Assembly (NCBI GenBank): GCA_027575805.1
Contig: JANBPU010000066.1
Coordinates: 1 to 64,000 of the forward strand
Direction of reading: 5' to 3'
Length of the DNA: 64,000 bases
From: Mycoemilia scoparia
Taxonomy: Eukaryota; Kickxellomycota; Kickxellomycetes; Kickxellales; Kickxellaceae
Shown here piece after piece: positions 1 through 64,000 of this stretch. The notes below the pieces were generated by a model. The model did not search any database. It saw only the letters and a program-made list of their open reading frames with translations, and was not told the DNA's origin. The position numbers and the translations under genes are program-made. The number at the start of each line of letters is the position of its first letter. Positions within the stretch are counted from its first letter, which is position 1.

Positions 1-22
1 CACACACACACACACACACACA
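1..22. repeat. (CA)n microsatellite
   Basis: The window opens inside an uninterrupted CA dinucleotide tract of at least 22 bases; its true left edge lies outside the window. Confidence 0.95.
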
Positions 23-1780
23 AAAGCAACATAGACTAGTAAAATGAACGACTCATATTGGTATTACTAATACTTATAGTATTGTTGATATTATCATTCT
101 CACTCTGTGTATTCAGCCTATACATCTGAATATCTATTTGTCTGTCTGCTAATGTAAGGTAAAGCTCTGGCATGCATAATCAAATAGCACCTTCAACCAT
201 TATATTTAGATACATAGAAAATGCACATATATATGTATGTAAGTACAAATTTAGAACACAATTAGGAGGGGCGGTGTGGTAGTGACAGTAATGTAATAGT
301 AAGGGGTACTACTATTGTAAATTGGAATATGTTTAGTCATACAGCATCATCATAATCATCACCACTAACAACTACAGCCAGAATAAGAACCATTCTTCTA
401 TTTATACTTGCTTGTCTAAACTTGCGTGGAGGCGCACAAGTGAGTGAGAGTGAGAGAGTTGTATGTAGATGTTATAGAAAACAATGGTATTAAACTGGTT
501 TTAGTTGGTAACAATGTGAAAAAGAATTCAAGATGATGACATTACTTACATATGTCTGTATGTTTTTATGTGCTGGTAGCCAATATGACACTCTGGATAT
601 ATTTGATAAGACGCAAACCAAGTCTTTAATATTTTCTAGACTTGGTACATTGTCATGTAATCCGACCTTGTTTTATGATAATGCGAATCTGTCTGTGGAT
701 GTGTCAGCAGGTTTGTATTATTGTTGTTGTTATCTTTGCTGTCATTTACATTTTTGGAATTGCAAAATAGTGCAATGATAATAATAATGCTGAGATTTAG
801 TTGATCTCCCAAGAGTAATTTTTAAGCAGCTTAGTTTGGGAGAGTATATACAAGTATCGTTGATTTGATGATTAGCTACAACAGACACACAGCCAACTGT
901 ATTGATTGACATTATGGAGTACCTTTGGTGTAATATTATTTTATGGCAAACCACATTGATCACCATTGGCACCATTTCCGATAGGATAAACCGAAAATAA
1001 CAATATCCTTGATAATGTCATTCTAGAATCTAAATGTATTGGGGTCAAACATTTATATGTAAAATCCATGGGAAACTATTTTTGAAGGGTAGCTATTTGC
1101 TAATAAGTGGCGATCACTCGTTTGACTGTGGCTGTTCTTATAAACACTGAGTGGCCACCAAAGGAACCCTTCAAAATTTACCAGCCAAATGATGGCCACC
1201 ACCACCACCACAACCAGCATCATCATCGTTGTCATCATCATCATTGTTACTTTGGACTTTCGGCATTTTAAGCTAAATACGAATTTATTGGTTTGCTGAG
1301 TTGGGGTTTGCCTAATGACTAATAGTTTACAAGTTCTTTACAGGTAGTTTTAAAGCATTCTTTATATTTCGCTTTATTTTGTCCCGGTTTTGTATGCTAC
1401 GCTTTAGCCATGTAGCTCGGCATATATAACATCCTTTTAAAGTCATTTAGGATGTATGACCTTCTGTAGACATGCCCAGGCAATTCCTATACGCTGACCC
1501 AAACATCTGTGGCTTTTTACTAGGGCTGGGCGATGGTGTGTGGCATTTCACCCCGATTTTGCTGTCTTGGCCCGGACTGGTTAGATTTTCTAGAGACAAC
1601 TTGGCATGTATAAATAGATATATGGCCAGGTTTGCATTTGTGCTCAGTCTTCCATGGGAATGTTGGGGTTAGAATCTGTAAGAGAGAATAGCATAAGCGT
1701 ATATACAGCAGCCGAATAAGTGCAAATTTGTTCGATTTGGTGCATTCATCCCTGACGTTGAGCATGCAGGTGTATACATA
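23..1780. other. Gene-free AT-rich flank
   Basis: No reading frame here looks like a conserved protein, and I see no tRNA or rRNA. Only short, low-complexity frames occur. It contains one diverged copy of the short TIR element (1069-1183, listed separately) and ends at the left inverted arm. Confidence 0.6.
1069..1183. repeat. Short TIR element (MITE-like), diverged copy
   Basis: The left end reads TGGGAAACTATTTTTGAAGG and the right end CCCTTCAAAATTTACCA, imperfect inverted repeats of the family described at 1781-6073. The interior keeps the family core (ATTTGCTAATAAGTGG; GTGGCCACCAAAGG). No clean 2-base duplication is visible, so this is probably an old copy. Confidence 0.7.
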
Positions 1781-1880
1781 TGGGGGAGGGGTTATTTTTG
1801 AAGGGCTAGTCACTCATTTGGCTGTTATTGCGCCTATAATCATTGACCTCCAAAAGACGCCCTTCAAAAATTATTACCCA
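1781..1880. repeat. Short TIR element, arm unit A
   Basis: Starts TGGGGGAGGGGTTATTTTTG and ends CCTTCAAAAATTATTACCCA. It is flanked by TA on both sides and abuts unit B through the palindrome CCCATATGGG. Confidence 0.85.
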
Positions 1881-1882
1881 TA

Positions 1883-2016
1883 TGGGTAATAATTTTTGAA
1901 AGGCTAAATGCAGATGTTGCATGGTGAGGCATTGGTCAATGAAAATATATGGCAACTAGTATGCAAGTTGAAACTGGCCTACTAGTAGAACTTAGTCCTT
2001 CAAAAATTATTGCCCA
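1883..2016. repeat. Short TIR element, arm unit B
   Basis: The ends are TGGGTAATAATTTTTGAAAG and CCTTCAAAAATTATTGCCCA, near-perfect inverted repeats. The interior differs from the common core, so this is a second subtype sharing only the termini. Confidence 0.8.
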
Positions 2017-2018
2017 TA

Positions 2019-2797
2019 TGGGTAAAATATGTCAGCAACTGCCTATTTTGGGTGATCCCAGTACGCTGCAGCATCTCAGCCTGGCACATTTATGCCTCTT
2101 TCTCTCTACTTAGACGATTGTCTGTGGGAATGTTATTCAGTCTGCAACAAGGTTATAGAAATGCGGTTGTATTAGTAATAACCGCCTTGGAAGCAGTAGC
2201 AAAGCAGGGCTTGAGAATATCTATGCATAAGATTGTAGTAATTGCAGCAGCAGCAGCAGCACCAATGTGAACATGGCTTGATCTAGAAAAACTCAAAGCA
2301 AAAAATCTCAGATAAGCGAATACTAGCTAGGCCAACAAGTAGCACTTGGTACATAATCGTCTTATTCAGGGATTGGCTACTGCCATTCAAAGAATGGCCT
2401 GGCACCAAGAATACTTGGAAAAATAGTATTATTGCTAATAGAGAAGATTCTAAACAGGTTTCTATGAGAGCCAATAAATCAATCAATCAAATAAATAAAA
2501 TAAAAATGAATAAAGGCAACATTATTGTGATGCAAGCATCGATTATTCTGGTCTATTAGTCAGTTTGCTTTGTAGCATATATGCGACAGCGCATTCCAGC
2601 AGGCGCATTGTATGTGTGATCAGTGCTATAGCAACAGCAGCCTAGCATGATGGCGATATGGTTAAAATCCACAAGACAAGGCCTTAGGCAAAATGGGTCT
2701 CCAGGAATTGCATATGGATTTGCTCATGATTGGGCCAAAATGTGATGAGGACCCATTTCTGCCCATTTCACGCCTGATCATTAGTGAAATCTTCCCA
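2019..2797. repeat. Arm unit C, a 779-base non-coding repeat module
   Basis: Bounded by TGGGTAAAATAT and ATCTTCCCA and flanked by TA on both sides, like the short elements, but longer and without the TTTTTGAAGG arms. It includes a short (CAG)n tract near 2250. The same module lies inverted at 5057-5835, and a diverged piece is at 24276-24408, so it exists independently of this locus. No transposase motif was found in any frame. Confidence 0.7.
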
Positions 2798-2799
2798 TA

Positions 2800-2917
2800 T
2801 GGGCAATAATTTTGGAAGGGTACCTTTTGGTGGTAGCCAGCGATTATAGGGGAAATCACAGCCAAATGTGTGATCATCATTTGTTAGTAAATGGTCACTC
2901 TTCAAAAATAGCTACCA
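2800..2917. repeat. Short TIR element, arm unit D
   Basis: The ends are TGGGCAATAATTTTGGAAGG and TTCAAAAATAGCTACCA. The core (GGTGGTAGCCAGCGATTATAG; AGCCAAATG; TTTGTTAGTAAATGG) is the common one. It forms the inner end of the left arm. Confidence 0.8.
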
Positions 2918-3223
2918 ATTTGATGGTGATCAAACAAAAACACCAAGTTGAGTCTATAGCATTGGCTCCAATATTTTAATTCAATCACCACAGAATATGG
3001 TTTATTGATTTTCTGGAGATCAGTCCGATTACAGGACTAAATTTTTTGTTCTCCCATTCATCATCTTCATCATCATTATCACCACAACTACTATCTATCT
3101 TTTTTTTAACAAAAATTCAAAAAGTAACCTTTTCTGCATCTTTTTGTGTATATATTTACATATTTACGGTTATTTATACCTATATTTATATTTTCCCGAA
3201 AAAGATATAACCTACCACACAGA
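2918..3223. other. Upstream region of ETT1
   Basis: 306 bases lie between the left arm and the ETT1 start. They contain a pyrimidine-rich stretch near 3090-3110 and presumably the promoter and 5' UTR. No TATA box stands out. Confidence 0.5.
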
Positions 3224-4745
3224 ATGTCGGATAAAACCACAAAAAAGAGACCTATGGGGTTAAAGAAAAGTCGTGCCGCCAAGGCAGCAACAACAGGGAG
3301 TCAAAACAAGAGGCCTAAAGATGAACAAAGTCAAGTCATTAATAATGCCACACCTGCAGGTATGTCAGTTGATGAAACTACAGAAGATGGTGGTAGTCAA
3401 CTGAATGAAGACGAAGAAACCATAGTGCTTGAAGCCCCTGAAGTTGAAGAAGAGGATAATGATGGGCAGATTGGAGAGATTTGGGGAATATACCAAAAAG
3501 CCATCAAAGCAATGCAAAATCCTGTCGGCATTAGTAGTAAACAAGAAGGTGGAGGAGGAGATGAGGATCTGGCAATCAAGTATTTACGAGGAACTATTCA
3601 TGAATGTGATTATATACTAAAATCCAAATATAATTCCTTAAAACAAAAAGCGGGATCTGCTGAAGGTAAAGAAGGGGAAGGAGAAGTTGAGTTGGTACCA
3701 AAGTTCTATTATGTCTACGGAATGGCATTGTATACGCTATCCGAACTAACCAACCCTGAAGATGCTAAAGAATATTTCGAGTTGAGTATAATGAGATTGG
3801 AACAAGCTCGTGACAAGATTTTGGAAAGGTCTGCTGGTGATGGCGGTAGGGATGGTGGATTATTGAAGTCTGTGTATTTGGGATTGGGTAAATCTACATT
3901 GAGTAGAGCAAAATTTGTTGATTTTGATAAAGAAAAGGAGGCTGAGAAGAAGGTCGTCGAGTTAGTTAACAAATCGCTTGAATATTTTGACAAGGCGCTT
4001 GACACTGAGACTAATAAGGAAGAACTTGTCAAGGAAAGTTTGATTGTGACTGATTTGGTTTTCACTTTTGTTTATTTGTTTGTGGATATTGTTGAGTTGC
4101 AATTGGCTGTACGTTGGGGAATCAAGAAGCTCGAGAGTATACAGAATGGAGAAGGTAAATTTAATTCCAAGATATTCATTTATATGATGTGGAGTATTGC
4201 ACATATACATATGATTTTTTATTTATTCTTGCGAGGTTTTGGTGTATATTGTTTTTAGGCCAAAATAAGAAAGCAGAGATTGAATTTTCTCTTGGAAATG
4301 CTCATTGGATCTTGGCTTCGCATTATTTGGATCAAATTGATGAAGAAACTGGTGAAGTGCCAGAAAGAAATACTGTTGAAAAGCTACTCACTCAGGGTTA
4401 GTAGTAGTATTAGAAACCTAGAATTATATATATGGCTAATGTTTAACATGATTGCCCCAGCTAAATGTTTGAAAATACCAATCTCCTTGTATAGCTCGAG
4501 ATCATTTGAAGAAAGCTCGCGAGAACGAAGAAGAAAAGAAGACTGATGCCTCAGAATCTCTTTATGATATCTTGATTTTGCTTTCAGAAGTTTATATCAA
4601 CTTGGGAAATATCCAGCCAGAAGAAGAAAATCAGGAAGCAGAGTACGCAAAGGCCACTGAGGTATTACTTGTTGCCAAAAAGAATTTACCAAGTGGACAG
4701 GAGTTTCCTGAACATCTTCAAGCCTTTATTGACGAATCCAATTAA
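3224..4745 (+). CDS. ETT1: Enhancer of translation termination 1 (ETT1-like), 3 exons
   Basis: Exons are 3224-4154, 4259-4396 and 4495-4745; the introns (104 and 98 bases) are GT-AG and the joined frame is open. The N-terminus after the chosen ATG carries KKRPMGLKKSRAAK, matching the family's basic RPxGL nuclear motif. An acidic linker follows, then a TPR-like helical region (YLRGTIHECDYIL; YYVYGMALYTLSEL; FSLGNAHWILASHYL). Yeast ETT1 is a nuclear protein needed for efficient stop-codon recognition and readthrough control. An upstream in-frame ATG at 3146 would add a hydrophobic leader foreign to the family, so 3224 is preferred. The gene is single-copy here and lies exactly between two inverted ~1.14-kb repeats. 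Confidence 0.85.
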
Positions 4746-4935
4746 AGAGGAGTTCATATCATCACTTGTATTGGGGTTTATTACTCTGTTGCCACTTTTT
4801 TGATGGACTTTCTCTATGGCACCATGTTGTTGAACTAACCAAATAAATAAATAAAACTTGAAATGCTTTTAGGAAATTCAGGATGATAATCAAAATATAA
4901 TAAAAGGGCTGTGTATTTACAATAGGCATCAAAAA

Positions 4936-6073
4936 TGGGTAGCTATTTTTGAAGGGCAATCATTTACTAACAAATGATGATCACATATTTGGCTGTGATT
5001 TCCCCTATAATCGCTGGCTACCACCAAAAGGTACCCTTCCAAAATTATTGCCCATATGGGAAGATTTCACTAATGATCAGGCGTGAAATGGGCAGAAATG
5101 GGTCCTCATCACATTTTGGCCCAATCATGAGCAAATCCATATGCAATTCCTGGAGACCCATTTTGCCTAAGGCTTTGTCTTGTGGATTTTAACCATATCG
5201 CTATCATGCTAGGCTGCTGTTGCTATAGCACTGATCACACATACAATGCGCCTGCTGGAATGCGCTGTCGCATATATGCTACAAAGCAAACTGACTAATA
5301 GACCAGAATAATCGATGCTTGCATCACAATAATGTTGCCTTTATTCATTTTTATTTTATTTATTTGATTGATTGATTTATTGGCTCTCATAGAAACCTGT
5401 TTAGAATCTTCTCTATTAGCAATAATACTATTTTTCCAAGTATTCTTGGTGCCAGGCCATTCTTTGAATGGCAGTAGCCAATCCCTGAATAAGACGATTA
5501 TGTACCAAGTGCTACTTGTTGGCCTAGTTAGTATTCGCTTATCTGAGATTTTTTGCTTTGAGTTTTTCTAGATCAAGCCATGTTCACATTGGTGCTGCTG
5601 CTGCTGCTGCAATTACTACAATCCTATGCATAGATATTCTCAAGCCCTGCTTTGCTACTGCTTCCAAGGCGGTTATTACTAATACAACCGCATTTCTATA
5701 ACCTTGTTGCAGACTGAATAACATTCCCACAGTCAATCGTCTAAGTAGAGAGAAAGAGGCATAAATGTGCCAGGCTGAGATGCTGCAGCGTACTGGGATC
5801 ACCCAAAATAGGCAGTTGCTGACATATTTTACCCATATGGGCAATAATTTTTGAAGGACTAAGTTCTACTAGTAGGCCAGTTTCAACTTGCATACTAGTT
5901 GCCATATATTTTCATTGACCAATGCCTCACCATGCAACATCTGCATTTAGCCTTTCAAAAATAACTACCCATATGGGTAATAATTTTTGAAGGGCGTCTT
6001 TTGGAGGTCAATGATTATAGGCGCAATAACAGCCAAATGAGTGATTAGCCCTTCAAAAATAACCCCTCCCCCA
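4936..6073 (-). repeat. Right arm of the large inverted repeat around ETT1
   Basis: Reverse complement of 1781-2917. Units in order are D' 4936-5054, C' 5057-5835, B' 5838-5971 and A' 5974-6073, again joined by TA. The outer end is followed by TA and the inner end is preceded by AA. Differences from the left arm are single substitutions, for example in the stretches near 5175, 5201, 5527 and 5732. Confidence 0.9.
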
Positions 6074-6558
6074 TATTGATGGAGTTAATCGAGATGCCAT
6101 ATTGCTTATTATTCACCTGAAAGTCTCGTGTATAAGAGTCAGCCATTTGGTTAATCAATAATCACCTGCCGAAGCATGACCAACATGCTGCGCTTGGTCA
6201 TCTATTCCCGGCATGGTCCACTATAGTAAACATCCAAATTGAATTTCTATTGTGGTATAGGAACATTCGGAAAAATTCATTTATAGCCACCCTAACCCCA
6301 TTAATGTATGTACGATTATTTACAATCATTATTGGTACATCTTTTTGTTTGTGTGTTTATTGATGATTACCATCATATTTTATTGACTGCGAGCGGGTGA
6401 GTATGTGTGTGGATCTAAAGTAATACTAGGTAAATGCAAACAGGCCAGGAATGAATTAATCACCATCATCAGGGGGCCAGGCAGTGAATCATTTTTCTTT
6501 CGATGATATGCCATTATTATCAGATGACCAAACTTCTATTATGCCGCATATCAGGGGG
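6074..6558. other. Intergenic, nothing recognised
   Basis: Between the right arm and the 3' end of the RsfS-domain gene. I see no conserved frame, RNA gene or TIR element. Confidence 0.5.
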
Positions 6559-7620
6559 TCAACGGGAAAGAATCGTGGCTTCGGTGTTTTCTGAGGTTAG
6601 GCTTTCAATACATTTTTTGGTCCACAGTGATTCGAGGTCATACTTTTGCCGCGCCTCAGGGGTCATAACATGGATGAAGGCATATCCAAGGTCTATTACA
6701 ACCCAATCCTGACTATCGCGGCCATCAACACTAAACATAAACTGGGATGGGTCTTGGTTCTTCATTCTCATCCATGATTTGATCATCTTGAGCAAATTGT
6801 CTACCAGCGCATGCATATGCCTGGTGCTGTTGGATTCAGCTATTAACATGTTGTCTGTAATTTCGCACAGTTCCGATACATCCAGGAGTTTGATATCTTT
6901 GGCATGGTCTGATTCGAGTTGCTCTACACACAGATCTAGCAGGTTTTTGACCTCGAGTTGGTTATTTTTGTCAAGCTGAAACTGTTCATGATCGTTGGTT
7001 TGTAGGTTTCTTTGAGCTAGTCGCTTCCATAATGGAACAAATGGTTGTTGGTTATCGATATTGCCAGTGTTTTGTAGATGGTTGTTTTCAAAGTCTGGAT
7101 CAACAAACCACGAATCATCGCCACTGCTGCTACTGCTTAGTTCCTCGCTATAGTCGTGGTCTTTGTATTCGTTGTCTAGTGATGATACACCATCTCTGTT
7201 TTCGGTGTTATTATTATTAATATCTAAGCTTTCATTTTCGGGATATAGTCCTGGAATATAGTCCTTGCTGAGGTATTCATCTAATGGCGCTTCTTCAATG
7301 TCTTCTTCTTCAATGATCTCGTTATCTTTTTCTCTATCTTCCTTTTGATTTGTTTTCTCATGTGTTTCTTTTTCTTCATTTTGTGTATTATTTGTGTTTG
7401 CGTTATTTCCGGAAGCAGTAGAACTAGTATCTGTGGAGTACATATTGAATGGATGCGTGAAGCCGATTTTATACATGTGCTGTCTATTACTTGTTATTGG
7501 AATTCTTGGTTTTACAATTCTTCTACCTGAAATTTGACTTTCTGAGGCGATGAATTTCAAGCCATTAGCCGCTAAATTTCGACTTGGTGTTGCGATTTGA
7601 CTGAAAATACGACTCAACAT
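6559..7620 (-). CDS. Mitochondrial ribosomal silencing factor (RsfS/MALSU1-type) with acidic linker
   Basis: A single exon of 353 residues. The start is the ATG of MLSRIFSQIATPSRN, an Arg/Ser-rich mitochondrial presequence; the frame further upstream has only a TTG. Residues ~75-220 are acidic and Asn-rich (EEEDIEEAPLDEY) and probably disordered. Residues ~226-335 form the RsfS/DUF143 domain: LLDVSELCEITDNMLIAES, STRHMHALVDNL and DWVVIDLGYAFIHVMTPEAR, ending YDLESLW. The family binds uL14 of the large ribosomal subunit and blocks premature subunit joining; in mitochondria it assists large-subunit assembly. In many ascomycetes this domain is fused into ATP25; here it stands alone at the C-terminus. 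Confident in the domain, less so in the exact role. Confidence 0.85.
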   Translation of the reverse strand: MLSRIFSQIATPSRNLAANGLKFIASESQISGRRIVKPRIPITSNRQHMYKIGFTHPFNMYSTDTSSTASGNNANTNNTQNEEKETHEKTNQKEDREKDNEIIEEEDIEEAPLDEYLSKDYIPGLYPENESLDINNNNTENRDGVSSLDNEYKDHDYSEELSSSSSGDDSWFVDPDFENNHLQNTGNIDNQQPFVPLWKRLAQRNLQTNDHEQFQLDKNNQLEVKNLLDLCVEQLESDHAKDIKLLDVSELCEITDNMLIAESNSTRHMHALVDNLLKMIKSWMRMKNQDPSQFMFSVDGRDSQDWVVIDLGYAFIHVMTPEARQKYDLESLWTKKCIESLTSENTEATILSR

Positions 7621-9455
7621 GGCAACCAGGGTGATAATGCGCAAGGGGAGGGGCGTGTATGTATATGTATTAATAAATTATTGATAAAAGTAAGTTGGAA
7701 AGGGCTGCAAGATTTCTCTTTCGTTTTTGTCGATCTGATCGAATTTTAAGGTTGCAGTCAGCTGCACTTGATTAAGAATAAAATCATGATCAATTATGCC
7801 AAGCAAGTATTCACATGATTACTTCCTCTCGATCCTCAAAGGGGTTTGGTAATTATAGCATCGTTTTAGGAAACAAATTGAAAGGTGATATTTCATAATT
7901 ATCGTTCGTATATAATTAAAATAGCTAAAATAGAACTAACCTTCAATGAATTGTTTGTTAAAGAACAATGCTCTGCGGTATTAATACTGCCTAAATATTA
8001 GTTGTCAAATGTTAAACTAAAATGATATATCTAGCATTGCAAAAGAGAAATAATATACAATTATTAAGCTAGGAATACACGTTAGTTGAAGGTTAAGAAT
8101 CTTCATGGTCTTTGTAATGTATGATTAAGCTGGGCTTGCATAACATTTATGGATAGCATCCCCGAAGAATTGATAGTTACTATTGTCAAAATTCACGCTC
8201 AAAGATTATGAATAACCGCCACTGGCATCTGGAAAATTTGCAACACCAACAGCAACAGCATAACCTCCATAACCAGCACAAATGCTCCCCATCTAGTAGT
8301 CCTGAACCACGGTGTCTTCCTTTGGTGCCTGTAAGAGGCGCGAAATATTAAAAAGAGATAAAGGCGGTGAGAAAGGACGGTAATGACAGCGGGTATCTTG
8401 AGCTACAGCATCTTTTTGAATATGAAAGAGTTTACTCTAAAAGGATACCAGGATAATCTCTCCAATACTATCCTAAAATATACGGCTTATGGGCCAAATT
8501 TGCTGGAGGCATAGCAGTAGAATTAGGTGCACTTTCGATGGGGATCCTGCCATACAATAAAAAATATATGTGGTTGAATAGTTTACAAAATATAGAGATA
8601 TCTCTGTGAGTATTTATACTTGTTTTTCAGACGTATCCCACTATGCTCTCCTAAATTTTATTTCAGAGTTTGAATTCCAAACAGAGTATGTTCGCGAAAA
8701 AACGGGTGGCTTATATGTTCGAGTCATTTTTAAATTGTTCTGTTGTTTAGTATACCATGGGAATGTAGTTGAAGAAATTATTGGAAAAAAAATAACAAGA
8801 TGTTCAATTCTAAATCAATGTCTCAAATTATCAAATTTCACTACCGAGCAGCCATACAATGATTGTGGGTGGATCCCGGAAAAATATCTTAAAAATTTGG
8901 CAAATAATTTTTAATGATGACAAAAGTTCTGATGTATGTTAAGAGCTTCTTCAGGGATGGTGTGAATCTGACTTTTCTCTTGAATGTATGTGCTGTTATT
9001 GTTATTATTGGCTGTTATATTGTGATTATTATTTGATTCTTACTAGCTATTGCTTATTATTAATATTTCTTTTTTATATACATTTTTAATATTTGGGGGG
9101 GGGGGGGCTTTTATTACTAATAACTTGTAAAATAGAGCCCACATATATTGGTAGAGCAGATGAAGAGAGACGAATATAACAAAATATGAGTAATAATGTT
9201 GCGAATACTCAGTATGTTATCTAAATGGTTGAATCCAGAAATTATTAAGCAGATCGCCGTTCCAACGCTAAGCCAAACTATCTGGTATCGATCTGAAAAC
9301 CATAAATGATAGAAAAAACCTATATTAACATTTCATCTGTTGTAGCATATAAAGTTCAATTTGATAAACAAGGGCTTCAATAATCAATCCAGTGTAATTG
9401 TTTATTATCAAAAAAAGTCCAGCAAACACAAGCGAAAGAAAACCAAGCTCGCGAT
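7621..9455. other. Long intergenic stretch with possible relic at 8400-8910
   Basis: No intact gene recognised. An open frame at 8606-8914 begins on GTG, not ATG, and matches no family I know. Upstream (~8400-8600) one frame reads protein-like (YYPKIYGLWAKFAGGIAVEL) but contains a stop. It may be a decayed gene or repeat. A run of 13 G occurs at 9095-9107. Confidence 0.4.
9095..9107. repeat. G13 homopolymer
   Basis: Thirteen consecutive G residues in otherwise AT-rich DNA; the length may be affected by sequencing error. Confidence 0.8.
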
Positions 9456-10089
9456 CTACATTTCTCCGCATTCAGTTATAACAATAGGGACTTTGGGTCG
9501 ATTGTTTTGTCCTATTGGTACGTTCTCCATCTTTTGTAATGTAAATATACCATCAATGACTTTTCCGAATACAACATTATGGCCATCAAGATATTTACAT
9601 TCATTACATGTAATAAAGAACTGGCATGCATTGGTATTCGGTCCATTGCTTGCCATTGACAATAAACCAGCCTTATCGTGGCTAATATCAAAATTTTCGT
9701 CATCAAATTTGGGACCATAAATACTCATCATACCCGTTCCATCGCTCTTGACAAAATCACCGCCTTGTACCATAAATTCTTTGATCACGCGGTGGAATGA
9801 GCAATTTTTATAGCCTTGGGGTACTCCGTTAATCCTACAGTAGAGATTTTAGAATAGTGCAGTGTCAAAAGCTGGAGATATAGTACCTTTGTTTTTTGTA
9901 TTCAGCTAGCATTTCAACTTACTTATATTCTCCAGTACAGAATTGTCTAAAGTTCTCTGCTGTTTTTGGTACCTTATCAGCAAATAGTTCCATCTTGATC
10001 CGACCAGTCGGTTGGCCAGCTATTGATATGTCAAAGAATACTATAGGGTTGGGCCGACTTTGTGCTTCTGACTGTTTTCCTTTCTCCAT
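9456..10089 (-). CDS. PPIH: Peptidyl-prolyl cis-trans isomerase, cyclophilin H type, 2 exons
   Basis: Exons are 10089-9923 and 9834-9456; the 88-base intron (GTAAGT...CTGTAG) splits a Lys codon. The product is 181 residues and essentially one cyclophilin domain: [69 protein letters not shown], ending in CGEM. The catalytic FHR...QGGDF and the FFITC segment are intact. The short N-terminus, the [16 protein letters not shown] tail and the C-terminal CGEM match the U4/U6 snRNP-associated cyclophilin H rather than general cyclophilin A. The expected role is proline isomerisation on spliceosomal Prp4-Prp3 partners in the nucleus. Confidence 0.93.
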
Positions 10090-10367
10090 TATTTGTATAT
10101 ACTTTTGATAGTGGTTAAATGTTAGTTGGGTTTTATTTTGTTAGGCTTGTTTATTAACTTTCGATTTAGAAGTTAAAGAAATGAAAAAAGCATTTACTTG
10201 GTTATGGGATTATAATATAAAATTTTAATTATAAATAAATAAATACATTTTTCGTAGTGTACATGCCATGGTTTTTATTTTAAACCATAGATGTTGGAAA
10301 ACAAGAAAGTTTAAACATTACAAATAAGAGATCTGCTACAATTAAATGTCATTTTTTTAATTTTTGA

Positions 10368-10483
10368 ATTGCGACCATACAAACGAGAAAATGTCGGTTC
10401 CCGTCCGATCACCGTAAACAAGCTCGTTATGGCCAGGAGAGTACTGCTGTGGGGAACCAAGCGGGAACACCTGGTGTTGCAAT
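10368..10483 (+). rRNA. 5S ribosomal RNA, copy 1
   Basis: About 116 nt. Diagnostic 5S segments are present: GCGACCATAC at the 5' end, GGTTCCCGTCCGATCACCG (loop B/helix III), GAGAGTACTG, GGGAACACCTGG and the terminal GTTGCAAT, which pairs with the 5' ATTGCGAC. A T7 run follows directly. Compared with copy 2 (36398-36513) there are two internal substitutions. It is an isolated gene, not in an rDNA array. Confidence 0.9.
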
Positions 10484-10487
10484 TTGC

Positions 10488-10494
10488 TTTTTTT
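10488..10494 (+). terminator. Pol III terminator of 5S copy 1
   Basis: Seven consecutive T residues begin five bases after the 5S 3' end, the standard RNA polymerase III stop. Confidence 0.85.
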
Positions 10495-11118
10495 ATCACT
10501 TTTTCTATCTATCTTTAAAAAGTATCTGTTTACAATCTTAATAAAGTTATAAGTGCCGAATCTAATCATATCTTGCAGCTGACTTTTCTACATTTCCATT
10601 CTTTAGCACCAACATGATCACCTGTACTTTATCAACTCAGATTCGTTTTTATATATGATACACTTGATTAAAACACTCCCTCTTTAATTGATCATCTGAA
10701 CAGGCTCACTTGGATGGATAAACTCTACTCTAGGCACAGGTGATGAGATAGATACAACTCAATATTTTTGCTATCTTTTCCCTCTACAACCAAAATAGTG
10801 CTGACCACTTGGATTTATGTATGTCCAAAGAATGCGATTCATTATGATAATTTTTAATGACACTTGGGATTTCTTAGATGAGATGGTCGGATGGTGCAGA
10901 GTCACTTGCACAATCTCTCAAATGTAAGGGTGTTTTCACAAGTAGGAATCAGCTGAGAATTTCAGAAAGAAACATTTTTAAAATCAAGACATTCAAATTG
11001 ATAATAGCTGTGTAATCTCAACACCCACACAGAGAGAAAAAAGCAGTGCAATTGGTGCAGTTCCATGTGTAGTTGAAAGGTACAACTACCTGGACTGTTG
11101 TAAGAAACTCCAAAAATG
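10495..11118. other. Intergenic, nothing recognised
   Basis: AT-rich DNA downstream of the 5S gene, without a supported gene or repeat. Confidence 0.5.
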
Positions 11119-11126
11119 TATAAAAG
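11119..11126 (+). promoter_or_regulatory. TATA box candidate
   Basis: TATAAAAG lies 80 bases ahead of the ATG at 11206 and is followed by a pyrimidine-rich stretch. It is the main reason to consider the short frame below real. Confidence 0.4.
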
Positions 11127-11205
11127 AATCTGCTATTGCCTCAACATTCTATCCTTATCATTTTACAACCCCTAACATAGTACATTTTACATTACCTACG
11201 CTTCT

Positions 11206-11478
11206 ATGTCCACACACAACAACAATCACACATCCAAGTGGAGCATTCTAAATCCACTAGGACTTTTCAAGAAGAAGCCAAACCAGATAAAACATCGCCA
11301 GCATGATGACCATAGGGTGGGTGGGCAACAGAAATCGGATCAAAGATCCCACAACAACGCAAAAAGCAGGGATGGTCGCAACTCTATAAGAGAAATTAAA
11401 AGGCCTGGTCCATTTGAACTGTGGACGTTATGGTTTGAAGCAAAGACCAAGGACACGAACCACAGAGGCCAATGATCT
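11206..11478 (+). CDS. Possible small basic protein, unknown
   Basis: An 89-residue ATG-initiated frame, rich in Lys, Arg, His, Asn and Gln (LFKKKPNQIKHRQHDDHR), ending PFELWTLWFEAKTKDTN. It has no signal peptide, membrane segment or motif I recognise. In favour: a TATAAAAG box at 11119, an ATG start and a composition without long AT-driven residues such as Ile/Phe/Tyr runs. Against: it is short, has no known family and no intron. It could be a chance frame or the first exon of a longer gene. Confidence 0.3.
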
Positions 11479-12303
11479 CCTTTGTCTAAAATATAAAGAT
11501 AAATATGGTCTCGTGCTGAGACTATTATTAGTATTTGGTAGCAAAATGCCAAAATATTACTCAAATTAAATGGGATGCAAATATTATCCAAAGACTGGAA
11601 CTGCTAGCAGCAAAATGGGCAGAAACCAAACGCACATTTACCAGTTGTGATTTTTTTTGTATATCCATTTAGTTGTTCCAATTTTGTACTATGGTTGCAC
11701 AATTCGACCATGGTTTAGCAACTTAAATTTATTTACATTTATAAATAAATTGTCAAAACTATTCACTAATGCAAATTTAATATTATACCAGTAACAACGA
11801 TAAATGTATCATGCTTTCTGGGGTCCCAAACTGAATAAATATTCTTCAATAGCCCAATCACCAGATTCAAATTCACATGCCATGAGGGTATTTGAATTCA
11901 CCGAGGCCTGACATTAGCATATAAATCACAGAGAATTTGTTTTATACTACATTCTATAATAATTCAAACGCCCATACAAGTATTTCTTAACAATGACAGT
12001 AACATAAATAAACTTAACAGATTATAGACTGAGTACAGACTTAAGCAATATTAAATAACATAAAAATAATGTATTTAAAACATTAAAATATAATTCCATA
12101 CTTATATAACATGTATAAAAGTCACAATTTATAAGCCATAAAATTCGTAACAAGCAAGTAATATTAGAAAATCGAACTTAAGGATTGGTTCTCTCAAGCA
12201 CCAAAGATGCTAGTGCTACAAACACAATCTTGCAAAGGACATCTGGGTTCATTTGTTTTAAAAGTATACAATTCAGAAATATACTCATTATATCCTGGGT
12301 ATA
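11479..12303. other. Intergenic, nothing firm
   Basis: Very AT-rich. A stretch near 11845-11930 faintly resembles arm unit C, but too weakly to call. Confidence 0.4.
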
Positions 12304-12418
12304 TGGGAAATTGTTTTTGAAGAGTGAATGTTTACTAGTAAAACTAGACATCCATTTGGCTGTGATTGCCCCTATAATTATTGGACACCAAAAAATACCC
12401 TTCAAAAATTATGATCCA
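12304..12418. repeat. Short TIR element (MITE-like)
   Basis: The ends are TGGGAAATTGTTTTTGAAGA and CCTTCAAAAATTATGATCCA, with TA on both sides. The interior has the TTTACTAGTAAA palindrome. It lies 143 bases beyond the CDC37 stop, probably in its 3' flank. Confidence 0.85.
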
Positions 12419-12561
12419 TATAACTAATGATATTAAAATCAATAACTGTTTATAATTTATCCTATTTCATTGAATTTAGCAAGCTAAATGTTGTAACCTT
12501 TTAATTACTATTTGAGAAATTTAAATTCGGTTTAAAAGCGCAACAATGGCTATAATGGCAG

Positions 12562-14247
12562 CTATGCTTTGTCTTCCCTGGTTTGATCAGGATGTACCGC
12601 GTCTATCTTTGCATCGTCGCCGTCACCTTCATCGTCAGCAACATCGCCACTTGTAGCAGCAGAAGCCTCATTATTATCTCCTTCATTTTCAGGAATCCAA
12701 GCCGCTGTAAGGAACCCAGCGTCGCTACATTCATTAAGCACCTTTTCGGCATCCGTAGGTGACATTTCCGCAAGAACCTTATTGACAGCATCAAGGGTGC
12801 CAACCTGCAATGCTTTTTGAAGATCTTCAGGCAAAGCTTTAAATTTAGCCAACCGTTCAGCAAAATCTTCGCTACTATCAGGGTTGTTTTCATCAGGAAT
12901 ATTCCAACCCTGATATTCAGAAGGATGGCTACCTTCAAGTTGAATGACCTCGGCATCTTGGTCATTTTCATTTTCCTTTGCTAGATACTCGCATCGGGTG
13001 ACAATGTGCTTATATCTATCTTCGACGTCCTTGGTAAACATGTTGTGAGCCTTGCTTCCTTCAACGGCAACTCTTTCAAAGAATAGTCTAGGGCCGCCTG
13101 GTCCCATGGCATGGACATAGCTTATGATTAGAGATTGGCGAACATATTGCTTGGCTTTTTTGGTCTTGCCCTTTAATTGGAGGTCAAATGCAGCAGCGAG
13201 GATTTGATCGGACTTTTGTTCACTGACTATGGATGGGTGGTCGCGCATGTAGTCTTTTGTGGCCTCCATCGTTTTTAGTTCGGCAAACTTCTGGCTGTCC
13301 TTTGCTAGTTCAGGGTATTCATAGTCATCCTGGTTGTAATCGCTGTATGGTGTTTGTTCAGTGGGTTGTGCTTTTGTCGAATCGACCTCACCTTGCTTTT
13401 CGTCCTTTGAGTTAGAGAAAGTGCAGTGCAAAATAAGTATATACAAAGGATCCAGAGATATCATCAGATAATAACATCAATGATAATTTTTTTGGTAGAT
13501 ACTTACACCGTGTACTGGTCTCTGGGGGTTAAGAAGCTCAACTGAGTGGGTCTTGCTCTTTTCTACAGACTGTCCTTCCTTGTTTGTCGACTTATTTGAA
13601 ATAATGGTATGGTTGAAACCTTCATGAACCAATTCATCCACAGATATATGTTTGGCTTCTTCCTTCAAAACTTCGTCCAAATCCTTTTGGGCCTGAGAAA
13701 TAACATCTCCCATGCGTTTGATATGAGACTCAAGACCTTCAAAGAACTTGCCATGAACTTTTTTATCGCTAGTGTCCCAAACAACTCCTTCCTTTTCAAT
13801 TTCAGCACGGATTTGTTGGAATAGAGATGCAATCATGTCATCAAAAGTTGGTAAAGCCGATGCATCTTGATTTTCCTGGTGGTCCACACCTGGAGTTTGG
13901 TTGGCCTCATTACCATCGTTTCCTCCCAATGATAGTTTGTTCAATTTATCTTGAACAGCTTGGCTATTATCCATCTTGGCTTTCCAGCTATTCATGGCAC
14001 TTGCAAACTTTTCAATATCGGATTCACCAAGTTCAGATTTAAGTCCTCCAAGCTTTTCTCTGATCTTTTTGTGCAAGTCAATCTTTAGAGTAAGTTGTTC
14101 GCGCTTTTGACGTCTCTCTTCGCGCTCTCTACGGATCTTTTGCTGACGAAGACGAAGGAAGGTACCCTTTTCGATGTTGGGGTGAATCTCAACCTCAGAA
14201 TCATCAGAAAGCTCCAAGTTGTCCCACTTTGAATAGTCGATCGGCAT
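12562..14247 (-). CDS. CDC37: Hsp90 co-chaperone Cdc37, 2 exons
   Basis: Exons are 14247-13507 and 13404-12562; the 102-base intron (GTAAGT...CTAACTCAAAG) falls between codons. The product is 527 residues. The invariant N-terminus MPIDYSKWDNLELSDDSE is complete, including the Ser in LSDDSE that CK2 phosphorylates in other species, followed by VEIHPN. A charged coiled coil (IRREREERRQKREQL) leads into the kinase-binding region. The Hsp90-binding middle domain contains MRDHPSIVSEQKSDQ and FDLQLKGKTKKAKQYV, and the C-terminal domain contains CSDAGFLTAAWIP. Cdc37 loads protein kinases onto Hsp90 in the cytosol. The length resembles yeast Cdc37 (~506) more than human (378). The ORF could open at a TTG three codons upstream, but MPIDYSKW fixes the start. 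Confidence 0.95.
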
Positions 14248-14496
14248 CTTTTTCAAATTGATAAATTAATAACAGCGATGGGGGTATTATTGTTATTATT
14301 ATATAAGTAAAGTTGGAAGGTCTTGTTGTGAGGTATATAAGTATGCATGGATTACTTTGACGTTATGTAGCAATTTTTTAGACCTATAATAATCTGGAGT
14401 TATTTTTTGGTTATGGGTGATGGCTTTTTCCAGATGGTTCTAGGCTATCAAATTTGAGCAGGATTCGTATTATTTTTATGCTGCCTCTTCATCATA

Positions 14497-14612
14497 TGGA
14501 TTATAATTTTTGAAGGGTGACTTTTGGTGGCCAAAAGTTATAGGGGCAATCGCAGCCAAATGGATGATCACAGTCTATTAGCAAATGGCCACCCTTCAAA
14601 TATAACTGCTCA
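14497..14612. repeat. Short TIR element (MITE-like)
   Basis: The ends are TGGATTATAATTTTTGAAGG and CCCTTCAAATATAACTGCTCA, with TA on both sides. It lies ~250 bases upstream of the CDC37 start, between CDC37 and the 3' end of NBP35. Confidence 0.85.
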
Positions 14613-14867
14613 TATCCTTTCCATAAGAGAACTGCTATTTTAAACAGGAAAAACTTGTTTCCAATAAAAAAAGATTGAGCAACTGAATAGGCTAGGCTTT
14701 AATTAATATCCAATACCATTATCTGGGAACTAGCATTTTTGATAAAGAAATATGAAATTCAACTAGTTGTCTGATATTCAGTTATTATAAAGATACATAG
14801 CCACAAAGATAAAGCATGAAAATGGCGTATATAAATATTTTGGTTGTCCAAGAAATACAGGAGAGAA

Positions 14868-16272
14868 TTACTTTGGATCGATTATAGAGAATATGTTTTT
14901 GATGATGCTTTGATATGCTTTAGTGGCCGGTGAATCTGGGTTAGTATCAACAAATGATGATCCAAAATCACAGGCCTTTCCGATAGAAGGATCGAGAGGA
15001 ATGGACCCCAAAAGTGGGATTCCAAGCTCATCGCACAATGATTTAGCACCTCCAGTAGTGGGATAAAAGATCTTGGATTCTCCCTATATGTAAAATAAAG
15101 TAAGCAAGAAATTAGGCAAATTTCAATTGAAATCAATAGCAAAGACTGTTAAAAGATGATGAGGGCAGGGGTTTCAACTTACATGGCAATTGGGGCAAAC
15201 GAATCCAGCCATATTCTCAACAACACCAAGTATAGGAATCTTGGCCTTTCTGCAAAAATCTATTTCCTTTCGAACATCTTGTAAAGCAACTTCTTGTGGA
15301 GTAGTGATGAGGACAGCGCCAGTAATCTGACTCTCACGAAGGAATTGAACTATAGACAAATGCTCATCACTGGTTCCGGGCGGCGTATCAAACAGCAAGA
15401 AATCTAGAGGTCGGGACTCATCACACCAGTCAACATCTTTTAGAAACTGCTTAATTAGTCCATTCTTCTTTGGTCCTCTCCAAATAACAGCATCATCATT
15501 TGATGGAAGCATGAACCCAATAGACATGACGGATAAATTGTCTTGGATATAAACTGGAGTCCAACCCTTTCCAGATGTATGGATTTGCTCGTTCTCACAT
15601 CCCATGATTTTGGGAATAGATGGGCCACATATATCAACATCTACAACACCAACTTCAAGATCTTCGTCGCTTGATAGTGCGAACGCGAATTGTGAGGTAA
15701 ATGTGCTTTTTCCAACTCCACCTTTTCCAGAAAGAATCAATATTTTGTGTTTAATTCCAACTAATCTTTCTGTTATAGCCCCAATGTCTACATTTGTATA
15801 TTGAAAGAAGTGCGGTGGTTAAATGTCGATACATTGGCAAAGCAGTTTTACACCTCTGTCCGTTCTACTTTCGCTTTAATGGTGATATGGGCAATAATTT
15901 TTGAAGGAAATCTTTTGGAAGCCAATGGTTATAGGTGCAATCACAGCCAAATGAATGACTAGCCCTTCAAAAATAATCTCCCATATGAGTATATAAACTA
16001 TGGTGTTGGTGTTTACCTGGATCCGGGCCTTTGGCCGTGGTTGCACATATCTGCTGGTTTGGGCATCCTGCGCAGGCATCGTCTTTTCCGGCGCTCTCGC
16101 TTTCGGGACCCTATTATAGTTGAATTGGAACACATTCAAAGTCAGAAATGTAAATTAAGATATACTTGTCATTGCATTTTGAATATTGACATGGACTTTT
16201 GGAAAAATAATGGACACATACAGGACAATGCTCATTAGCGTCTTTGGGTACGTTGCTTTCTTTTGTTGACAT
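14868..16272 (-). CDS. NBP35: Cytosolic Fe-S cluster assembly factor NBP35/NUBP1, 4 exons
   Basis: Exons are 16272-16222, 16110-16017, 15787-15183 and 15083-14868 (321 residues). The introns are 111, 229 and 99 bases. The N-terminal cysteine set has the exact NBP35 spacing CX13CX2CX5C (from EHCPG to CPNQQIC), which binds the stable 4Fe-4S cluster. The P-loop GKGGVGKST, a switch region ([11 protein letters not shown]) and the C-terminal CPNC motif for the bridging labile cluster with CFD1 are all present. It assembles Fe-S clusters for cytosolic and nuclear proteins as a scaffold ATPase. Intron 2 is twice the length of the others because a TIR element sits in it (15888-15983). The N-terminal cysteines distinguish it from CFD1. 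Confidence 0.95.
15888..15983. repeat. Short TIR element inside NBP35 intron 2
   Basis: The ends are TGGGCAATAATTTTTGAAGG and CCTTCAAAAATAATCTCCCA, with TA on both sides. The 96-base element lies wholly within the 229-base intron 15788-16016; removing it with one TA leaves ~131 bases, close to the neighbouring introns. Confidence 0.9.
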
Positions 16273-16614
16273 ATTAGTATTCGAGGTATGGAGGTGAATT
16301 AAAGGGAAGAAATAGGAAGAAATAATACAGGAAAGGGAAACTTTTGAAATCAAGAGCAGAGTGAAGCATACACGGTTAACAATTTTTATGAAATATCCAA
16401 ATGTGGCTGCGAGGATTACTAATGACGATGATGTCCTGATTTTAGGCTACAGATCGATTTTATAATTTTATGATTGTCCGAATTTTAGTACAGGTTAATG
16501 AATCGGATATCCTATTATGACCCATCCTGGCTATTAACAAAAGTTCCTTCCTATAGCACTACTTGCTCTACCTGTCACTCACTTTCATTGACCTACCAAC
16601 ATATCAGGTTCATA
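16273..16614. other. NBP35 upstream region
   Basis: Presumed promoter of NBP35 on the minus strand; no clear TATA box. Nothing else seen. Confidence 0.4.
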
Positions 16615-16733
16615 TGTATCATGATTTTTGAAAGGTACATTTTGGTGGTAGCCAACGGTTGTAGGGGCAATCGCAGCCAAATGAGCGATCACCATTTGTT
16701 AGTAGATGGTTGCCCTTCAAAAATAATCCCCCA
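16615..16733. repeat. Short TIR element (MITE-like)
   Basis: The left end TGTATCATGATTTTTGAAAG is degraded; the right end is CCTTCAAAAATAATCCCCCA. TA is on both sides and the core AGCCAAATGAGCGATCACC is intact. Confidence 0.8.
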
Positions 16734-17052
16734 TATTGCTATAGTGGTGGCGAGTGATATTTTGGCAAGAGGCAACCAAACAAAGTACCATATGCGAATC
16801 TTAAAAGAAAGTGCGGGCAGAATTTCAATAAGCTCTAAATCACCCATAACACTGATTAGAAAAAAGTTTGAACTGGCGTATATCTCCCAAAAAGATTAGA
16901 TGGCAAGATCAACATGTGCGGCTTTATCAGTTTATTTACTTTGATTTCTTGTTGTTCCTTTTCTTATTTTTGTTAATAACATAAAGTACATACATCAGCA
17001 TTTAATATCCACTTCCTCTACCTCAATATATATATACATACACACATGCAGC

Positions 17053-20000
17053 ATGATCCATAGTCTCAAGGCGGCCCTACAGATATTTAGGTCCAACAAA
17101 TCCAAATCTAATGCCGATAAAGTCTGGGACTCGTATCGCGCGATAGTAAAGGGGGATCCAAAAGTCGCAGGGACTATTGATCCAGAGTCAGTAATGCTAT
17201 TATTACGGTCGATAAGAAAACGGATAACAAAGCTTCGGGATCCCGTGCGAGCAGTCCAGCAGTCCCAACAGGTTTGGCATGACTTAAAATCAGCAAGACC
17301 ACTCCGACCGTTAGAATATTCTCAGTTCATCAATTCGTTTGCTCAAGCAAAACGCTTTGATCTGGTTGATAAGTGTCTTGAACAAGCCAAAAGCGATAAC
17401 CTTGACGGTGATCACGATCTTCAATCCACTATTTTATTTGCTGAACTACAAAGAAACAATATTGACAAAGCTATGAGCATATTCGAACAGCTCAAAAAGA
17501 ACAACAAAGTCAATATCTACCAATATACAATGTTGCTAAGCTATTACTTCACGAAAAAGGACATCAAAAAGCTGTTTGAGGTCTATGATCTGCTGATGGC
17601 AGATGGGATCCGGCCGAACATTGTTGTATACTCCACTATGGCACACGCCTGCATATCTCATGAAAACAATCCAATTGTCATGGCAAGGTTTTCCCAGGTA
17701 CTATCAGATATGTCAAGCTGGAATATCCATCCAAACAAAAAGTTTATAAACGAAATTGCCGAAGCATATATCAAAGTCAATAGGTTTGAATTGGTAGAGC
17801 CATTGGTTGATAGAATTGTCAGCAGTGGAGGCAGGATCCCTTTGGGCCTTTATCATTCATGGGTAAAGGCTTTGGCACTTGATAAGCGCTTTGACAAAAT
17901 TCAGGCTGTCATGGAGCAAGTCAAGAATGCCCAATATCAACTTAATCCTTGGTTTCTTGTGACCTTGATCAGGATCTTTTCGCGAGCAAAAATGTTTGAC
18001 AAAGCAACCGAATATTACAAACAGCTGAATGACATGAACATCAACACTACTACCAGCGTGGCAAATGTAATTGTTGACTACCATCTAAGGTGCGCACAAT
18101 ATCACATGAGCAATCAGCAACAAGCCACTGCCAGAGACCAAGTTGCTAAGGGATGCGAATACGCAGATTCAGCGATACGGAATAACACGCTAATAGATCC
18201 AAGGATCTTGGCTTGGCTGCAGGGCTTTACAAAGTCATTGCTGGGTAGCCAAAAGGCAAAACAGCTATTTGACACAATGTTGAAGTCCGATTATCAAGTG
18301 GGGTCCGATTCTTATAGAGAAGCCATACAGCTTGCTATTGCCCAGAACGATTTTGAAGGAGCAGTGTCGATGTTCCATGTATACCTGGATAAGCTAGTAA
18401 AGGAATCAAAAACGAGGAAATTTTTACCAAAGCACTGTCTATTGGCCCAAGATCACATCAAATTTTACGGCATCCTTACCGATACTTATGGATTTGAAGC
18501 AACACTCACAATATTCGAAACAATGGAGCAGATCAAGCTGCCTCATCTAGCGCTTCCATATGACATTTTAATATCAAGGGCATTAGATATTCAGAAAATT
18601 GAGTCCATTTACACGCTCACAAAAGGCGCAGTCCAATACAATTGCTATTTACGCCCAAAAACGATTTCTAGGATATTCAGGCTTTTTTACGACCATAAAG
18701 AATGGGTTGATATTGATAACCTGTTCAAGTACTTAGAAAGGACAAATGCTCTTTCAGCAGTAACTTCGTTGACATGGTCGCAGTATCTTGAATCCTGCCT
18801 ATCAGATAATGGTGATCAATGTTCTTGGGTCGACTTCGAATGGATCTTTGTAAAAGCAACAGATAATCCCAAATTCCATTTGGTTTGGGCTAAAATATTA
18901 AAGCATCTTATATCACACAACCACTATGGTCCTCTCTTCCGTCTATTGAATCTACCATCCATTCATAATATCGACAACTCTGGGGTCATTGTCAGGGATA
19001 TGACCATATACTTACTAAGGCATCTTAGAGACACAGATAACTTCGAATCAGCCATCGAGGTGTGGAAGTGGGTTTTGGGCAATGATTCGAAAGTAGATGT
19101 TGACCCTACACAGTATAATTTGGCACTTTCAACTCTCGCTTCTAAAAATCCCAGCGAAAAAAGTGTTTTGTCCAATAGACTGTGGCTAGTTAAGACCACA
19201 CTCGAAAAGATGTACAATTCTATAAAATCTAAACCAACGATAGAAATATCATCAAAATCATTTTTGCATGTTGCTGGATTCTTTGCGCGTTATGATCCAG
19301 AGGGGCCAAAAACAGTTAACAAGATTCTACAGATTATGGAAGACTTTGGAATGAAACCAAATATAGCGATTTATACTACAATCATGGATGGATATTTCCG
19401 ACAAGGCAGAAGAAAAGAAGCAATTAGAGTTATTGAAATGGCCGGAAAATTAGATCTAAAGCGAGATCGCAAATCTACTATTAGCGGTGACGATAATTAT
19501 GGCATACCAAGATACAGCAAAGATAGTATGAACATTATAACATATACGGCTATACTCCACTCACTTGCCAGGGAGATAAAGAGCCATGATGACCAATACG
19601 TCCAGGTTATGCTTGATTTCTTTTCGACAATGAAAATCCAAGGTAACATTCCCAATGCACATACCTATTCAGTCTTGCTCCAAGCATTTGTTCAATCTCG
19701 AGATACAAAGAGGTTTGATAAGATAGTCCAGGATATGTATCTTCACGGAGTAAGCAACGACATTGTCATATCCTCCCAGGTCCTTAACAATCTGACTACC
19801 AAGGGCAACATACACAATATACTTGATTTCTTTTCAGCAATTGTCAATGAATCGCATCTAAGTCATGCTCGTAATACCGCTTATATCACCTCCACGTCGA
19901 TATTGGCAAATCGTGATAGAGACTATAGCTATAACCATAGTCAAATGCCTGAAAAGAAGATGTCGCCAGCAGCTTCATACAATTCCACCAAACACTTATT

Positions 20001-20595
20001 AATAATACAAAGTCGGCGGATATTGAATATAGAGATTAGACCAATATATCAGCGTATTAAGGACATCAACAGTTATTTACTAAAGAACCTTCTAAACTCG
20101 TTAGCACTCCACAATAATGGCCGACATCAGCAACGCCACCTCAGCATCCAACAACAAATCAAAAAGTCCATGCTTTACATGTACAACATCATGATCAGCT
20201 ACTATGTCTCAAATGATGACTATAAATCAGCAAACCTTTTGCTCAAGAGTCTTCGTGATTTGAATATTAGTCCAAATGTTGTAACATATACCATATTCCT
20301 TCAACATATTGCTGCTTCGACACATCACAACCTTGCGGTTATCAAAAAGACTCCAACTGAAACTACCACCACTACTACTATTGTTAAAATCAATGACATA
20401 CCCGAACAGCAACAACAACAACATAGACATCAAGGCAGTAACGAGATTCCGTTATTGAGAGAAAAGAATCATATTTACCAAGATACCACTCCACTGGCTA
20501 TTTGGAAAATGATGCTATCAAATGGTATCAAACCTGATAACTATAGCAAATCATTACTCAATAGCTTATTGAAAAAGATGTATTTGAAAAACTAA
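17053..20595 (+). CDS. Large pentatricopeptide repeat (PPR) protein, probably mitochondrial
   Basis: A single exon of 1,180 residues. PPR-type helix pairs recur along the whole protein: IYQYTMLLSYYFTKKDIKKL then MADGIRPNIVVYSTMAHAC near 155-200; MKPNIAIYTTIMDGYFRQGR near 770; NIITYTAILHSLA near 825; AHTYSVLLQAFVQSRDTKR near 870; and SPNVVTYTIFLQHIA near 1080. A Thr run and a Gln run interrupt the last repeats (~1105-1130). The N-terminus (MIHSLKAALQIFRSNKSKS) is basic and amphipathic, compatible with mitochondrial import. Fungal PPR proteins bind organellar transcripts for stability, processing or translation; the RNA target cannot be read from sequence. The gene converges on a mitochondrial DEAD-box helicase. 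Confidence 0.85.
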   Translation: MIHSLKAALQIFRSNKSKSNADKVWDSYRAIVKGDPKVAGTIDPESVMLLLRSIRKRITKLRDPVRAVQQSQQVWHDLKSARPLRPLEYSQFINSFAQAKRFDLVDKCLEQAKSDNLDGDHDLQSTILFAELQRNNIDKAMSIFEQLKKNNKVNIYQYTMLLSYYFTKKDIKKLFEVYDLLMADGIRPNIVVYSTMAHACISHENNPIVMARFSQVLSDMSSWNIHPNKKFINEIAEAYIKVNRFELVEPLVDRIVSSGGRIPLGLYHSWVKALALDKRFDKIQAVMEQVKNAQYQLNPWFLVTLIRIFSRAKMFDKATEYYKQLNDMNINTTTSVANVIVDYHLRCAQYHMSNQQQATARDQVAKGCEYADSAIRNNTLIDPRILAWLQGFTKSLLGSQKAKQLFDTMLKSDYQVGSDSYREAIQLAIAQNDFEGAVSMFHVYLDKLVKESKTRKFLPKHCLLAQDHIKFYGILTDTYGFEATLTIFETMEQIKLPHLALPYDILISRALDIQKIESIYTLTKGAVQYNCYLRPKTISRIFRLFYDHKEWVDIDNLFKYLERTNALSAVTSLTWSQYLESCLSDNGDQCSWVDFEWIFVKATDNPKFHLVWAKILKHLISHNHYGPLFRLLNLPSIHNIDNSGVIVRDMTIYLLRHLRDTDNFESAIEVWKWVLGNDSKVDVDPTQYNLALSTLASKNPSEKSVLSNRLWLVKTTLEKMYNSIKSKPTIEISSKSFLHVAGFFARYDPEGPKTVNKILQIMEDFGMKPNIAIYTTIMDGYFRQGRRKEAIRVIEMAGKLDLKRDRKSTISGDDNYGIPRYSKDSMNIITYTAILHSLAREIKSHDDQYVQVMLDFFSTMKIQGNIPNAHTYSVLLQAFVQSRDTKRFDKIVQDMYLHGVSNDIVISSQVLNNLTTKGNIHNILDFFSAIVNESHLSHARNTAYITSTSILANRDRDYSYNHSQMPEKKMSPAASYNSTKHLLIIQSRRILNIEIRPIYQRIKDINSYLLKNLLNSLALHNNGRHQQRHLSIQQQIKKSMLYMYNIMISYYVSNDDYKSANLLLKSLRDLNISPNVVTYTIFLQHIAASTHHNLAVIKKTPTETTTTTTIVKINDIPEQQQQQHRHQGSNEIPLLREKNHIYQDTTPLAIWKMMLSNGIKPDNYSKSLLNSLLKKMYLKN

Positions 20596-20953
20596 TTCTC
20601 GTTGTATGTATAAATAATTACAATGATTGTAATAATGATAGCATCAACAATAAATTAATTCATTTTCATTGTCGTCTTCATTCTTTTTCAATTATCGTTC
20701 ATATTATAATGATTAGTTTAGAATCCAACAGTATAGCTCTAGATTTCCTTTATTATTGCGTAAATCTCTTCTCTTTTTTGGTTCTTGTATGTATTATTTA
20801 TATAAAGAAATTACATATATATTCAAAAGTATTTCAAGCAGCCCACAACAATCAAACAACGTGACTTTGTATAGTTCTATGTATTATCTAAAAGATAAAT
20901 CACAAGCACAGACAAAAGAAATGGAAACAAAATATGAATGTACTTTATATAAA
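20596..20953. other. Convergent intergenic spacer
   Basis: 358 bases between two 3' ends. AT-rich, presumably carrying both polyadenylation regions. No other feature. Confidence 0.5.
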
Positions 20954-23122
20954 CTAGCTGATAACAGCACCTTGTTTAATAGCAAGTCTAATCATAGTAG
21001 CCAGCCGACGATCGCGTTTAGTAACCAAAGCGGTTACTTTTCCCTTTGATCCAGCACGAGCAGTTCTACCACACCTGTGCAGATAATCAATAGCTGTGGT
21101 TGGGAAGTCATACAAAATGACATGGCTAACTCCTAATGTATCAACTCCTCTGGAAAGTATATCAGTACAAACCAAAACCTTTTGTTTGTTCTGTTGCTGC
21201 TGTTGTTGGTGGTATTGCTGGGTAAAGTCTTCGTTTTGTTTAGAGTATTTTTTATACATTGGCTTTTCAGGAATTATTTCTGGGATTAGATGATTGGGGA
21301 TTGGATCGTTGTTTATGAAGGCTTCAAGGATTTCTTCTCTGGTAATCTTCTTTTCATCTGCATCTTTATTATTCTTCTTGACAGTATTCTTTTCTTTATG
21401 TTTGTCTTTTGACATTTGTCTCGAATTGCTAGCACCATCATTATCGTTCTGGTTTTGGTTTTCGTTGGCTGTATTGCTGTGGTTGTGGACTTCGCCTGCT
21501 ATCAAAAGTGCAGGGAATTTTGCACTAACCAAAAGCTTATGTACTTTTGCAGCAGTGGTTTTGCGATTACAGAATATAATTGTTCGACGATCACTGGTAT
21601 TGGATCTTAATACCTGCCACAATGCATTGTTTTTGGATCCTTGGAATTCGCTTCCAACATCAACGAATGTTTGGGATAACCTGGGAAGTGCCTTGTGTAG
21701 TGATGGCGTGGCGATATGTACAAGATTGGGTGACATATCGTAGATCTTATCACAAACTATTTTGGGCATAGTCGCACTAACATATACTAATCTGGTATCA
21801 ATTCCATTTGTTTGAGCGGCGTTTTTAGATGCCTCTATGACAGCTATGGCGTCTTTTCTAAAAGAATCGTCGTCGATTATTGTGTCGGCTTCGTCGATAA
21901 CTATGTGCGATACTTCTCCTAGGCTTATCATTTGGTCCTGGGTTGCATACTCTTGTATGGCCGATGGTGTTCCAACAATAACGTCGACTGGACGAAGCGC
22001 CAGTCGCTTTTTGATTGTTGTACGAGGTAAACCAAGGTGAACGCCTGCTGAACTGAACTTGGCCGTATGTGAAAGGGTCTTAATTGTGTCCATCAGCTGG
22101 GTTACAAGGTTTCGTGATGGAACCATGATAACTGCATATGGAGTGCCTGGCTTTCGAGTTTCTGAATAGCCTACTTGCTTTTTGTCTCTCAGGTCAACAG
22201 CCGAGTTTTCTCCTGAACCATTTGGTGTAGCTTGAATCATTGCCTGTTCTGCTTCCTTGATGCGAGATATAATGGGAAGTAGATATGCATAAGTTTTTCC
22301 TGATCCAGTTTCTGCTGCCATGAATATATCTGGAACCTGTCCACTTTTTTGTTTAGGTTTGCTGTCATCAATCTCTGTCTTGAAACTTGTTGAGGAAGAG
22401 AATTCGGGTATAGCTAGTGCCTGAATTGGGGTGGGCTTGACTTCGACTGGTGCATCTGAGCGTATATGATGGCGGGTGCGCTTTTGCTCCCGAATAATAC
22501 TCTCAACTGAACCAGATACGTCCTCGAGGAGCCCCAATTGACTAAAGTCATTCACGCTCTCTAAATACTCCTTTAGGGTACCCTTGGCCTTTAAAAGGTC
22601 AGTAGCTTTGATCTTCATTTTTACTTGGCCATTGGCTCTCTTGATAATACATAGATCACTTTCTATGGGGAGCAGGCGGAAACGAGCAGGTGTAAACCCA
22701 AGTCCTGGAGCTCTGTTTTTTCTCAATGTCTGTGATCTTTTTAGTTGCAACTTGGCTTCGATCTCTAGTTTGTCTAGCTTGGTTTTTGCCTGTTTTCCAG
22801 CTTCTTTGGTTGCCTGAACAAAAGCTTGCTTTGTTTTTTCGGCTTTACGGGCTTGGACTCGTTGCTTTGTAGCCTTTCCGCGACCGGCACGCCCACCAGA
22901 TGACCTGGCAGCAGCTAGCTTCTTTTTGCTCTTGACGAAAACGCGCTTGGCTTTTGGCTTTTTCTCACCAGCTAATTGTGGCAGAGTATTATGTATTAAT
23001 GCTTGCTGATGACCGAATGGAGCGATACCAAGACTAAGTCTATTAAATGGCACGCCATTAATTCTATTTATCGTGGCCCATCGTGTATTCGTGGCGACAG
23101 CTGCCCTTAAAACTCTCCACAT
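20954..23122 (-). CDS. DEAD-box ATP-dependent RNA helicase, mitochondrial (MRH4-like)
   Basis: A single exon of 722 residues from the ATG of MWRVLRAAVATNTRW, a mitochondrial presequence; upstream the frame only has a TTG start. A Lys/Ala-rich helical linker follows (~40-140). Helicase motifs in order: Q motif PTPIQALAIP (~231), motif I AAETGSGKT (~270), VGTPSAIQE (~383), DEAD within VIDEADTI (~411), SAT (~449), IIFCNRKTTA (~515), ILSRGVD (~655) and HRCGRTARAG (~682). An Asn/Lys/Gln-rich insert of ~100 residues separates motifs IV and V. Yeast MRH4 remodels 21S rRNA during large mitoribosome assembly; that role is inferred from the presequence, the basic linker and family resemblance. Confidence 0.88.
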   Translation of the reverse strand: MWRVLRAAVATNTRWATINRINGVPFNRLSLGIAPFGHQQALIHNTLPQLAGEKKPKAKRVFVKSKKKLAAARSSGGRAGRGKATKQRVQARKAEKTKQAFVQATKEAGKQAKTKLDKLEIEAKLQLKRSQTLRKNRAPGLGFTPARFRLLPIESDLCIIKRANGQVKMKIKATDLLKAKGTLKEYLESVNDFSQLGLLEDVSGSVESIIREQKRTRHHIRSDAPVEVKPTPIQALAIPEFSSSTSFKTEIDDSKPKQKSGQVPDIFMAAETGSGKTYAYLLPIISRIKEAEQAMIQATPNGSGENSAVDLRDKKQVGYSETRKPGTPYAVIMVPSRNLVTQLMDTIKTLSHTAKFSSAGVHLGLPRTTIKKRLALRPVDVIVGTPSAIQEYATQDQMISLGEVSHIVIDEADTIIDDDSFRKDAIAVIEASKNAAQTNGIDTRLVYVSATMPKIVCDKIYDMSPNLVHIATPSLHKALPRLSQTFVDVGSEFQGSKNNALWQVLRSNTSDRRTIIFCNRKTTAAKVHKLLVSAKFPALLIAGEVHNHSNTANENQNQNDNDGASNSRQMSKDKHKEKNTVKKNNKDADEKKITREEILEAFINNDPIPNHLIPEIIPEKPMYKKYSKQNEDFTQQYHQQQQQQNKQKVLVCTDILSRGVDTLGVSHVILYDFPTTAIDYLHRCGRTARAGSKGKVTALVTKRDRRLATMIRLAIKQGAVIS

Positions 23123-23710
23123 ATAGTGTCTGCTATTGTTTATTGATCGATTGATCAAAAGGGGTATAAAATAGTCTAAGGAATGAAAAACTTTTTAGGT
23201 TGAGTTAGTGAGTGAAAGATAAATGCTAATAAAAATGAAATCAATAAGTACTTGTATTTTTTAAGTTCTTGGCTCCACTCTATGTCAGCTCATTGGATCA
23301 GACAAAATTGTGTCAGCAATAAATCCTTCCAAAAAATCAGAGCCTTTTGATTATAATCATGGCTACGGATCAGCACATTTCATGATCAAAGGGAAGGAAC
23401 TTTATTTCTTGTGTCTTTTGAGAATTCTCCACGTATCTTGGACTTCAGTCCCGCCATCAAAGTGATATATCTCTTTCATAGAAGCAATATTAAAAGTGGC
23501 TTTTAATTGATCATGCAAACATAATTTAGAAATAGTAATCACAATCTAATGAATGTGTATATGGCCTGAAAGAAGAGGGCTGGAATATTACAACTGATGC
23601 TATAATAGCATGCCTGCCTGTTGGAGAATGCACGAAAATTTCGACTAGCTGAGATATACGATGATTCAAAGATAAATAATATACTCTTGGAAATAAAATA
23701 ATATACTATA
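23123..23710. other. Upstream region of the helicase gene
   Basis: No additional gene or RNA recognised; the presumed helicase promoter lies at its left end. Confidence 0.45.
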
Positions 23711-23825
23711 TGGGCAATAATTTTTGAAGGGTGAAAGTTTACTAGTAAAACTGGACATCCATTTGGCAGTGATTGCCTCTATAAACACTAACCACCAAAA
23801 TTTACCCTTCAAAAATTATTGCCCA
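23711..23825. repeat. Short TIR element (MITE-like)
   Basis: Nearly perfect ends, TGGGCAATAATTTTTGAAGG and CCTTCAAAAATTATTGCCCA, with TA on both sides. The interior has TTTACTAGTAAAACTGGACA, the same subtype as 12304 and (inverted) 25859. Confidence 0.92.
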
Positions 23826-24275
23826 TATTATCTATTCAACTCCATATTTAGTTACAACTACAAAAATGCACCAACTATAAAGGCAACATCAAAATCCATG
23901 ATATCATTACGAATATAAGGGGTTAGCACCGTTTTCGAAGACGAGGCAAGGGCTAGAGCCACGACAGCTAAAGCAATGACAGCAGGTATCTACACCTGAA
24001 GATCATTCAAGAATTAATAAACTGTATAGAAAGATGTATTGTAAGTGGAGATGGACATAAAGAATTTAAATGTTCAGAAACCTATGTCCAAGTTACTTGT
24101 CACTAGCTATAAAGGAAAATCTCATATCACACCAATGCTATTTATTGCCAGATAACGCTTCCTAGAAGACCCAAGATGTATGCATATTATAAATTGACTC
24201 AATAAATGAGCATTTGACCGATGGTATTTATTTAATGTTAATAATCTAAATTATGCTAGTAAAAATATAGCCAAA

Positions 24276-24408
24276 TGGAGAGATTTCGCTTGGGATAAAG
24301 TGTGAAATAGTCAGTATTAGTGGACTGATTTTGGACTAACCATGCTACAGTTCATATGCAATTCACAGAGACCTGCTTTTGCCTAAAGCCTTGCAAATTC
24401 TGACCAAA
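24276..24408. repeat. Diverged fragment of arm unit C
   Basis: Collinear with the start of unit C' (from 5057): TGGAGAGATTTC, GTGTGAAATA, CATATGCAATTCACAGAGAC and TTTTGCCTAAAGCC correspond to TGGGAAGATTTC, GCGTGAAATG, CATATGCAATTCCTGGAGAC and TTTTGCCTAAGGC. It is much more diverged than the two arm copies. Confidence 0.7.
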
Positions 24409-24426
24409 TAAATGTGAAGGTATATT

Positions 24427-25038
24427 TTAACAATATTGCCAGGAAATCTCAACCCTTCCAATATCCAAATCACCTGTGAGTTTTTTGAAGGCAGCAGGAG
24501 TAAGATCAAGACTGCCCTCTTTACATTCGGGGCAAATATCCGTCAAAGTAACGGTGACGTTGCCAGGTCTGCCACCCTCATCCTTACCATCGTATGTGAT
24601 GCATGCCTTCCTACCACACCAAGGGGGCTTAACATCGTTTCCTTCTTCATTGTGCATGGCAGCAATAAAGTCATCCTCAGAGCTGGTTTTTCCGGTACAG
24701 GCATCATTGTCTGGGGTGAAGAAAGTGCCTTGACCCTTGAAGGTTTTTCCAGATCCGCTGCCACCATCACTGCTGCTGCCATTACCACCATCGCCCGAGC
24801 CATCAGAGTTGCCATTGTCCTCGGAATCTCCACCATCTTCAGAGTCGTCACTTTCACCAGAATCTTCTGAATCATCAGCGCCACCATTTTTGCCAGAGTC
24901 GCCATTATCTCCTGGCTCTCCGCTATCATCAGACACCTCCATATCACTAGACTCGTCTTTGCCTCCACTACCTTTACCATGGGCTACCATGACCATTGAG
25001 ATCAGAGCGAGCAAAACCAAAATTGTGAAAAATTTCAT
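24427..25038 (-). CDS. Secreted acidic protein with double-psi beta-barrel (expansin/RlpA-like) domain
   Basis: A single exon of 203 residues. A signal peptide (MKFFTILVLLALISMVMVAHG) leads to a ~75-residue stretch that is almost all Ser, Asp, Gly, Glu and Asn (~23-98) and likely extended and heavily charged. A C-terminal DPBB domain (~100-203) follows: GQGTFFTP, ACTGKTS, FIAAMHNEE, CGRKACITY, VTVTLTDICPECKEG, LDLTPAAFKKL and VEISWQYC. The paired cysteines and the TDxCPxC-like segment are typical of small fungal barwin/expansin-like secreted proteins, which act in the wall or extracellularly. No catalytic activity is established for most of these. It may be surface-exposed and cation-binding through the acidic tract (inference). 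Confidence 0.85.
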   Translation of the reverse strand: MKFFTILVLLALISMVMVAHGKGSGGKDESSDMEVSDDSGEPGDNGDSGKNGGADDSEDSGESDDSEDGGDSEDNGNSDGSGDGGNGSSSDGGSGSGKTFKGQGTFFTPDNDACTGKTSSEDDFIAAMHNEEGNDVKPPWCGRKACITYDGKDEGGRPGNVTVTLTDICPECKEGSLDLTPAAFKKLTGDLDIGRVEISWQYC

Positions 25039-25858
25039 TTTTTAAATTAGTTATTAGTTGGGTTATTTATATATTAAAGTATTAATTAAAAGCGCGATAT
25101 TATTATTGTGATTATAGTTTGAAATGTTACTATTGTAAACTGTCGTAAATAATTATTTGCAATGATATAGTCATAGATTTGGTGGCTAGTGTGTGCCTCT
25201 TTTATAGTTCATTTGGAAATGTAATACTGTTGTCACCATTCCAGTTAAAGTAGGCATATACGCACATATGCATTTCAGGCAACATCATAAACATACTCAA
25301 TACGGAAATGCGTCTTTCAGAACCACAAATCCATGTGACTTTGTCCTTGCATCCTTGTCCTTTGGATGTCCCCATTTACTGAGTTAATTTCTTTGAATGG
25401 TTAAAAATTCTGAGGAAATTGGCAGTTTGCTTGTTATGACAACTCTTATCACAGTTGGTCTAAACGTTTAGGCTAAAAAAATGAAATTCATTTTACTCAT
25501 AAAATTTGTGATAAGGCGATGGACAGCCAAAGAATGCGAGGGTCTTGATTTATGAGCACAAGTTTAGCCCAAATTGAAGCTAAAGATATTTGAGTATATC
25601 CTCTTATTTATTGTCATATCTTGGAGTCCTTATAGTCATGTTCTTTCTAGCTATGCTTTGTGAAATTCATGTGGTATAAGAGTAAATGATTACCCGGGGC
25701 TTTTGTATTTACTTTTGGCAGTATTGTTGCGTACTCAATATATTTGGTTAGCTTGATATAAATAGTACTGTAACAAGGAGTCACATATAAACCAATGTTG
25801 AGAAAGCTTTAAGGGGTTTAGAGAACATTCACAATTTTTTTTAATTATCTTGTAGATA

Positions 25859-25976
25859 TGGGCAATAATCTTTGAAGGGTAAATTTTGGTGGTCAATGAT
25901 TATAGGGACAGCAATCACAGCCAAGTGGATGTCCAGTTTTACTAGTAAATATTTACCCTTCAAATATTATTGCCCA
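25859..25976. repeat. Short TIR element (MITE-like)
   Basis: The ends are TGGGCAATAATCTTTGAAGG and CCTTCAAATATTATTGCCCA, with TA on both sides. The core is in the opposite orientation to that at 23711. Confidence 0.9.
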
Positions 25977-26223
25977 TATTGATAACATTGATTTAAAATG
26001 TTTAATATACAAAAGTAATTGTTAAGCTTTTGCAAATATAACGCCTTTTATAATACTTTGAGTCAAGTAAAATATGTGTTAATTGATTGCCTATAATACT
26101 TACCTTTCAGCCTATTCTGGGCTTGTTAAATGTTATCAGCATGGTTGAAACCCATACAGGAGAAAACATAGCAGCCCTGTAATAACCTATAAACTTTCAG
26201 AGCTTAATAATTTGATATATATA

Positions 26224-26339
26224 TGAGTTGTTATTTTTGAAAGGTGACCATCTACTAACAAATGGTGATCACCCATTTGGCTGTAGTTCCCCCTTTAATC
26301 GTTGTCCACCAAAAGTCACCCTTCAAAGATTATGATCCA
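26224..26339. repeat. Short TIR element (MITE-like)
   Basis: The ends are TGAGTTGTTATTTTTGAAAG and CCTTCAAAGATTATGATCCA, with TA on both sides. The core is CTACTAACAAATGGTGATCA. Confidence 0.88.
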
Positions 26340-26959
26340 TATATTACTTTTCGTAAATGCTATACCGCCTATATAATATATAAACCAATGAAGAATTAAT
26401 TTGAATACCTAAAATATACTATTAACCCAAGATAAACTATTGGAAAGCTACTAGTCCTCAATAAAAATCAATTAGAAACATCCACAACTTAAGATTATAG
26501 AGAGCATTCTATGCTTATAAGCCATAAATTTGTAACACAAGTCAATTTGAGTTTACTCATTGTAGATGGTAAAGTGTGGCTCCTTGTGATTACCTAAATC
26601 TAAGTGACCTAGTCAATGATTAGATTATTGTCGCACAGTAGCCTTCGATGTCATAATGGTCCATTATGCAAGTGAGTAGCAACACAGCAGGATAAGGGTG
26701 TAAACATGAAAGCCCTGAAAACGCGATATTCGATGCTCACCACTGTATATGAAGCTGGCTTGTTTATTAATCCCTGTTTGTTTTTCCATTTGTGTTTGAT
26801 TTTATATTATTAACATTGCTTGTACTATACGCATCATAATAACTGTAGCTTTTAAGCGGTGCTATACCAATTCCAATCAGTACCACGTTGAATAAACATT
26901 AAAACCTCACACGCCCTTTTACATACTGAAATCAAATTGCCTAAACATTTCGCCACAAG

Positions 26960-28327
26960 ATGCATTACTACCTAAGGTTTCCACAAACCAATCAAGCCAC
27001 GTTAATGGAAATACTTCCGCCGAACCCACAAAATAGCCTATACACATTTATAAGTTCATTGATGGGATTACGAGAAGATATGCGTATAAAGCTAAAGACA
27101 TTTAACTATGAAGAAAACACAACCAATATTAGCAATGTGATACAATCGATAGAAGCCTACTTGTACAAGCTCAACGGGTTTATTGAATATTATAACAAAA
27201 AGATGCCTGAAGATTTTGGCCCAGTACCAGAATTTGAATGGAGATCGGCTATTATTCAATTATCATCGGGTAATAGGATTATCGAACATTTGACAAAAAA
27301 AGGAGTTTCAAAGTTGTCGCATTTTAAGAGCAATCATTTGAATAGCAAGAATAGTGAGAAAAATAGCAATTTCAGTGGTGCTGGTAGCTTGGAGGGACGA
27401 CGAAGTGAGTTTGTAGGTGGATTTCAAAGCAAAGCTTCGTTCAGATCATTAGAGTATGAGTTTGCATTTACATTGACAGCACTGGGAATTGGGAGATCCA
27501 TAATGGCATATTCAAGAATTCGATCTATGGATAACGAGATAATGAATGAAAAGGATAACGGAAAGGATACAAGCAGCAGCAGAGACAGCGAAGGCTTAAA
27601 GTCTATTTTGGGTCAAGCTGGAGTTATGACAAAAGAGGAGCAGGAACAAGAACAAAGGCAAATTAACATTTCTGGAAAAGATTTTGCCACCGCTGCCGGG
27701 ATATTTCAATATGTACGAGATAACCTTTTATCTAATCTTGCCAACATTGCACCTAGTGTATTGGATCTGACTTCGGATATTCAGTATATGCTTGAAAGCT
27801 TGGCCTTGGCTGACGCGACTCGGTTATCAGTCAATAGGGGTGTCCGTACTGGTACTATCAAGCCCATGGTTCTTGCCCGACTCTTGCTACATGTTTATGA
27901 ACAATACAAGCAGGCCTTCCATATTCTCAATTCGTTGCCAAGGAATGAATCAAAGTACGTTGTTGACGATATTAGGAGGTATATTAAAGATGGCCAACAG
28001 GTGGTTTATGCACAGGCTTTGATTTATCTTTCCAAGGCATATTCTGACGAGAATAAATACGGACTGGCAGTTGGGTTTATCAAGGAGTCACAGAGTCTTT
28101 TAAGACAAACTGTCGACAAGGACCGGTCTGTTCACCAACACACTGCAAAGATGTTGTTGAAGAATGTTGTTGATGATCAGTTAGCACAATATGAACAAAA
28201 CAATAACTTTATTGGATTGGAAAAGGTTCCCAGTTCGTCGGAATTGCAATCGTTTGTTCCAGCCGGTAGAGCATTTGTTCAGCCAGTGTCATATGAACCA
28301 GCAAAAGCACAACTAGTTTTGCCATAA
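26960..28327 (+). CDS. BRO1-domain protein (BROX-like)
   Basis: A single exon of 455 residues. The sequence is dominated by a BRO1-type helical solenoid: an N-terminal segment with EFEWRSAIIQLSS; a middle region YEFAFTLTALGIGRSIMA and FATAAGIFQYVRDNLLSNLA; then ASVNRG-like LADATRLSVNRGVRTGTIKP, QALIYLSKAYSDENKYGLAV and IKESQSLLRQTVDK. BRO1 domains bind the ESCRT-III subunit Snf7/CHMP4. The protein ends soon after the domain (QLVLP), without the V domain or Pro-rich tail of Bro1/Alix/Rim20 and without the CaaX box of animal BROX. A Ser-rich loop (~125-160) and an acidic/Gln loop (~195-235) interrupt the solenoid. The fold is fairly sure; the specific role is unknown. Confidence 0.75.
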   Translation: MHYYLRFPQTNQATLMEILPPNPQNSLYTFISSLMGLREDMRIKLKTFNYEENTTNISNVIQSIEAYLYKLNGFIEYYNKKMPEDFGPVPEFEWRSAIIQLSSGNRIIEHLTKKGVSKLSHFKSNHLNSKNSEKNSNFSGAGSLEGRRSEFVGGFQSKASFRSLEYEFAFTLTALGIGRSIMAYSRIRSMDNEIMNEKDNGKDTSSSRDSEGLKSILGQAGVMTKEEQEQEQRQINISGKDFATAAGIFQYVRDNLLSNLANIAPSVLDLTSDIQYMLESLALADATRLSVNRGVRTGTIKPMVLARLLLHVYEQYKQAFHILNSLPRNESKYVVDDIRRYIKDGQQVVYAQALIYLSKAYSDENKYGLAVGFIKESQSLLRQTVDKDRSVHQHTAKMLLKNVVDDQLAQYEQNNNFIGLEKVPSSSELQSFVPAGRAFVQPVSYEPAKAQLVLP

Positions 28328-28557
28328 TTCTAAATAATTTGCTTTGTGAATTGTATAAACTGCTTTATTGATGTTAGCCTTATTCTCTATTTATTATTTA
28401 TATTACCAATCTGTTATTACTACTAAATATTTTAATACCAGATCAAGATTATTATAGAATCCTAATTATTGGTTATTCGAATTTTATCCAAATCATATAT
28501 TTATACCAAGTATAGAATTTTTTCAACTAAATTATTAAAATTGTCATTATCTATATA

Positions 28558-28660
28558 TGGGTAGTAGTTATTTTTGAAGAGCTATAGAGTCACACATTTG
28601 GCTGTAGTTTCCCCTATAATCGTTGACCACCAAAATTCGCCCTTCAAAAATTATGATCCA
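28558..28660. repeat. Short TIR element (MITE-like) between convergent genes
   Basis: The ends are TGGGTAGTAGTTATTTTTG and CCTTCAAAAATTATGATCCA, with TA on both sides. It lies in the 501-base spacer between the BRO1-domain and cPLA2 stop codons; the rest of the spacer shows nothing. Confidence 0.85.
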
Positions 28661-28828
28661 TATTGTTTAATGGAGATAAAGGATACAACATTATTGAAAA
28701 ATTGCATTCAGCAGTGAAAATCTAATGCATTTCAGGTCTAGCTATTAATATCCAATTTTTTTGTTTAATATAATTCTTATTTACAATCCAATTAAAATGC
28801 TGGTATAGCAAAAAAGTAAAATGTCACT

Positions 28829-31800
28829 CTAAGGATCTAGTTCCAATACTTTGTTAATGGTATTTGATAAATCTTTGTTGATTCTGGCATCTCTCTTTGT
28901 CTCCCATGCCTTTTTAAGAGCACTTTTGACCTTGTCTATTTCCTGCTGCATGTTGAAATATGAAAGCCCTGTAAGCAGACTAATTTGTTGAGGCGTCCAA
29001 GCAGAATTGAAAGTGTTGCAGAACGAAGCTGTTTGTGGATCAAAATCCGGGTCACGGAAATTGACATTTTTCAACATTGGGAAATACAAAACTTGAATCG
29101 GAATAATCGGTGAATCGTCATGGTCATGGTTTTGATGGCTGCTTCCTTCTTTGTTTGCATCACCATGGTGGTCATCATCACCAAATTTACAAGTCAGTGG
29201 AGATTCGCTTACTGGTTCGGAAAAAACTATACACCTGGTTTTGTTGCTTTCCAATTCAATTTCACATTTCCATGCTTGTGAGCTTATGCGCTCAACACTT
29301 TCGCAAAATCCGCCATCATCAGCTCCCAATGGGGCGTATGGGTTTTTTGGATCACTTCTAGGGATATGATTCTTCTTTGACCATGGTCTGATTCCCCAAG
29401 GCCATCTTTTTATGTTGTGCTGTTGCGCCCATAGCTCGGCACGCTCAAACCATGCTGTATCGTCTATATCTGCACTTGAATCCAAACATATTATAACATC
29501 TACGTTTCGGTCTTCACGTAAAAGTGGAGCAAATGGTATGTTATTGGTAATGCCAGCATCCATAAGCGATAGTAGTGGATCAGATTCCAGTGTTGATTCT
29601 GGGATATCATTATCTTTGGATCCCTCTTTAATGGATTTGTTTTTAGTTTGGTTGTCAGAACTATTACCAAGAATATTATTCAAAACTTTATTCTTTAATG
29701 ATGGGGATGACGATCTGGCTTCTTGATCCTCCTCTGACTGAGACCATTGATAGAATGGGCTAAATATCGTATACGGCGGTATTGGATGCATTATTGATAC
29801 ATCTTGGTCATATTTCGTCAACATATCCCTGAGGAAGTTTTTGGTAAATCCCGGAAGGGAGGGAAATATTTCCTCTATCATTGACCTAACACTAGCACAG
29901 AATGCTGATCCAACTGTGCCCATTATGCTGCCAAAATGTGTTTCGCCTATAGGAAGCCAGCTTTTTCCATTCTTCAATGGTCTTCCCAGTGCCCAAGTTG
30001 GGATCCAGACATTATCATCAATGCTGCCAACTTCATAAGGTGTTAGCTCAAACCATTGGTAGTAGTGGCGGGGCCTTTTACTATTACCATCTGCTCCTTC
30101 AGTACTGCAAATTTGGTCTTGTTGTTGCTGATTTATTGATTTTGAAAAAGGAGACCAGCAGCTTAGTGACTGCCACCATGTTTTAGGAACTACTTGAGGG
30201 TCAGTCTTAACATTTTCTTCTTCGGATATTAGCTCAACAACCTTTTTATCTTTTGAAGCCTCTCCTTGATCCCCCTTTAGTTTGACTATTTCGTGCCGAA
30301 CTGCAGTGTATATGGGCATAGGGTTTCGACCACCTTTGATAGTATTTGATTGATTGCTGAGCTTTGCCCATTTTGGATCTAACCAATATTGATTCTTTGA
30401 TGTAGAGTTTGAGTCCAACGAACCGTGATCTTGTGGACCATGTTGTTGCATAATAAGGCGACTATACAACATTGCACCATATACAGATACTATCGAGTCA
30501 GGGAGCATGGGAAGGTCCATCATTACTTTTTTCCATTTCTCGCCTATATCGGCTGTAAATTCAGGAACGTCTTGATCCGAATCATCAAGGCTTTCCTTAG
30601 CCCAGGCCGTAATGGATGTATAATATTGATTGAACTTTTCCAAAACTCCAGCGTTTTTTGGATCATTTGAAGCAGCTTCGTTATCGCCATTTTCAGAAGC
30701 CACCTTATCTTTCTGGGCATTATCAACTGTTGATCCAGTAACACCTTGATCTTGGTCATTAAGATTTTCCATAGACAAAGGCGTAATAGATGCATAATAT
30801 CTATCAATCCTTTCCCACACTCCAATGTCTTTTGGGTCATTTGAAGCAGCTTTTTCGGCGTCAGCATAATTCGCTTTATTCCTTATCGCCAGGGTGATTT
30901 TGTCCATGACAATTCGAAATACAATATCTGACAATACACTCCGGGCAGCCGTCGCATTACACTTTATTACATCAATTATTGTTGTAAAGCTATAGACATC
31001 TGTGCTCATGACATTCATTAGGTTACTAATGACTCGTTCTGGATCGCCATCAGCGTATGTATTGAGTCCACCTAGTGCCCAGCATGACCCTGACACTCCA
31101 GCGACATAAGAGACGCATTGGTACAGCCCATGATCTTTTGCCGAACTGATATATCCCAAAGTTGACAGCATGGCTCTAAATCCACCACCTGTGGCAGCAA
31201 TAGAAATAGTTGGAATATCTCTCACATCAATCTCCGATTCCGGCACACCGATGAATTTTGCAAAGTGTGGCTTTATTTCTTTTTTCCTAGCTATTATGAA
31301 TTCTTGCTCATCTTTACATAACTCTGATCCAACTCTGACGTTTGCTACCTCGGTGATTTTTGGGTGAAGCTCTCTACTTTGATGTTCTTTCATGCTCACT
31401 TGAACCCAATCTGATGTAATGACTCTTTCTAGTATCGATTCCCACATATTTTCCCACAGGCCGGTTAGTGACTAAACAAAATATAGAAACAGGACGCTAT
31501 ATAACTAATTCCCATTGTATATATTGCTATAAAGCTTTGAAAGTGTTAGTAGAGAGAGAGAGGGCTGATGATGTCTGAACTTACTACGCTCTGGGAGTTT
31601 GAAGAAGACATTTTTTCTTTTATTACTTCTGTGTTAATAGCTTCCTTGCTAGCCCCCTTGCTCTCTGGCTCTACACAAATAAAGCATTAACTATTGTTAT
31701 ACATGTCCTTTTTGACAAATTAATCGCATATATATGTATATATATATATGGTCACAGTTTCTTACCTTTTTGTTGACTGTAAAGTCTTTTTGATATCGAA

Positions 31801-31898
31801 TATGAGTATATTGAAAATAGAACTGAAGATGTAGCAAAGATCCTTCCTCTACCTAACAGAAATCTTGGGCACATGTTTGGAGGCATTGGGACTAGCAT
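28829..31898 (-). CDS. Cytosolic phospholipase A2-type lipase with probable mitochondrial leader (PlaA-like), 3 exons
   Basis: Exons are 31898-31766, 31670-31585 and 31471-28829; the introns (95 and 113 bases) are GT-AG and the joined frame gives 953 residues. An in-frame TGA precedes the first ATG. The N-terminus (MLVPMPPNMCPRFLLGRG, then a short hydrophobic stretch and SKRLYSQQK) looks like a mitochondrial presequence plus membrane anchor; Aspergillus PlaA is a mitochondrial cPLA2. Catalytic features: oxyanion loop TGGGFRAM (~168), nucleophile GVSGSCW (Ser ~200), and the Asp motif MDAGITNNIPFAPLL. Two ~50-residue copies (starting AASNDPKDIGV and AASNDPKNAGV) lie in tandem between the catalytic halves. 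The expected reaction is hydrolysis of phospholipid acyl chains. No C2 domain is present. Confidence 0.88.
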
Positions 31899-32212
31899 AT
31901 GGGGTGGTGCGAAAATAAATTTCCAGCAAAAACGAATTCAGAAAGAAAGCAGGATCATCATTCATGCAAGTTGGGACATTTGTCCATGTTGAGTATATAA
32001 ATAGCTAGACTTGGTCTTGATGCTAAGACTGATTAGCAAGCATTGGCTCGAGTATGGGTTGTCAGTAGGATCAGCGACCGTTTCAAATGAACCCCCATAC
32101 ATCCTCATGTATTCACATGTAATCGGCCATACTGGCTAAAGCATAACACTAATTGACGTCTAAACCAGAGTGGTGTGGCATCAAATGAAGCCATGATGTA
32201 AGGACAGACATT

Positions 32213-32299
32213 TGGGTAGTAATTTTTGAAGGGCACATTTTGGTGGCTGCCAATGATAATAGGCGCAATCGCAGCCGAATGAGTGACTAGCTTTTCAAA
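32213..32299. repeat. Short TIR element, right end interrupted
   Basis: Starts TGGGTAGTAATTTTTGAAGG, with a family core up to CTAGCTTTTCAAA, where its right TIR is cut by a second element. The remainder of the right TIR is not found after that element. Confidence 0.75.
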
Positions 32300-32301
32300 T
32301 A

Positions 32302-32399
32302 TGGATCATAATTTTTGAAGGGTGACCATTTGCTAATCAACTGTAATTGCCTCTATAATCGTTGGCCACCAAAATTTACCCTTCAAAAATTATCATACA
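32302..32399. repeat. Short TIR element inserted at the end of another
   Basis: The ends are TGGATCATAATTTTTGAAGG and CCTTCAAAAATTATCATACA, with TA on both sides. It sits at the broken right end of 32213-32299. Confidence 0.8.
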
Positions 32400-32678
32400 T
32401 ATTTGAACAGTAACAAGCAATTTGTTAGTACAGGGTTTCTAATCAGGTAAGGTAAAGCCATAAAGATTCCACGCTCCCATTGGCCTACTTGGCTACATGT
32501 CTGTTGTAGTAGAGTAAAAGTGGCAGGATACTGGTTTGTTACCATGAAAGAACAGTCACAATCTTCTCGCGCATTTCGGGAATACATAAATGTCCAAAAT
32601 CTTTTAGCTAAGGAATAATGAATCCTCTTCCATTTTTGGCCAAGCTTACCCTAATTTACTAGACAAAATTAGCTCATC

Positions 32679-32778
32679 TGAGTAATAATCTTTGAAGGGT
32701 AAATTTTGGGGACCAATGATTATAGGGGAAATCACAGCCAAATGGACGACTATATAGCCCTTCAAAAATTATTACCCA
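32679..32778. repeat. Short TIR element with TC flanks
   Basis: The ends are TGAGTAATAATCTTTGAAGG and CCTTCAAAAATTATTACCCA. The flanking bases are TC on both sides rather than TA. Confidence 0.88.
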
Positions 32779-33266
32779 TCTTGTGGATTACAGAATCCCA
32801 AACCATTCAGCCAAAATAAGATTGTATTTTGCTCGCTGCCATCTCATGTGTTAACACAAGTGGAACTCAACCACACCAAAAAAGCAAGTCTAATGTTTAT
32901 TAGATTTCCATGAAACAACCTGATTTTTGTTTCCTCAACCACTGGGAATGGAACACAACAACCCTCACCAACCATGTTGCCAATGGGAAATGATATCCTG
33001 TTAATAAATCACACCCTCCCCGCACACAATAAAAAGTAAACAAATATCACATCTTCCTCGTCTTCATTATCGTCACCTTAAAATACAAGCTTTTTTCTAT
33101 ACTTTTCATACACATAATCAATTTTAGCACCTTTGCCAAATTATATACCTATATACCTATCTATCTATCCGTCTCTATATTGCTATTTTCCTCACATTTA
33201 TTACTCCCGCTCCCTCTCTTTTCGAATCGCCACAGCCACCGTTGCCACTAGTTTGCGCATTTTGCA

Positions 33267-35867
33267 ATGGCGACTGAAAGCTCTTTCGAGCCATTTAAAA
33301 TCCCAGAAACTAGGCTAATTGTTGTCGGAGAGTTGGTAATTCAATTGACAATTAGTTATAGAACGTAAGTTTTGTATGGATATTCAATTATTTGGAGACA
33401 CATAAAATTTGTGTAAACCTGCAAATGGAGGCGGGCAGACTCAAGGCACTATTCTGATTAAACGCAGCTACTAATAGTAATATTTGGTTTTGGTATAGCG
33501 ATGAAGATGAAGAGGTTAGATGGAGATACACCCAGGATCCATATCTTCAGTCCTTAGTGCAGGTAATGATCACAGCAAGACCAGATATTCACATACTATT
33601 TCATCTTATACACTTGCATTCCAAACAACAATAAAAATAAAAATATTTTATAGATTGCAGCAGTATCGCTTGTAAACTGTGGTTATCAGAATGGAACAGC
33701 CAGAGGTCCTGGTTTTATGTTACATCAGCGTAAGCTTACTTATTTTCTATTTCAAACTGTCTTGGCATTTCTTGCATAGATATGCGCAACGGATGAAGCA
33801 TGTAGACTAATTTGTGCTTGCATTTATCCATAGTGAGAAAAAAGTGGCCTCTAGGAAAGCGATATATATTTACAAGGAACGGAAATACACTGCAGTCCAG
33901 CATCTACAAGTATTTCATACATCTCGAATTTATTGACGAGCCCGAGCCAAAGTGCGTATTGGCATTACAAGCATTGCTCACATCATCAAATCCACACCAA
34001 CCTAATATACGCTTGCTATTTTATTTGTACAATTAGTCCTGAGCCGTATATCGAGATTGCTGAGCTGCGTGGTATTATGTCGTCCCCACCAATGTCGTCG
34101 ATCGCGGGATCCACTATCGATGGCTTAGATGCTGTGACATTGCCATTAAACAGCCCTGAACAGCTTCAAGATCCCGATGGAAGATTGCTGCAAGGATACC
34201 AGCAATTGCGCGGAAATGACTTTTCATGGATCAGAAGAACTGCTTCGGCTGCTTCGCAACATTCCTACCGCATGCATAGATCGCCGCCATCCACTACAGG
34301 TGATCAAGGCACGGGCCCTGCTGCGATGACAACCCCAATTTCTAGCGCAAACATTGCTGCTTACAATAGCGAACATCCAGGCAGCGCAGGGTCAAACAAT
34401 TCTACAACATACCAGTTCCCTGTTCTGACTCCATCAGTTGCTGGATCAACTGTTGGACCTCATAACATTCGCCCTCAACACCCTCCCCCATATAGCGGTA
34501 ATATTAATACAGCTTCGGCAAGTCGTGTTACTCCAAAACCTCCCGCGCCACCAGCTTATGCTCATTCCAGTGCAAAAAATACCAAGGCAGCTGGTGGTCA
34601 CAGAAGGGCTTCGAGCCTATGGCAGCCAAGTGCTTCTCTGATCAGAGAAGAGGATGAATACGAAAAGGACGGCGAAGAGGCTGGAGAAAGGATGTCTGAT
34701 ATTCTATCCCAAAAAAATCCTCGGAGGTCCCATTCCCCAACCGCTTTGACATCAAGAGACAATGCCGAAGACGACTATTCTATTTTGAAGAGAGCCGCAA
34801 ATCAAGGTCAGTCATTTGTAGATAAGATCAAGCGAAGACTTAGCACAACCATTAGTGGGATTCGTGGAAATATCAGCAATGTCATGACTACAACGCCTAC
34901 CAATACGCCTATTTCTAAAGGTCGTACTAGTAGTGACGGTGGTGGTCGTGCCATAAAGGTTAGAAAGGGTGCAACCAACCCTAACTCCATGGCTTCCCAA
35001 AGTATCATAGATGATAGTGGTAGCAACCGCTATGACTATAGGCTTCAAAGTGATATATCCCAATCCGAAGGCCTACATCTGCAACTACCAGAGATCCAAA
35101 CGACAAAGCAGCCATACATCACAATGCCTGACATGCCAGAAAGCCATGGGACTGCAACCCCAGCACCTACAAATAATCAGCAATCTGCCAGGGGTCGTGA
35201 AAAGGAAAGGAAGCAGAGTGATGTATCTATTGCCTCAAGCCACACAAACGATTACAAAGGCAAAAGTCCAGACAGAGCCTCAATCATTAGCACAAACGTT
35301 AGAGCCAACACTGCCGCTACAACAATTACCACAAGCAGAGACGCTGGAGATACAATATCGATCGCCTCCAGCCAAGTATCATCAACCAGACCTCTAGCAT
35401 CATCAATAACAGTTGACAGCGGTGCTGGCGGTCTTAAACGAAAATCAGCGATGGGTAGAGTAGTTACTGGAACACCAAGATCGGTTAGGGATAGGATAGC
35501 AGACTACAACTCATTGTCGGCAAATGCTGCAGAAAATGAGTCTACCGAAAGTCTCAACAAAAGCGCAAAAAAACGAACAAAAACAATGCTGTCAAATAGC
35601 TCTACAGCCTCTCATAATAGCTCCAATATAAGAATGCTCGGACAATCTCATAAAGAGAATTCTAGCCTGACTAACGTTAGTGGTACAAACAATGATAAGG
35701 CTTCGAATGTCGCTAGTGTTCGAACAGCAGTCGAAGCTATTGAAGAAAAAGTACAAGCAGAATCATCCGCATCTACATCCACACAGAGCAATAGTAATGT
35801 AAAGTCAAAAAGTCTGCTGTTTGGAAAACGCGTTATTAATCGACTGGTTGGGAAAAAAGCTAAATAA
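33267..35867 (+). CDS. Unknown protein: compact N-terminal domain plus long disordered basic tail, 5 exons
   Basis: Exons are 33267-33364, 33499-33562, 33654-33729, 33834-33951 and 34037-35867; all four introns (134, 91, 104 and 85 bases) are GT-AG and the frame closes at 728 residues. Residues 1-~125 look globular: ETRLIVVGELVIQLTISYRT, EEVRWRYTQDPYLQSLVQIA, RGPGFMLHQLRKKWPLGKRY, then YKYFIHLEFIDEPEPNPEPY and IEIAELRGIM. The rest is Ser/Thr/Pro/Asn-rich and probably disordered, with basic patches (FVDKIKRRLS; SAKKRTKT) and the basic C-terminus LLFGKRVINRLVGKKAK. I do not recognise the family. The split (several small exons for the folded part, one large exon for the tail) supports a real conserved domain. 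There is no signal peptide or membrane segment. Confidence 0.7.
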
Positions 35868-36397
35868 ATGATATGATAAGTTCTCCACCAAAAGGGAACA
35901 GACAGATATTCTCGTAGTACATTCCCTGCAAATTGGCCTCTATAATCCATACATTTTAGCTGGAGTCTCAATGATGATTGGCTTGATATTCAAACGAATA
36001 TCCTAGTATCACCCTTTTAGAGGAGACTATTCTGCCATATACCAAACTGATATTGCTAAAGCTCAATCTTTGTACCATTCTTTCTATCTCTCTATTCATT
36101 AGTATTGCATTGTGACATATCTTTCTTTCCCTCACCTGCCCACCCAATATACCCAACTCCTCTCTATTTCAATTTTATTCTAGTTTTTAACCGTTTTGTT
36201 TTGCTTTACACTTCATACCCCCCCCTTTAAAATGTGTCAATTATTGAGTTAATTCCGTAGTTCAGTATATTAAAACCATCATTTATACTTGTATAGTTGT
36301 TTTAAATCGCAGTTATATAAATTGACTCCTGGTTCCTAAAGTATATTAATATGTATTTGGCTTGATTCCTCTTGAAATTGGCGTCAAAAAAATGGAA
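35868..36397. other. Intergenic, nothing recognised
   Basis: AT-rich spacer between the unknown gene and the second 5S gene. A T-rich/C-rich stretch lies at 36080-36230. No gene seen. Confidence 0.5.
36386..36392 (-). terminator. Pol III terminator of 5S copy 2
   Basis: Seven A on the plus strand, that is T7 on the transcribed sense, start five bases beyond the 5S 3' end. Confidence 0.85.
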
Positions 36398-36513
36398 GTT
36401 GCAACACCAGGTGTTCCCGCTTGGTCCCCCACAGCAGTACTCTCCTGGCCATAACGAGCTTGGTTACGGTGATCGGACGGGAACCGACATTTTCTCGTTT
36501 GTATGGTCGCAAT
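36398..36513 (-). rRNA. 5S ribosomal RNA, copy 2
   Basis: Minus-strand copy of the 116-nt 5S sequence at 10368-10483. The 5' GCGACCATAC, GGTTCCCGTCCGATCACCG, GAGAGTACTG and GGGAACACCTGG segments are identical. It differs at GTAACCAAGC (copy 1 GTAAACAAGC), GGGGGACC (copy 1 GGGGAACC) and the last base. The terminal helix is intact (ATTGCGAC with GTTGCAAC), and a T7 run follows. Confidence 0.9.
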
Positions 36514-36696
36514 TCAGAAAATAAAAAAACGATCTTTAACTATAGTTAAATACTTTGTATTCAATCAGTGATAAGCCAGATACTTTAACCATCTGTATAC
36601 CTGTGCAAAGCATGTTTATAGCGAGCTAATTCAAAATATTTGTTTCGATGTTTAGAGACCTGGACTACAAATTACTATACAAACATGTAATCTATT

Positions 36697-36792
36697 TGGA
36701 AGATTATCCTTGAAGGGCCAGTCACTCATTTAACTGTGATTGCCCCTATAATTGTTGGCCACCAAAAGGTACCCTTTATAAATAATTATCCA
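36697..36792. repeat. Short TIR element with TT flanks
   Basis: Degraded left end TGGAAGATTATCCTTGAAGG; right end AATAATTATCCA. TT flanks both sides. The core GTTGGCCACCAAAAGGTACC is intact. This is the right-most family member I found. Confidence 0.75.
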
Positions 36793-38015
36793 TTTGAAAA
36801 GTTGGGTAATCGACATTCTGACTTGAATCATGGATTACTCATCGAAATGTCTGATTTTGAAATTCTTATGAATCTCATGGGCTGATAGGAGGTATTGTTT
36901 ATCACCAGTCACTACTTGCGCCATGTAATGGACAAAGTCCGGCTGTAAGCTACTATGGATCACAGCCGTCAGGATATTGCTGTAAAAGACGAAGATAAGC
37001 CGACCATATTATAAATAGAGAAACAAATAAACACAGGATACTAGTTTGCATTGGTATCCTTGGCATAATAAAAAGTGTTATCATTACTATTGATCGGATG
37101 TTGTAAAAGAGCTGTATTTCGGGTGTAACGACCTTGAGAAAATATGCAAGTCCAGGAGGTTTATTTGTTTTTGTTTGTTTTGCCTTTTTACATTGGTATG
37201 AAATGTATACGTTTGGATCTTTGAAATAGCGCTGTAATCCCGCAAGGGACTTTAACAGTCCACCAGTTTTAAATGATAATCGTAGTTCTAATTGAACTTA
37301 CTTTTTTCAAGATTGCCAGTTAACATAAAATCTATTTGGTAGTTCGTTTCAATAAATTGTGTGTCATAAGCACAGCTTTTCTACAGTCACATTGACATAG
37401 GCTTACTCCATTTTCGACTACTGTAATTACAAATACGATGAATGATGTCAGGGATCATAATATTTTTCATTAATACTATGAAGGTTACTTGAAAGTCCAT
37501 GTTTATCCATTCAGACACAACCCAATCAATCCTTGTCTTGCGAGAACACTTACCCTGCAATACTACTTTGCAAGGGATACTTCATACTGTGTAATCAGAC
37601 ATTGACATTAACATGGACCAACCATACTATTTTTCTCCCCAATTTAATAATGAGCTTGTCAATAATAGACAAAGCAGCAGAAACAATTCTTTGTAAATCA
37701 AAATGTGAATCTTCAAACAAACTCTTCCCACCATTTTTCATATGATCGCTCTGCTTAACGATAGTATGTTTGTGTGTGTGTGTGCAGAGACATCCAGTGG
37801 TCAGCTTTAAAGGAGAAATACTAATACTGCTAATAATTGGTGTCCAGTATATAGTAGTACATGGTTGCTTTTTGTGTTTTTCTGAAAACCCTGTTTTAAT
37901 TAACAAGCATGTACCATTACCCATGTAGTTTGGGGTCGGAATTGAGAGTTCAAGTGGGCGAGAGAGATAAGTAAAAAATCTTGGCCAAGAGCTTCGTTGC
38001 TTTCCAAATGGAGTC
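36793..38015. other. Intergenic, nothing recognised
   Basis: About 1.2 kb without a convincing gene or RNA. It contains a short (GT)n run near 37770. Confidence 0.5.
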
Positions 38016-38022
38016 TATAAAA
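38016..38022 (+). promoter_or_regulatory. TATA box of the GDSL esterase gene
   Basis: TATAAAA lies 129 bases upstream of the esterase ATG; it is the only such box in the region and is correctly oriented. Confidence 0.55.
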
Positions 38023-38144
38023 CCAAGCAGTGTCAGCAATAGCAATACTATTATCCTTACAAGACCTTAAATATTCTTTTTCTACCTTTTGTTAATTATT
38101 CCCTTAAAGTCCGCCTCCTATAATCATAACCCTCTAATTCTACA

Positions 38145-39197
38145 ATGCTTTTTAACAAACTTATTACGATTGCAACTCTGACATTTACTGCTCTTGGAGC
38201 CAGTGTCTGCAAAAAGCCCGAAACCAAGCAACCATCTTTTATTGTCTTTGGCGATAGTGTTTCTGATGTCGGCAACAAGCTTGCTTTGTTTAATCAACAG
38301 GCATACTGGAATGGTCGCTTCACCAATGGGCCCGTATGGAATGAATACACTGCTGCTCTGCTCAAGCTTCCTCTCGTCAATTATGCCTTTGGTGGCTCTA
38401 CTTCTTCAAACAGCGCTTTAATCAACGGCACCACCACCAGCGGAGCACTTATCCCCAGCCTACTTGACCAAGTTGATGCTTTCCTTAAAAACAACACCAA
38501 CGCCAAAAACCCTGAAAAGGACATAATGACATTCCAAACTGGTGGTAACAACATCCTATGGCCCCTTTCTGCCGATCCTACTTTTCTAATCGAAAACGAA
38601 GACAAGATTATTGACGGTATTGCCAATGATATGATGACTGGTCTCCAGAAGGTCTACGATGCTGGGTACCGTCGCTTCTTGGTTTGGAATGTCCCAGGTG
38701 CTGACAAGGCTCCTGAAATTCCTGATGTCAAGGAAATCCGCGATTTGGTGTACAGCATTATCACCAAAACCAACACCAAGATTGCCGATTCACTTGATGC
38801 TTTCAACTCCAAGAACAAGCCTACTTTCTCTCAACTGTATGATGTCCACAGCTACCTCATCAACACGGCAGACCCCAAGGTTTCAAAGGCTCTCAACATC
38901 ACCGATATCACCACTGCTTGTGTTCAGAGCGATAGTGGAATGTCAAAGCCTGACCTAACCGTTTGCAACAACGGATACCAGCACCTTTATTATGACCTTG
39001 TGCATCCCTCTACTCGCATTCACAATATCCTTGGAATTGTTGCCTCAGAAATGATTAACGGCTCCAATGTTACTGTTGATGTCGACTCTATGGCCGACCT
39101 GGCCACCAAGAACAACATCAATACCGTTACTGCTGAAGATAACATTGTTATTGAAAGCGGCATCAACAATGTTCCTGGCTATGTCAAGAACAACTAA
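38145..39197 (+). CDS. Secreted GDSL/SGNH esterase (CE16-like)
   Basis: A single exon of 350 residues. It has a signal peptide (MLFNKLITIATLTFTALGAS). SGNH blocks: block I FIVFGDSVSDVGN with the catalytic Ser (~37); a Gly-containing segment YAFGGSTSSNSAL; block III TGGNNILW with the Asn; and block V YYDLVHPSTRIHNI with the catalytic Asp and His. NGRFTNGPVWNEYTA after block I is typical of fungal extracellular GDSL enzymes acting on acetylated polysaccharides or lipids. The exact substrate is not predictable. Codon use is more GC-rich in third positions (many -ACC, -AAC, -GTC) than in neighbouring genes, suggesting high expression. Several NxT/NxS sites near the C-terminus fit a glycosylated secreted enzyme. 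Confidence 0.9.
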   Translation: MLFNKLITIATLTFTALGASVCKKPETKQPSFIVFGDSVSDVGNKLALFNQQAYWNGRFTNGPVWNEYTAALLKLPLVNYAFGGSTSSNSALINGTTTSGALIPSLLDQVDAFLKNNTNAKNPEKDIMTFQTGGNNILWPLSADPTFLIENEDKIIDGIANDMMTGLQKVYDAGYRRFLVWNVPGADKAPEIPDVKEIRDLVYSIITKTNTKIADSLDAFNSKNKPTFSQLYDVHSYLINTADPKVSKALNITDITTACVQSDSGMSKPDLTVCNNGYQHLYYDLVHPSTRIHNILGIVASEMINGSNVTVDVDSMADLATKNNINTVTAEDNIVIESGINNVPGYVKNN

Positions 39198-39521
39198 AAA
39201 GCGTAATGTTTGATTTAAAACTCCATAAAAATAGACAATAATTAAACTTATTTGTTTTTAAATACAATTACTGGGACTTTGATATTGTTTATGGTATAAA
39301 TACGCAGCAGCACTTTTGCAGAGTAAAGTCAATTAATTGTAAATATAAGCTAATTTAGCGTTCAAAAGCCTTATAAACATCACCATCGACCCATAAGCCA
39401 TTGAAATTTTCTATTTAAATCCCCTCCCCCTTTCCCAAATAATTTTGATGGATCAAAGCTAGCATTTGGTGTTACTTGAGACACACTTCCATTTAGATAA
39501 CAATTGAATAGATGTATAGAG
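39198..39521. other. Intergenic spacer
   Basis: 324 bases between the esterase stop and the MTU1 start; AT-rich, nothing recognised. Confidence 0.5.
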
Positions 39522-41594
39522 ATGCTGTGTCAAAGAAGACTTCTCCATCAAGTATTACCAACCTTATTACTACCAAGATCGAACCAAAATCCAAATAATA
39601 AAATAAACATCACCAGTGGTTATGGATTTAAGTCACACTCAACCATAAATACAAATGAAATTGACATTGGTTTGCCAAAAGATATTGATATCCAAAAAGA
39701 CAAAGGTAAACATTTCACATTACTACACATACGTTTTCATTTTGTCAAATATCAAAACATTAATTTGTCTAATTTTTTCAATATATAAACAATCAATAGT
39801 CTATGTGGGAATGTCGGGCGGAGTGGATTCAAGCGTAACAGCATATTTAATAAAACAAAGGGGATTTAAAAACATAGAAGCGGTATTTATGAAAAATTGG
39901 GATGTGAGAGATGAAAATGGGAATTGTCCATCAGAAAAGGATTGGATAGATGTTCAAAAAGTTTGTAAACAATTGAACATTCCATGTCGAGAGGTAAGTA
40001 AACTTTTTTTTACTATATAATGTTTTTATCCATAAGTTTCCTACACATTGAAATATATTGCTTCATAACCTGTTTGTGTGTAATTATATTTTTAGATTGA
40101 TCTAATAAAAGAATATTGGAATCATGTATTTGATTTGACCCTAAAGGAATATTCGGATGGTCATACGCCAAATCCAGATGTATTGTGTAATCGAGAAATA
40201 AAGTTTGGCGTTCTTCTGGACAGAATATTACCCAAATCCCTAGATAATACAAATAATGGTGATGGTGATGGTAGTAGTAGTAGTAGTGGCAGTAGTAATA
40301 ATAACAATAATAATAGTATTAATAATGACAAAGGAGTAGCTAGAAAGACGTGGTTTGCTACTGGACACTATGCTAGACTTGAACGGAAATATAACGATGA
40401 TGGTGAATCACTCAAAATGGTAAATTTATTAAGAGGTAAATAAAATGTAGCAATTTCTAATCACGCATTTGCTTGTCTCGAGAATTTCTAGATATGCTAT
40501 AACAAGGACTATCGGGTGTAATTATAACAATAGGAGTTGATAAGAGGAAAGATCAAAGCTACTATTTGGGAGGAGTATATCACAAACAACTGGAATCCGT
40601 TATATTCCCGCTAGGCAACTTGTTTAAAAGCACAGATGTTAGACGGATAGCCCAAGATGCTGGACTGCTAACTGCCAATAAGGAAGAAAGCATGGGCATT
40701 TGTTTTGTTGGAGAGCGTAGGAGGTTCTCTGAGTTTTTAGGTGAGAATTATAAACAAACTGCCTTCGCAGCATTATACATTATATTATTAGCGCGCTATG
40801 CCTTAACTTGATTTCATCCTTGCCCCTGATAGCTAATTATATACCCCAAACAAAGGGGAATATTGTTACACATGATGGTAAAATAGTAGGCGAGTATTTT
40901 AATGACAGCATCTTTAAAACTTTGGACTCCATACAAGTGTTTGAAATTGTGTATTAAATATTGTGCATGACCTTGAATTCATAGGCCATCATGATGGGCT
41001 CTATACTCGCACCGTGGGCCAAAGAATTGGTCTAAGCCTCGGATCTGAAAAGTAAGCTGCTGGAATATAATCCAAATATGAGTTGGAAAGAAAAGCACTG
41101 ACACTATTTTACTTTTGATTATAGATGGTTCGTTTACAAGAAGGACATTGAGAAAAATGAACTTGTGGTTGTGCCTGGAAGGTAAACAAAACCACAAAGA
41201 TTGGCTATTGACTAATGTGACCCTCACGATTCTAATAATATTGAATATCTATGCGAATCATCATGTAAATAGAGAAAACCCGCTGTTGTACACCACGCAT
41301 ATAACAGTTGGTGAGATCAGATGGATATCAGGAAAGCCCCCACTGCTATCTAAAAGCCATGAAGACAATGATCATTATTCACTAGAAGCACAGATCCGAT
41401 ATTTGCAAGCGCCACAGAAATGCAGACTCAAAATCTCGTCGATATCAAACAATATCGATAGCAAATTGACAAGAGTGGAATTTGAAAACCCGATATATGG
41501 TGTAGCTCCAGGCCAATACATTGTATTTTACAAACATGATCTGTGCCTTGGATCAGCGGTCATTCTGCAAACTGAACACAACAAATACAAGTAA
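39522..41594 (+). CDS. MTU1: Mitochondrial tRNA-specific 2-thiouridylase (MTU1/TRMU/MnmA), 8 exons
   Basis: Exons are 39522-39705, 39800-39993, 40096-40435, 40534-40740, 40833-40889, 40985-41051, 41125-41181 and 41273-41594, joined to 475 residues in one frame. Domains: a mitochondrial-type leader ([19 protein letters not shown]); PP-loop [23 protein letters not shown] with the first catalytic Cys; an Asn/Ser-rich insert; [39 protein letters not shown] with the second catalytic Cys; the [20 protein letters not shown] segment; [18 protein letters not shown]; and a C-terminal barrel ending [12 protein letters not shown]. It thiolates U34 of mitochondrial Lys, Glu and Gln tRNAs. Intron 5 (40890-40984) starts with GC, not GT. 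The ATG at 39522 is chosen because the frame upstream has only a TTG. Confidence 0.9.
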
Positions 41595-41833
41595 ATTTAG
41601 TGTTCGACAGCGCGTAATGGCTTTTTGTCTGTAAAAATAAAATCGTGAAATTAAAAGCTGCAATAATGACGTTGATGATATGCCCGCCAGATAGGTAAAA
41701 GTAGCAGAAATCATATTTAATAAAAAAAACTTGGAATTGTAGTAATGATAAAAGTAATAAACGAAAAAGAAAATATATAGTGAGAACAAAAGGTGAAAAA
41801 TGGCAACAAATCAGATGTGCTAGACCTATTTTT

Positions 41834-42856
41834 CTAAGAGAGCAGGTTATCATGAGTCTTGAAGCTCGTTAGAGCATCCTCGACATCGTCAGCACTGCCC
41901 ATGAATACAGGGCAACGATCGTGGATGCTCTCAGGGACAAGATCCAAAATACGCTTAGTTCCGGTGATGGCTTTGCCACCAGCATCTTCCATAATCTTGG
42001 CCATTGGGAAACTTTCGTACAGGATGCGAAGCTTGCCCTTCCTTGATTTCTTGTCAGCAGGGTAAGCAAAGATGCCACCATAAAGAAGAGTGCGGTGCAC
42101 GTCAGCAACCATAGAACCAATGTAGCGAGCCGAGTAAGGCTTCCTTCCATCAGGACCATTCTTCAAGCTCTCAATATAGGCGCGTGTGGCATCGTCCCAG
42201 TAAAGGGAGTTACCCTCGTTAATAGAATATATCTTGCCGCGGCTTGGCACACGAATGTCAGGGTGAGTAAGAATGAATTCACCCAAAGCAGGATCAAGAG
42301 TAAAGCCATCAACACGGCCGGACCCAAGAGTAACAACTATGTTGCAAGAACTACCATACATACAGTATCCGGCAACCTTAATCTCTGAGCCCTTAACCAA
42401 AATGTCCTTGGCCACAGCATCCTGGGTGTGGTTCTTGAGCTGGAAAATACCAAAAATGGTACCAACATTAACACCAGCATCAATGTTGCTGCTACCATCG
42501 AGTGGATCGAATGTCACACAGTAGCGAGCCTGGCTGCCCTGGATAATAATGGCGTCCTCGTCTTCTTCGGAAATCATCATCTTGACCTTGCCAGATGCCT
42601 TGAGGGCATTTACAAACATTTCATTGGACAGGACGTCAAGCTTCTTTTGATCCTCGCCCTGCACGTTTTGGTTACCAGCCAGGCCAACCAGATGGACTAG
42701 ACGAGCCTTGCGTACACAAGCTTCGACAAACTTGCAACCGATCTGGATAGCGTTTAGAAGAAGAGAAAGGTCGCCAGAAGCATCGGGGTGGAGTCTCTGG
42801 GTCTCAAAGACGTGGCGAGTCAAAGTTACCAAGTTAGTCTGTGTATGATCGGTCAT
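41834..42856 (-). CDS. FBP1: Fructose-1,6-bisphosphatase
   Basis: A single exon of 340 residues, full length for the family. Visible features: the N-terminal AMP-site region (MTDHTQTNLVTLTRHVFE), metal-binding MISEEDEDAI, the signature VTFDPLDGSSNIDAG, GTIFGIFQL, sugar-phosphate binding GSMVADVHRTL and the loop ADKKSRKGKLR, then KIMEDAGGKA. It hydrolyses fructose 1,6-bisphosphate to fructose 6-phosphate, the committed gluconeogenic step, in the cytosol. Third positions are GC-enriched relative to neighbours, as expected for a well-expressed metabolic gene. It converges on MTU1 with a 239-base spacer. Confidence 0.97.
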   Translation of the reverse strand: MTDHTQTNLVTLTRHVFETQRLHPDASGDLSLLLNAIQIGCKFVEACVRKARLVHLVGLAGNQNVQGEDQKKLDVLSNEMFVNALKASGKVKMMISEEDEDAIIIQGSQARYCVTFDPLDGSSNIDAGVNVGTIFGIFQLKNHTQDAVAKDILVKGSEIKVAGYCMYGSSCNIVVTLGSGRVDGFTLDPALGEFILTHPDIRVPSRGKIYSINEGNSLYWDDATRAYIESLKNGPDGRKPYSARYIGSMVADVHRTLLYGGIFAYPADKKSRKGKLRILYESFPMAKIMEDAGGKAITGTKRILDLVPESIHDRCPVFMGSADDVEDALTSFKTHDNLLS

Positions 42857-45023
42857 TGTAGTTTATATATGCGTATGGGGTGTACTACCGAATTATTTTA
42901 AATAAACTAATAAAAGTGGGCAAGGCTGAACAAAAGAGAGGAGACTGTTTAAAAATATCAGGCGTAAATACCAGCAATATATAGATGTGTACAAAGTCTG
43001 AAAAGCACAAAGCAAATAGCTGAAGAAAGAGAGGTTAGAGACAAAACGAAAGAGCACGAGGTCCAAGTGATAGAGAGAGCCGCACTACCAAGCCAATAGA
43101 CATAGTAAAGTATCAGACTATATAAGGCGTTGGTGGAATTGAAAACGAATTAGCCACTATGAGATTGGTGACGTTGACAGTGAGCACAGCAGGGCACGGC
43201 GAGCAGGAATGTACGAGTGATAAAGATAACCCTACTATAGCTGCTGCTGCAACATTAACTGGTGTACAAATGCAATATGTGGGTGTGGGCATTTTCGGGA
43301 AAAGACGTCGAAATGCACAAACCACGCACAGGAAAATCAAGGAGCAAGTATAGCTAGTTCAGCAATATCCCACACATCCCTTTATCTCCCTCTCTCTCTC
43401 TCTCGCTTGACAAGTCTTTAGACTACTTTCTTACTTTTTCTGGGTGAGCAACTGAGTGAGAAAACGACTACTGTGCTCATAAAATGCAGGTGATTTTAGG
43501 AAAAGTTACTGGAAAAGAGGGGGGAGATTTGGACTGTGCAAGGCCTCTATTCCGATCCGATCTGCAAGCTTATTGGCCGTGATCCGTCTAGCTCCTAGCA
43601 TCTGGCTCAGTCCATTGTCTAACCACATGTGCGTGCCTGTCCGTATGAAATCTATCCATCTCTATGGCTTTTGGTACATGTGTCGTTTAGACGCCATTGT
43701 TTAGTAGGCTGGTTCCTTAAATGAGAGCGTGGCCCTCAAGAACATTGTGTGTTTTAGAGCCAAGATAAAAACAAAGTCACCAAATCTGTATAGCATTGGC
43801 TTGCCAACTCCCTTAGTCCACAAAGATAATACACTTGAATTGATACATGTAAAAAAGATACTTTGCGCACAGGGCACCATCCCCATTATGTACGACTCAA
43901 GCAATTTTCACTACACACTGTGAGCTGTAGCCATGAAATTTGGCCTCCCTCTGTCTAATGCAGCAGGGATCTGGAATCCTCAAATTGTGATCAAACAAGT
44001 AAGTGCCTTTCTCCACCATCACCGTGTGAATTTTATTTTTATCAGTGTGCCTCCCTCCCCTGTTCGTCTTGACTTGCAACAAGATGTTCAGCTTAACACT
44101 CTTCACTACCATACCTGTAGGGCCTGTTACAAGTCTTGGAAAGAAAAAGATCAACTAAATTCCCTTCTTGGCACACACACACACACACACACACACGTCC
44201 TTTTATTACAGAGGGTTAAGCACTGACCATCCTCATTCTCCCTAAACCAGGGGTTCCTTTTATTACTGCTTTCCATGAGCTGATGAGTGAGCCGGTTCAT
44301 TCACAAGCACACAAAGCGAGCCAGGATTGTGTGATTTGGGCACTTTTGACGATAGTGGTGTTCAAGATGGCACAGGCGCTCACACGTATTAATGCGCACA
44401 TAATATCAACTAATACAAGTGGGGGAATGAATTTACTCAACTGCTATGGCAATAAATTTCAAAATAGCCGCCTTCTTGACTATTTCTAATACAAGCGACA
44501 GTCGCATCAGGAATAGGTACTATTAACAATGCTAAAATACGTGCATGTAAAGGCATGCACAGGTATAAAATCAGGTTAAGCATATGACAGAATCTCCTTT
44601 GAAGGTGTACCAGAAGGATACCCTGGATAATAGCCAATAATTTGCCAGGCTTCAGCTAAAATATATGGCATATGGACTGATCTACAGGGAATATATGAGC
44701 ACGCTTTTCTGTTTCCTTTTGAAGGAGAACTAGCCATATAATGGCGGTGGTCTTGGATTTATTAGAATGGCAAAAAACAATGGTCGAGTCGACCCATACT
44801 TTAACTTTATTAGGCCCACTGTTTTTCAGTTTATACAACCCATACATGCTGCTTCACCACATCTTGCATAAGCCATACATCCATATTTTTGTTGAAATAC
44901 TTTGCAAAGTATTTGGACTGACAAGAAACAGCCTTTGTTGGAATACTAACATTTTAAATATTCAACAAGTATCCTCCCATCTCTCTCTCTCATTCTCATT
45001 CTTGGGCACAGTGAAATCAGAAT
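42857..45023. other. Long intergenic region upstream of FBP1 and SRD5A-like gene
   Basis: About 2.2 kb of shared upstream DNA. It contains pyrimidine tracts (43384-43407) and a (CA)12 run. Short frames (such as 43159-43353 and 44741-45043) match nothing. At 44575-44700 there is faint similarity to 8420-8510. Distal FBP1 regulation may lie here, but no specific site could be assigned. Confidence 0.45.
44172..44196. repeat. (CA)n microsatellite
   Basis: About twelve uninterrupted CA units. Confidence 0.95.
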
Positions 45024-46148
45024 ATGGGGACGCGATTGGTTGAGACTTTTTTACAGCGACTGCTAGAAGGCCAAGACAGCGCAGCGGATATTTACAAATA
45101 TTCCTTGGTTCTGTATGCTACTGTTATTCCCATCAACTTTATTATGTTGCGAATAATTGGCGCGCCCTATGGTAAGTAAATGTGATCCTGTTTCACTAAG
45201 TCCACTTTATGGGTCTATTTGTGCTGGTAATCCTGCCACTGCTGCTGCATCCAACAGATCTTTTGTGTAATTGAAGTGTCAAGTTTAGCCTTCAAAAAAA
45301 ACAACATTTACGGATTGAGCATTGATATTGTATTGATATTTGTAGGAAGTCAAGGACAGTATCTCAAGAGTCTTCTTGTTAACGGAAAGCTGGCCTGGGT
45401 GCTAATGGAGATAATTTCTCCAGTTGTATACATTTCAACCATCGCATCCTTCCTGGAGCTCCCAGAATCGCCATCTACGTCTCTGCCATTGTTCAGTTTT
45501 TCCAACATCTTATCTATTCCTAAAGCCCTAATCCATGAAATTTATGCAAGGGCAGGCAGCAATGGCAGTTTGCAATTGGTCTTGATAACAATGTGGTTAA
45601 CACATTATTTGCACCGTGCTATTATCTACCCGTTATCCCAAAAGTCTAGAGCTCCTATGCATGTCGGTATAATGCTTCTGGGAATAGGATTCAATTTACT
45701 TAATGGGTTTGTTAATGGCTACTGGGTTGGTTCGTCTTTCCAACAAACCAATACCACGACGAGTAACAATGCCAGCGATTTGCATTTTATTATCGGAGTT
45801 GCCGTGTTTACCATGGGATTTATCGGTAACATTTATCATGATCATATTCTCGTGTCTCTAAGAAAGAACAAAGACAACAAGTCCGATAACTCCAAGCAAC
45901 AGCAACGTTACTTTATTCCACATGGTGGCCTGTTTGGTCTTGTTTCGTGTCCACATTATCTTTGTGAAGTCGTCGAGTGGGTTGGGTATTGGGTAGCTAC
46001 TGGGCTCAGTAGTAGACCTGCCATTTTGTTTGCCATCTCGACATTTTCTGTACTATGTCCTCGTGCTTTGGAAATCCATGAATGGTATAAAAATACCTTT
46101 AAGGAATATCCGAAAAACCGTAAAGCAATCGTCCCGTTCCTGATTTAA
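45024..46148 (+). CDS. 3-oxo-5-alpha-steroid 4-dehydrogenase-like protein (SRD5A1/DET2 family), 2 exons
   Basis: Exons are 45024-45171 and 45346-46148 with a 174-base intron (GTAAGT...TTTGTAG), giving 316 residues. Skipping the intermediate frame and using the acceptor at 45345 restores the family's GAPYG....GKLAWVLMEIISP block. Multiple hydrophobic helices follow. The C-terminal reductase block is strongly conserved: FIPHGGLFGLVSCPHYLCEV, VEWVGYWVATG, RALEIHEWYKNTFKEYPKNRK and a terminal PFLI. It is an ER membrane NADPH-dependent reductase. VEWVGY and HEWY with PKNRK favour the SRD5A1/2-DET2 branch over polyprenol reductase SRD5A3. The natural substrate in a fungus is unknown (a steroid or other enone lipid). 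Confidence 0.85.
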
Positions 46149-47930
46149 CTCGTTTTTCCTGCTTGGTTTCGACCAATTCGCCTTTGTGTATTGTTTTTGA
46201 CCCTTTTGTCATGGTCTTGAAATAAAAATAATAGTGACATTCCTTTATCAACTTTGATGTTCAATGTACTATTGATTGGTTATTGGTGAGTCATCCAGTA
46301 AGCGAGTGAGTCTTGTTTTAAAGTCACCGAGTCTCGCCATTGTCACCTCCCTGTAAACGTTGACAGCACCGACGACCTTATCAAGCATCTATCATGACAA
46401 TTGAACCAATTCGGTTGGGAATACTAATAACCAGATACTCTCATGGTCTTGTCATTGTTGTTGAATTAGGAATATCTCTGTGCACACACACACACACACA
46501 CACACGGTATTCACGATGTGATCTTGGGGGGAACTTGGATGGAAAATCCTTCGGTCCCGCCTTCGGTTCTTTGTATTGCAATAACCACCACGTCACAACA
46601 GGCGATTTCTTATGCTCAAAATCCGTGTCACTGAGAGACAAGAGTTCAGGCTTGGGGTGTTATATATCTACGCCTGCATCTTTGCGGATGAGTTAAAGTG
46701 TCTTTTCGTACAGATATGAGTAGATAATACGATCCTTTGATGATTTCGTATCGCTTTCTGTCTGTATTGTGTGTAGCAAATGCATTCACTAGCTTGGCGA
46801 ACTACTACAGTATGCAAGTATGCTGCAGCCCTCTTCTCTTTGACCCACTTTGTAATTCTTTTTTGGCCATTTTCCGGGTCCAAGTTCGGTTTCTTGCTTA
46901 CTCATGTCCAGCTGTTCCTGTTACTTTTTCGAAATTATCTGTTTATATGCGACAATTTTGCTCGAAGTGGTCACATATTTCTATAATATCAGCTCTTTCC
47001 AGTATGCAGCTCTACATCTCTGCCTACTTGACCTAAGCGTGTATAGAAAAGCCGTTATACAAGGCGAAGGCACATAGGTATGTATTTGAAGGAATTGTTT
47101 AGAGTGGCATGCCAAAATCTGCCGTTTATAGAGGTTTGATGTATTGGTTTGGCATTCGCAATTGAGCTTTTATCTTTACATTAGAATGGCATCTTTGTTC
47201 TGTTGGAAGACCCTGAAAGCCATTGCCCTCTTTGGCATTGTTTTGGGATGGCATGTGTGCCCCCTCCTGCATAAACCCATTTGCTCCTTTTCTACTTTAG
47301 GCATGGCTTCTATTATCTCCTACCACGGAATTATCTTTTTCCGCGGGCCTATTTCAGATCGGTGCTATTATTCACCCAAGGATGAGCAGATAGATGAGCA
47401 CATGGGCATTTGCTAATAAATGAAATGAAGGACGCTTTGGTTGTCTCAAAAGGTTATGCCCCACTTACCCCTAATTTGTGCTGCCATTGCCATCGAAAAC
47501 AGCCGGCCATATCATGTATAATTTGCAATTAGGAATGTCACCATGGCTTCATGGTTTTTCAGGGTGGTGGCGAAATATTTTCATCGTTTGGGTGGTTAAT
47601 ATGTGTATACACTGTGAGGCTGATTTGCTGTCCAAAACATCTGGGGTGTGTGATAGGACATAAGCGTGGTTCGGGTGATTTGTAGCTGGGCCCACACAAA
47701 GAAGCTTTTTGAGCAATGACTCTAGTAACTAAAGACCCCTTCCATTGAACAGAAAGTGATGGCGATCCGTCGGTAATACATTTTCCCCTTCTTAGTGGTC
47801 ACACACATGTCCTAGCATCCCCACCAAAATAATTCAATACCACCACTGGGCTGTTATCTTAGCGGAGATGTTATTCCGAGCTTAATACATGCGTAGTGGT
47901 CAACTCTATCACAAAAAAGGTATAAAAGAC
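46149..47930. other. Long intergenic region
   Basis: About 1.8 kb. It contains a (CA)n tract but no recognisable gene. Short frames such as 47186-47416 (hydrophobic start, no family) are not supported. Confidence 0.45.
46483..46505. repeat. (CA)n microsatellite
   Basis: About eleven CA units. Confidence 0.95.
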
Positions 47931-47938
47931 CCTGCATT
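47931..47938 (+). promoter_or_regulatory. TATA box of the transporter gene
   Basis: TATAAAAG lies 270 bases upstream of the DHA1 transporter ATG, followed by a C/A-rich leader; a long 5' UTR is implied if it is used. Confidence 0.5.
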
Positions 47939-48208
47939 TCTTCTAGCTAGTACAAGCTCCAGTTATTCTAAACCAAAACAAAATCCCCCGTCCACATATC
48001 CATACACATACGTATATAACTAAAGCCAGCTATTTAGTATAAACCACTCTTGCGATCCAGTATACTGCTGAAAGCGACCCTACCAGAATCCCGCTTTATT
48101 TCTAGACTCACACATTCATATATTATTTGTTTCATCCATACCATCCGGCTTTTATACCAGCCCTTGCTTTTTCCTTTGCAGTTTATTGACAGCTTTTTAT
48201 AACGTTTA

Positions 48209-50074
48209 ATGACACGGAGTCCTTCGCCCACACCATCATTGCAGGAGCAGCAACATGTGGGTTCCCAAGAAACCAGCACTCAGACTAACGGCGGCGTTCA
48301 CTACACTGACTCCGACGACAATGCCACGCCACCCCCTTACCTTTTAAGCCGGACTACGACTTTCAACCACAACACCACAAATTATAATACTGGGTATAAT
48401 TACTCAGACGCAGAGCAAACATCGTCATTTATCCCCAGTTTTAATAACATTGAAAATCTCCGTAGCAGTCAGAAGTCAAGCCGTACATCATTAACACATC
48501 ACCATAATGGCAATGATGAAAAATCGGATATGGTAATTCCCAACTCCGAACTTGGCGGTGGCGCAGACCACTCCACCACATCGCCAGCTGCTGATCCTAC
48601 TGCGAAAAAGGGAGAACAAACAGGAAGCTTTGACGCAGAAAAACACCCAAATAAAGCTATAAATACATCCACGACAGAGAACTCGCAAACTTCCAACGAA
48701 GGTGCCAAGGGTCAGGAAGAGGAGATACCATACTCTCCATTTTCCAGTGGTCGCAGAAAGCTTATTACTCTGACAGTTTCTTTGATTGGTATTCTCGGCC
48801 CGTTAACTTCATCCATTTATTATCCCGCTATCCAAGACATTGCCAATGACCTCAACACAACCTTGACAATGGTCAACTCGACTCTGACTGCCTTTATGTT
48901 TGCTATGGCTGTATTCCCACTATTTTGGGGTCCAATGGCTGACATTATCGGACGCAGATACGTATACATAATCACAATCATTCTATACTTGGGCGGCAAC
49001 ATCGGCTGTGCCCTGACCCCCAATATCGTCGCTCTAATCATTTTCCGAATTATACAGTCCGCCGGTTCATCCGCAATCCTGTCAATTGGGGCTGGCACTA
49101 TCGCTGATATTTATCCTCGTTCTCAAAGAGGTACTGCTCTTGGTGCCTTTTACGTCGGCCCATTGATTGGTCCAGTCATCGGCCCAATCATTGGTGGTTA
49201 TATTACCGAAAATCTCTCATGGCGCTGGACTTTCTGGATATTGACTATCATTTCGGGGGTCGCTGTTATCGCGACATTCTTGTTTTTGCCAGAAACTCAT
49301 CGTAGAATGGTTGCTGAAAAGTATAACATGAACCTGATAAACCAGCCAAAGAAGCTCAAGTGGCGTCAGATCAACCCCCTGCGTACAATGATGTATATCA
49401 GATATCCAAATGTCTTTTGTGTTGTCTTTTATGTTGTTATGGTATTTGGGTGCTACTACGGTATCACTTCATCCAATTCTTTGGCTTTCCAGACTATTTA
49501 CAAGATGGATATTGGAAAGAGCGGTCTTTGCTATATCCCACTGGGCGTTGGCAACTTGGTAGGTTCCATTTTGGGTGGGAGAATCAACGACATTGTGCTC
49601 AGGAGAATTCGTATCAGATTGGAGAAAAAGGCACTGGAGGATGGCCAGCCACAAACCGAGCCCATTGTCGTTGAACCAGAAAGTCGTCTCTACTTTGTCT
49701 GGGTCGGTGCTCTTTTGTTCTTTGGCTGTGGTATAACTTACGGTTGGCTTCTAATCATTGGAGCTCCATTGGCCGCTGTTCTTGTTCTTCAATTCTTTAT
49801 CGGCTTTGGCATGACCCTCCAGTTCAGTGCCACATCAAACTACCTCATGGATTTGTTCCCAACTCGTGGTGCTACCATTATCGCCGCACAAACCTTCTAT
49901 CGTTCGATTTGGGCTGGTATTTGCATGTTGGTCATCCCGATTTCTCAGGAAAATATCGGCTGGGGAAAGACTTTGACCATATTCGAATGCACTTGTGTCC
50001 TTGGTTTCATGTTATTTTTGCCCATCGTGTTTTTTGGAAGAAGGATTGCTGCTCGTTTCCCAGTCAATGAGTAA
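48209..50074 (+). CDS. MFS drug:H+ antiporter, DHA1 family (QDR/TPO-like)
   Basis: A single exon of 621 residues. A ~185-residue polar, Ser/Thr/Asn-rich cytosolic N-terminus precedes the membrane domain, which starts near KLITLTVSLIGILGPL. Motif A is GPMADIIGRRYVY, with the conserved Asp and GRR. Motif C, the antiporter motif, is seen in YVGPLIGPVIGPIIGG. LSWRWTFWILTI and FLPETHR are typical DHA1 signatures. A long central cytosolic loop (RIRLEKKALEDGQPQTEP) separates the halves, and the second half ends in helices to RRIAARFPVNE. It should export small organic compounds or polyamines across the plasma membrane; QDR-type and TPO-type cannot be separated here. Confidence 0.9.
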   Translation: MTRSPSPTPSLQEQQHVGSQETSTQTNGGVHYTDSDDNATPPPYLLSRTTTFNHNTTNYNTGYNYSDAEQTSSFIPSFNNIENLRSSQKSSRTSLTHHHNGNDEKSDMVIPNSELGGGADHSTTSPAADPTAKKGEQTGSFDAEKHPNKAINTSTTENSQTSNEGAKGQEEEIPYSPFSSGRRKLITLTVSLIGILGPLTSSIYYPAIQDIANDLNTTLTMVNSTLTAFMFAMAVFPLFWGPMADIIGRRYVYIITIILYLGGNIGCALTPNIVALIIFRIIQSAGSSAILSIGAGTIADIYPRSQRGTALGAFYVGPLIGPVIGPIIGGYITENLSWRWTFWILTIISGVAVIATFLFLPETHRRMVAEKYNMNLINQPKKLKWRQINPLRTMMYIRYPNVFCVVFYVVMVFGCYYGITSSNSLAFQTIYKMDIGKSGLCYIPLGVGNLVGSILGGRINDIVLRRIRIRLEKKALEDGQPQTEPIVVEPESRLYFVWVGALLFFGCGITYGWLLIIGAPLAAVLVLQFFIGFGMTLQFSATSNYLMDLFPTRGATIIAAQTFYRSIWAGICMLVIPISQENIGWGKTLTIFECTCVLGFMLFLPIVFFGRRIAARFPVNE

Positions 50075-50437
50075 AAGGAATGACTCTATAACCACCACTA
50101 TCATCATCATTGTTATTACAGATATTACTACAGCTACTACCATAACTGTGGTATATCATAACCACAATAACCATCATTCTACTAAAAACTCTCTCACTCT
50201 CTACTCCCAAATATGATGCATGGTTGGCTATAAACAAGCTTGTTAATATCACAATTATAGTTAACTACACAATAACAACTGTTTAATACACTTTCAACAC
50301 ACTTTAATTTTAGTCATGTTTTACATTTGTTTTGCATTTTTTGTTTAGATTTTTCTTTGTGACAAAAAAATAATAATCATATCAAATTCAAGTACGACAC
50401 CTGCCTTCTCTTGACATTTATTTTACTTACTAATCAA

Positions 50438-50458
50438 TAGTAGTAGTAGTAGTAGTAG
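50438..50458. repeat. (AGT)n microsatellite
   Basis: Seven AGT units. Confidence 0.9.
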
Positions 50459-50779
50459 CAATAATAATAATCAGCATATATTTTTCTTCAACCCAAGATC
50501 TTGTCAATGACTTTGGAAATACCTTGATAAAGATCAGAATTGCAATGGTAATAATAGTATCAGTCCATTAGTCGGAATAAATTAAAGCGAAACAAAAGCT
50601 CATCTAGAAAATTCCACCCATAAACAGGCTATTGATTTTTCCTCCCTCTTGGGTTGGCGCACACATACATGAGACGCAAATTTTTGTATAAATTGCCGAT
50701 AAAGTGTTGTTGATTATGACACAAACAATTCTTTAAAAGAAAACAAACTTGTTTCAATAATATTCTCATCACATTATCA

Positions 50780-50806
50780 TTACTACTACTACTACTACTA
50801 CTACTA
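50780..50806. repeat. (TAC)n microsatellite
   Basis: About nine TAC/ACT units, ~55 bases upstream of the methyltransferase ATG, probably in its 5' UTR. Confidence 0.9.
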
Positions 50807-50858
50807 ATAATAACAACAACAGCAGCTCATCGCAAAGTATCTTGAACAGTTTAATAGC

Positions 50859-52053
50859 ATGCCAGAACCAGCAAAGAAAGGAAGCGTGGAATCGTTTGAA
50901 GCATCTAAGCTTGGAACAAAATCTTAGTAAGAATTATAACCTGTTGTTAATGGAGATGCACATTAAAGCTGGGAGCTAAAATTCTTGTATGAATGATCAA
51001 ACTGTGTGGTAGCTGACATTGTTTATATTTTGATGTGATTTTTACACTATATATATATATATATATATATATAATAAGCTGGGATCAACAGTATGACCAA
51101 GAGTTAGAAAACTTCAAGGACCACAAGGATATTGGCGATGTATGGTAAGTACAAATAATGTAGATCTTGATTCATTTGAGACACTTATCATTAACTATAT
51201 ATATATATATATTTATGAATAACAAATAAATAAACACAAAGGTTTGGCGAAGACGTTGCAGAGAAAATGACACAATGGGTAAGCAATTGGTCTCTAGTAT
51301 CATTTCTAAGTTGACAACACCGGCATATATAATGAGAACAAAACTATAGCCAAAATCCATATCTGTCTCAATTATAAAACAAACGGATATAGGTTGTAGA
51401 GAATTTTCCAAACCCTGAAACAAAAGTCCTCGATGTAGGTTGTGGAAACGGTCATCTGCTACTATCTCTATTAGAAGAGCAGTACACGTACCTGGTTGGA
51501 ACAGATTATTCCGAAAAGGCAATTGAGCTGGCAAAATCGATATTGATTGATGGTGGAAATGCCGAAGAAGGTTCGATAAAGTATTATACATCAAATATAC
51601 TCGATACCGAGGACATCAAAGCCATGATCTCAAAGCATGGACATTTTGATGTCATTCTGGATAAGGGCACTTTTGATGCTATTTGCCTCAAACCCAAGAG
51701 CGACGGCAACAGCAGCCAATTCAGGGAGGTCGACCCAGATGTAAGTACAAAGTACCTGGCTTCTATTTTGAAGCTGTTGAAAAAGAGCCAAAGCGGTGGT
51801 GGTGTTTTCTTGATTACTTCGTGTAATTGGACAATGGATGAACTAATTCGTCATTTCAAAGATGGTAAGGTCTATTGATATTGATTTTAAAAATGTTATT
51901 TTGATAACTGGGATTTGTTTAACCTGCCTTTATATCTTTTTTACTTTAGAACTCGAATACGTTGATCATATTCCCCAACCATCCTTTACATTCGGCGGTC
52001 ATACTGGACAGACAGTATCAACTGTTGCATTCCAGATAAAAACTTTGACTTAA
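50859..52053 (+). CDS. EFM4: eEF1A lysine methyltransferase (EEF1AKMT2/EFM4-type), 5 exons
   Basis: Exons are 50859-50926, 51079-51144, 51242-51278, 51393-51864 and 51950-52053; four GT-AG introns (152, 97, 114 and 85 bases); 248 residues. The family N-terminus SKLGTKSYWDQQYDQELENF is reconstructed across the first splice. VLDVGCGNGHLLLSL is SAM motif I. LVGTDYSEKAIELA is the acidic ribose contact, and DVILDKGTFDAI is a hallmark of the family. The protein ends FGGHTGQTVSTVAFQI. Yeast Efm4 methylates Lys316 of elongation factor 1A; human EEF1AKMT2 is the counterpart. Cytosolic. Intron 1 contains an (AT)n microsatellite just before its acceptor. Confidence 0.92.
51048..51074. repeat. (AT)n microsatellite in intron 1
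   Basis: About thirteen AT units directly upstream of the 3' splice site at 51077-51078; length variation here could affect splicing (inference). Confidence 0.9.
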
Positions 52054-52374
52054 AATGGTCATTTTACATTTGTAGTTGGGCAGTATCAGTAATAAATGTA
52101 CCATCTCAAAGCATAAAAACAAGGGTAAATGATAATGATGGAATTCTGAATAGCCTAGAAAGATCTAACAAATAACATTCTGTACCATTGCACTGTGAAC
52201 TCCAGGTCGAATGGAGAATAGCATGCCTAATGCTATGAAAATTTATAGATCATAAAGAAATAGAAAATGATAAAATGTGTGTGCTTTTAAAAAATTTGTC
52301 TAGAAAAAGTAAAGTTGTTCATCGAATGCTCAATGTTAGGTAAATGTATAAATGTATTTACGTTCTGTTTAGTT
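52054..52374. other. Convergent intergenic spacer
   Basis: 321 AT-rich bases between two 3' ends; nothing else seen. Confidence 0.5.
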
Positions 52375-54915
52375 TTAGGCAGAGATTTTAAAGTTTGGCG
52401 CTGGTCCATTGTGTGCCTTGAAGATCCGCTTTACTGGGTCACCTCTTTTGATCTTATCCCCAAATAGCTTGTCATTCTTGAAATTCAATGCAGGGCTACC
52501 CAAGTTTTCATCGCTGCCAGCCTGTAGAAGCTGCTGCTGTTGTTGTCCACTCTGACTATTCAAGGCTCTGACATTAAATCCATCAACTACTCTTTGGCTC
52601 TTTGATACAGAAAAAGAGTTTCCATCTTCATCAAGCCGCCTCTTCTTTTTGTGGTGTTTTTCAACTTCACCACCATTATCGCTAGTAGGGGGAGACCTGC
52701 TGTCCTTGTTGGTCATGGCGGCAATGACACAAGCCGAAAGCTGCTTGCTGGAATCATTGAAGTCTTTGCTAGACTTGTCAGTTGAATTCTTCTTCATCAC
52801 TGTCGTGACAGCAAGCATGTCTTGCTCAGTGGGCTTCAAGTCGGCAGGAATGACAGATGGAAGTTTAATGCTGGGTCCATTTTTAAAACTAAACTTGCCC
52901 TTGGCAAAGGGTTGAACAGGTGCAGTGACAGGAAGTGCCTTCTTCTTGTTATGTCTGTTCTTCCGTTTCTTGGACGACTTGCTTCCTGATTTTCTGGCTG
53001 CGTTTTTCTCGAATGAATCTTGTCGTAAGATCTCTGCAATGAGCTCTTTTGTGGCCCTTCTTCTGGGAGTAAGGCCAGGAGTGGTGGGAGGGGCACTAGC
53101 TTCATCTTCATCATTTTCCTCGTTCTTTCGTTTATTGCTCTTTTGGATCTTTAGCGTCTGGGGAGCCTTTTCGGTACTATCAGCCATCTCTATTTCTGGT
53201 GCTGTTTCAACAGATGCGGCAGCAGTTTTGGCTGGAGTACTTGGCGCTTTCTTCGATGGTGCAGCAGCGGGAACGACGACAACAGCAACATTGGATGGTG
53301 TGGTGGAGACTTCATTAACCTTAGACTTCTTTGCCTTCTTTTCGGATTTTGGTGTTTTAGCGGGTGTCTTAATAGGAGTTTTGGACTTTGCACTAGGAGT
53401 CTCCTTGGCTTTTGTTGGTGTATCCTTGGGTGTTGTGCTTCCTACATTACTACCAGCCTTTAGTGAGGGAGTGACATCCTTTTTTGCAGGTGTCTGCTTC
53501 TTGACAGACTTTGGGGTCTTCTTTTCATTAGCATTAGCATTAGCACTGGGCGTTTGGGCTGGTGTCTTTGCCTTCTTTTGGGATTTTGGTGTTGGCTGCT
53601 CAGAGACTGTCGGCGTAGTGATTTTGACTGGTTCTTCGGGATCATTTGACTTCACTGTCTCAACTGGAACCTGGAATATATCAAAGTGTGGATCCTCCAT
53701 ATCGCTAAGATCACTGATATCACTCGAACCATCGTTTTCATTTTCAACATCCATTTTTGAAGTACCAGTTTTTTTGGGTTTTGAGTCCTTGGATTTCTTC
53801 TTTTCCTGTCTCTTTGTATCATATGCTTTGGCTTCTTTTTCTTCCATTGTTGCAGATGTAGCACTGAGCATTGGCTCGCTAAGGCTCTCATTTGCAGAAT
53901 GGAACTGCTCATCATCCTCGCTCATGGATGAGGTCATTGATCCAGTTAGAGACAAGCGAGGCTTTGTCTTCTTGCCAGCTGCTGCGGTTGTGTCCGGCTT
54001 GCTGGTAGATTTATCAGTGCCTTTGGCAGAACCCTTTTCTGGAACACTGGTCAGTGGTTTCACTGGTGGGAGCAGCTGCTGTGGACCCTTTTGGTTAGAA
54101 TCATCGGTCTGCGAAGCAAGGCGAGAGGCATGGCGACGGGTAGCACGAGATGGCGTGGATGGAGCTGATGGTTCCTCAGTAACACTTTCGGCTGGAGATG
54201 CCGATCTCCTCAAGCGACGCCCGGTGGTGGCTGCCTTCTTTACTGGACCCTTATCTGCTGCTCTAGTCAAATATCCAGCGTTCTCACCATCCTCCTCACC
54301 GGAAGATACCTGAGCAGAAGATGCAGCTGAGCTTTGGACAGATGACCTGGTTGTCTTGCGGGTGGGTTTGCGAGTCTTCTTGGCGTCGGAGTCCTTCTCG
54401 TTGCCACTGCTATCAAAGACATTGTTTTCATTGTCAGCCAATGATAGAGCAGATTTCTTGGTAGCCTTGCGCCTTGATGGCGTTGAGGGTGTCTGATTGG
54501 CAATTTCTTCAAGAGCTCTTCTCGCAGCAGCCCTTCTCCGGGTTGTTGTGGGTGTCTCTGGTATGCCAGCTTCGCTAGAATCGTTTTCACTACCAGCCAG
54601 TTCTTGAACTGCAGCGGACCTCAGTGTCTTGGCCCTTGTTGCACGGGTCCTGGTTGCTGGCTTTTCGGTAGCTGGTGTAGCAGCTGCAGCAGTTGCTGTT
54701 TTTCTTGTGGATCTGGTAGGCGTGCTAGGCACATCGACGGCAGAAACAGATGCTCTGCCACGAGTTCTAAGGCGAGAGGATACTGGCGAGGTTATCAAGT
54801 TGAGTCTACTAGCACGAGTGGCGCGGGGAGTGCTGACTTCTAGCATAGATTCATCGGCAGTGTCTACCGAAGGGGCAGTAGCAGCAGCCGTGGTTCCGGT
54901 TTTTCTGGGTGGCAT
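52375..54915 (-). CDS. Large disordered basic protein, probably nuclear, unknown function
   Basis: A single exon of 846 residues starting MPPRKTGTTAAA. Composition is dominated by Ala, Thr, Ser, Pro and Lys. Repeated (S/T)P sites (TPSRRKATK; TPKSVKKQTPAKK; TPTKAKETPSAKSKTPIKTP) alternate with Arg/Lys clusters and acidic Ser stretches (SDISDLSDMEDPHFD). Near ~640-690 there is RRRATKELIAEILRQDSFEK, a predicted helix, then KKRKNRHNKKK, a strong NLS. The C-terminal ~40 residues (DPVKRIFKAHNGPAPNFKIS) look conserved-like. There are no RING, AT-hook array or enzymatic motifs. The pattern suggests a chromatin or nucleolar protein with many CDK sites (inference). The long plus-strand frame 52925-54313 is antisense to it and is not called. 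Confidence 0.7.
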   Translation of the reverse strand: MPPRKTGTTAAATAPSVDTADESMLEVSTPRATRASRLNLITSPVSSRLRTRGRASVSAVDVPSTPTRSTRKTATAAAATPATEKPATRTRATRAKTLRSAAVQELAGSENDSSEAGIPETPTTTRRRAAARRALEEIANQTPSTPSRRKATKKSALSLADNENNVFDSSGNEKDSDAKKTRKPTRKTTRSSVQSSAASSAQVSSGEEDGENAGYLTRAADKGPVKKAATTGRRLRRSASPAESVTEEPSAPSTPSRATRRHASRLASQTDDSNQKGPQQLLPPVKPLTSVPEKGSAKGTDKSTSKPDTTAAAGKKTKPRLSLTGSMTSSMSEDDEQFHSANESLSEPMLSATSATMEEKEAKAYDTKRQEKKKSKDSKPKKTGTSKMDVENENDGSSDISDLSDMEDPHFDIFQVPVETVKSNDPEEPVKITTPTVSEQPTPKSQKKAKTPAQTPSANANANEKKTPKSVKKQTPAKKDVTPSLKAGSNVGSTTPKDTPTKAKETPSAKSKTPIKTPAKTPKSEKKAKKSKVNEVSTTPSNVAVVVVPAAAPSKKAPSTPAKTAAASVETAPEIEMADSTEKAPQTLKIQKSNKRKNEENDEDEASAPPTTPGLTPRRRATKELIAEILRQDSFEKNAARKSGSKSSKKRKNRHNKKKALPVTAPVQPFAKGKFSFKNGPSIKLPSVIPADLKPTEQDMLAVTTVMKKNSTDKSSKDFNDSSKQLSACVIAAMTNKDSRSPPTSDNGGEVEKHHKKKRRLDEDGNSFSVSKSQRVVDGFNVRALNSQSGQQQQQLLQAGSDENLGSPALNFKNDKLFGDKIKRGDPVKRIFKAHNGPAPNFKISA

Positions 54916-55524
54916 TAAGTAAAAGCAAATGTGTTAGTCCAGTATATCACAAGACTTTGCAAGAATTTTGTATATAATAATAAGAAGGGAGTGTAAAAGT
55001 AAACAAACAGCCTGGTAAATTGGCTCAGAAAATCAGGGCTTTTGTGTTTAGGTTTTATTGCAGAGCTTGGCTTCAGTTTTTTGGTTTAAAACTTTTCGCT
55101 CAGGCACTGATTAAATTTGTCACCCAAGGTCTTTTAGCAACCACATTAAAGTGATGTAATTGCGGATCCTCTCTTCTCTTACAAAGCCCCAAAGTCAGCT
55201 TTTGGTCTCCCTTGCTGACACCTTACCTTATGACCAAAAATGTCATTCTCTTGCTTCTAATCAGCAATTCGCTGGATCTGAGACTATTGAGAACGACTAA
55301 ATGAAAATGTGTCTTTGCTCAAAGGCTTAAAAGGCTAAGAGAGTGATATGCAGTCATTGCCAGACTGGAACAGATCTGATCATGAACATCCAATCAAATA
55401 AGTCAACCTTTTTAAAAGACTCATGCTAGATTTTAGCGGTCTAGTTTTTATTTATAAAATGCACTTGTCTCAAATTCTTTAGCATCGCTTTTCCCCTCTT
55501 CACAACCTTTAAGGTATTTATCGT
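54916..55524. other. Divergent promoter region
   Basis: 609 bases between the starts of the disordered-protein gene (-) and the RING gene (+), including both promoters. No TATA box is clear. Confidence 0.5.
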
Positions 55525-57937
55525 ATGGACAGTTCTCGAATCAACAGTAATATCAATATCAGAAACTCACCAAGTATACACAAGAACGAACACATTAACA
55601 AGCAAAGAAACAAGGAAAGCACACCACAAGAATTTACAAAATGGAAAAGCCAAGCACCAGCCGTCTCAACAACTCCCTCTGCCAATTCAAGGCATGGACC
55701 ACAAAACAAGAACAAATATAGCGGCAAGGCGGCCCCCAGAAGCGACCAACGCCAAGCTGCTGGTAAAAATGACGATAGTTCCAATAGCGCCGGCCGCAGC
55801 CGTTCCAAGAAATCAAAGGAAAAACAGTCATTAAACCACTTGCTTAATTTCAAATTGCCCCCTCGCCTCTCTGTCACTTCAATCGAGCCAAGAAGGGTTC
55901 ATGGAAATAATGTCTCTGGTGGCAGCTACTATAAGCCATATGACAAGAACGCATTTGTCAATGCAAAGTAAGCAATTTGATATATTACACACCTATGTAC
56001 GTGTCATCGTTATTTACAATAGACACACCGCATTGTTCGTCCATATACTAACTTTGCGGTTTGACATTTTTGAATACACTTTGCAGCTTTCGATTTGTCT
56101 TAAAGTATGGCTGTGATTTGGAGCAGTACTTGACAAACTCTGACGCAAAGGTTGACTGGAACGATGTTGAGCAAGTGGTGAGTTATTTTCCCATTAAAAT
56201 ATCTCCAGCCTATTTTATGTGATCAACACTAAACGTGCTCTTGTATGTGGCTAAACTGTATGGTCCATTTAGATAATTCCGAGTCACGAAGCTACCATTT
56301 GCCCGATCTGCCTGAGTCCACCAATAGCAGCCAGAGTTACTACCTGTGGTCACATATACTGCTACACGTGTCTCTTACGATACGCATCCATAAGCAGGTC
56401 CAAAAGTAAATGGCATAAATGCCCTGTGTGCCAAAGCGACATAAATTCAGACGAATTTAGACCTGTTCGCCTATGGCAGATCCGCTACATTGACAAGGCC
56501 ACTATTGGTAATCCGGTAAATAATGGCAATTCAAAGAAGCCTATAGCAAACTCGGAGAGACAGGCCATTACTATGAGGTTGGTAAGAAGACCCCGTGATT
56601 CTTTGCTGGCTCTGCCCCGCAACAACCCTTTCTGGAGAACGTATTCAGAGAAACCTATAGAGTTCCCAAAGGGAGTTGATAGGATTCCCTGGACCTTTGA
56701 CGCTTGGATATTTGCCTTTTCGAGGTTCACTATTGCATCATCAGGATATATGGCAAATGAAGCTAAACGAGAGATTGATGAGCTGGAAGCAGATTTGGAG
56801 GCAAACAAGAATGATGCTGATGGCGCTATTTATATCAACTCTGCCATTAACGAGCTTCAAGCAATGGCCACATCCCTAGACCCTGATGGGACAGCATCTA
56901 TCTGCGATGCCCAAAAGGCCAATGAAAAAAAGCTGAAAAGAATGCTAAACGAAGCCATGGCTAGTGGTGACTCTGGTTCTAAGGATAATATAGCGACTGA
57001 TCCTAACACTAGATATACCAACGATACATCAAGCACCGAGGACGATAGCTACTTCTTTTACCAGTCAGACGATGGTCAGCACATATATCTACAGCCTTTG
57101 GACACAAAAGTCCTCAAAGAGAACTACGGGAGCTATTTGTCAATGCCTGATGAAATCACTGTGACCATACAACACATCACCGAAACAACCATGGATCACC
57201 AGGTCCGCAAGCGTTTCCAATTCCTCAGGCATATACCATGTCGCTGTGATCTCTCATTTATAGAGGTTGATCTAGAGCAAGTAATTTCAAAGGCTATCTA
57301 TGAAAAATACTACGATGTGATTCAAAAGCGGATTAAACAGCATGCAGAAAAAGCTAAGCGCGAAGCCATCCATCACAAGAGAGTTGCTGCACTCAATGAA
57401 ATCAAGGCAAAGCAGTTTATTTTGGAAAAATATGGTAAAACGGGATTTGGTGGTGGCCATAGTCCAGAGGACTATAACGTAACCAATCACCTTTCTCAGC
57501 TCATATCTGCCGGACTGATAGATGCAGGAAACATCGACAGTATAGATAATCCAGAAATTTTGTCTGCACTTGATAATGTTGACAATTTCTTTGCATCCAC
57601 TTCGGCTGATTTTGCTCCGCAACCTGAATTCACAAGTTTTTCTGATTTTCCTGAGCTCAGCTCTCATGAATCAAGTGCCCAAGACCTGACTGCACTGAAG
57701 CCTGGTGTATCATCGGCTATACCTGCTTCAAATCCAATTTGGCCCAAAGATGGAGGGGCAAGTACAAACAACAATGGTCAGTCAAACTTGGGTTGGTTCA
57801 ACCTTGGAGGTGACTCTTGGGACATTGATGACGACAACTTTGACATCGAAGTTGATAATGGAAAACCAAAGTCAAGAAAGAGGAACCAGAAAAATAAGCG
57901 TATTTTGGTTAATTCTGGACCCCGCAGGAGATACTGA
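55525..57937 (+). CDS. RNF10-type RING finger E3 ligase, 3 exons
   Basis: Exons are 55525-55967, 56087-56177 and 56273-57937 (732 residues); introns are 119 and 95 bases. A basic disordered N-terminus (~1-125) leads to the family block FRFVLKYGCDLEQYLTNSD and WNDVEQV. A C3HC4 RING follows: CPICLSPP, CGHIYCYTC and CPVC, with all ligands present. After it come RPVRLWQI, PWTFDAWIFAFSRF, HIYLQPLDTKVL and RKRFQFLRHIPCRCDLSFIEVD. A Lys-rich helix (RIKQHAEKAKREAIHHKR) and an acidic Asn-rich tail ending in basic RKRNQKNKRI complete it. Human RNF10 and yeast Mag2 ubiquitinate 40S proteins uS3/uS5 of stalled initiating ribosomes; that function is the best inference. Confidence 0.88.
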
Positions 57938-58180
57938 GCGATGACCATGTGCATGTATGTGCAGCCATATTAGACTGTTAAATGCTGGGTTTTCATGAAC
58001 ATTAGAAATCACTACTAACACATCATATTCAACCTTTTTGTCTGATAACCCACTTGATAATACACCTTTTGATTTCACTATTATTATTTCTATTTCTACT
58101 ACTATTATTAAAAGTTAGAGTAAAAGACATCAACTATCTTGAATATCATTGGGTAAAAGTATAAAACACTACAGCAATGT
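57938..58180. other. Convergent spacer
   Basis: 243 AT-rich bases between two stop codons; nothing else seen. Confidence 0.5.
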
Positions 58181-60453
58181 TTAAATAGGAATGGGGCTAG
58201 AAACCTTGATCTCTTGAGTCGGATGTCTGACCTGGCTCTTTGTTAAAGGCCCATTTCCTCTGCTGAAGGTTTCAAAGATATTCGATGTCCTACCTGATCC
58301 AGTACCACTACTAAGTTCATCTGTCTTAAGATAGGCCAGGCTAGTATCTGTTTTTTGCAAGCCTGCGCCGCTTTGGGAGTTTTCCTGAAGTTTATGTTCT
58401 GCATCGCTTGCGATCAGATTTAATTTGGAATGCCAGCGACCATATATCAGGTAAACCAGAATACCAATTCCAAGCCAAATGCTTATACGCGCTATGCTCT
58501 GTTTTCCTGACAGCACGATAAGCACCATTGATATAGCGATTCCAAATATTGGAATAGCAAGACCAAATGGAATAGTAAATCCACGAGCAGCTCTTGGATG
58601 TTTGTACCGAAGCACAATCACAGAAATATGAACAATAAGGAACACAAGTATAGCAGCCAAAGATGTCAGATCGCCAAGAATATCGACGGGAAGAAGTCCA
58701 GCACAAATGGCAGAAACGCCACCAATAATAAGCTGAGAATAAACAGGGGTTCTTGACCACTTATTTATCCTTCTAAACAGTGGAGGCAACAGTCCGTCAT
58801 TTGCCACAGATATAAACATACGGCCTTGAGCCATAAGCATAATAAGAACCACAGATGTCAATCCAGACAATATCCCGATATCAACAAAGATCCGCAACCA
58901 TCGAGTGTTTTTATGGGGAGCCAAAGCTGCGGATATTGGTGACGCGGTGTTGAGTTCAGTATACTTTGCAATTCCCGTAAGAATAACCGAAACCACACAA
59001 TAGCATATAACGCACACGGTTAGTGAAACACCAATAGCTATCGGCATATCTCGTTGTGGATTACGAGCTTCTTGAGCTGAAGTTGAAATTATATCGAATC
59101 CCAAATACGCAAAAAACATTTCCTGAGCTCCCTTGAAAATCCCAATCACACCAAACTCACCATTTTTCTGTTCAGGTACGAACGGAGCATAATTTTCTCG
59201 GTTGATATACTGAATTGAAGCGAACACAAATACCACAATAACAATCAACTTGACAAAGGTGATTATTGTGTTTATACGGGCTGACTGTTTAGATCCCAAT
59301 AATATGATACCGGTGAGTATGGTGACAATTAGTGTGGCGGGAAGATTGAACATTGCGCCTTGGACTTTGACGAATTTTTGGATCGAATTGTCCCATTTTA
59401 CTGGACTGGATGATATTGAGACTGGGATCTTGACCTTGAAGGCATCATAGAATATGCTGACAATGTAGCTTGACCACCCCACCGAAACTGTGCTTGCTCC
59501 AATGAGGAATTCGAGAATCAATGTCCATACCGTCAACCAAGCAGCTAATTCTCCAAGTGAAATGTAAACGTATACGTAGGATGCGCCTGAGACTGGAACC
59601 ATTGAAGATAGTTCGGCATACGAAAGGGCTGATAACATGGCACACAGTCCACTTATCATCAGGGAGATTAGAACAGCCGGGCCAGTATGTACTGCCGCAA
59701 CAACACCAACCAAAACAAAAATCCCGGAACCTAAAAACACATGTATAAAAGTAATATAATTTATAATTTTTTCTTGGTTAGCAGTTTTCTGTCTTTTTTT
59801 TTGTGTGTGTTTTGTTTTGGTGTTTGTTGTTTTGCTAGGAACAAATCCTGTGTTTTTGCTTTGTTTTTAAGCCAACACAATAATTTCCAGAAAAATATAC
59901 GCAATTACCATATTGGGTAATTGGTTGCTATTCCAAATTCCAACTTACCAATTGTTGCCCCAACACCAAAGGACATCAAATCGACCAGCCCAAGATCACG
60001 CCTCAACTCAGTTCGATCCCTTTCATCCATAACTTGATCATAGTCCTTACACATTAAACAAGACTTCAAATGGTAAACCAACCATTCTCGCTTTGATCCA
60101 AAATCGGTCCTTTTCAGCATTCTGATTGTCACCGGTGTTCCTGTTGCTGAAGCATTTCTGTTTCTACTTTTTTCACTAATACCATCTTCAGCAGGAGTCG
60201 TTGCAGGGGAAGCAGGCATTATAGTTGTATCTGGTGTTGTGATGGCATCTTTCGTGACAATATTGCCTCGACCACCACCATCACCAATTGAAGCAACCGC
60301 AGTTATACTGTTTCTAGCCATATTGTTGTTATTCTTGACATTTATATTTTGGATAGATGAAGATCGATCAACACTGTTGGTTCCTGGTTTAGGTGACATA
60401 AATACTGAAGATTTGAGAAATCCGGATATTGTTTTTCTTCTTTGGCTCACCAT
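58181..60453 (-). CDS. Cationic amino-acid transporter (CAT/APC family), 2 exons
   Basis: Exons are 60453-59949 and 59730-58181; a 218-base GT-AG intron; 684 residues from the first ATG (MVSQRRKTISG). The cytosolic N-terminus is polar and holds RELRRDL-like RTELRRDLGLVDLMSFGVGA. The first helix, spanning the splice, carries the APC signature GVGATIGSGIFVLVG. SYAELSSMVPVSGASYVYVY and EMFFAYLGFDIISTSAQEARNPQRDMP are strong CAT/SLC7A landmarks, followed by ~12-14 membrane segments. The C-terminal ~100 residues are Ser-rich. The expected function is amino-acid (Arg/Lys) uptake or vacuolar exchange. The open frame runs on upstream through an Asn run to ~60570 without an ATG, so the true start may be in an unseen 5' exon. 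Confidence 0.87.
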
Positions 60454-63400
60454 TACTTCTGTATTATTGTTGTTATTGTTGTTGTTGATGTTGTTCAAAT
60501 TCCGGGTAAATAAGCTGACTGAACCAGTTTCTTGTACTTCTTGTAATGTTAAAGTAAGCGTTATTGGTCAATACAATAAAGAAACAAGATAAAGAAATAA
60601 ATGCTGAGTTATTTATTGCCTTCTTGTAATCTTTTTACAAATAGAGAAAAAAACAATAGTGGCAATAATAATATAAAACAATGAAGTTAAGAGTGAAAAA
60701 TAACTGCTGCAGTAGAAGTGGTGGTGGTAGTAGTAGAAGTAGATAGATGGTATAAACTAGCAATTCTTAGAGAAATAAGATAGTCCATCATTAAAGTGTC
60801 ACCAGTTTAATGGTGGCTTAATTGTGAACATTCCCAGCGCACATACTCGTTCACACAGAGGCAGCTCTATAGATTTTATATGACCTTATTAATGCCTGGA
60901 TGGTTGTATGAATGACTTACTTGCTTGCTGGTTGCCGTCAGAAGTTCCATTCTTCAGATCCCAGACCATAATAATAACAAAGGTTTTGGCAACAACTCGT
61001 GTGTCCTTGTGCCTGCCATTTCATATTGTTTAGTATATTTGATCTATTGTTTAGAAATATCGATTTGATAGAAGTAGTGGTAGTAGTAGCGGTAGTAAAG
61101 TAGTTAACATAACAGCATCAACTGGAGTAACTGCAATAAAATCAACTCCCTATAGAACACAGAGAAGTCCATAAAGAATATGCACAGGCTTAAAGATGGG
61201 GACATCTTGTAATAAAGGCAAGTAATAAGAATGCAACTGGCAAACCGCCTCAAAGGCAGTAATCACCAGCCAAATCAGCTTCTATAGGCTAATAGCAAAT
61301 ATATCAAAATAATAACTCGAGATGTGGCTATACATTTGATGATATAGACTTTTACGAAGCTCAAAGGCCTCCTCCACACGCTAAATTGGATTAAAGGGCG
61401 TATATTGAGAAATTATGGTGCAAGGATATTTATAAAGATGATGAATTTTTGGAAAAAACGTTTTTGCTCAGCCATTGAGTGGATACGCAACAATATCAAA
61501 AGCTGGCTATCATGTTGTTGGCAAAGACAGCATCGATAATGATTGACGAAAAGCAGAATATGGAAAAGGCGTATATTATGTGTGGATAAAGTTCAAAATC
61601 AGCGAAATCTGTTATCCAAGCCACCGCTGAAATGTGTATCATATTCATAAGCATTAATAAATGTCGTCATTGATTGGAAATATTGGAAACGGCAAGTATA
61701 AAGGTGGTTCGGTAACATCATATATCTGTAGCACTATTATTATTATTATTATTAGTGCTGATGCTGATAGCAACATTTAGACATCTGGACAGATTATATT
61801 CTACCATTTCAGCAGAAGCGAGGATGACCATAAAGGCGGCTCGCTGCATGGCTGGAGATAGAATAATAGGGTTGCCAAATGATCGATTTGGTTATGATTC
61901 TAGTACCACATAATAATAATAATAATATAGAAGCCTCAGCATATGTCAAATAGATCATAAGCCGCCTCAATGGTATAGTGCTGCGGACGTTTCTTATAGT
62001 TACTTTGAGCCAAAAAGTAATATGGATGCATACGCCCACACACAGCATGTAGGCTACAAGCTTAAATTTTTGTTTAAAGAAACCAGCAAATTCGATCGGC
62101 TCTCTCACTCATAGATGCAACTTTATGTATGTTTACACAAACATTATACACTGCATGAAGCTGATTAAAAACAGTTTATTTATTTATTGACATTTTGCCA
62201 AAGGGTAAACAATAAACGGTGACTCTTGAGCCTTGATACATGTATATATATGGACATGCAGTGGCAGAGGCAGAGGCAGAGGCAAGCGAAAGGAAAAGAA
62301 AGGAGGGACGGTCTACTACTGGAATAGTTTAGTAAATATTGGATCTTCTATTTTCGGAAAACTAACTGCCAACAGTAATAGTAGAAGCAGCAGCGGTAGA
62401 GGACTTTAGAAAAAATTTGTTGCAGCTGGAGTGTTATTCTGGCATGAGATCAAAAAGCAATCATACACATGGATTTTGAATGACTTGGTAATAGTAGAAA
62501 AGAGGGACCGGTTTTTTTGTGCTCGTGCACGGCCTACAGGCGCCGTCAGGACGTGGTGCGGGTTTGTTATTGTGTTTGTGTGGATCCGATAAAGGACATA
62601 TGGAAAAAAGGCGGTGCAATAGCAGTAATGAAAAAGGGGGTCAGCCAGGCAGAGCACCTACAACTATAGCCTTAACTGCAAAGATATTGGTCATTGGCAG
62701 TAGACAGCGCTCTGTAGCTACAAAAATCTAGCTGAAATATGTGGTAACTGGTAATGGTAATCAGCTACAGCTGCAGCAGTAGTAACAGCAGCAGTTTTTG
62801 AGGTGCTAAGGCGCCATTGTCCAAAGTCGCATCCATTGGAAAATGCGAATATATATGATTTGAGCCAGGACAAAGGGCGCCCGCTCACATACGCAGACAC
62901 AAAGAAGAGTGACGGGGCGGTGGGGAGCTACAATTCCAGATTCATAGTGAATATCATCAAATGTCAATGCCAGTAGCAGGGCAAGTGCGCAGGTGTGGTT
63001 TGGCTTTGTAAGTGTACTGGAAATGGTGGCTACGGCTTGTACTGTGCGTGGATATCGGAGAATATCCCGATGTTCGCCAGAGCCACAATGGATCTCCATT
63101 GTGAGCACTTCGGCGGTTCGCTGGCGACAATGGCAAAAGACCTTGCGGTCATGGAAGGCTATAATGGGCACGGCGTGCTGATGCCTTGGCTCAGATTATT
63201 ATTCCCTTTGCCCCACTCACAACAGCAGCAAAGTGTCAACAGGACGGGGCTGTAGGCAGCATGACCCTCTGGACCAAGAGTATATCCTTGTCAATGAATG
63301 GCGGTATTTCTGCAACACTGGCAGGATGGGACTTGTTCTATAGGCACATGCCCATTAGGGTGCTTACTTGGCTAGTCTAGAAAAATAATCAAATGTTGAG

Positions 63401-64000
63401 GCGTGAATGCTCATTCAGACAACGGCTGACCGGCAGTATCCAATGCCATTGACATTTGTTTTTGTTCTGGATGACGGGCATATGGGCTGGTATCCATGCC
63501 GAGATTTCAGCTTTTTTTCTCTTCAGTCGGTCGATCGCAGTGGTACACACAGACACAAAGCCAAAGCCCATAGGCAGGCTGAAAACCATTGTGGCAGCAT
63601 ATGCACTCCATAGTTAATCTCGAATGTTTGGACCTCACCTTCCTAAAACAGACCAACCACTCAAAGTCTTCAGAAAGTAACGGGGTGCCAGAGGGTGTGC
63701 GTGGAAGATGTTGTTGTGCCTACTTTATGGCTAAAGCTGGAATATATTCTAGTTTGTGCAACTTTGTGGCAGCAGTAGGGTTGGCGGCATTGTCTGCTGG
63801 TGGTGGTTCATTACCCAGTAATATGCCTTTTTGCTCGCTAAAGGTCAATACCTGCGGAAATTTATTCGACCTATAAAGCGGCTGACCCACGGCCCGAAAC
63901 CTTAAGGTTCTATTTCAAGTTTCCCGAAAATCTTTCTTATCCTCATCACCACCACCACTTGACTTTTTCAAACACACATTCTCTCTCTCTCCGCACACAA
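60454..64000. other. Terminal region without recognised genes
   Basis: 3.5 kb. A (TGG/TAG)n-like tract lies at ~60717-60745 and an ATT repeat near 61737-61755. A frame at ~61310-61595 reads somewhat protein-like (CGYTFDDIDFYEAQRP) but has three stops. The last ~150 bases are C/T-rich and look like the promoter or 5' UTR of a gene beyond the window. Confidence 0.4.

Follow-up and report, generated by a model that had tools for sequence, protein, structure and literature searches.

Staggered-break and template-switch rearrangements flank the interval concerned with inverted duplications, and Pack-type and other gene-capturing DNA elements enclose a gene within inverted repeats, carrying captured copies with the parent gene elsewhere. 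Foldback elements form a multi-copy family with 9 bp target duplications, and duplication of a TA target is a feature of the Tc1/mariner superfamily. Drosophila subobscura inversion O7 has a short interval between inverted copies of otherwise single-copy DNA, with palindromic DNA near the breaks and duplicated stretches that range from tens of bases up to roughly half a kb (PMC7584159). The Galileo / Foldback elements of Drosophila have long inverted arms (up to ~1.2 kb) flanking a central piece and are hairpin-prone and inversion-associated, and Galileo is a multi-copy family with 7-bp target duplications (PMC2775673).

The locus described here lies in a 64,000-nucleotide stretch of the assembly of the kickxellomycete Mycoemilia scoparia (contig JANBPU010000066.1, positions 1 to 64,000; hereafter the window), in which ETT1 is enclosed by two long inverted arms. 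It has the general layout of O7, differing in that the duplicated stretches are 1.1 kb long, the borders coincide with MITE tips and the inversion is a candidate one. Unlike in Galileo and Foldback, the arm pair is unique in the assembly and the middle is a cellular gene; there is a single pair with no tandem array (none at a score of 50), rather than a multi-copy family with repetitive long termini. As in Pack-type elements the inverted repeats enclose a gene, but ETT1 here is the only genomic copy found. Among the literature matches listed for MITEs in yeasts, Kickxellomycotina, composite and Foldback elements and template switching, there is nothing on this locus; one listed paper, on ESS2, mentions Mycoemilia scoparia.

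An inverted arm pair encloses ETT1

1781..2917, + strand: left inverted-repeat arm, 1137 bp (repeat search, genome search, global alignment)
about 3224..4745, + strand: ETT1 (enhancer of translation termination 1 / Nro1 family), three exons and two introns, single copy in the assembly (protein comparison, domain and genome searches)
4936..6073, − strand: right arm, 1138 bp, the left arm reverse-complemented with 14 listed differences (repeat search, genome search, global alignment)

The inverted-repeat search of the window returns the arm pair as a match of 1144 nt at 99%, and chance is ruled out as its source since the runner-up inverted pair in the window is only 159 nt long. The genome search likewise gives 99% identity of arm to arm across 1–1136. 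Repeat search and alignment agree with the original prediction that 1781–2917 recurs inverted at 4936–6073 (1,137 and 1,138 bases, ~99% identical), and ETT1 is, as it also held, the one cellular gene between the arms. A 200 kb control stretch (contig C1, 1–200000; blastn self-comparison) has three inverted pairs of at least 200 nt, spaced 47 to 70 kb apart, the best being 536 nt at 95%. Outside the arm tips the flanks show no relatedness beyond short matches, and the right flank of the pair is single-copy in the assembly.

Global alignment lists 14 differences between the arms, the last at the very tip. The first 28 bases from the outer end, including an unusual tip (TGGGGGAGGGG), are identical in both arms, and on these grounds homologous recombination between distinct MITE copies was rejected as the origin of the outer ends. 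Five of the 14 differences fall within the inner 24 bases at the MITE3 end (binomial 7e-6, or 1.4e-3 with neighbours merged into one event), an unevenness expected with either a homogenised interior or an error-prone junction. Gene conversion between the arms may have occurred, but the differences that speak to it are few and several of them are adjacent. RIP-like mutation was considered from the difference list and not adopted.

The first exon of ETT1 (309 aa) is 100% identical to H4219_003088. In Coemansia thaxteri, the only species giving both ETT1 and RsfS proteins and too distant a relative to decide synteny, the gene for RsfS (GGI04_002473; a neighbour gene in Mycoemilia) and ETT1 (GGI04_002332) are 141 locus tags apart. 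No structured RNA was found in 1–8000 at the Rfam gathering threshold, and no tRNA in the window (ARAGORN, bacterial mode).

Arm anatomy: nested MITEs and a core

Each arm consists of four MITEs joined via shared TAs and surrounding a 638-bp core.

1781..1880, + strand: MITE1 of the left arm, bearing the outer tip common to both arms (mirror copy 5974–6073)
1859..1904, no strand: MITE1/MITE2 junction, a perfect palindrome of 38 nt in the left arm and 14 nt in the right (alignment, folding)
1883..2016, + strand: MITE2, 134 bp, best copy elsewhere at C419:2531-2675 (mirror copy 5838–5971)
2019..2656, + strand: core, no further copy found in the assembly (mirror copy 5198–5835; search query 2030–2670)
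2659..2797, + strand: MITE4, from another small repeat family and flanked by TA at both ends at this locus (mirror copy 5057–5195)
2800..2917, + strand: MITE3, with its tip as the arm's inner end (mirror copy 4936–5054)

Parts of the arms have the properties of TA-type MITEs, being short, with terminal inverted repeats, a TA duplication and many copies. They share with Tc1/mariner-type MITEs a length of ~100–140 bp, short terminal inverted repeats, TA duplication and an ATAT target, and TA and target together suggest placement in that superfamily; the whole arm, in contrast, is a nest with unique DNA and is no MITE. The tip sequence of the arm MITEs is TGGGnAnnnATTTTTGAAGGG, and the outer tips of both arms have four additional bases relative to the family form. 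Abutting MITEs also occur elsewhere in the assembly (contigs C442 and C409).

The core is absent from the rest of the 21.16-Mb assembly and present in the two arms only, and the whole arm has no other copy there among the matches listed (40 of 2077 candidates scored). The original prediction had set almost identical arms against clearly diverged free-standing family members. This is largely so, with matches mostly at 69–91% identity (listed matches of at least 100 bases on other contigs, from the same 40 of 2077 scored candidates), the exception being the 97% match to MITE2 on C419.

The boundary between MITE1 and MITE2 reads CCCATATGGG (1877–1886). Here a 2-base change in the left arm completes the perfect 38-nt palindrome, and the right arm's form is found in the MITE2 copies at five of six loci (L003–L006 and L008), L007 having a third form; the change in the left arm may be a sign of hairpin-templated repair. 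DNA folding of 1770–2050 is far better than that of shuffled sequences (z −6.2), as is expected from nested inverted repeats, and it separates none of the explanations.

Target sites and junctions

1779..1780, no strand: TA outside the left outer tip, in context ACATA, the preferred form (tip/flank comparison)
2918..2926, no strand: left inner flank ATTTGATGG, reverse complement CCATCAAAT (sequence, flank comparison)
4927..4935, no strand: right inner flank CATCAAAAA (sequence, flank comparison)
6074..6075, no strand: TA outside the right outer tip, in context TATTGATGG (tip/flank comparison)

The MITE family duplicates TA, as predicted, with TA present at 72 of 90 tips and ATAT as target; among the 72 TA tips there is an A at −3 in 71 and a C at −4 in 36. 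As originally noted, TA borders both outer ends of the arms; at the inner ends the bordering bases are AT on the left and AA on the right. The inner flanks are also alike, since CATCAAA stands beside the same MITE tip in both (left CATCAAAT, right in the flank listed above), and CATCAA adjoins the tip at three of the four arm junctions (both inner and the right outer) and at none of the 90 other tips. The two inner flanks agree over 6 bases with the junction bases omitted or 7 with them kept, and three of the six flank pairs have at least 6 bases in common; random quartets of other tips reach this likeness in 74 of 100,000 draws with the junction bases omitted and 525 with them kept, although these 6–7-base matches are post hoc. 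The inner tips look like decayed MITE-insertion junctions, which may or may not include a few flanking bases in common.

When flanks are joined in the ways that the candidate histories demand, the two joins that take out the right arm stand apart: the left inner (reversed) and right outer flanks form an inverted repeat of 7 bases and the right inner and right outer flanks one of 6, and the remaining three joins give only 1–3; random joins reach 7 in 0.17% of cases and 6 in 0.61%. The right arm therefore seems to occupy a split small palindrome, which would be a break-prone site. The joins expected with inversion (7) and without (6) are about equally palindromic, so the two are not told apart.

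Transposase genes

The assembly contains 15 DDE_3 matches, 13 of them above the cut-off, and one DDE_1 match, and no transposase domain was found in window ORFs at E 0.001 (20 scanned of 33 ORFs of at least 120 aa). The arm tips are absent from the three of 15 DDE_3 loci that were read: L042 and L043 are bounded by other inverted ends and L041 has none that could be seen. No autonomous partner of the arm MITEs was found among these three.

Origin of the arm pair

The preferred reading of the arm pair, with a probability of roughly 0.5, is that a single MITE nest was duplicated locally in inverted form, through break repair or a template switch at MITE tips, that ETT1 may or may not have been inverted in the process, and that the arms were later homogenised in part. 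Originally the nest, built around unique intergenic DNA, would have stood beside ETT1, probably to its left, and one local rearrangement would have placed an inverted copy on the far side of the gene, with ETT1 (its interval inverted or not) as a bystander. Breaks would have fallen at the MITE tips, which are palindromic (CCATATGG-type) and homologous to each other over short stretches, and which could plausibly stall replication forks. Since then gene conversion may have moved sequence between the arms, and the arms might also reverse the gene between them. With a core found in the two arms only, the arm appears to be duplicated local DNA and was rejected as a transposon family, and otherwise single-copy DNA stands inverted at both ends of the interval, as in inversion- or repair-associated inverted duplications. 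If copying ran a few bases beyond MITE3, or the joint formed by microhomology, similar inner flanks would be expected. Against duplication, both outer boundaries are exactly a MITE tip plus TA in the favoured context (ATA, then the tip), which a random break would rarely give and transposition gives directly, and this reading offers no account of the bases missing or altered at the left inner tip.

The original prediction took the border pattern as pointing to a single 4.3-kb unit. Its components stand, namely a TA-bordered family, outer ends that are exact MITE tips at TA and inner ends without TA, but the movement of one 4.3-kb unit is not borne out, since the inner ends are no arbitrary interior sequence and have CATCAAA beside a MITE tip at both; the alternatives it named, template switching and arm homogenisation, fit as well or better. 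It is unlikely that ETT1 and the inverted duplication enclosing it, with MITE1 tips as the outermost parts, were carried here in one piece by a TA-specific (Tc1/mariner-type) transposase in trans. The exact and identical outer tips, each next to an external TA (on the left in the preferred CATA form), would suit such a unit, whose interior ends can do without TA, and the genome has DDE_3-type transposase genes; the separation of RsfS and ETT1 in C. thaxteri is a weak hint in the same direction, as the two genes may not have been neighbours ancestrally. But the outer TA amounts to two bases only and is expected anyway at the original MITE1 insertion end, the inverted duplication must come first as one event more, both outer tips carry the four extra bases, the three DDE_3 loci read lack matching ends, and CATCAA at three flanks is left without explanation. 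No second genomic location of the unit, the arm, the core or the ETT1 interval was found in the assembly. Somewhat less probable again is the idea that two TA-sharing MITE nests serve as termini of a 4.3-kb element with the genome's only ETT1, moving or flipping the gene via trans-supplied transposase or recombination; a housekeeping gene would then reside within a non-autonomous element.

Hybrid-element transposition, in which the arm from MITE1 tip to MITE3 tip acts as a composite and sister-copy ends insert at a nearby TA, inverting the interval with identical inverted copies at both ends, is doubtful. In its favour, each of the four arm ends is a MITE tip, and the target as reconstructed (CCATCAAA-TA-TTGATGG) shows the family A-TA-T form together with a 7-bp inverted repeat. 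Hybrid insertion is also stated to yield identical inverted copies on either side of an inversion (PMC2775673). An active transposase is required, however, no composite arm was found elsewhere in the assembly, the left inner tip is missing bases as well as TA though the arms are young by sequence, and the right inner CATCAA would be coincidence. Two insertions of the 1137-bp arm as a composite MITE, one to each side of ETT1 and in opposing orientations, would likewise explain MITE tips at the arm ends and have a parallel in abutting MITEs elsewhere, and removal of the right arm leaves CATCAAA(A/T)A-TTGATGG, a 6-bp palindromic A-TA-T-type site if one base changed. This is improbable: both inner TAs are gone in copies ~1% apart while TA is kept at 72 of 90 tips even when diverged, the unique core is found nowhere else in the assembly, and the left inner flank matches too. 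The contig begins 1.78 kb leftward at a CA microsatellite and the assembly is in 466 contigs, so a false inverted copy was also weighed; it is very improbable, as a chimera would yield identical copies, and these differ at the 14 listed positions, some matching family variants on one side only, and have four different flanks.

Implications

Inverted duplication from a MITE cluster around ETT1 is the favoured reading. Under either this reading or that of a single unit, 1.1-kb inverted arms at 99% identity and 2 kb apart predict that the orientation of ETT1 is able to switch in the lineage. If ordinary MITEs had moved a single unit, they would mobilise a whole cellular gene without an element-coded gene. 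If local duplication holds, the locus would be a small, clean case, its junctions legible at base level, in which a cluster of MITEs in an early-diverging fungus seeded an inverted duplication on the two sides of a conserved cellular gene.

Organization of the arm pair around ETT1

The two inverted arms that enclose ETT1 lie exactly where the original prediction placed them, with 1781–2917 on the left corresponding to 4936–6073 inverted on the right, and the bases outside their tips are also as it described: TA at both outer ends, AT at the left inner end and AA at the right inner end (inner denoting the ETT1 side). Global alignment reveals 14 differences between the arms (left-arm positions 1809, 1889, 1891, 2121, 2230, 2326, 2652, 2680, 2868, 2894, 2896, 2897, 2899 and 2917), and the sequences diverge beyond both ends. 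Searches of the 21.16-Mb assembly find a single copy each of the ETT1 interval and of the pair's right flank; the left flank matches elsewhere only via one MITE, within flank positions 1051–1197. No close inverted pair comparable to the arms is present in 200 kb of contig C1, which served as a one-contig control. The first exon of ETT1 shows 100% identity with H4219_003088 from Mycoemilia scoparia, which is a kickxellomycete rather than a yeast; the exon matches Pfam Nro1 at 24.5 bits, slightly under the curated cut-off of 26.5 bits; the UniRef name of the protein is Enhancer of translation termination.

Each arm is a nest of parts separated by TA, ordered from the outside inwards as MITE1, MITE2, a core, MITE4 and MITE3. 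The tip form TGGGnAnnnATTTTTGAAGGG, with variations, is common to MITE1, MITE2 and MITE3, and MITE4 is a different small repeat.

Parts of the left arm, from the outside inwards
1781–1880, MITE1, outermost; followed by TA and MITE2
1883–2016, MITE2; TA on both sides
2019–2656, core; TA on both sides
2659–2797, MITE4; TA on both sides
2800–2917, MITE3, innermost

A genome-wide search with query 2030–2670 gave two candidates, both of them the arms themselves, and the arm as a whole is therefore not a repeat family. Among the best 40 of 2077 candidates, arm-piece matches of at least 100 bases on other contigs have 69–91% identity, the exception being one 97% match to MITE2.

Two other repeats were seen in the window: a second inverted pair (10336–10494 and 36387–36545; 159 nt, 92%, 26 kb apart) and a direct duplication (30536–30678 and 30710–30852; 143 nt, 73%) inside a PLA2_B frame (28829–31447).

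A TA-duplicating MITE family

The MITE family with tip TGGGnAnnnATTTTTGAAGGG and an ATAT target is large and genome-wide. Its tips were surveyed in 301 kb made up of the window outside 1771–6100, a 200-kb stretch of C1, and 15 loci chosen for the most part because they contain such repeats. TA lies outside 72 of the 90 tips near the family form; A precedes the TA in 71 of these 72 and C precedes that A in 36, preferences that identify the target as ATAT, often CATATG. Because two tips and TA recreate CATATG, these MITEs can nest in each other. Exact pattern matches to CCCATATGGG followed by a family tip number 56 in the assembly (a junction with two full tips being counted twice), six of them in these arms.

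DDE_3 transposase domains are encoded at 15 places in the genome, 13 of them above cut-off. At three of these 15 loci family tips were sought and not found, with L042 and L043 having other inverted ends and L041 none. L043 (contig C74, match 7850–8293) contains a stop-free DDE_3 frame between inverted repeats (267 nt, 91%) with ends ATACACTAGCATACAAAAG and is a candidate full Tc1/mariner-type element; at L041 (C356:99524–102961) a DDE_3 frame lies between terminal direct repeats of 274 bp (99.6% identical). A further locus, L044 (C409:86900–88300), contains a composite of MITE4 and a second MITE twice in direct orientation (361 bp, 78%, 734 bp apart), and composite MITE pairs may thus spread or duplicate together.

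Differences between the arms

Where MITE copies elsewhere permit judgement, changes are evident in both arms. At 1889/1891, five loci (L003–L006 and L008) have MITE2 copies that read TAGTTA as in the right arm, and a sixth (L007) reads TGATTA; the TAATAA of the left arm creates a perfect 38-nt palindrome at the MITE1/MITE2 junction, compared with 14 nt otherwise. At 2894–2897 the left-arm form, TGACC, occurs in 57 of 67 genome pattern matches, the pattern excluding the left arm itself; the right arm reads CAATC, part of which (CAA) is common only to a MITE at 16.7 kb in the same window. Of the 67 matches, that MITE (16611–16725) and right-arm MITE3 (4936–5054) are the only two in which CAA replaces TGA close to the tip, and a local exchange between them is possible. 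The inner 24 bases hold five of the 14 differences (probability 7e-6), or three of 11 if counted as independent events (1.4e-3). This clustering is consistent with conversion having kept the interior alike, or with an error-prone junction, neither being proved.

Junction flanks

The four flanks, each written in the direction of its tip, are GTGTATACATA at the left outer end, ATCACCATCAAAT at the left inner end, AATAGGCATCAAAAA at the right inner end and TTAACTCCATCAATA at the right outer end. CATCAA is present in three of these four, as against none of the 90 other tips within 14 bases. Flanks were compared in equal 12-base windows, with 79 tips not abutting another MITE as the control. Without the two junction bases, the left inner and right inner flanks share six bases, left inner and right outer seven, and right inner and right outer six; at least six are shared in 2.1% of control pairs and seven in 0.7%, and three such pairs occur in 74 of 100,000 random quartets, a post hoc probability. 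With the junction bases kept, the same pairs share 7, 7 and 6 (control pairs, 4.2% and 1.2%), and the quartet frequency, likewise post hoc, is 525 of 100,000.

The flanks were also joined in the five ways implied by possible histories and scored for inverted repeats across the join. The left inner flank reversed with the right outer gives an inverted repeat of 7, right inner with right outer gives 6, and the remaining three give 3, 2 and 1; random joins reach 7 in 0.17% and 6 in 0.61% of cases (post hoc probabilities). Both palindromic joins presuppose an older left arm, with the right arm inside a split small palindrome; one of them requires inversion of ETT1 and the other does not.

Origin of the arm pair

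A probability of about one half is assigned to a local event in which break repair or template switching produced an inverted duplication. Repair models account for the inner flanks and need coincidence at the outer ends; transposition models account for the outer ends and need coincidence and decay inside. The weights are judgements, not computed values. Movement of a single 4.3-kb unit carrying ETT1, as originally proposed, would explain why both outer ends lie exactly at a tip bordered by TA in a favoured context, a precision that no random break would give, but no part of such a unit is found twice and the inner ends resemble MITE junctions with matched flanks rather than an arbitrary interior, making this reading unlikely. 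Two other transposition readings are rated lower still and about alike: transposition of a hybrid element accounts for the arm ends and a palindromic target but does not explain the matching right inner flank, and simple insertion of the arm a second time is weak in the same respect for the left inner flank.

Related rearrangements are found in known systems. The rearrangements reported in PMC7584159 include inverted duplications measuring 59 and about 540 bp, a 2,026-bp microinversion, and inversion of a spacer lying between inverted repeats. According to PMC2775673, hybrid insertion is expected to yield identical copies and ectopic recombination chimeric ones, and termini of up to 1.2 kb promote breaks; PMC2621351 reports template switching at 2–5 bp of microhomology. 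The ETT1 locus belongs to the kinds described in these three papers, and no new kind is demanded.
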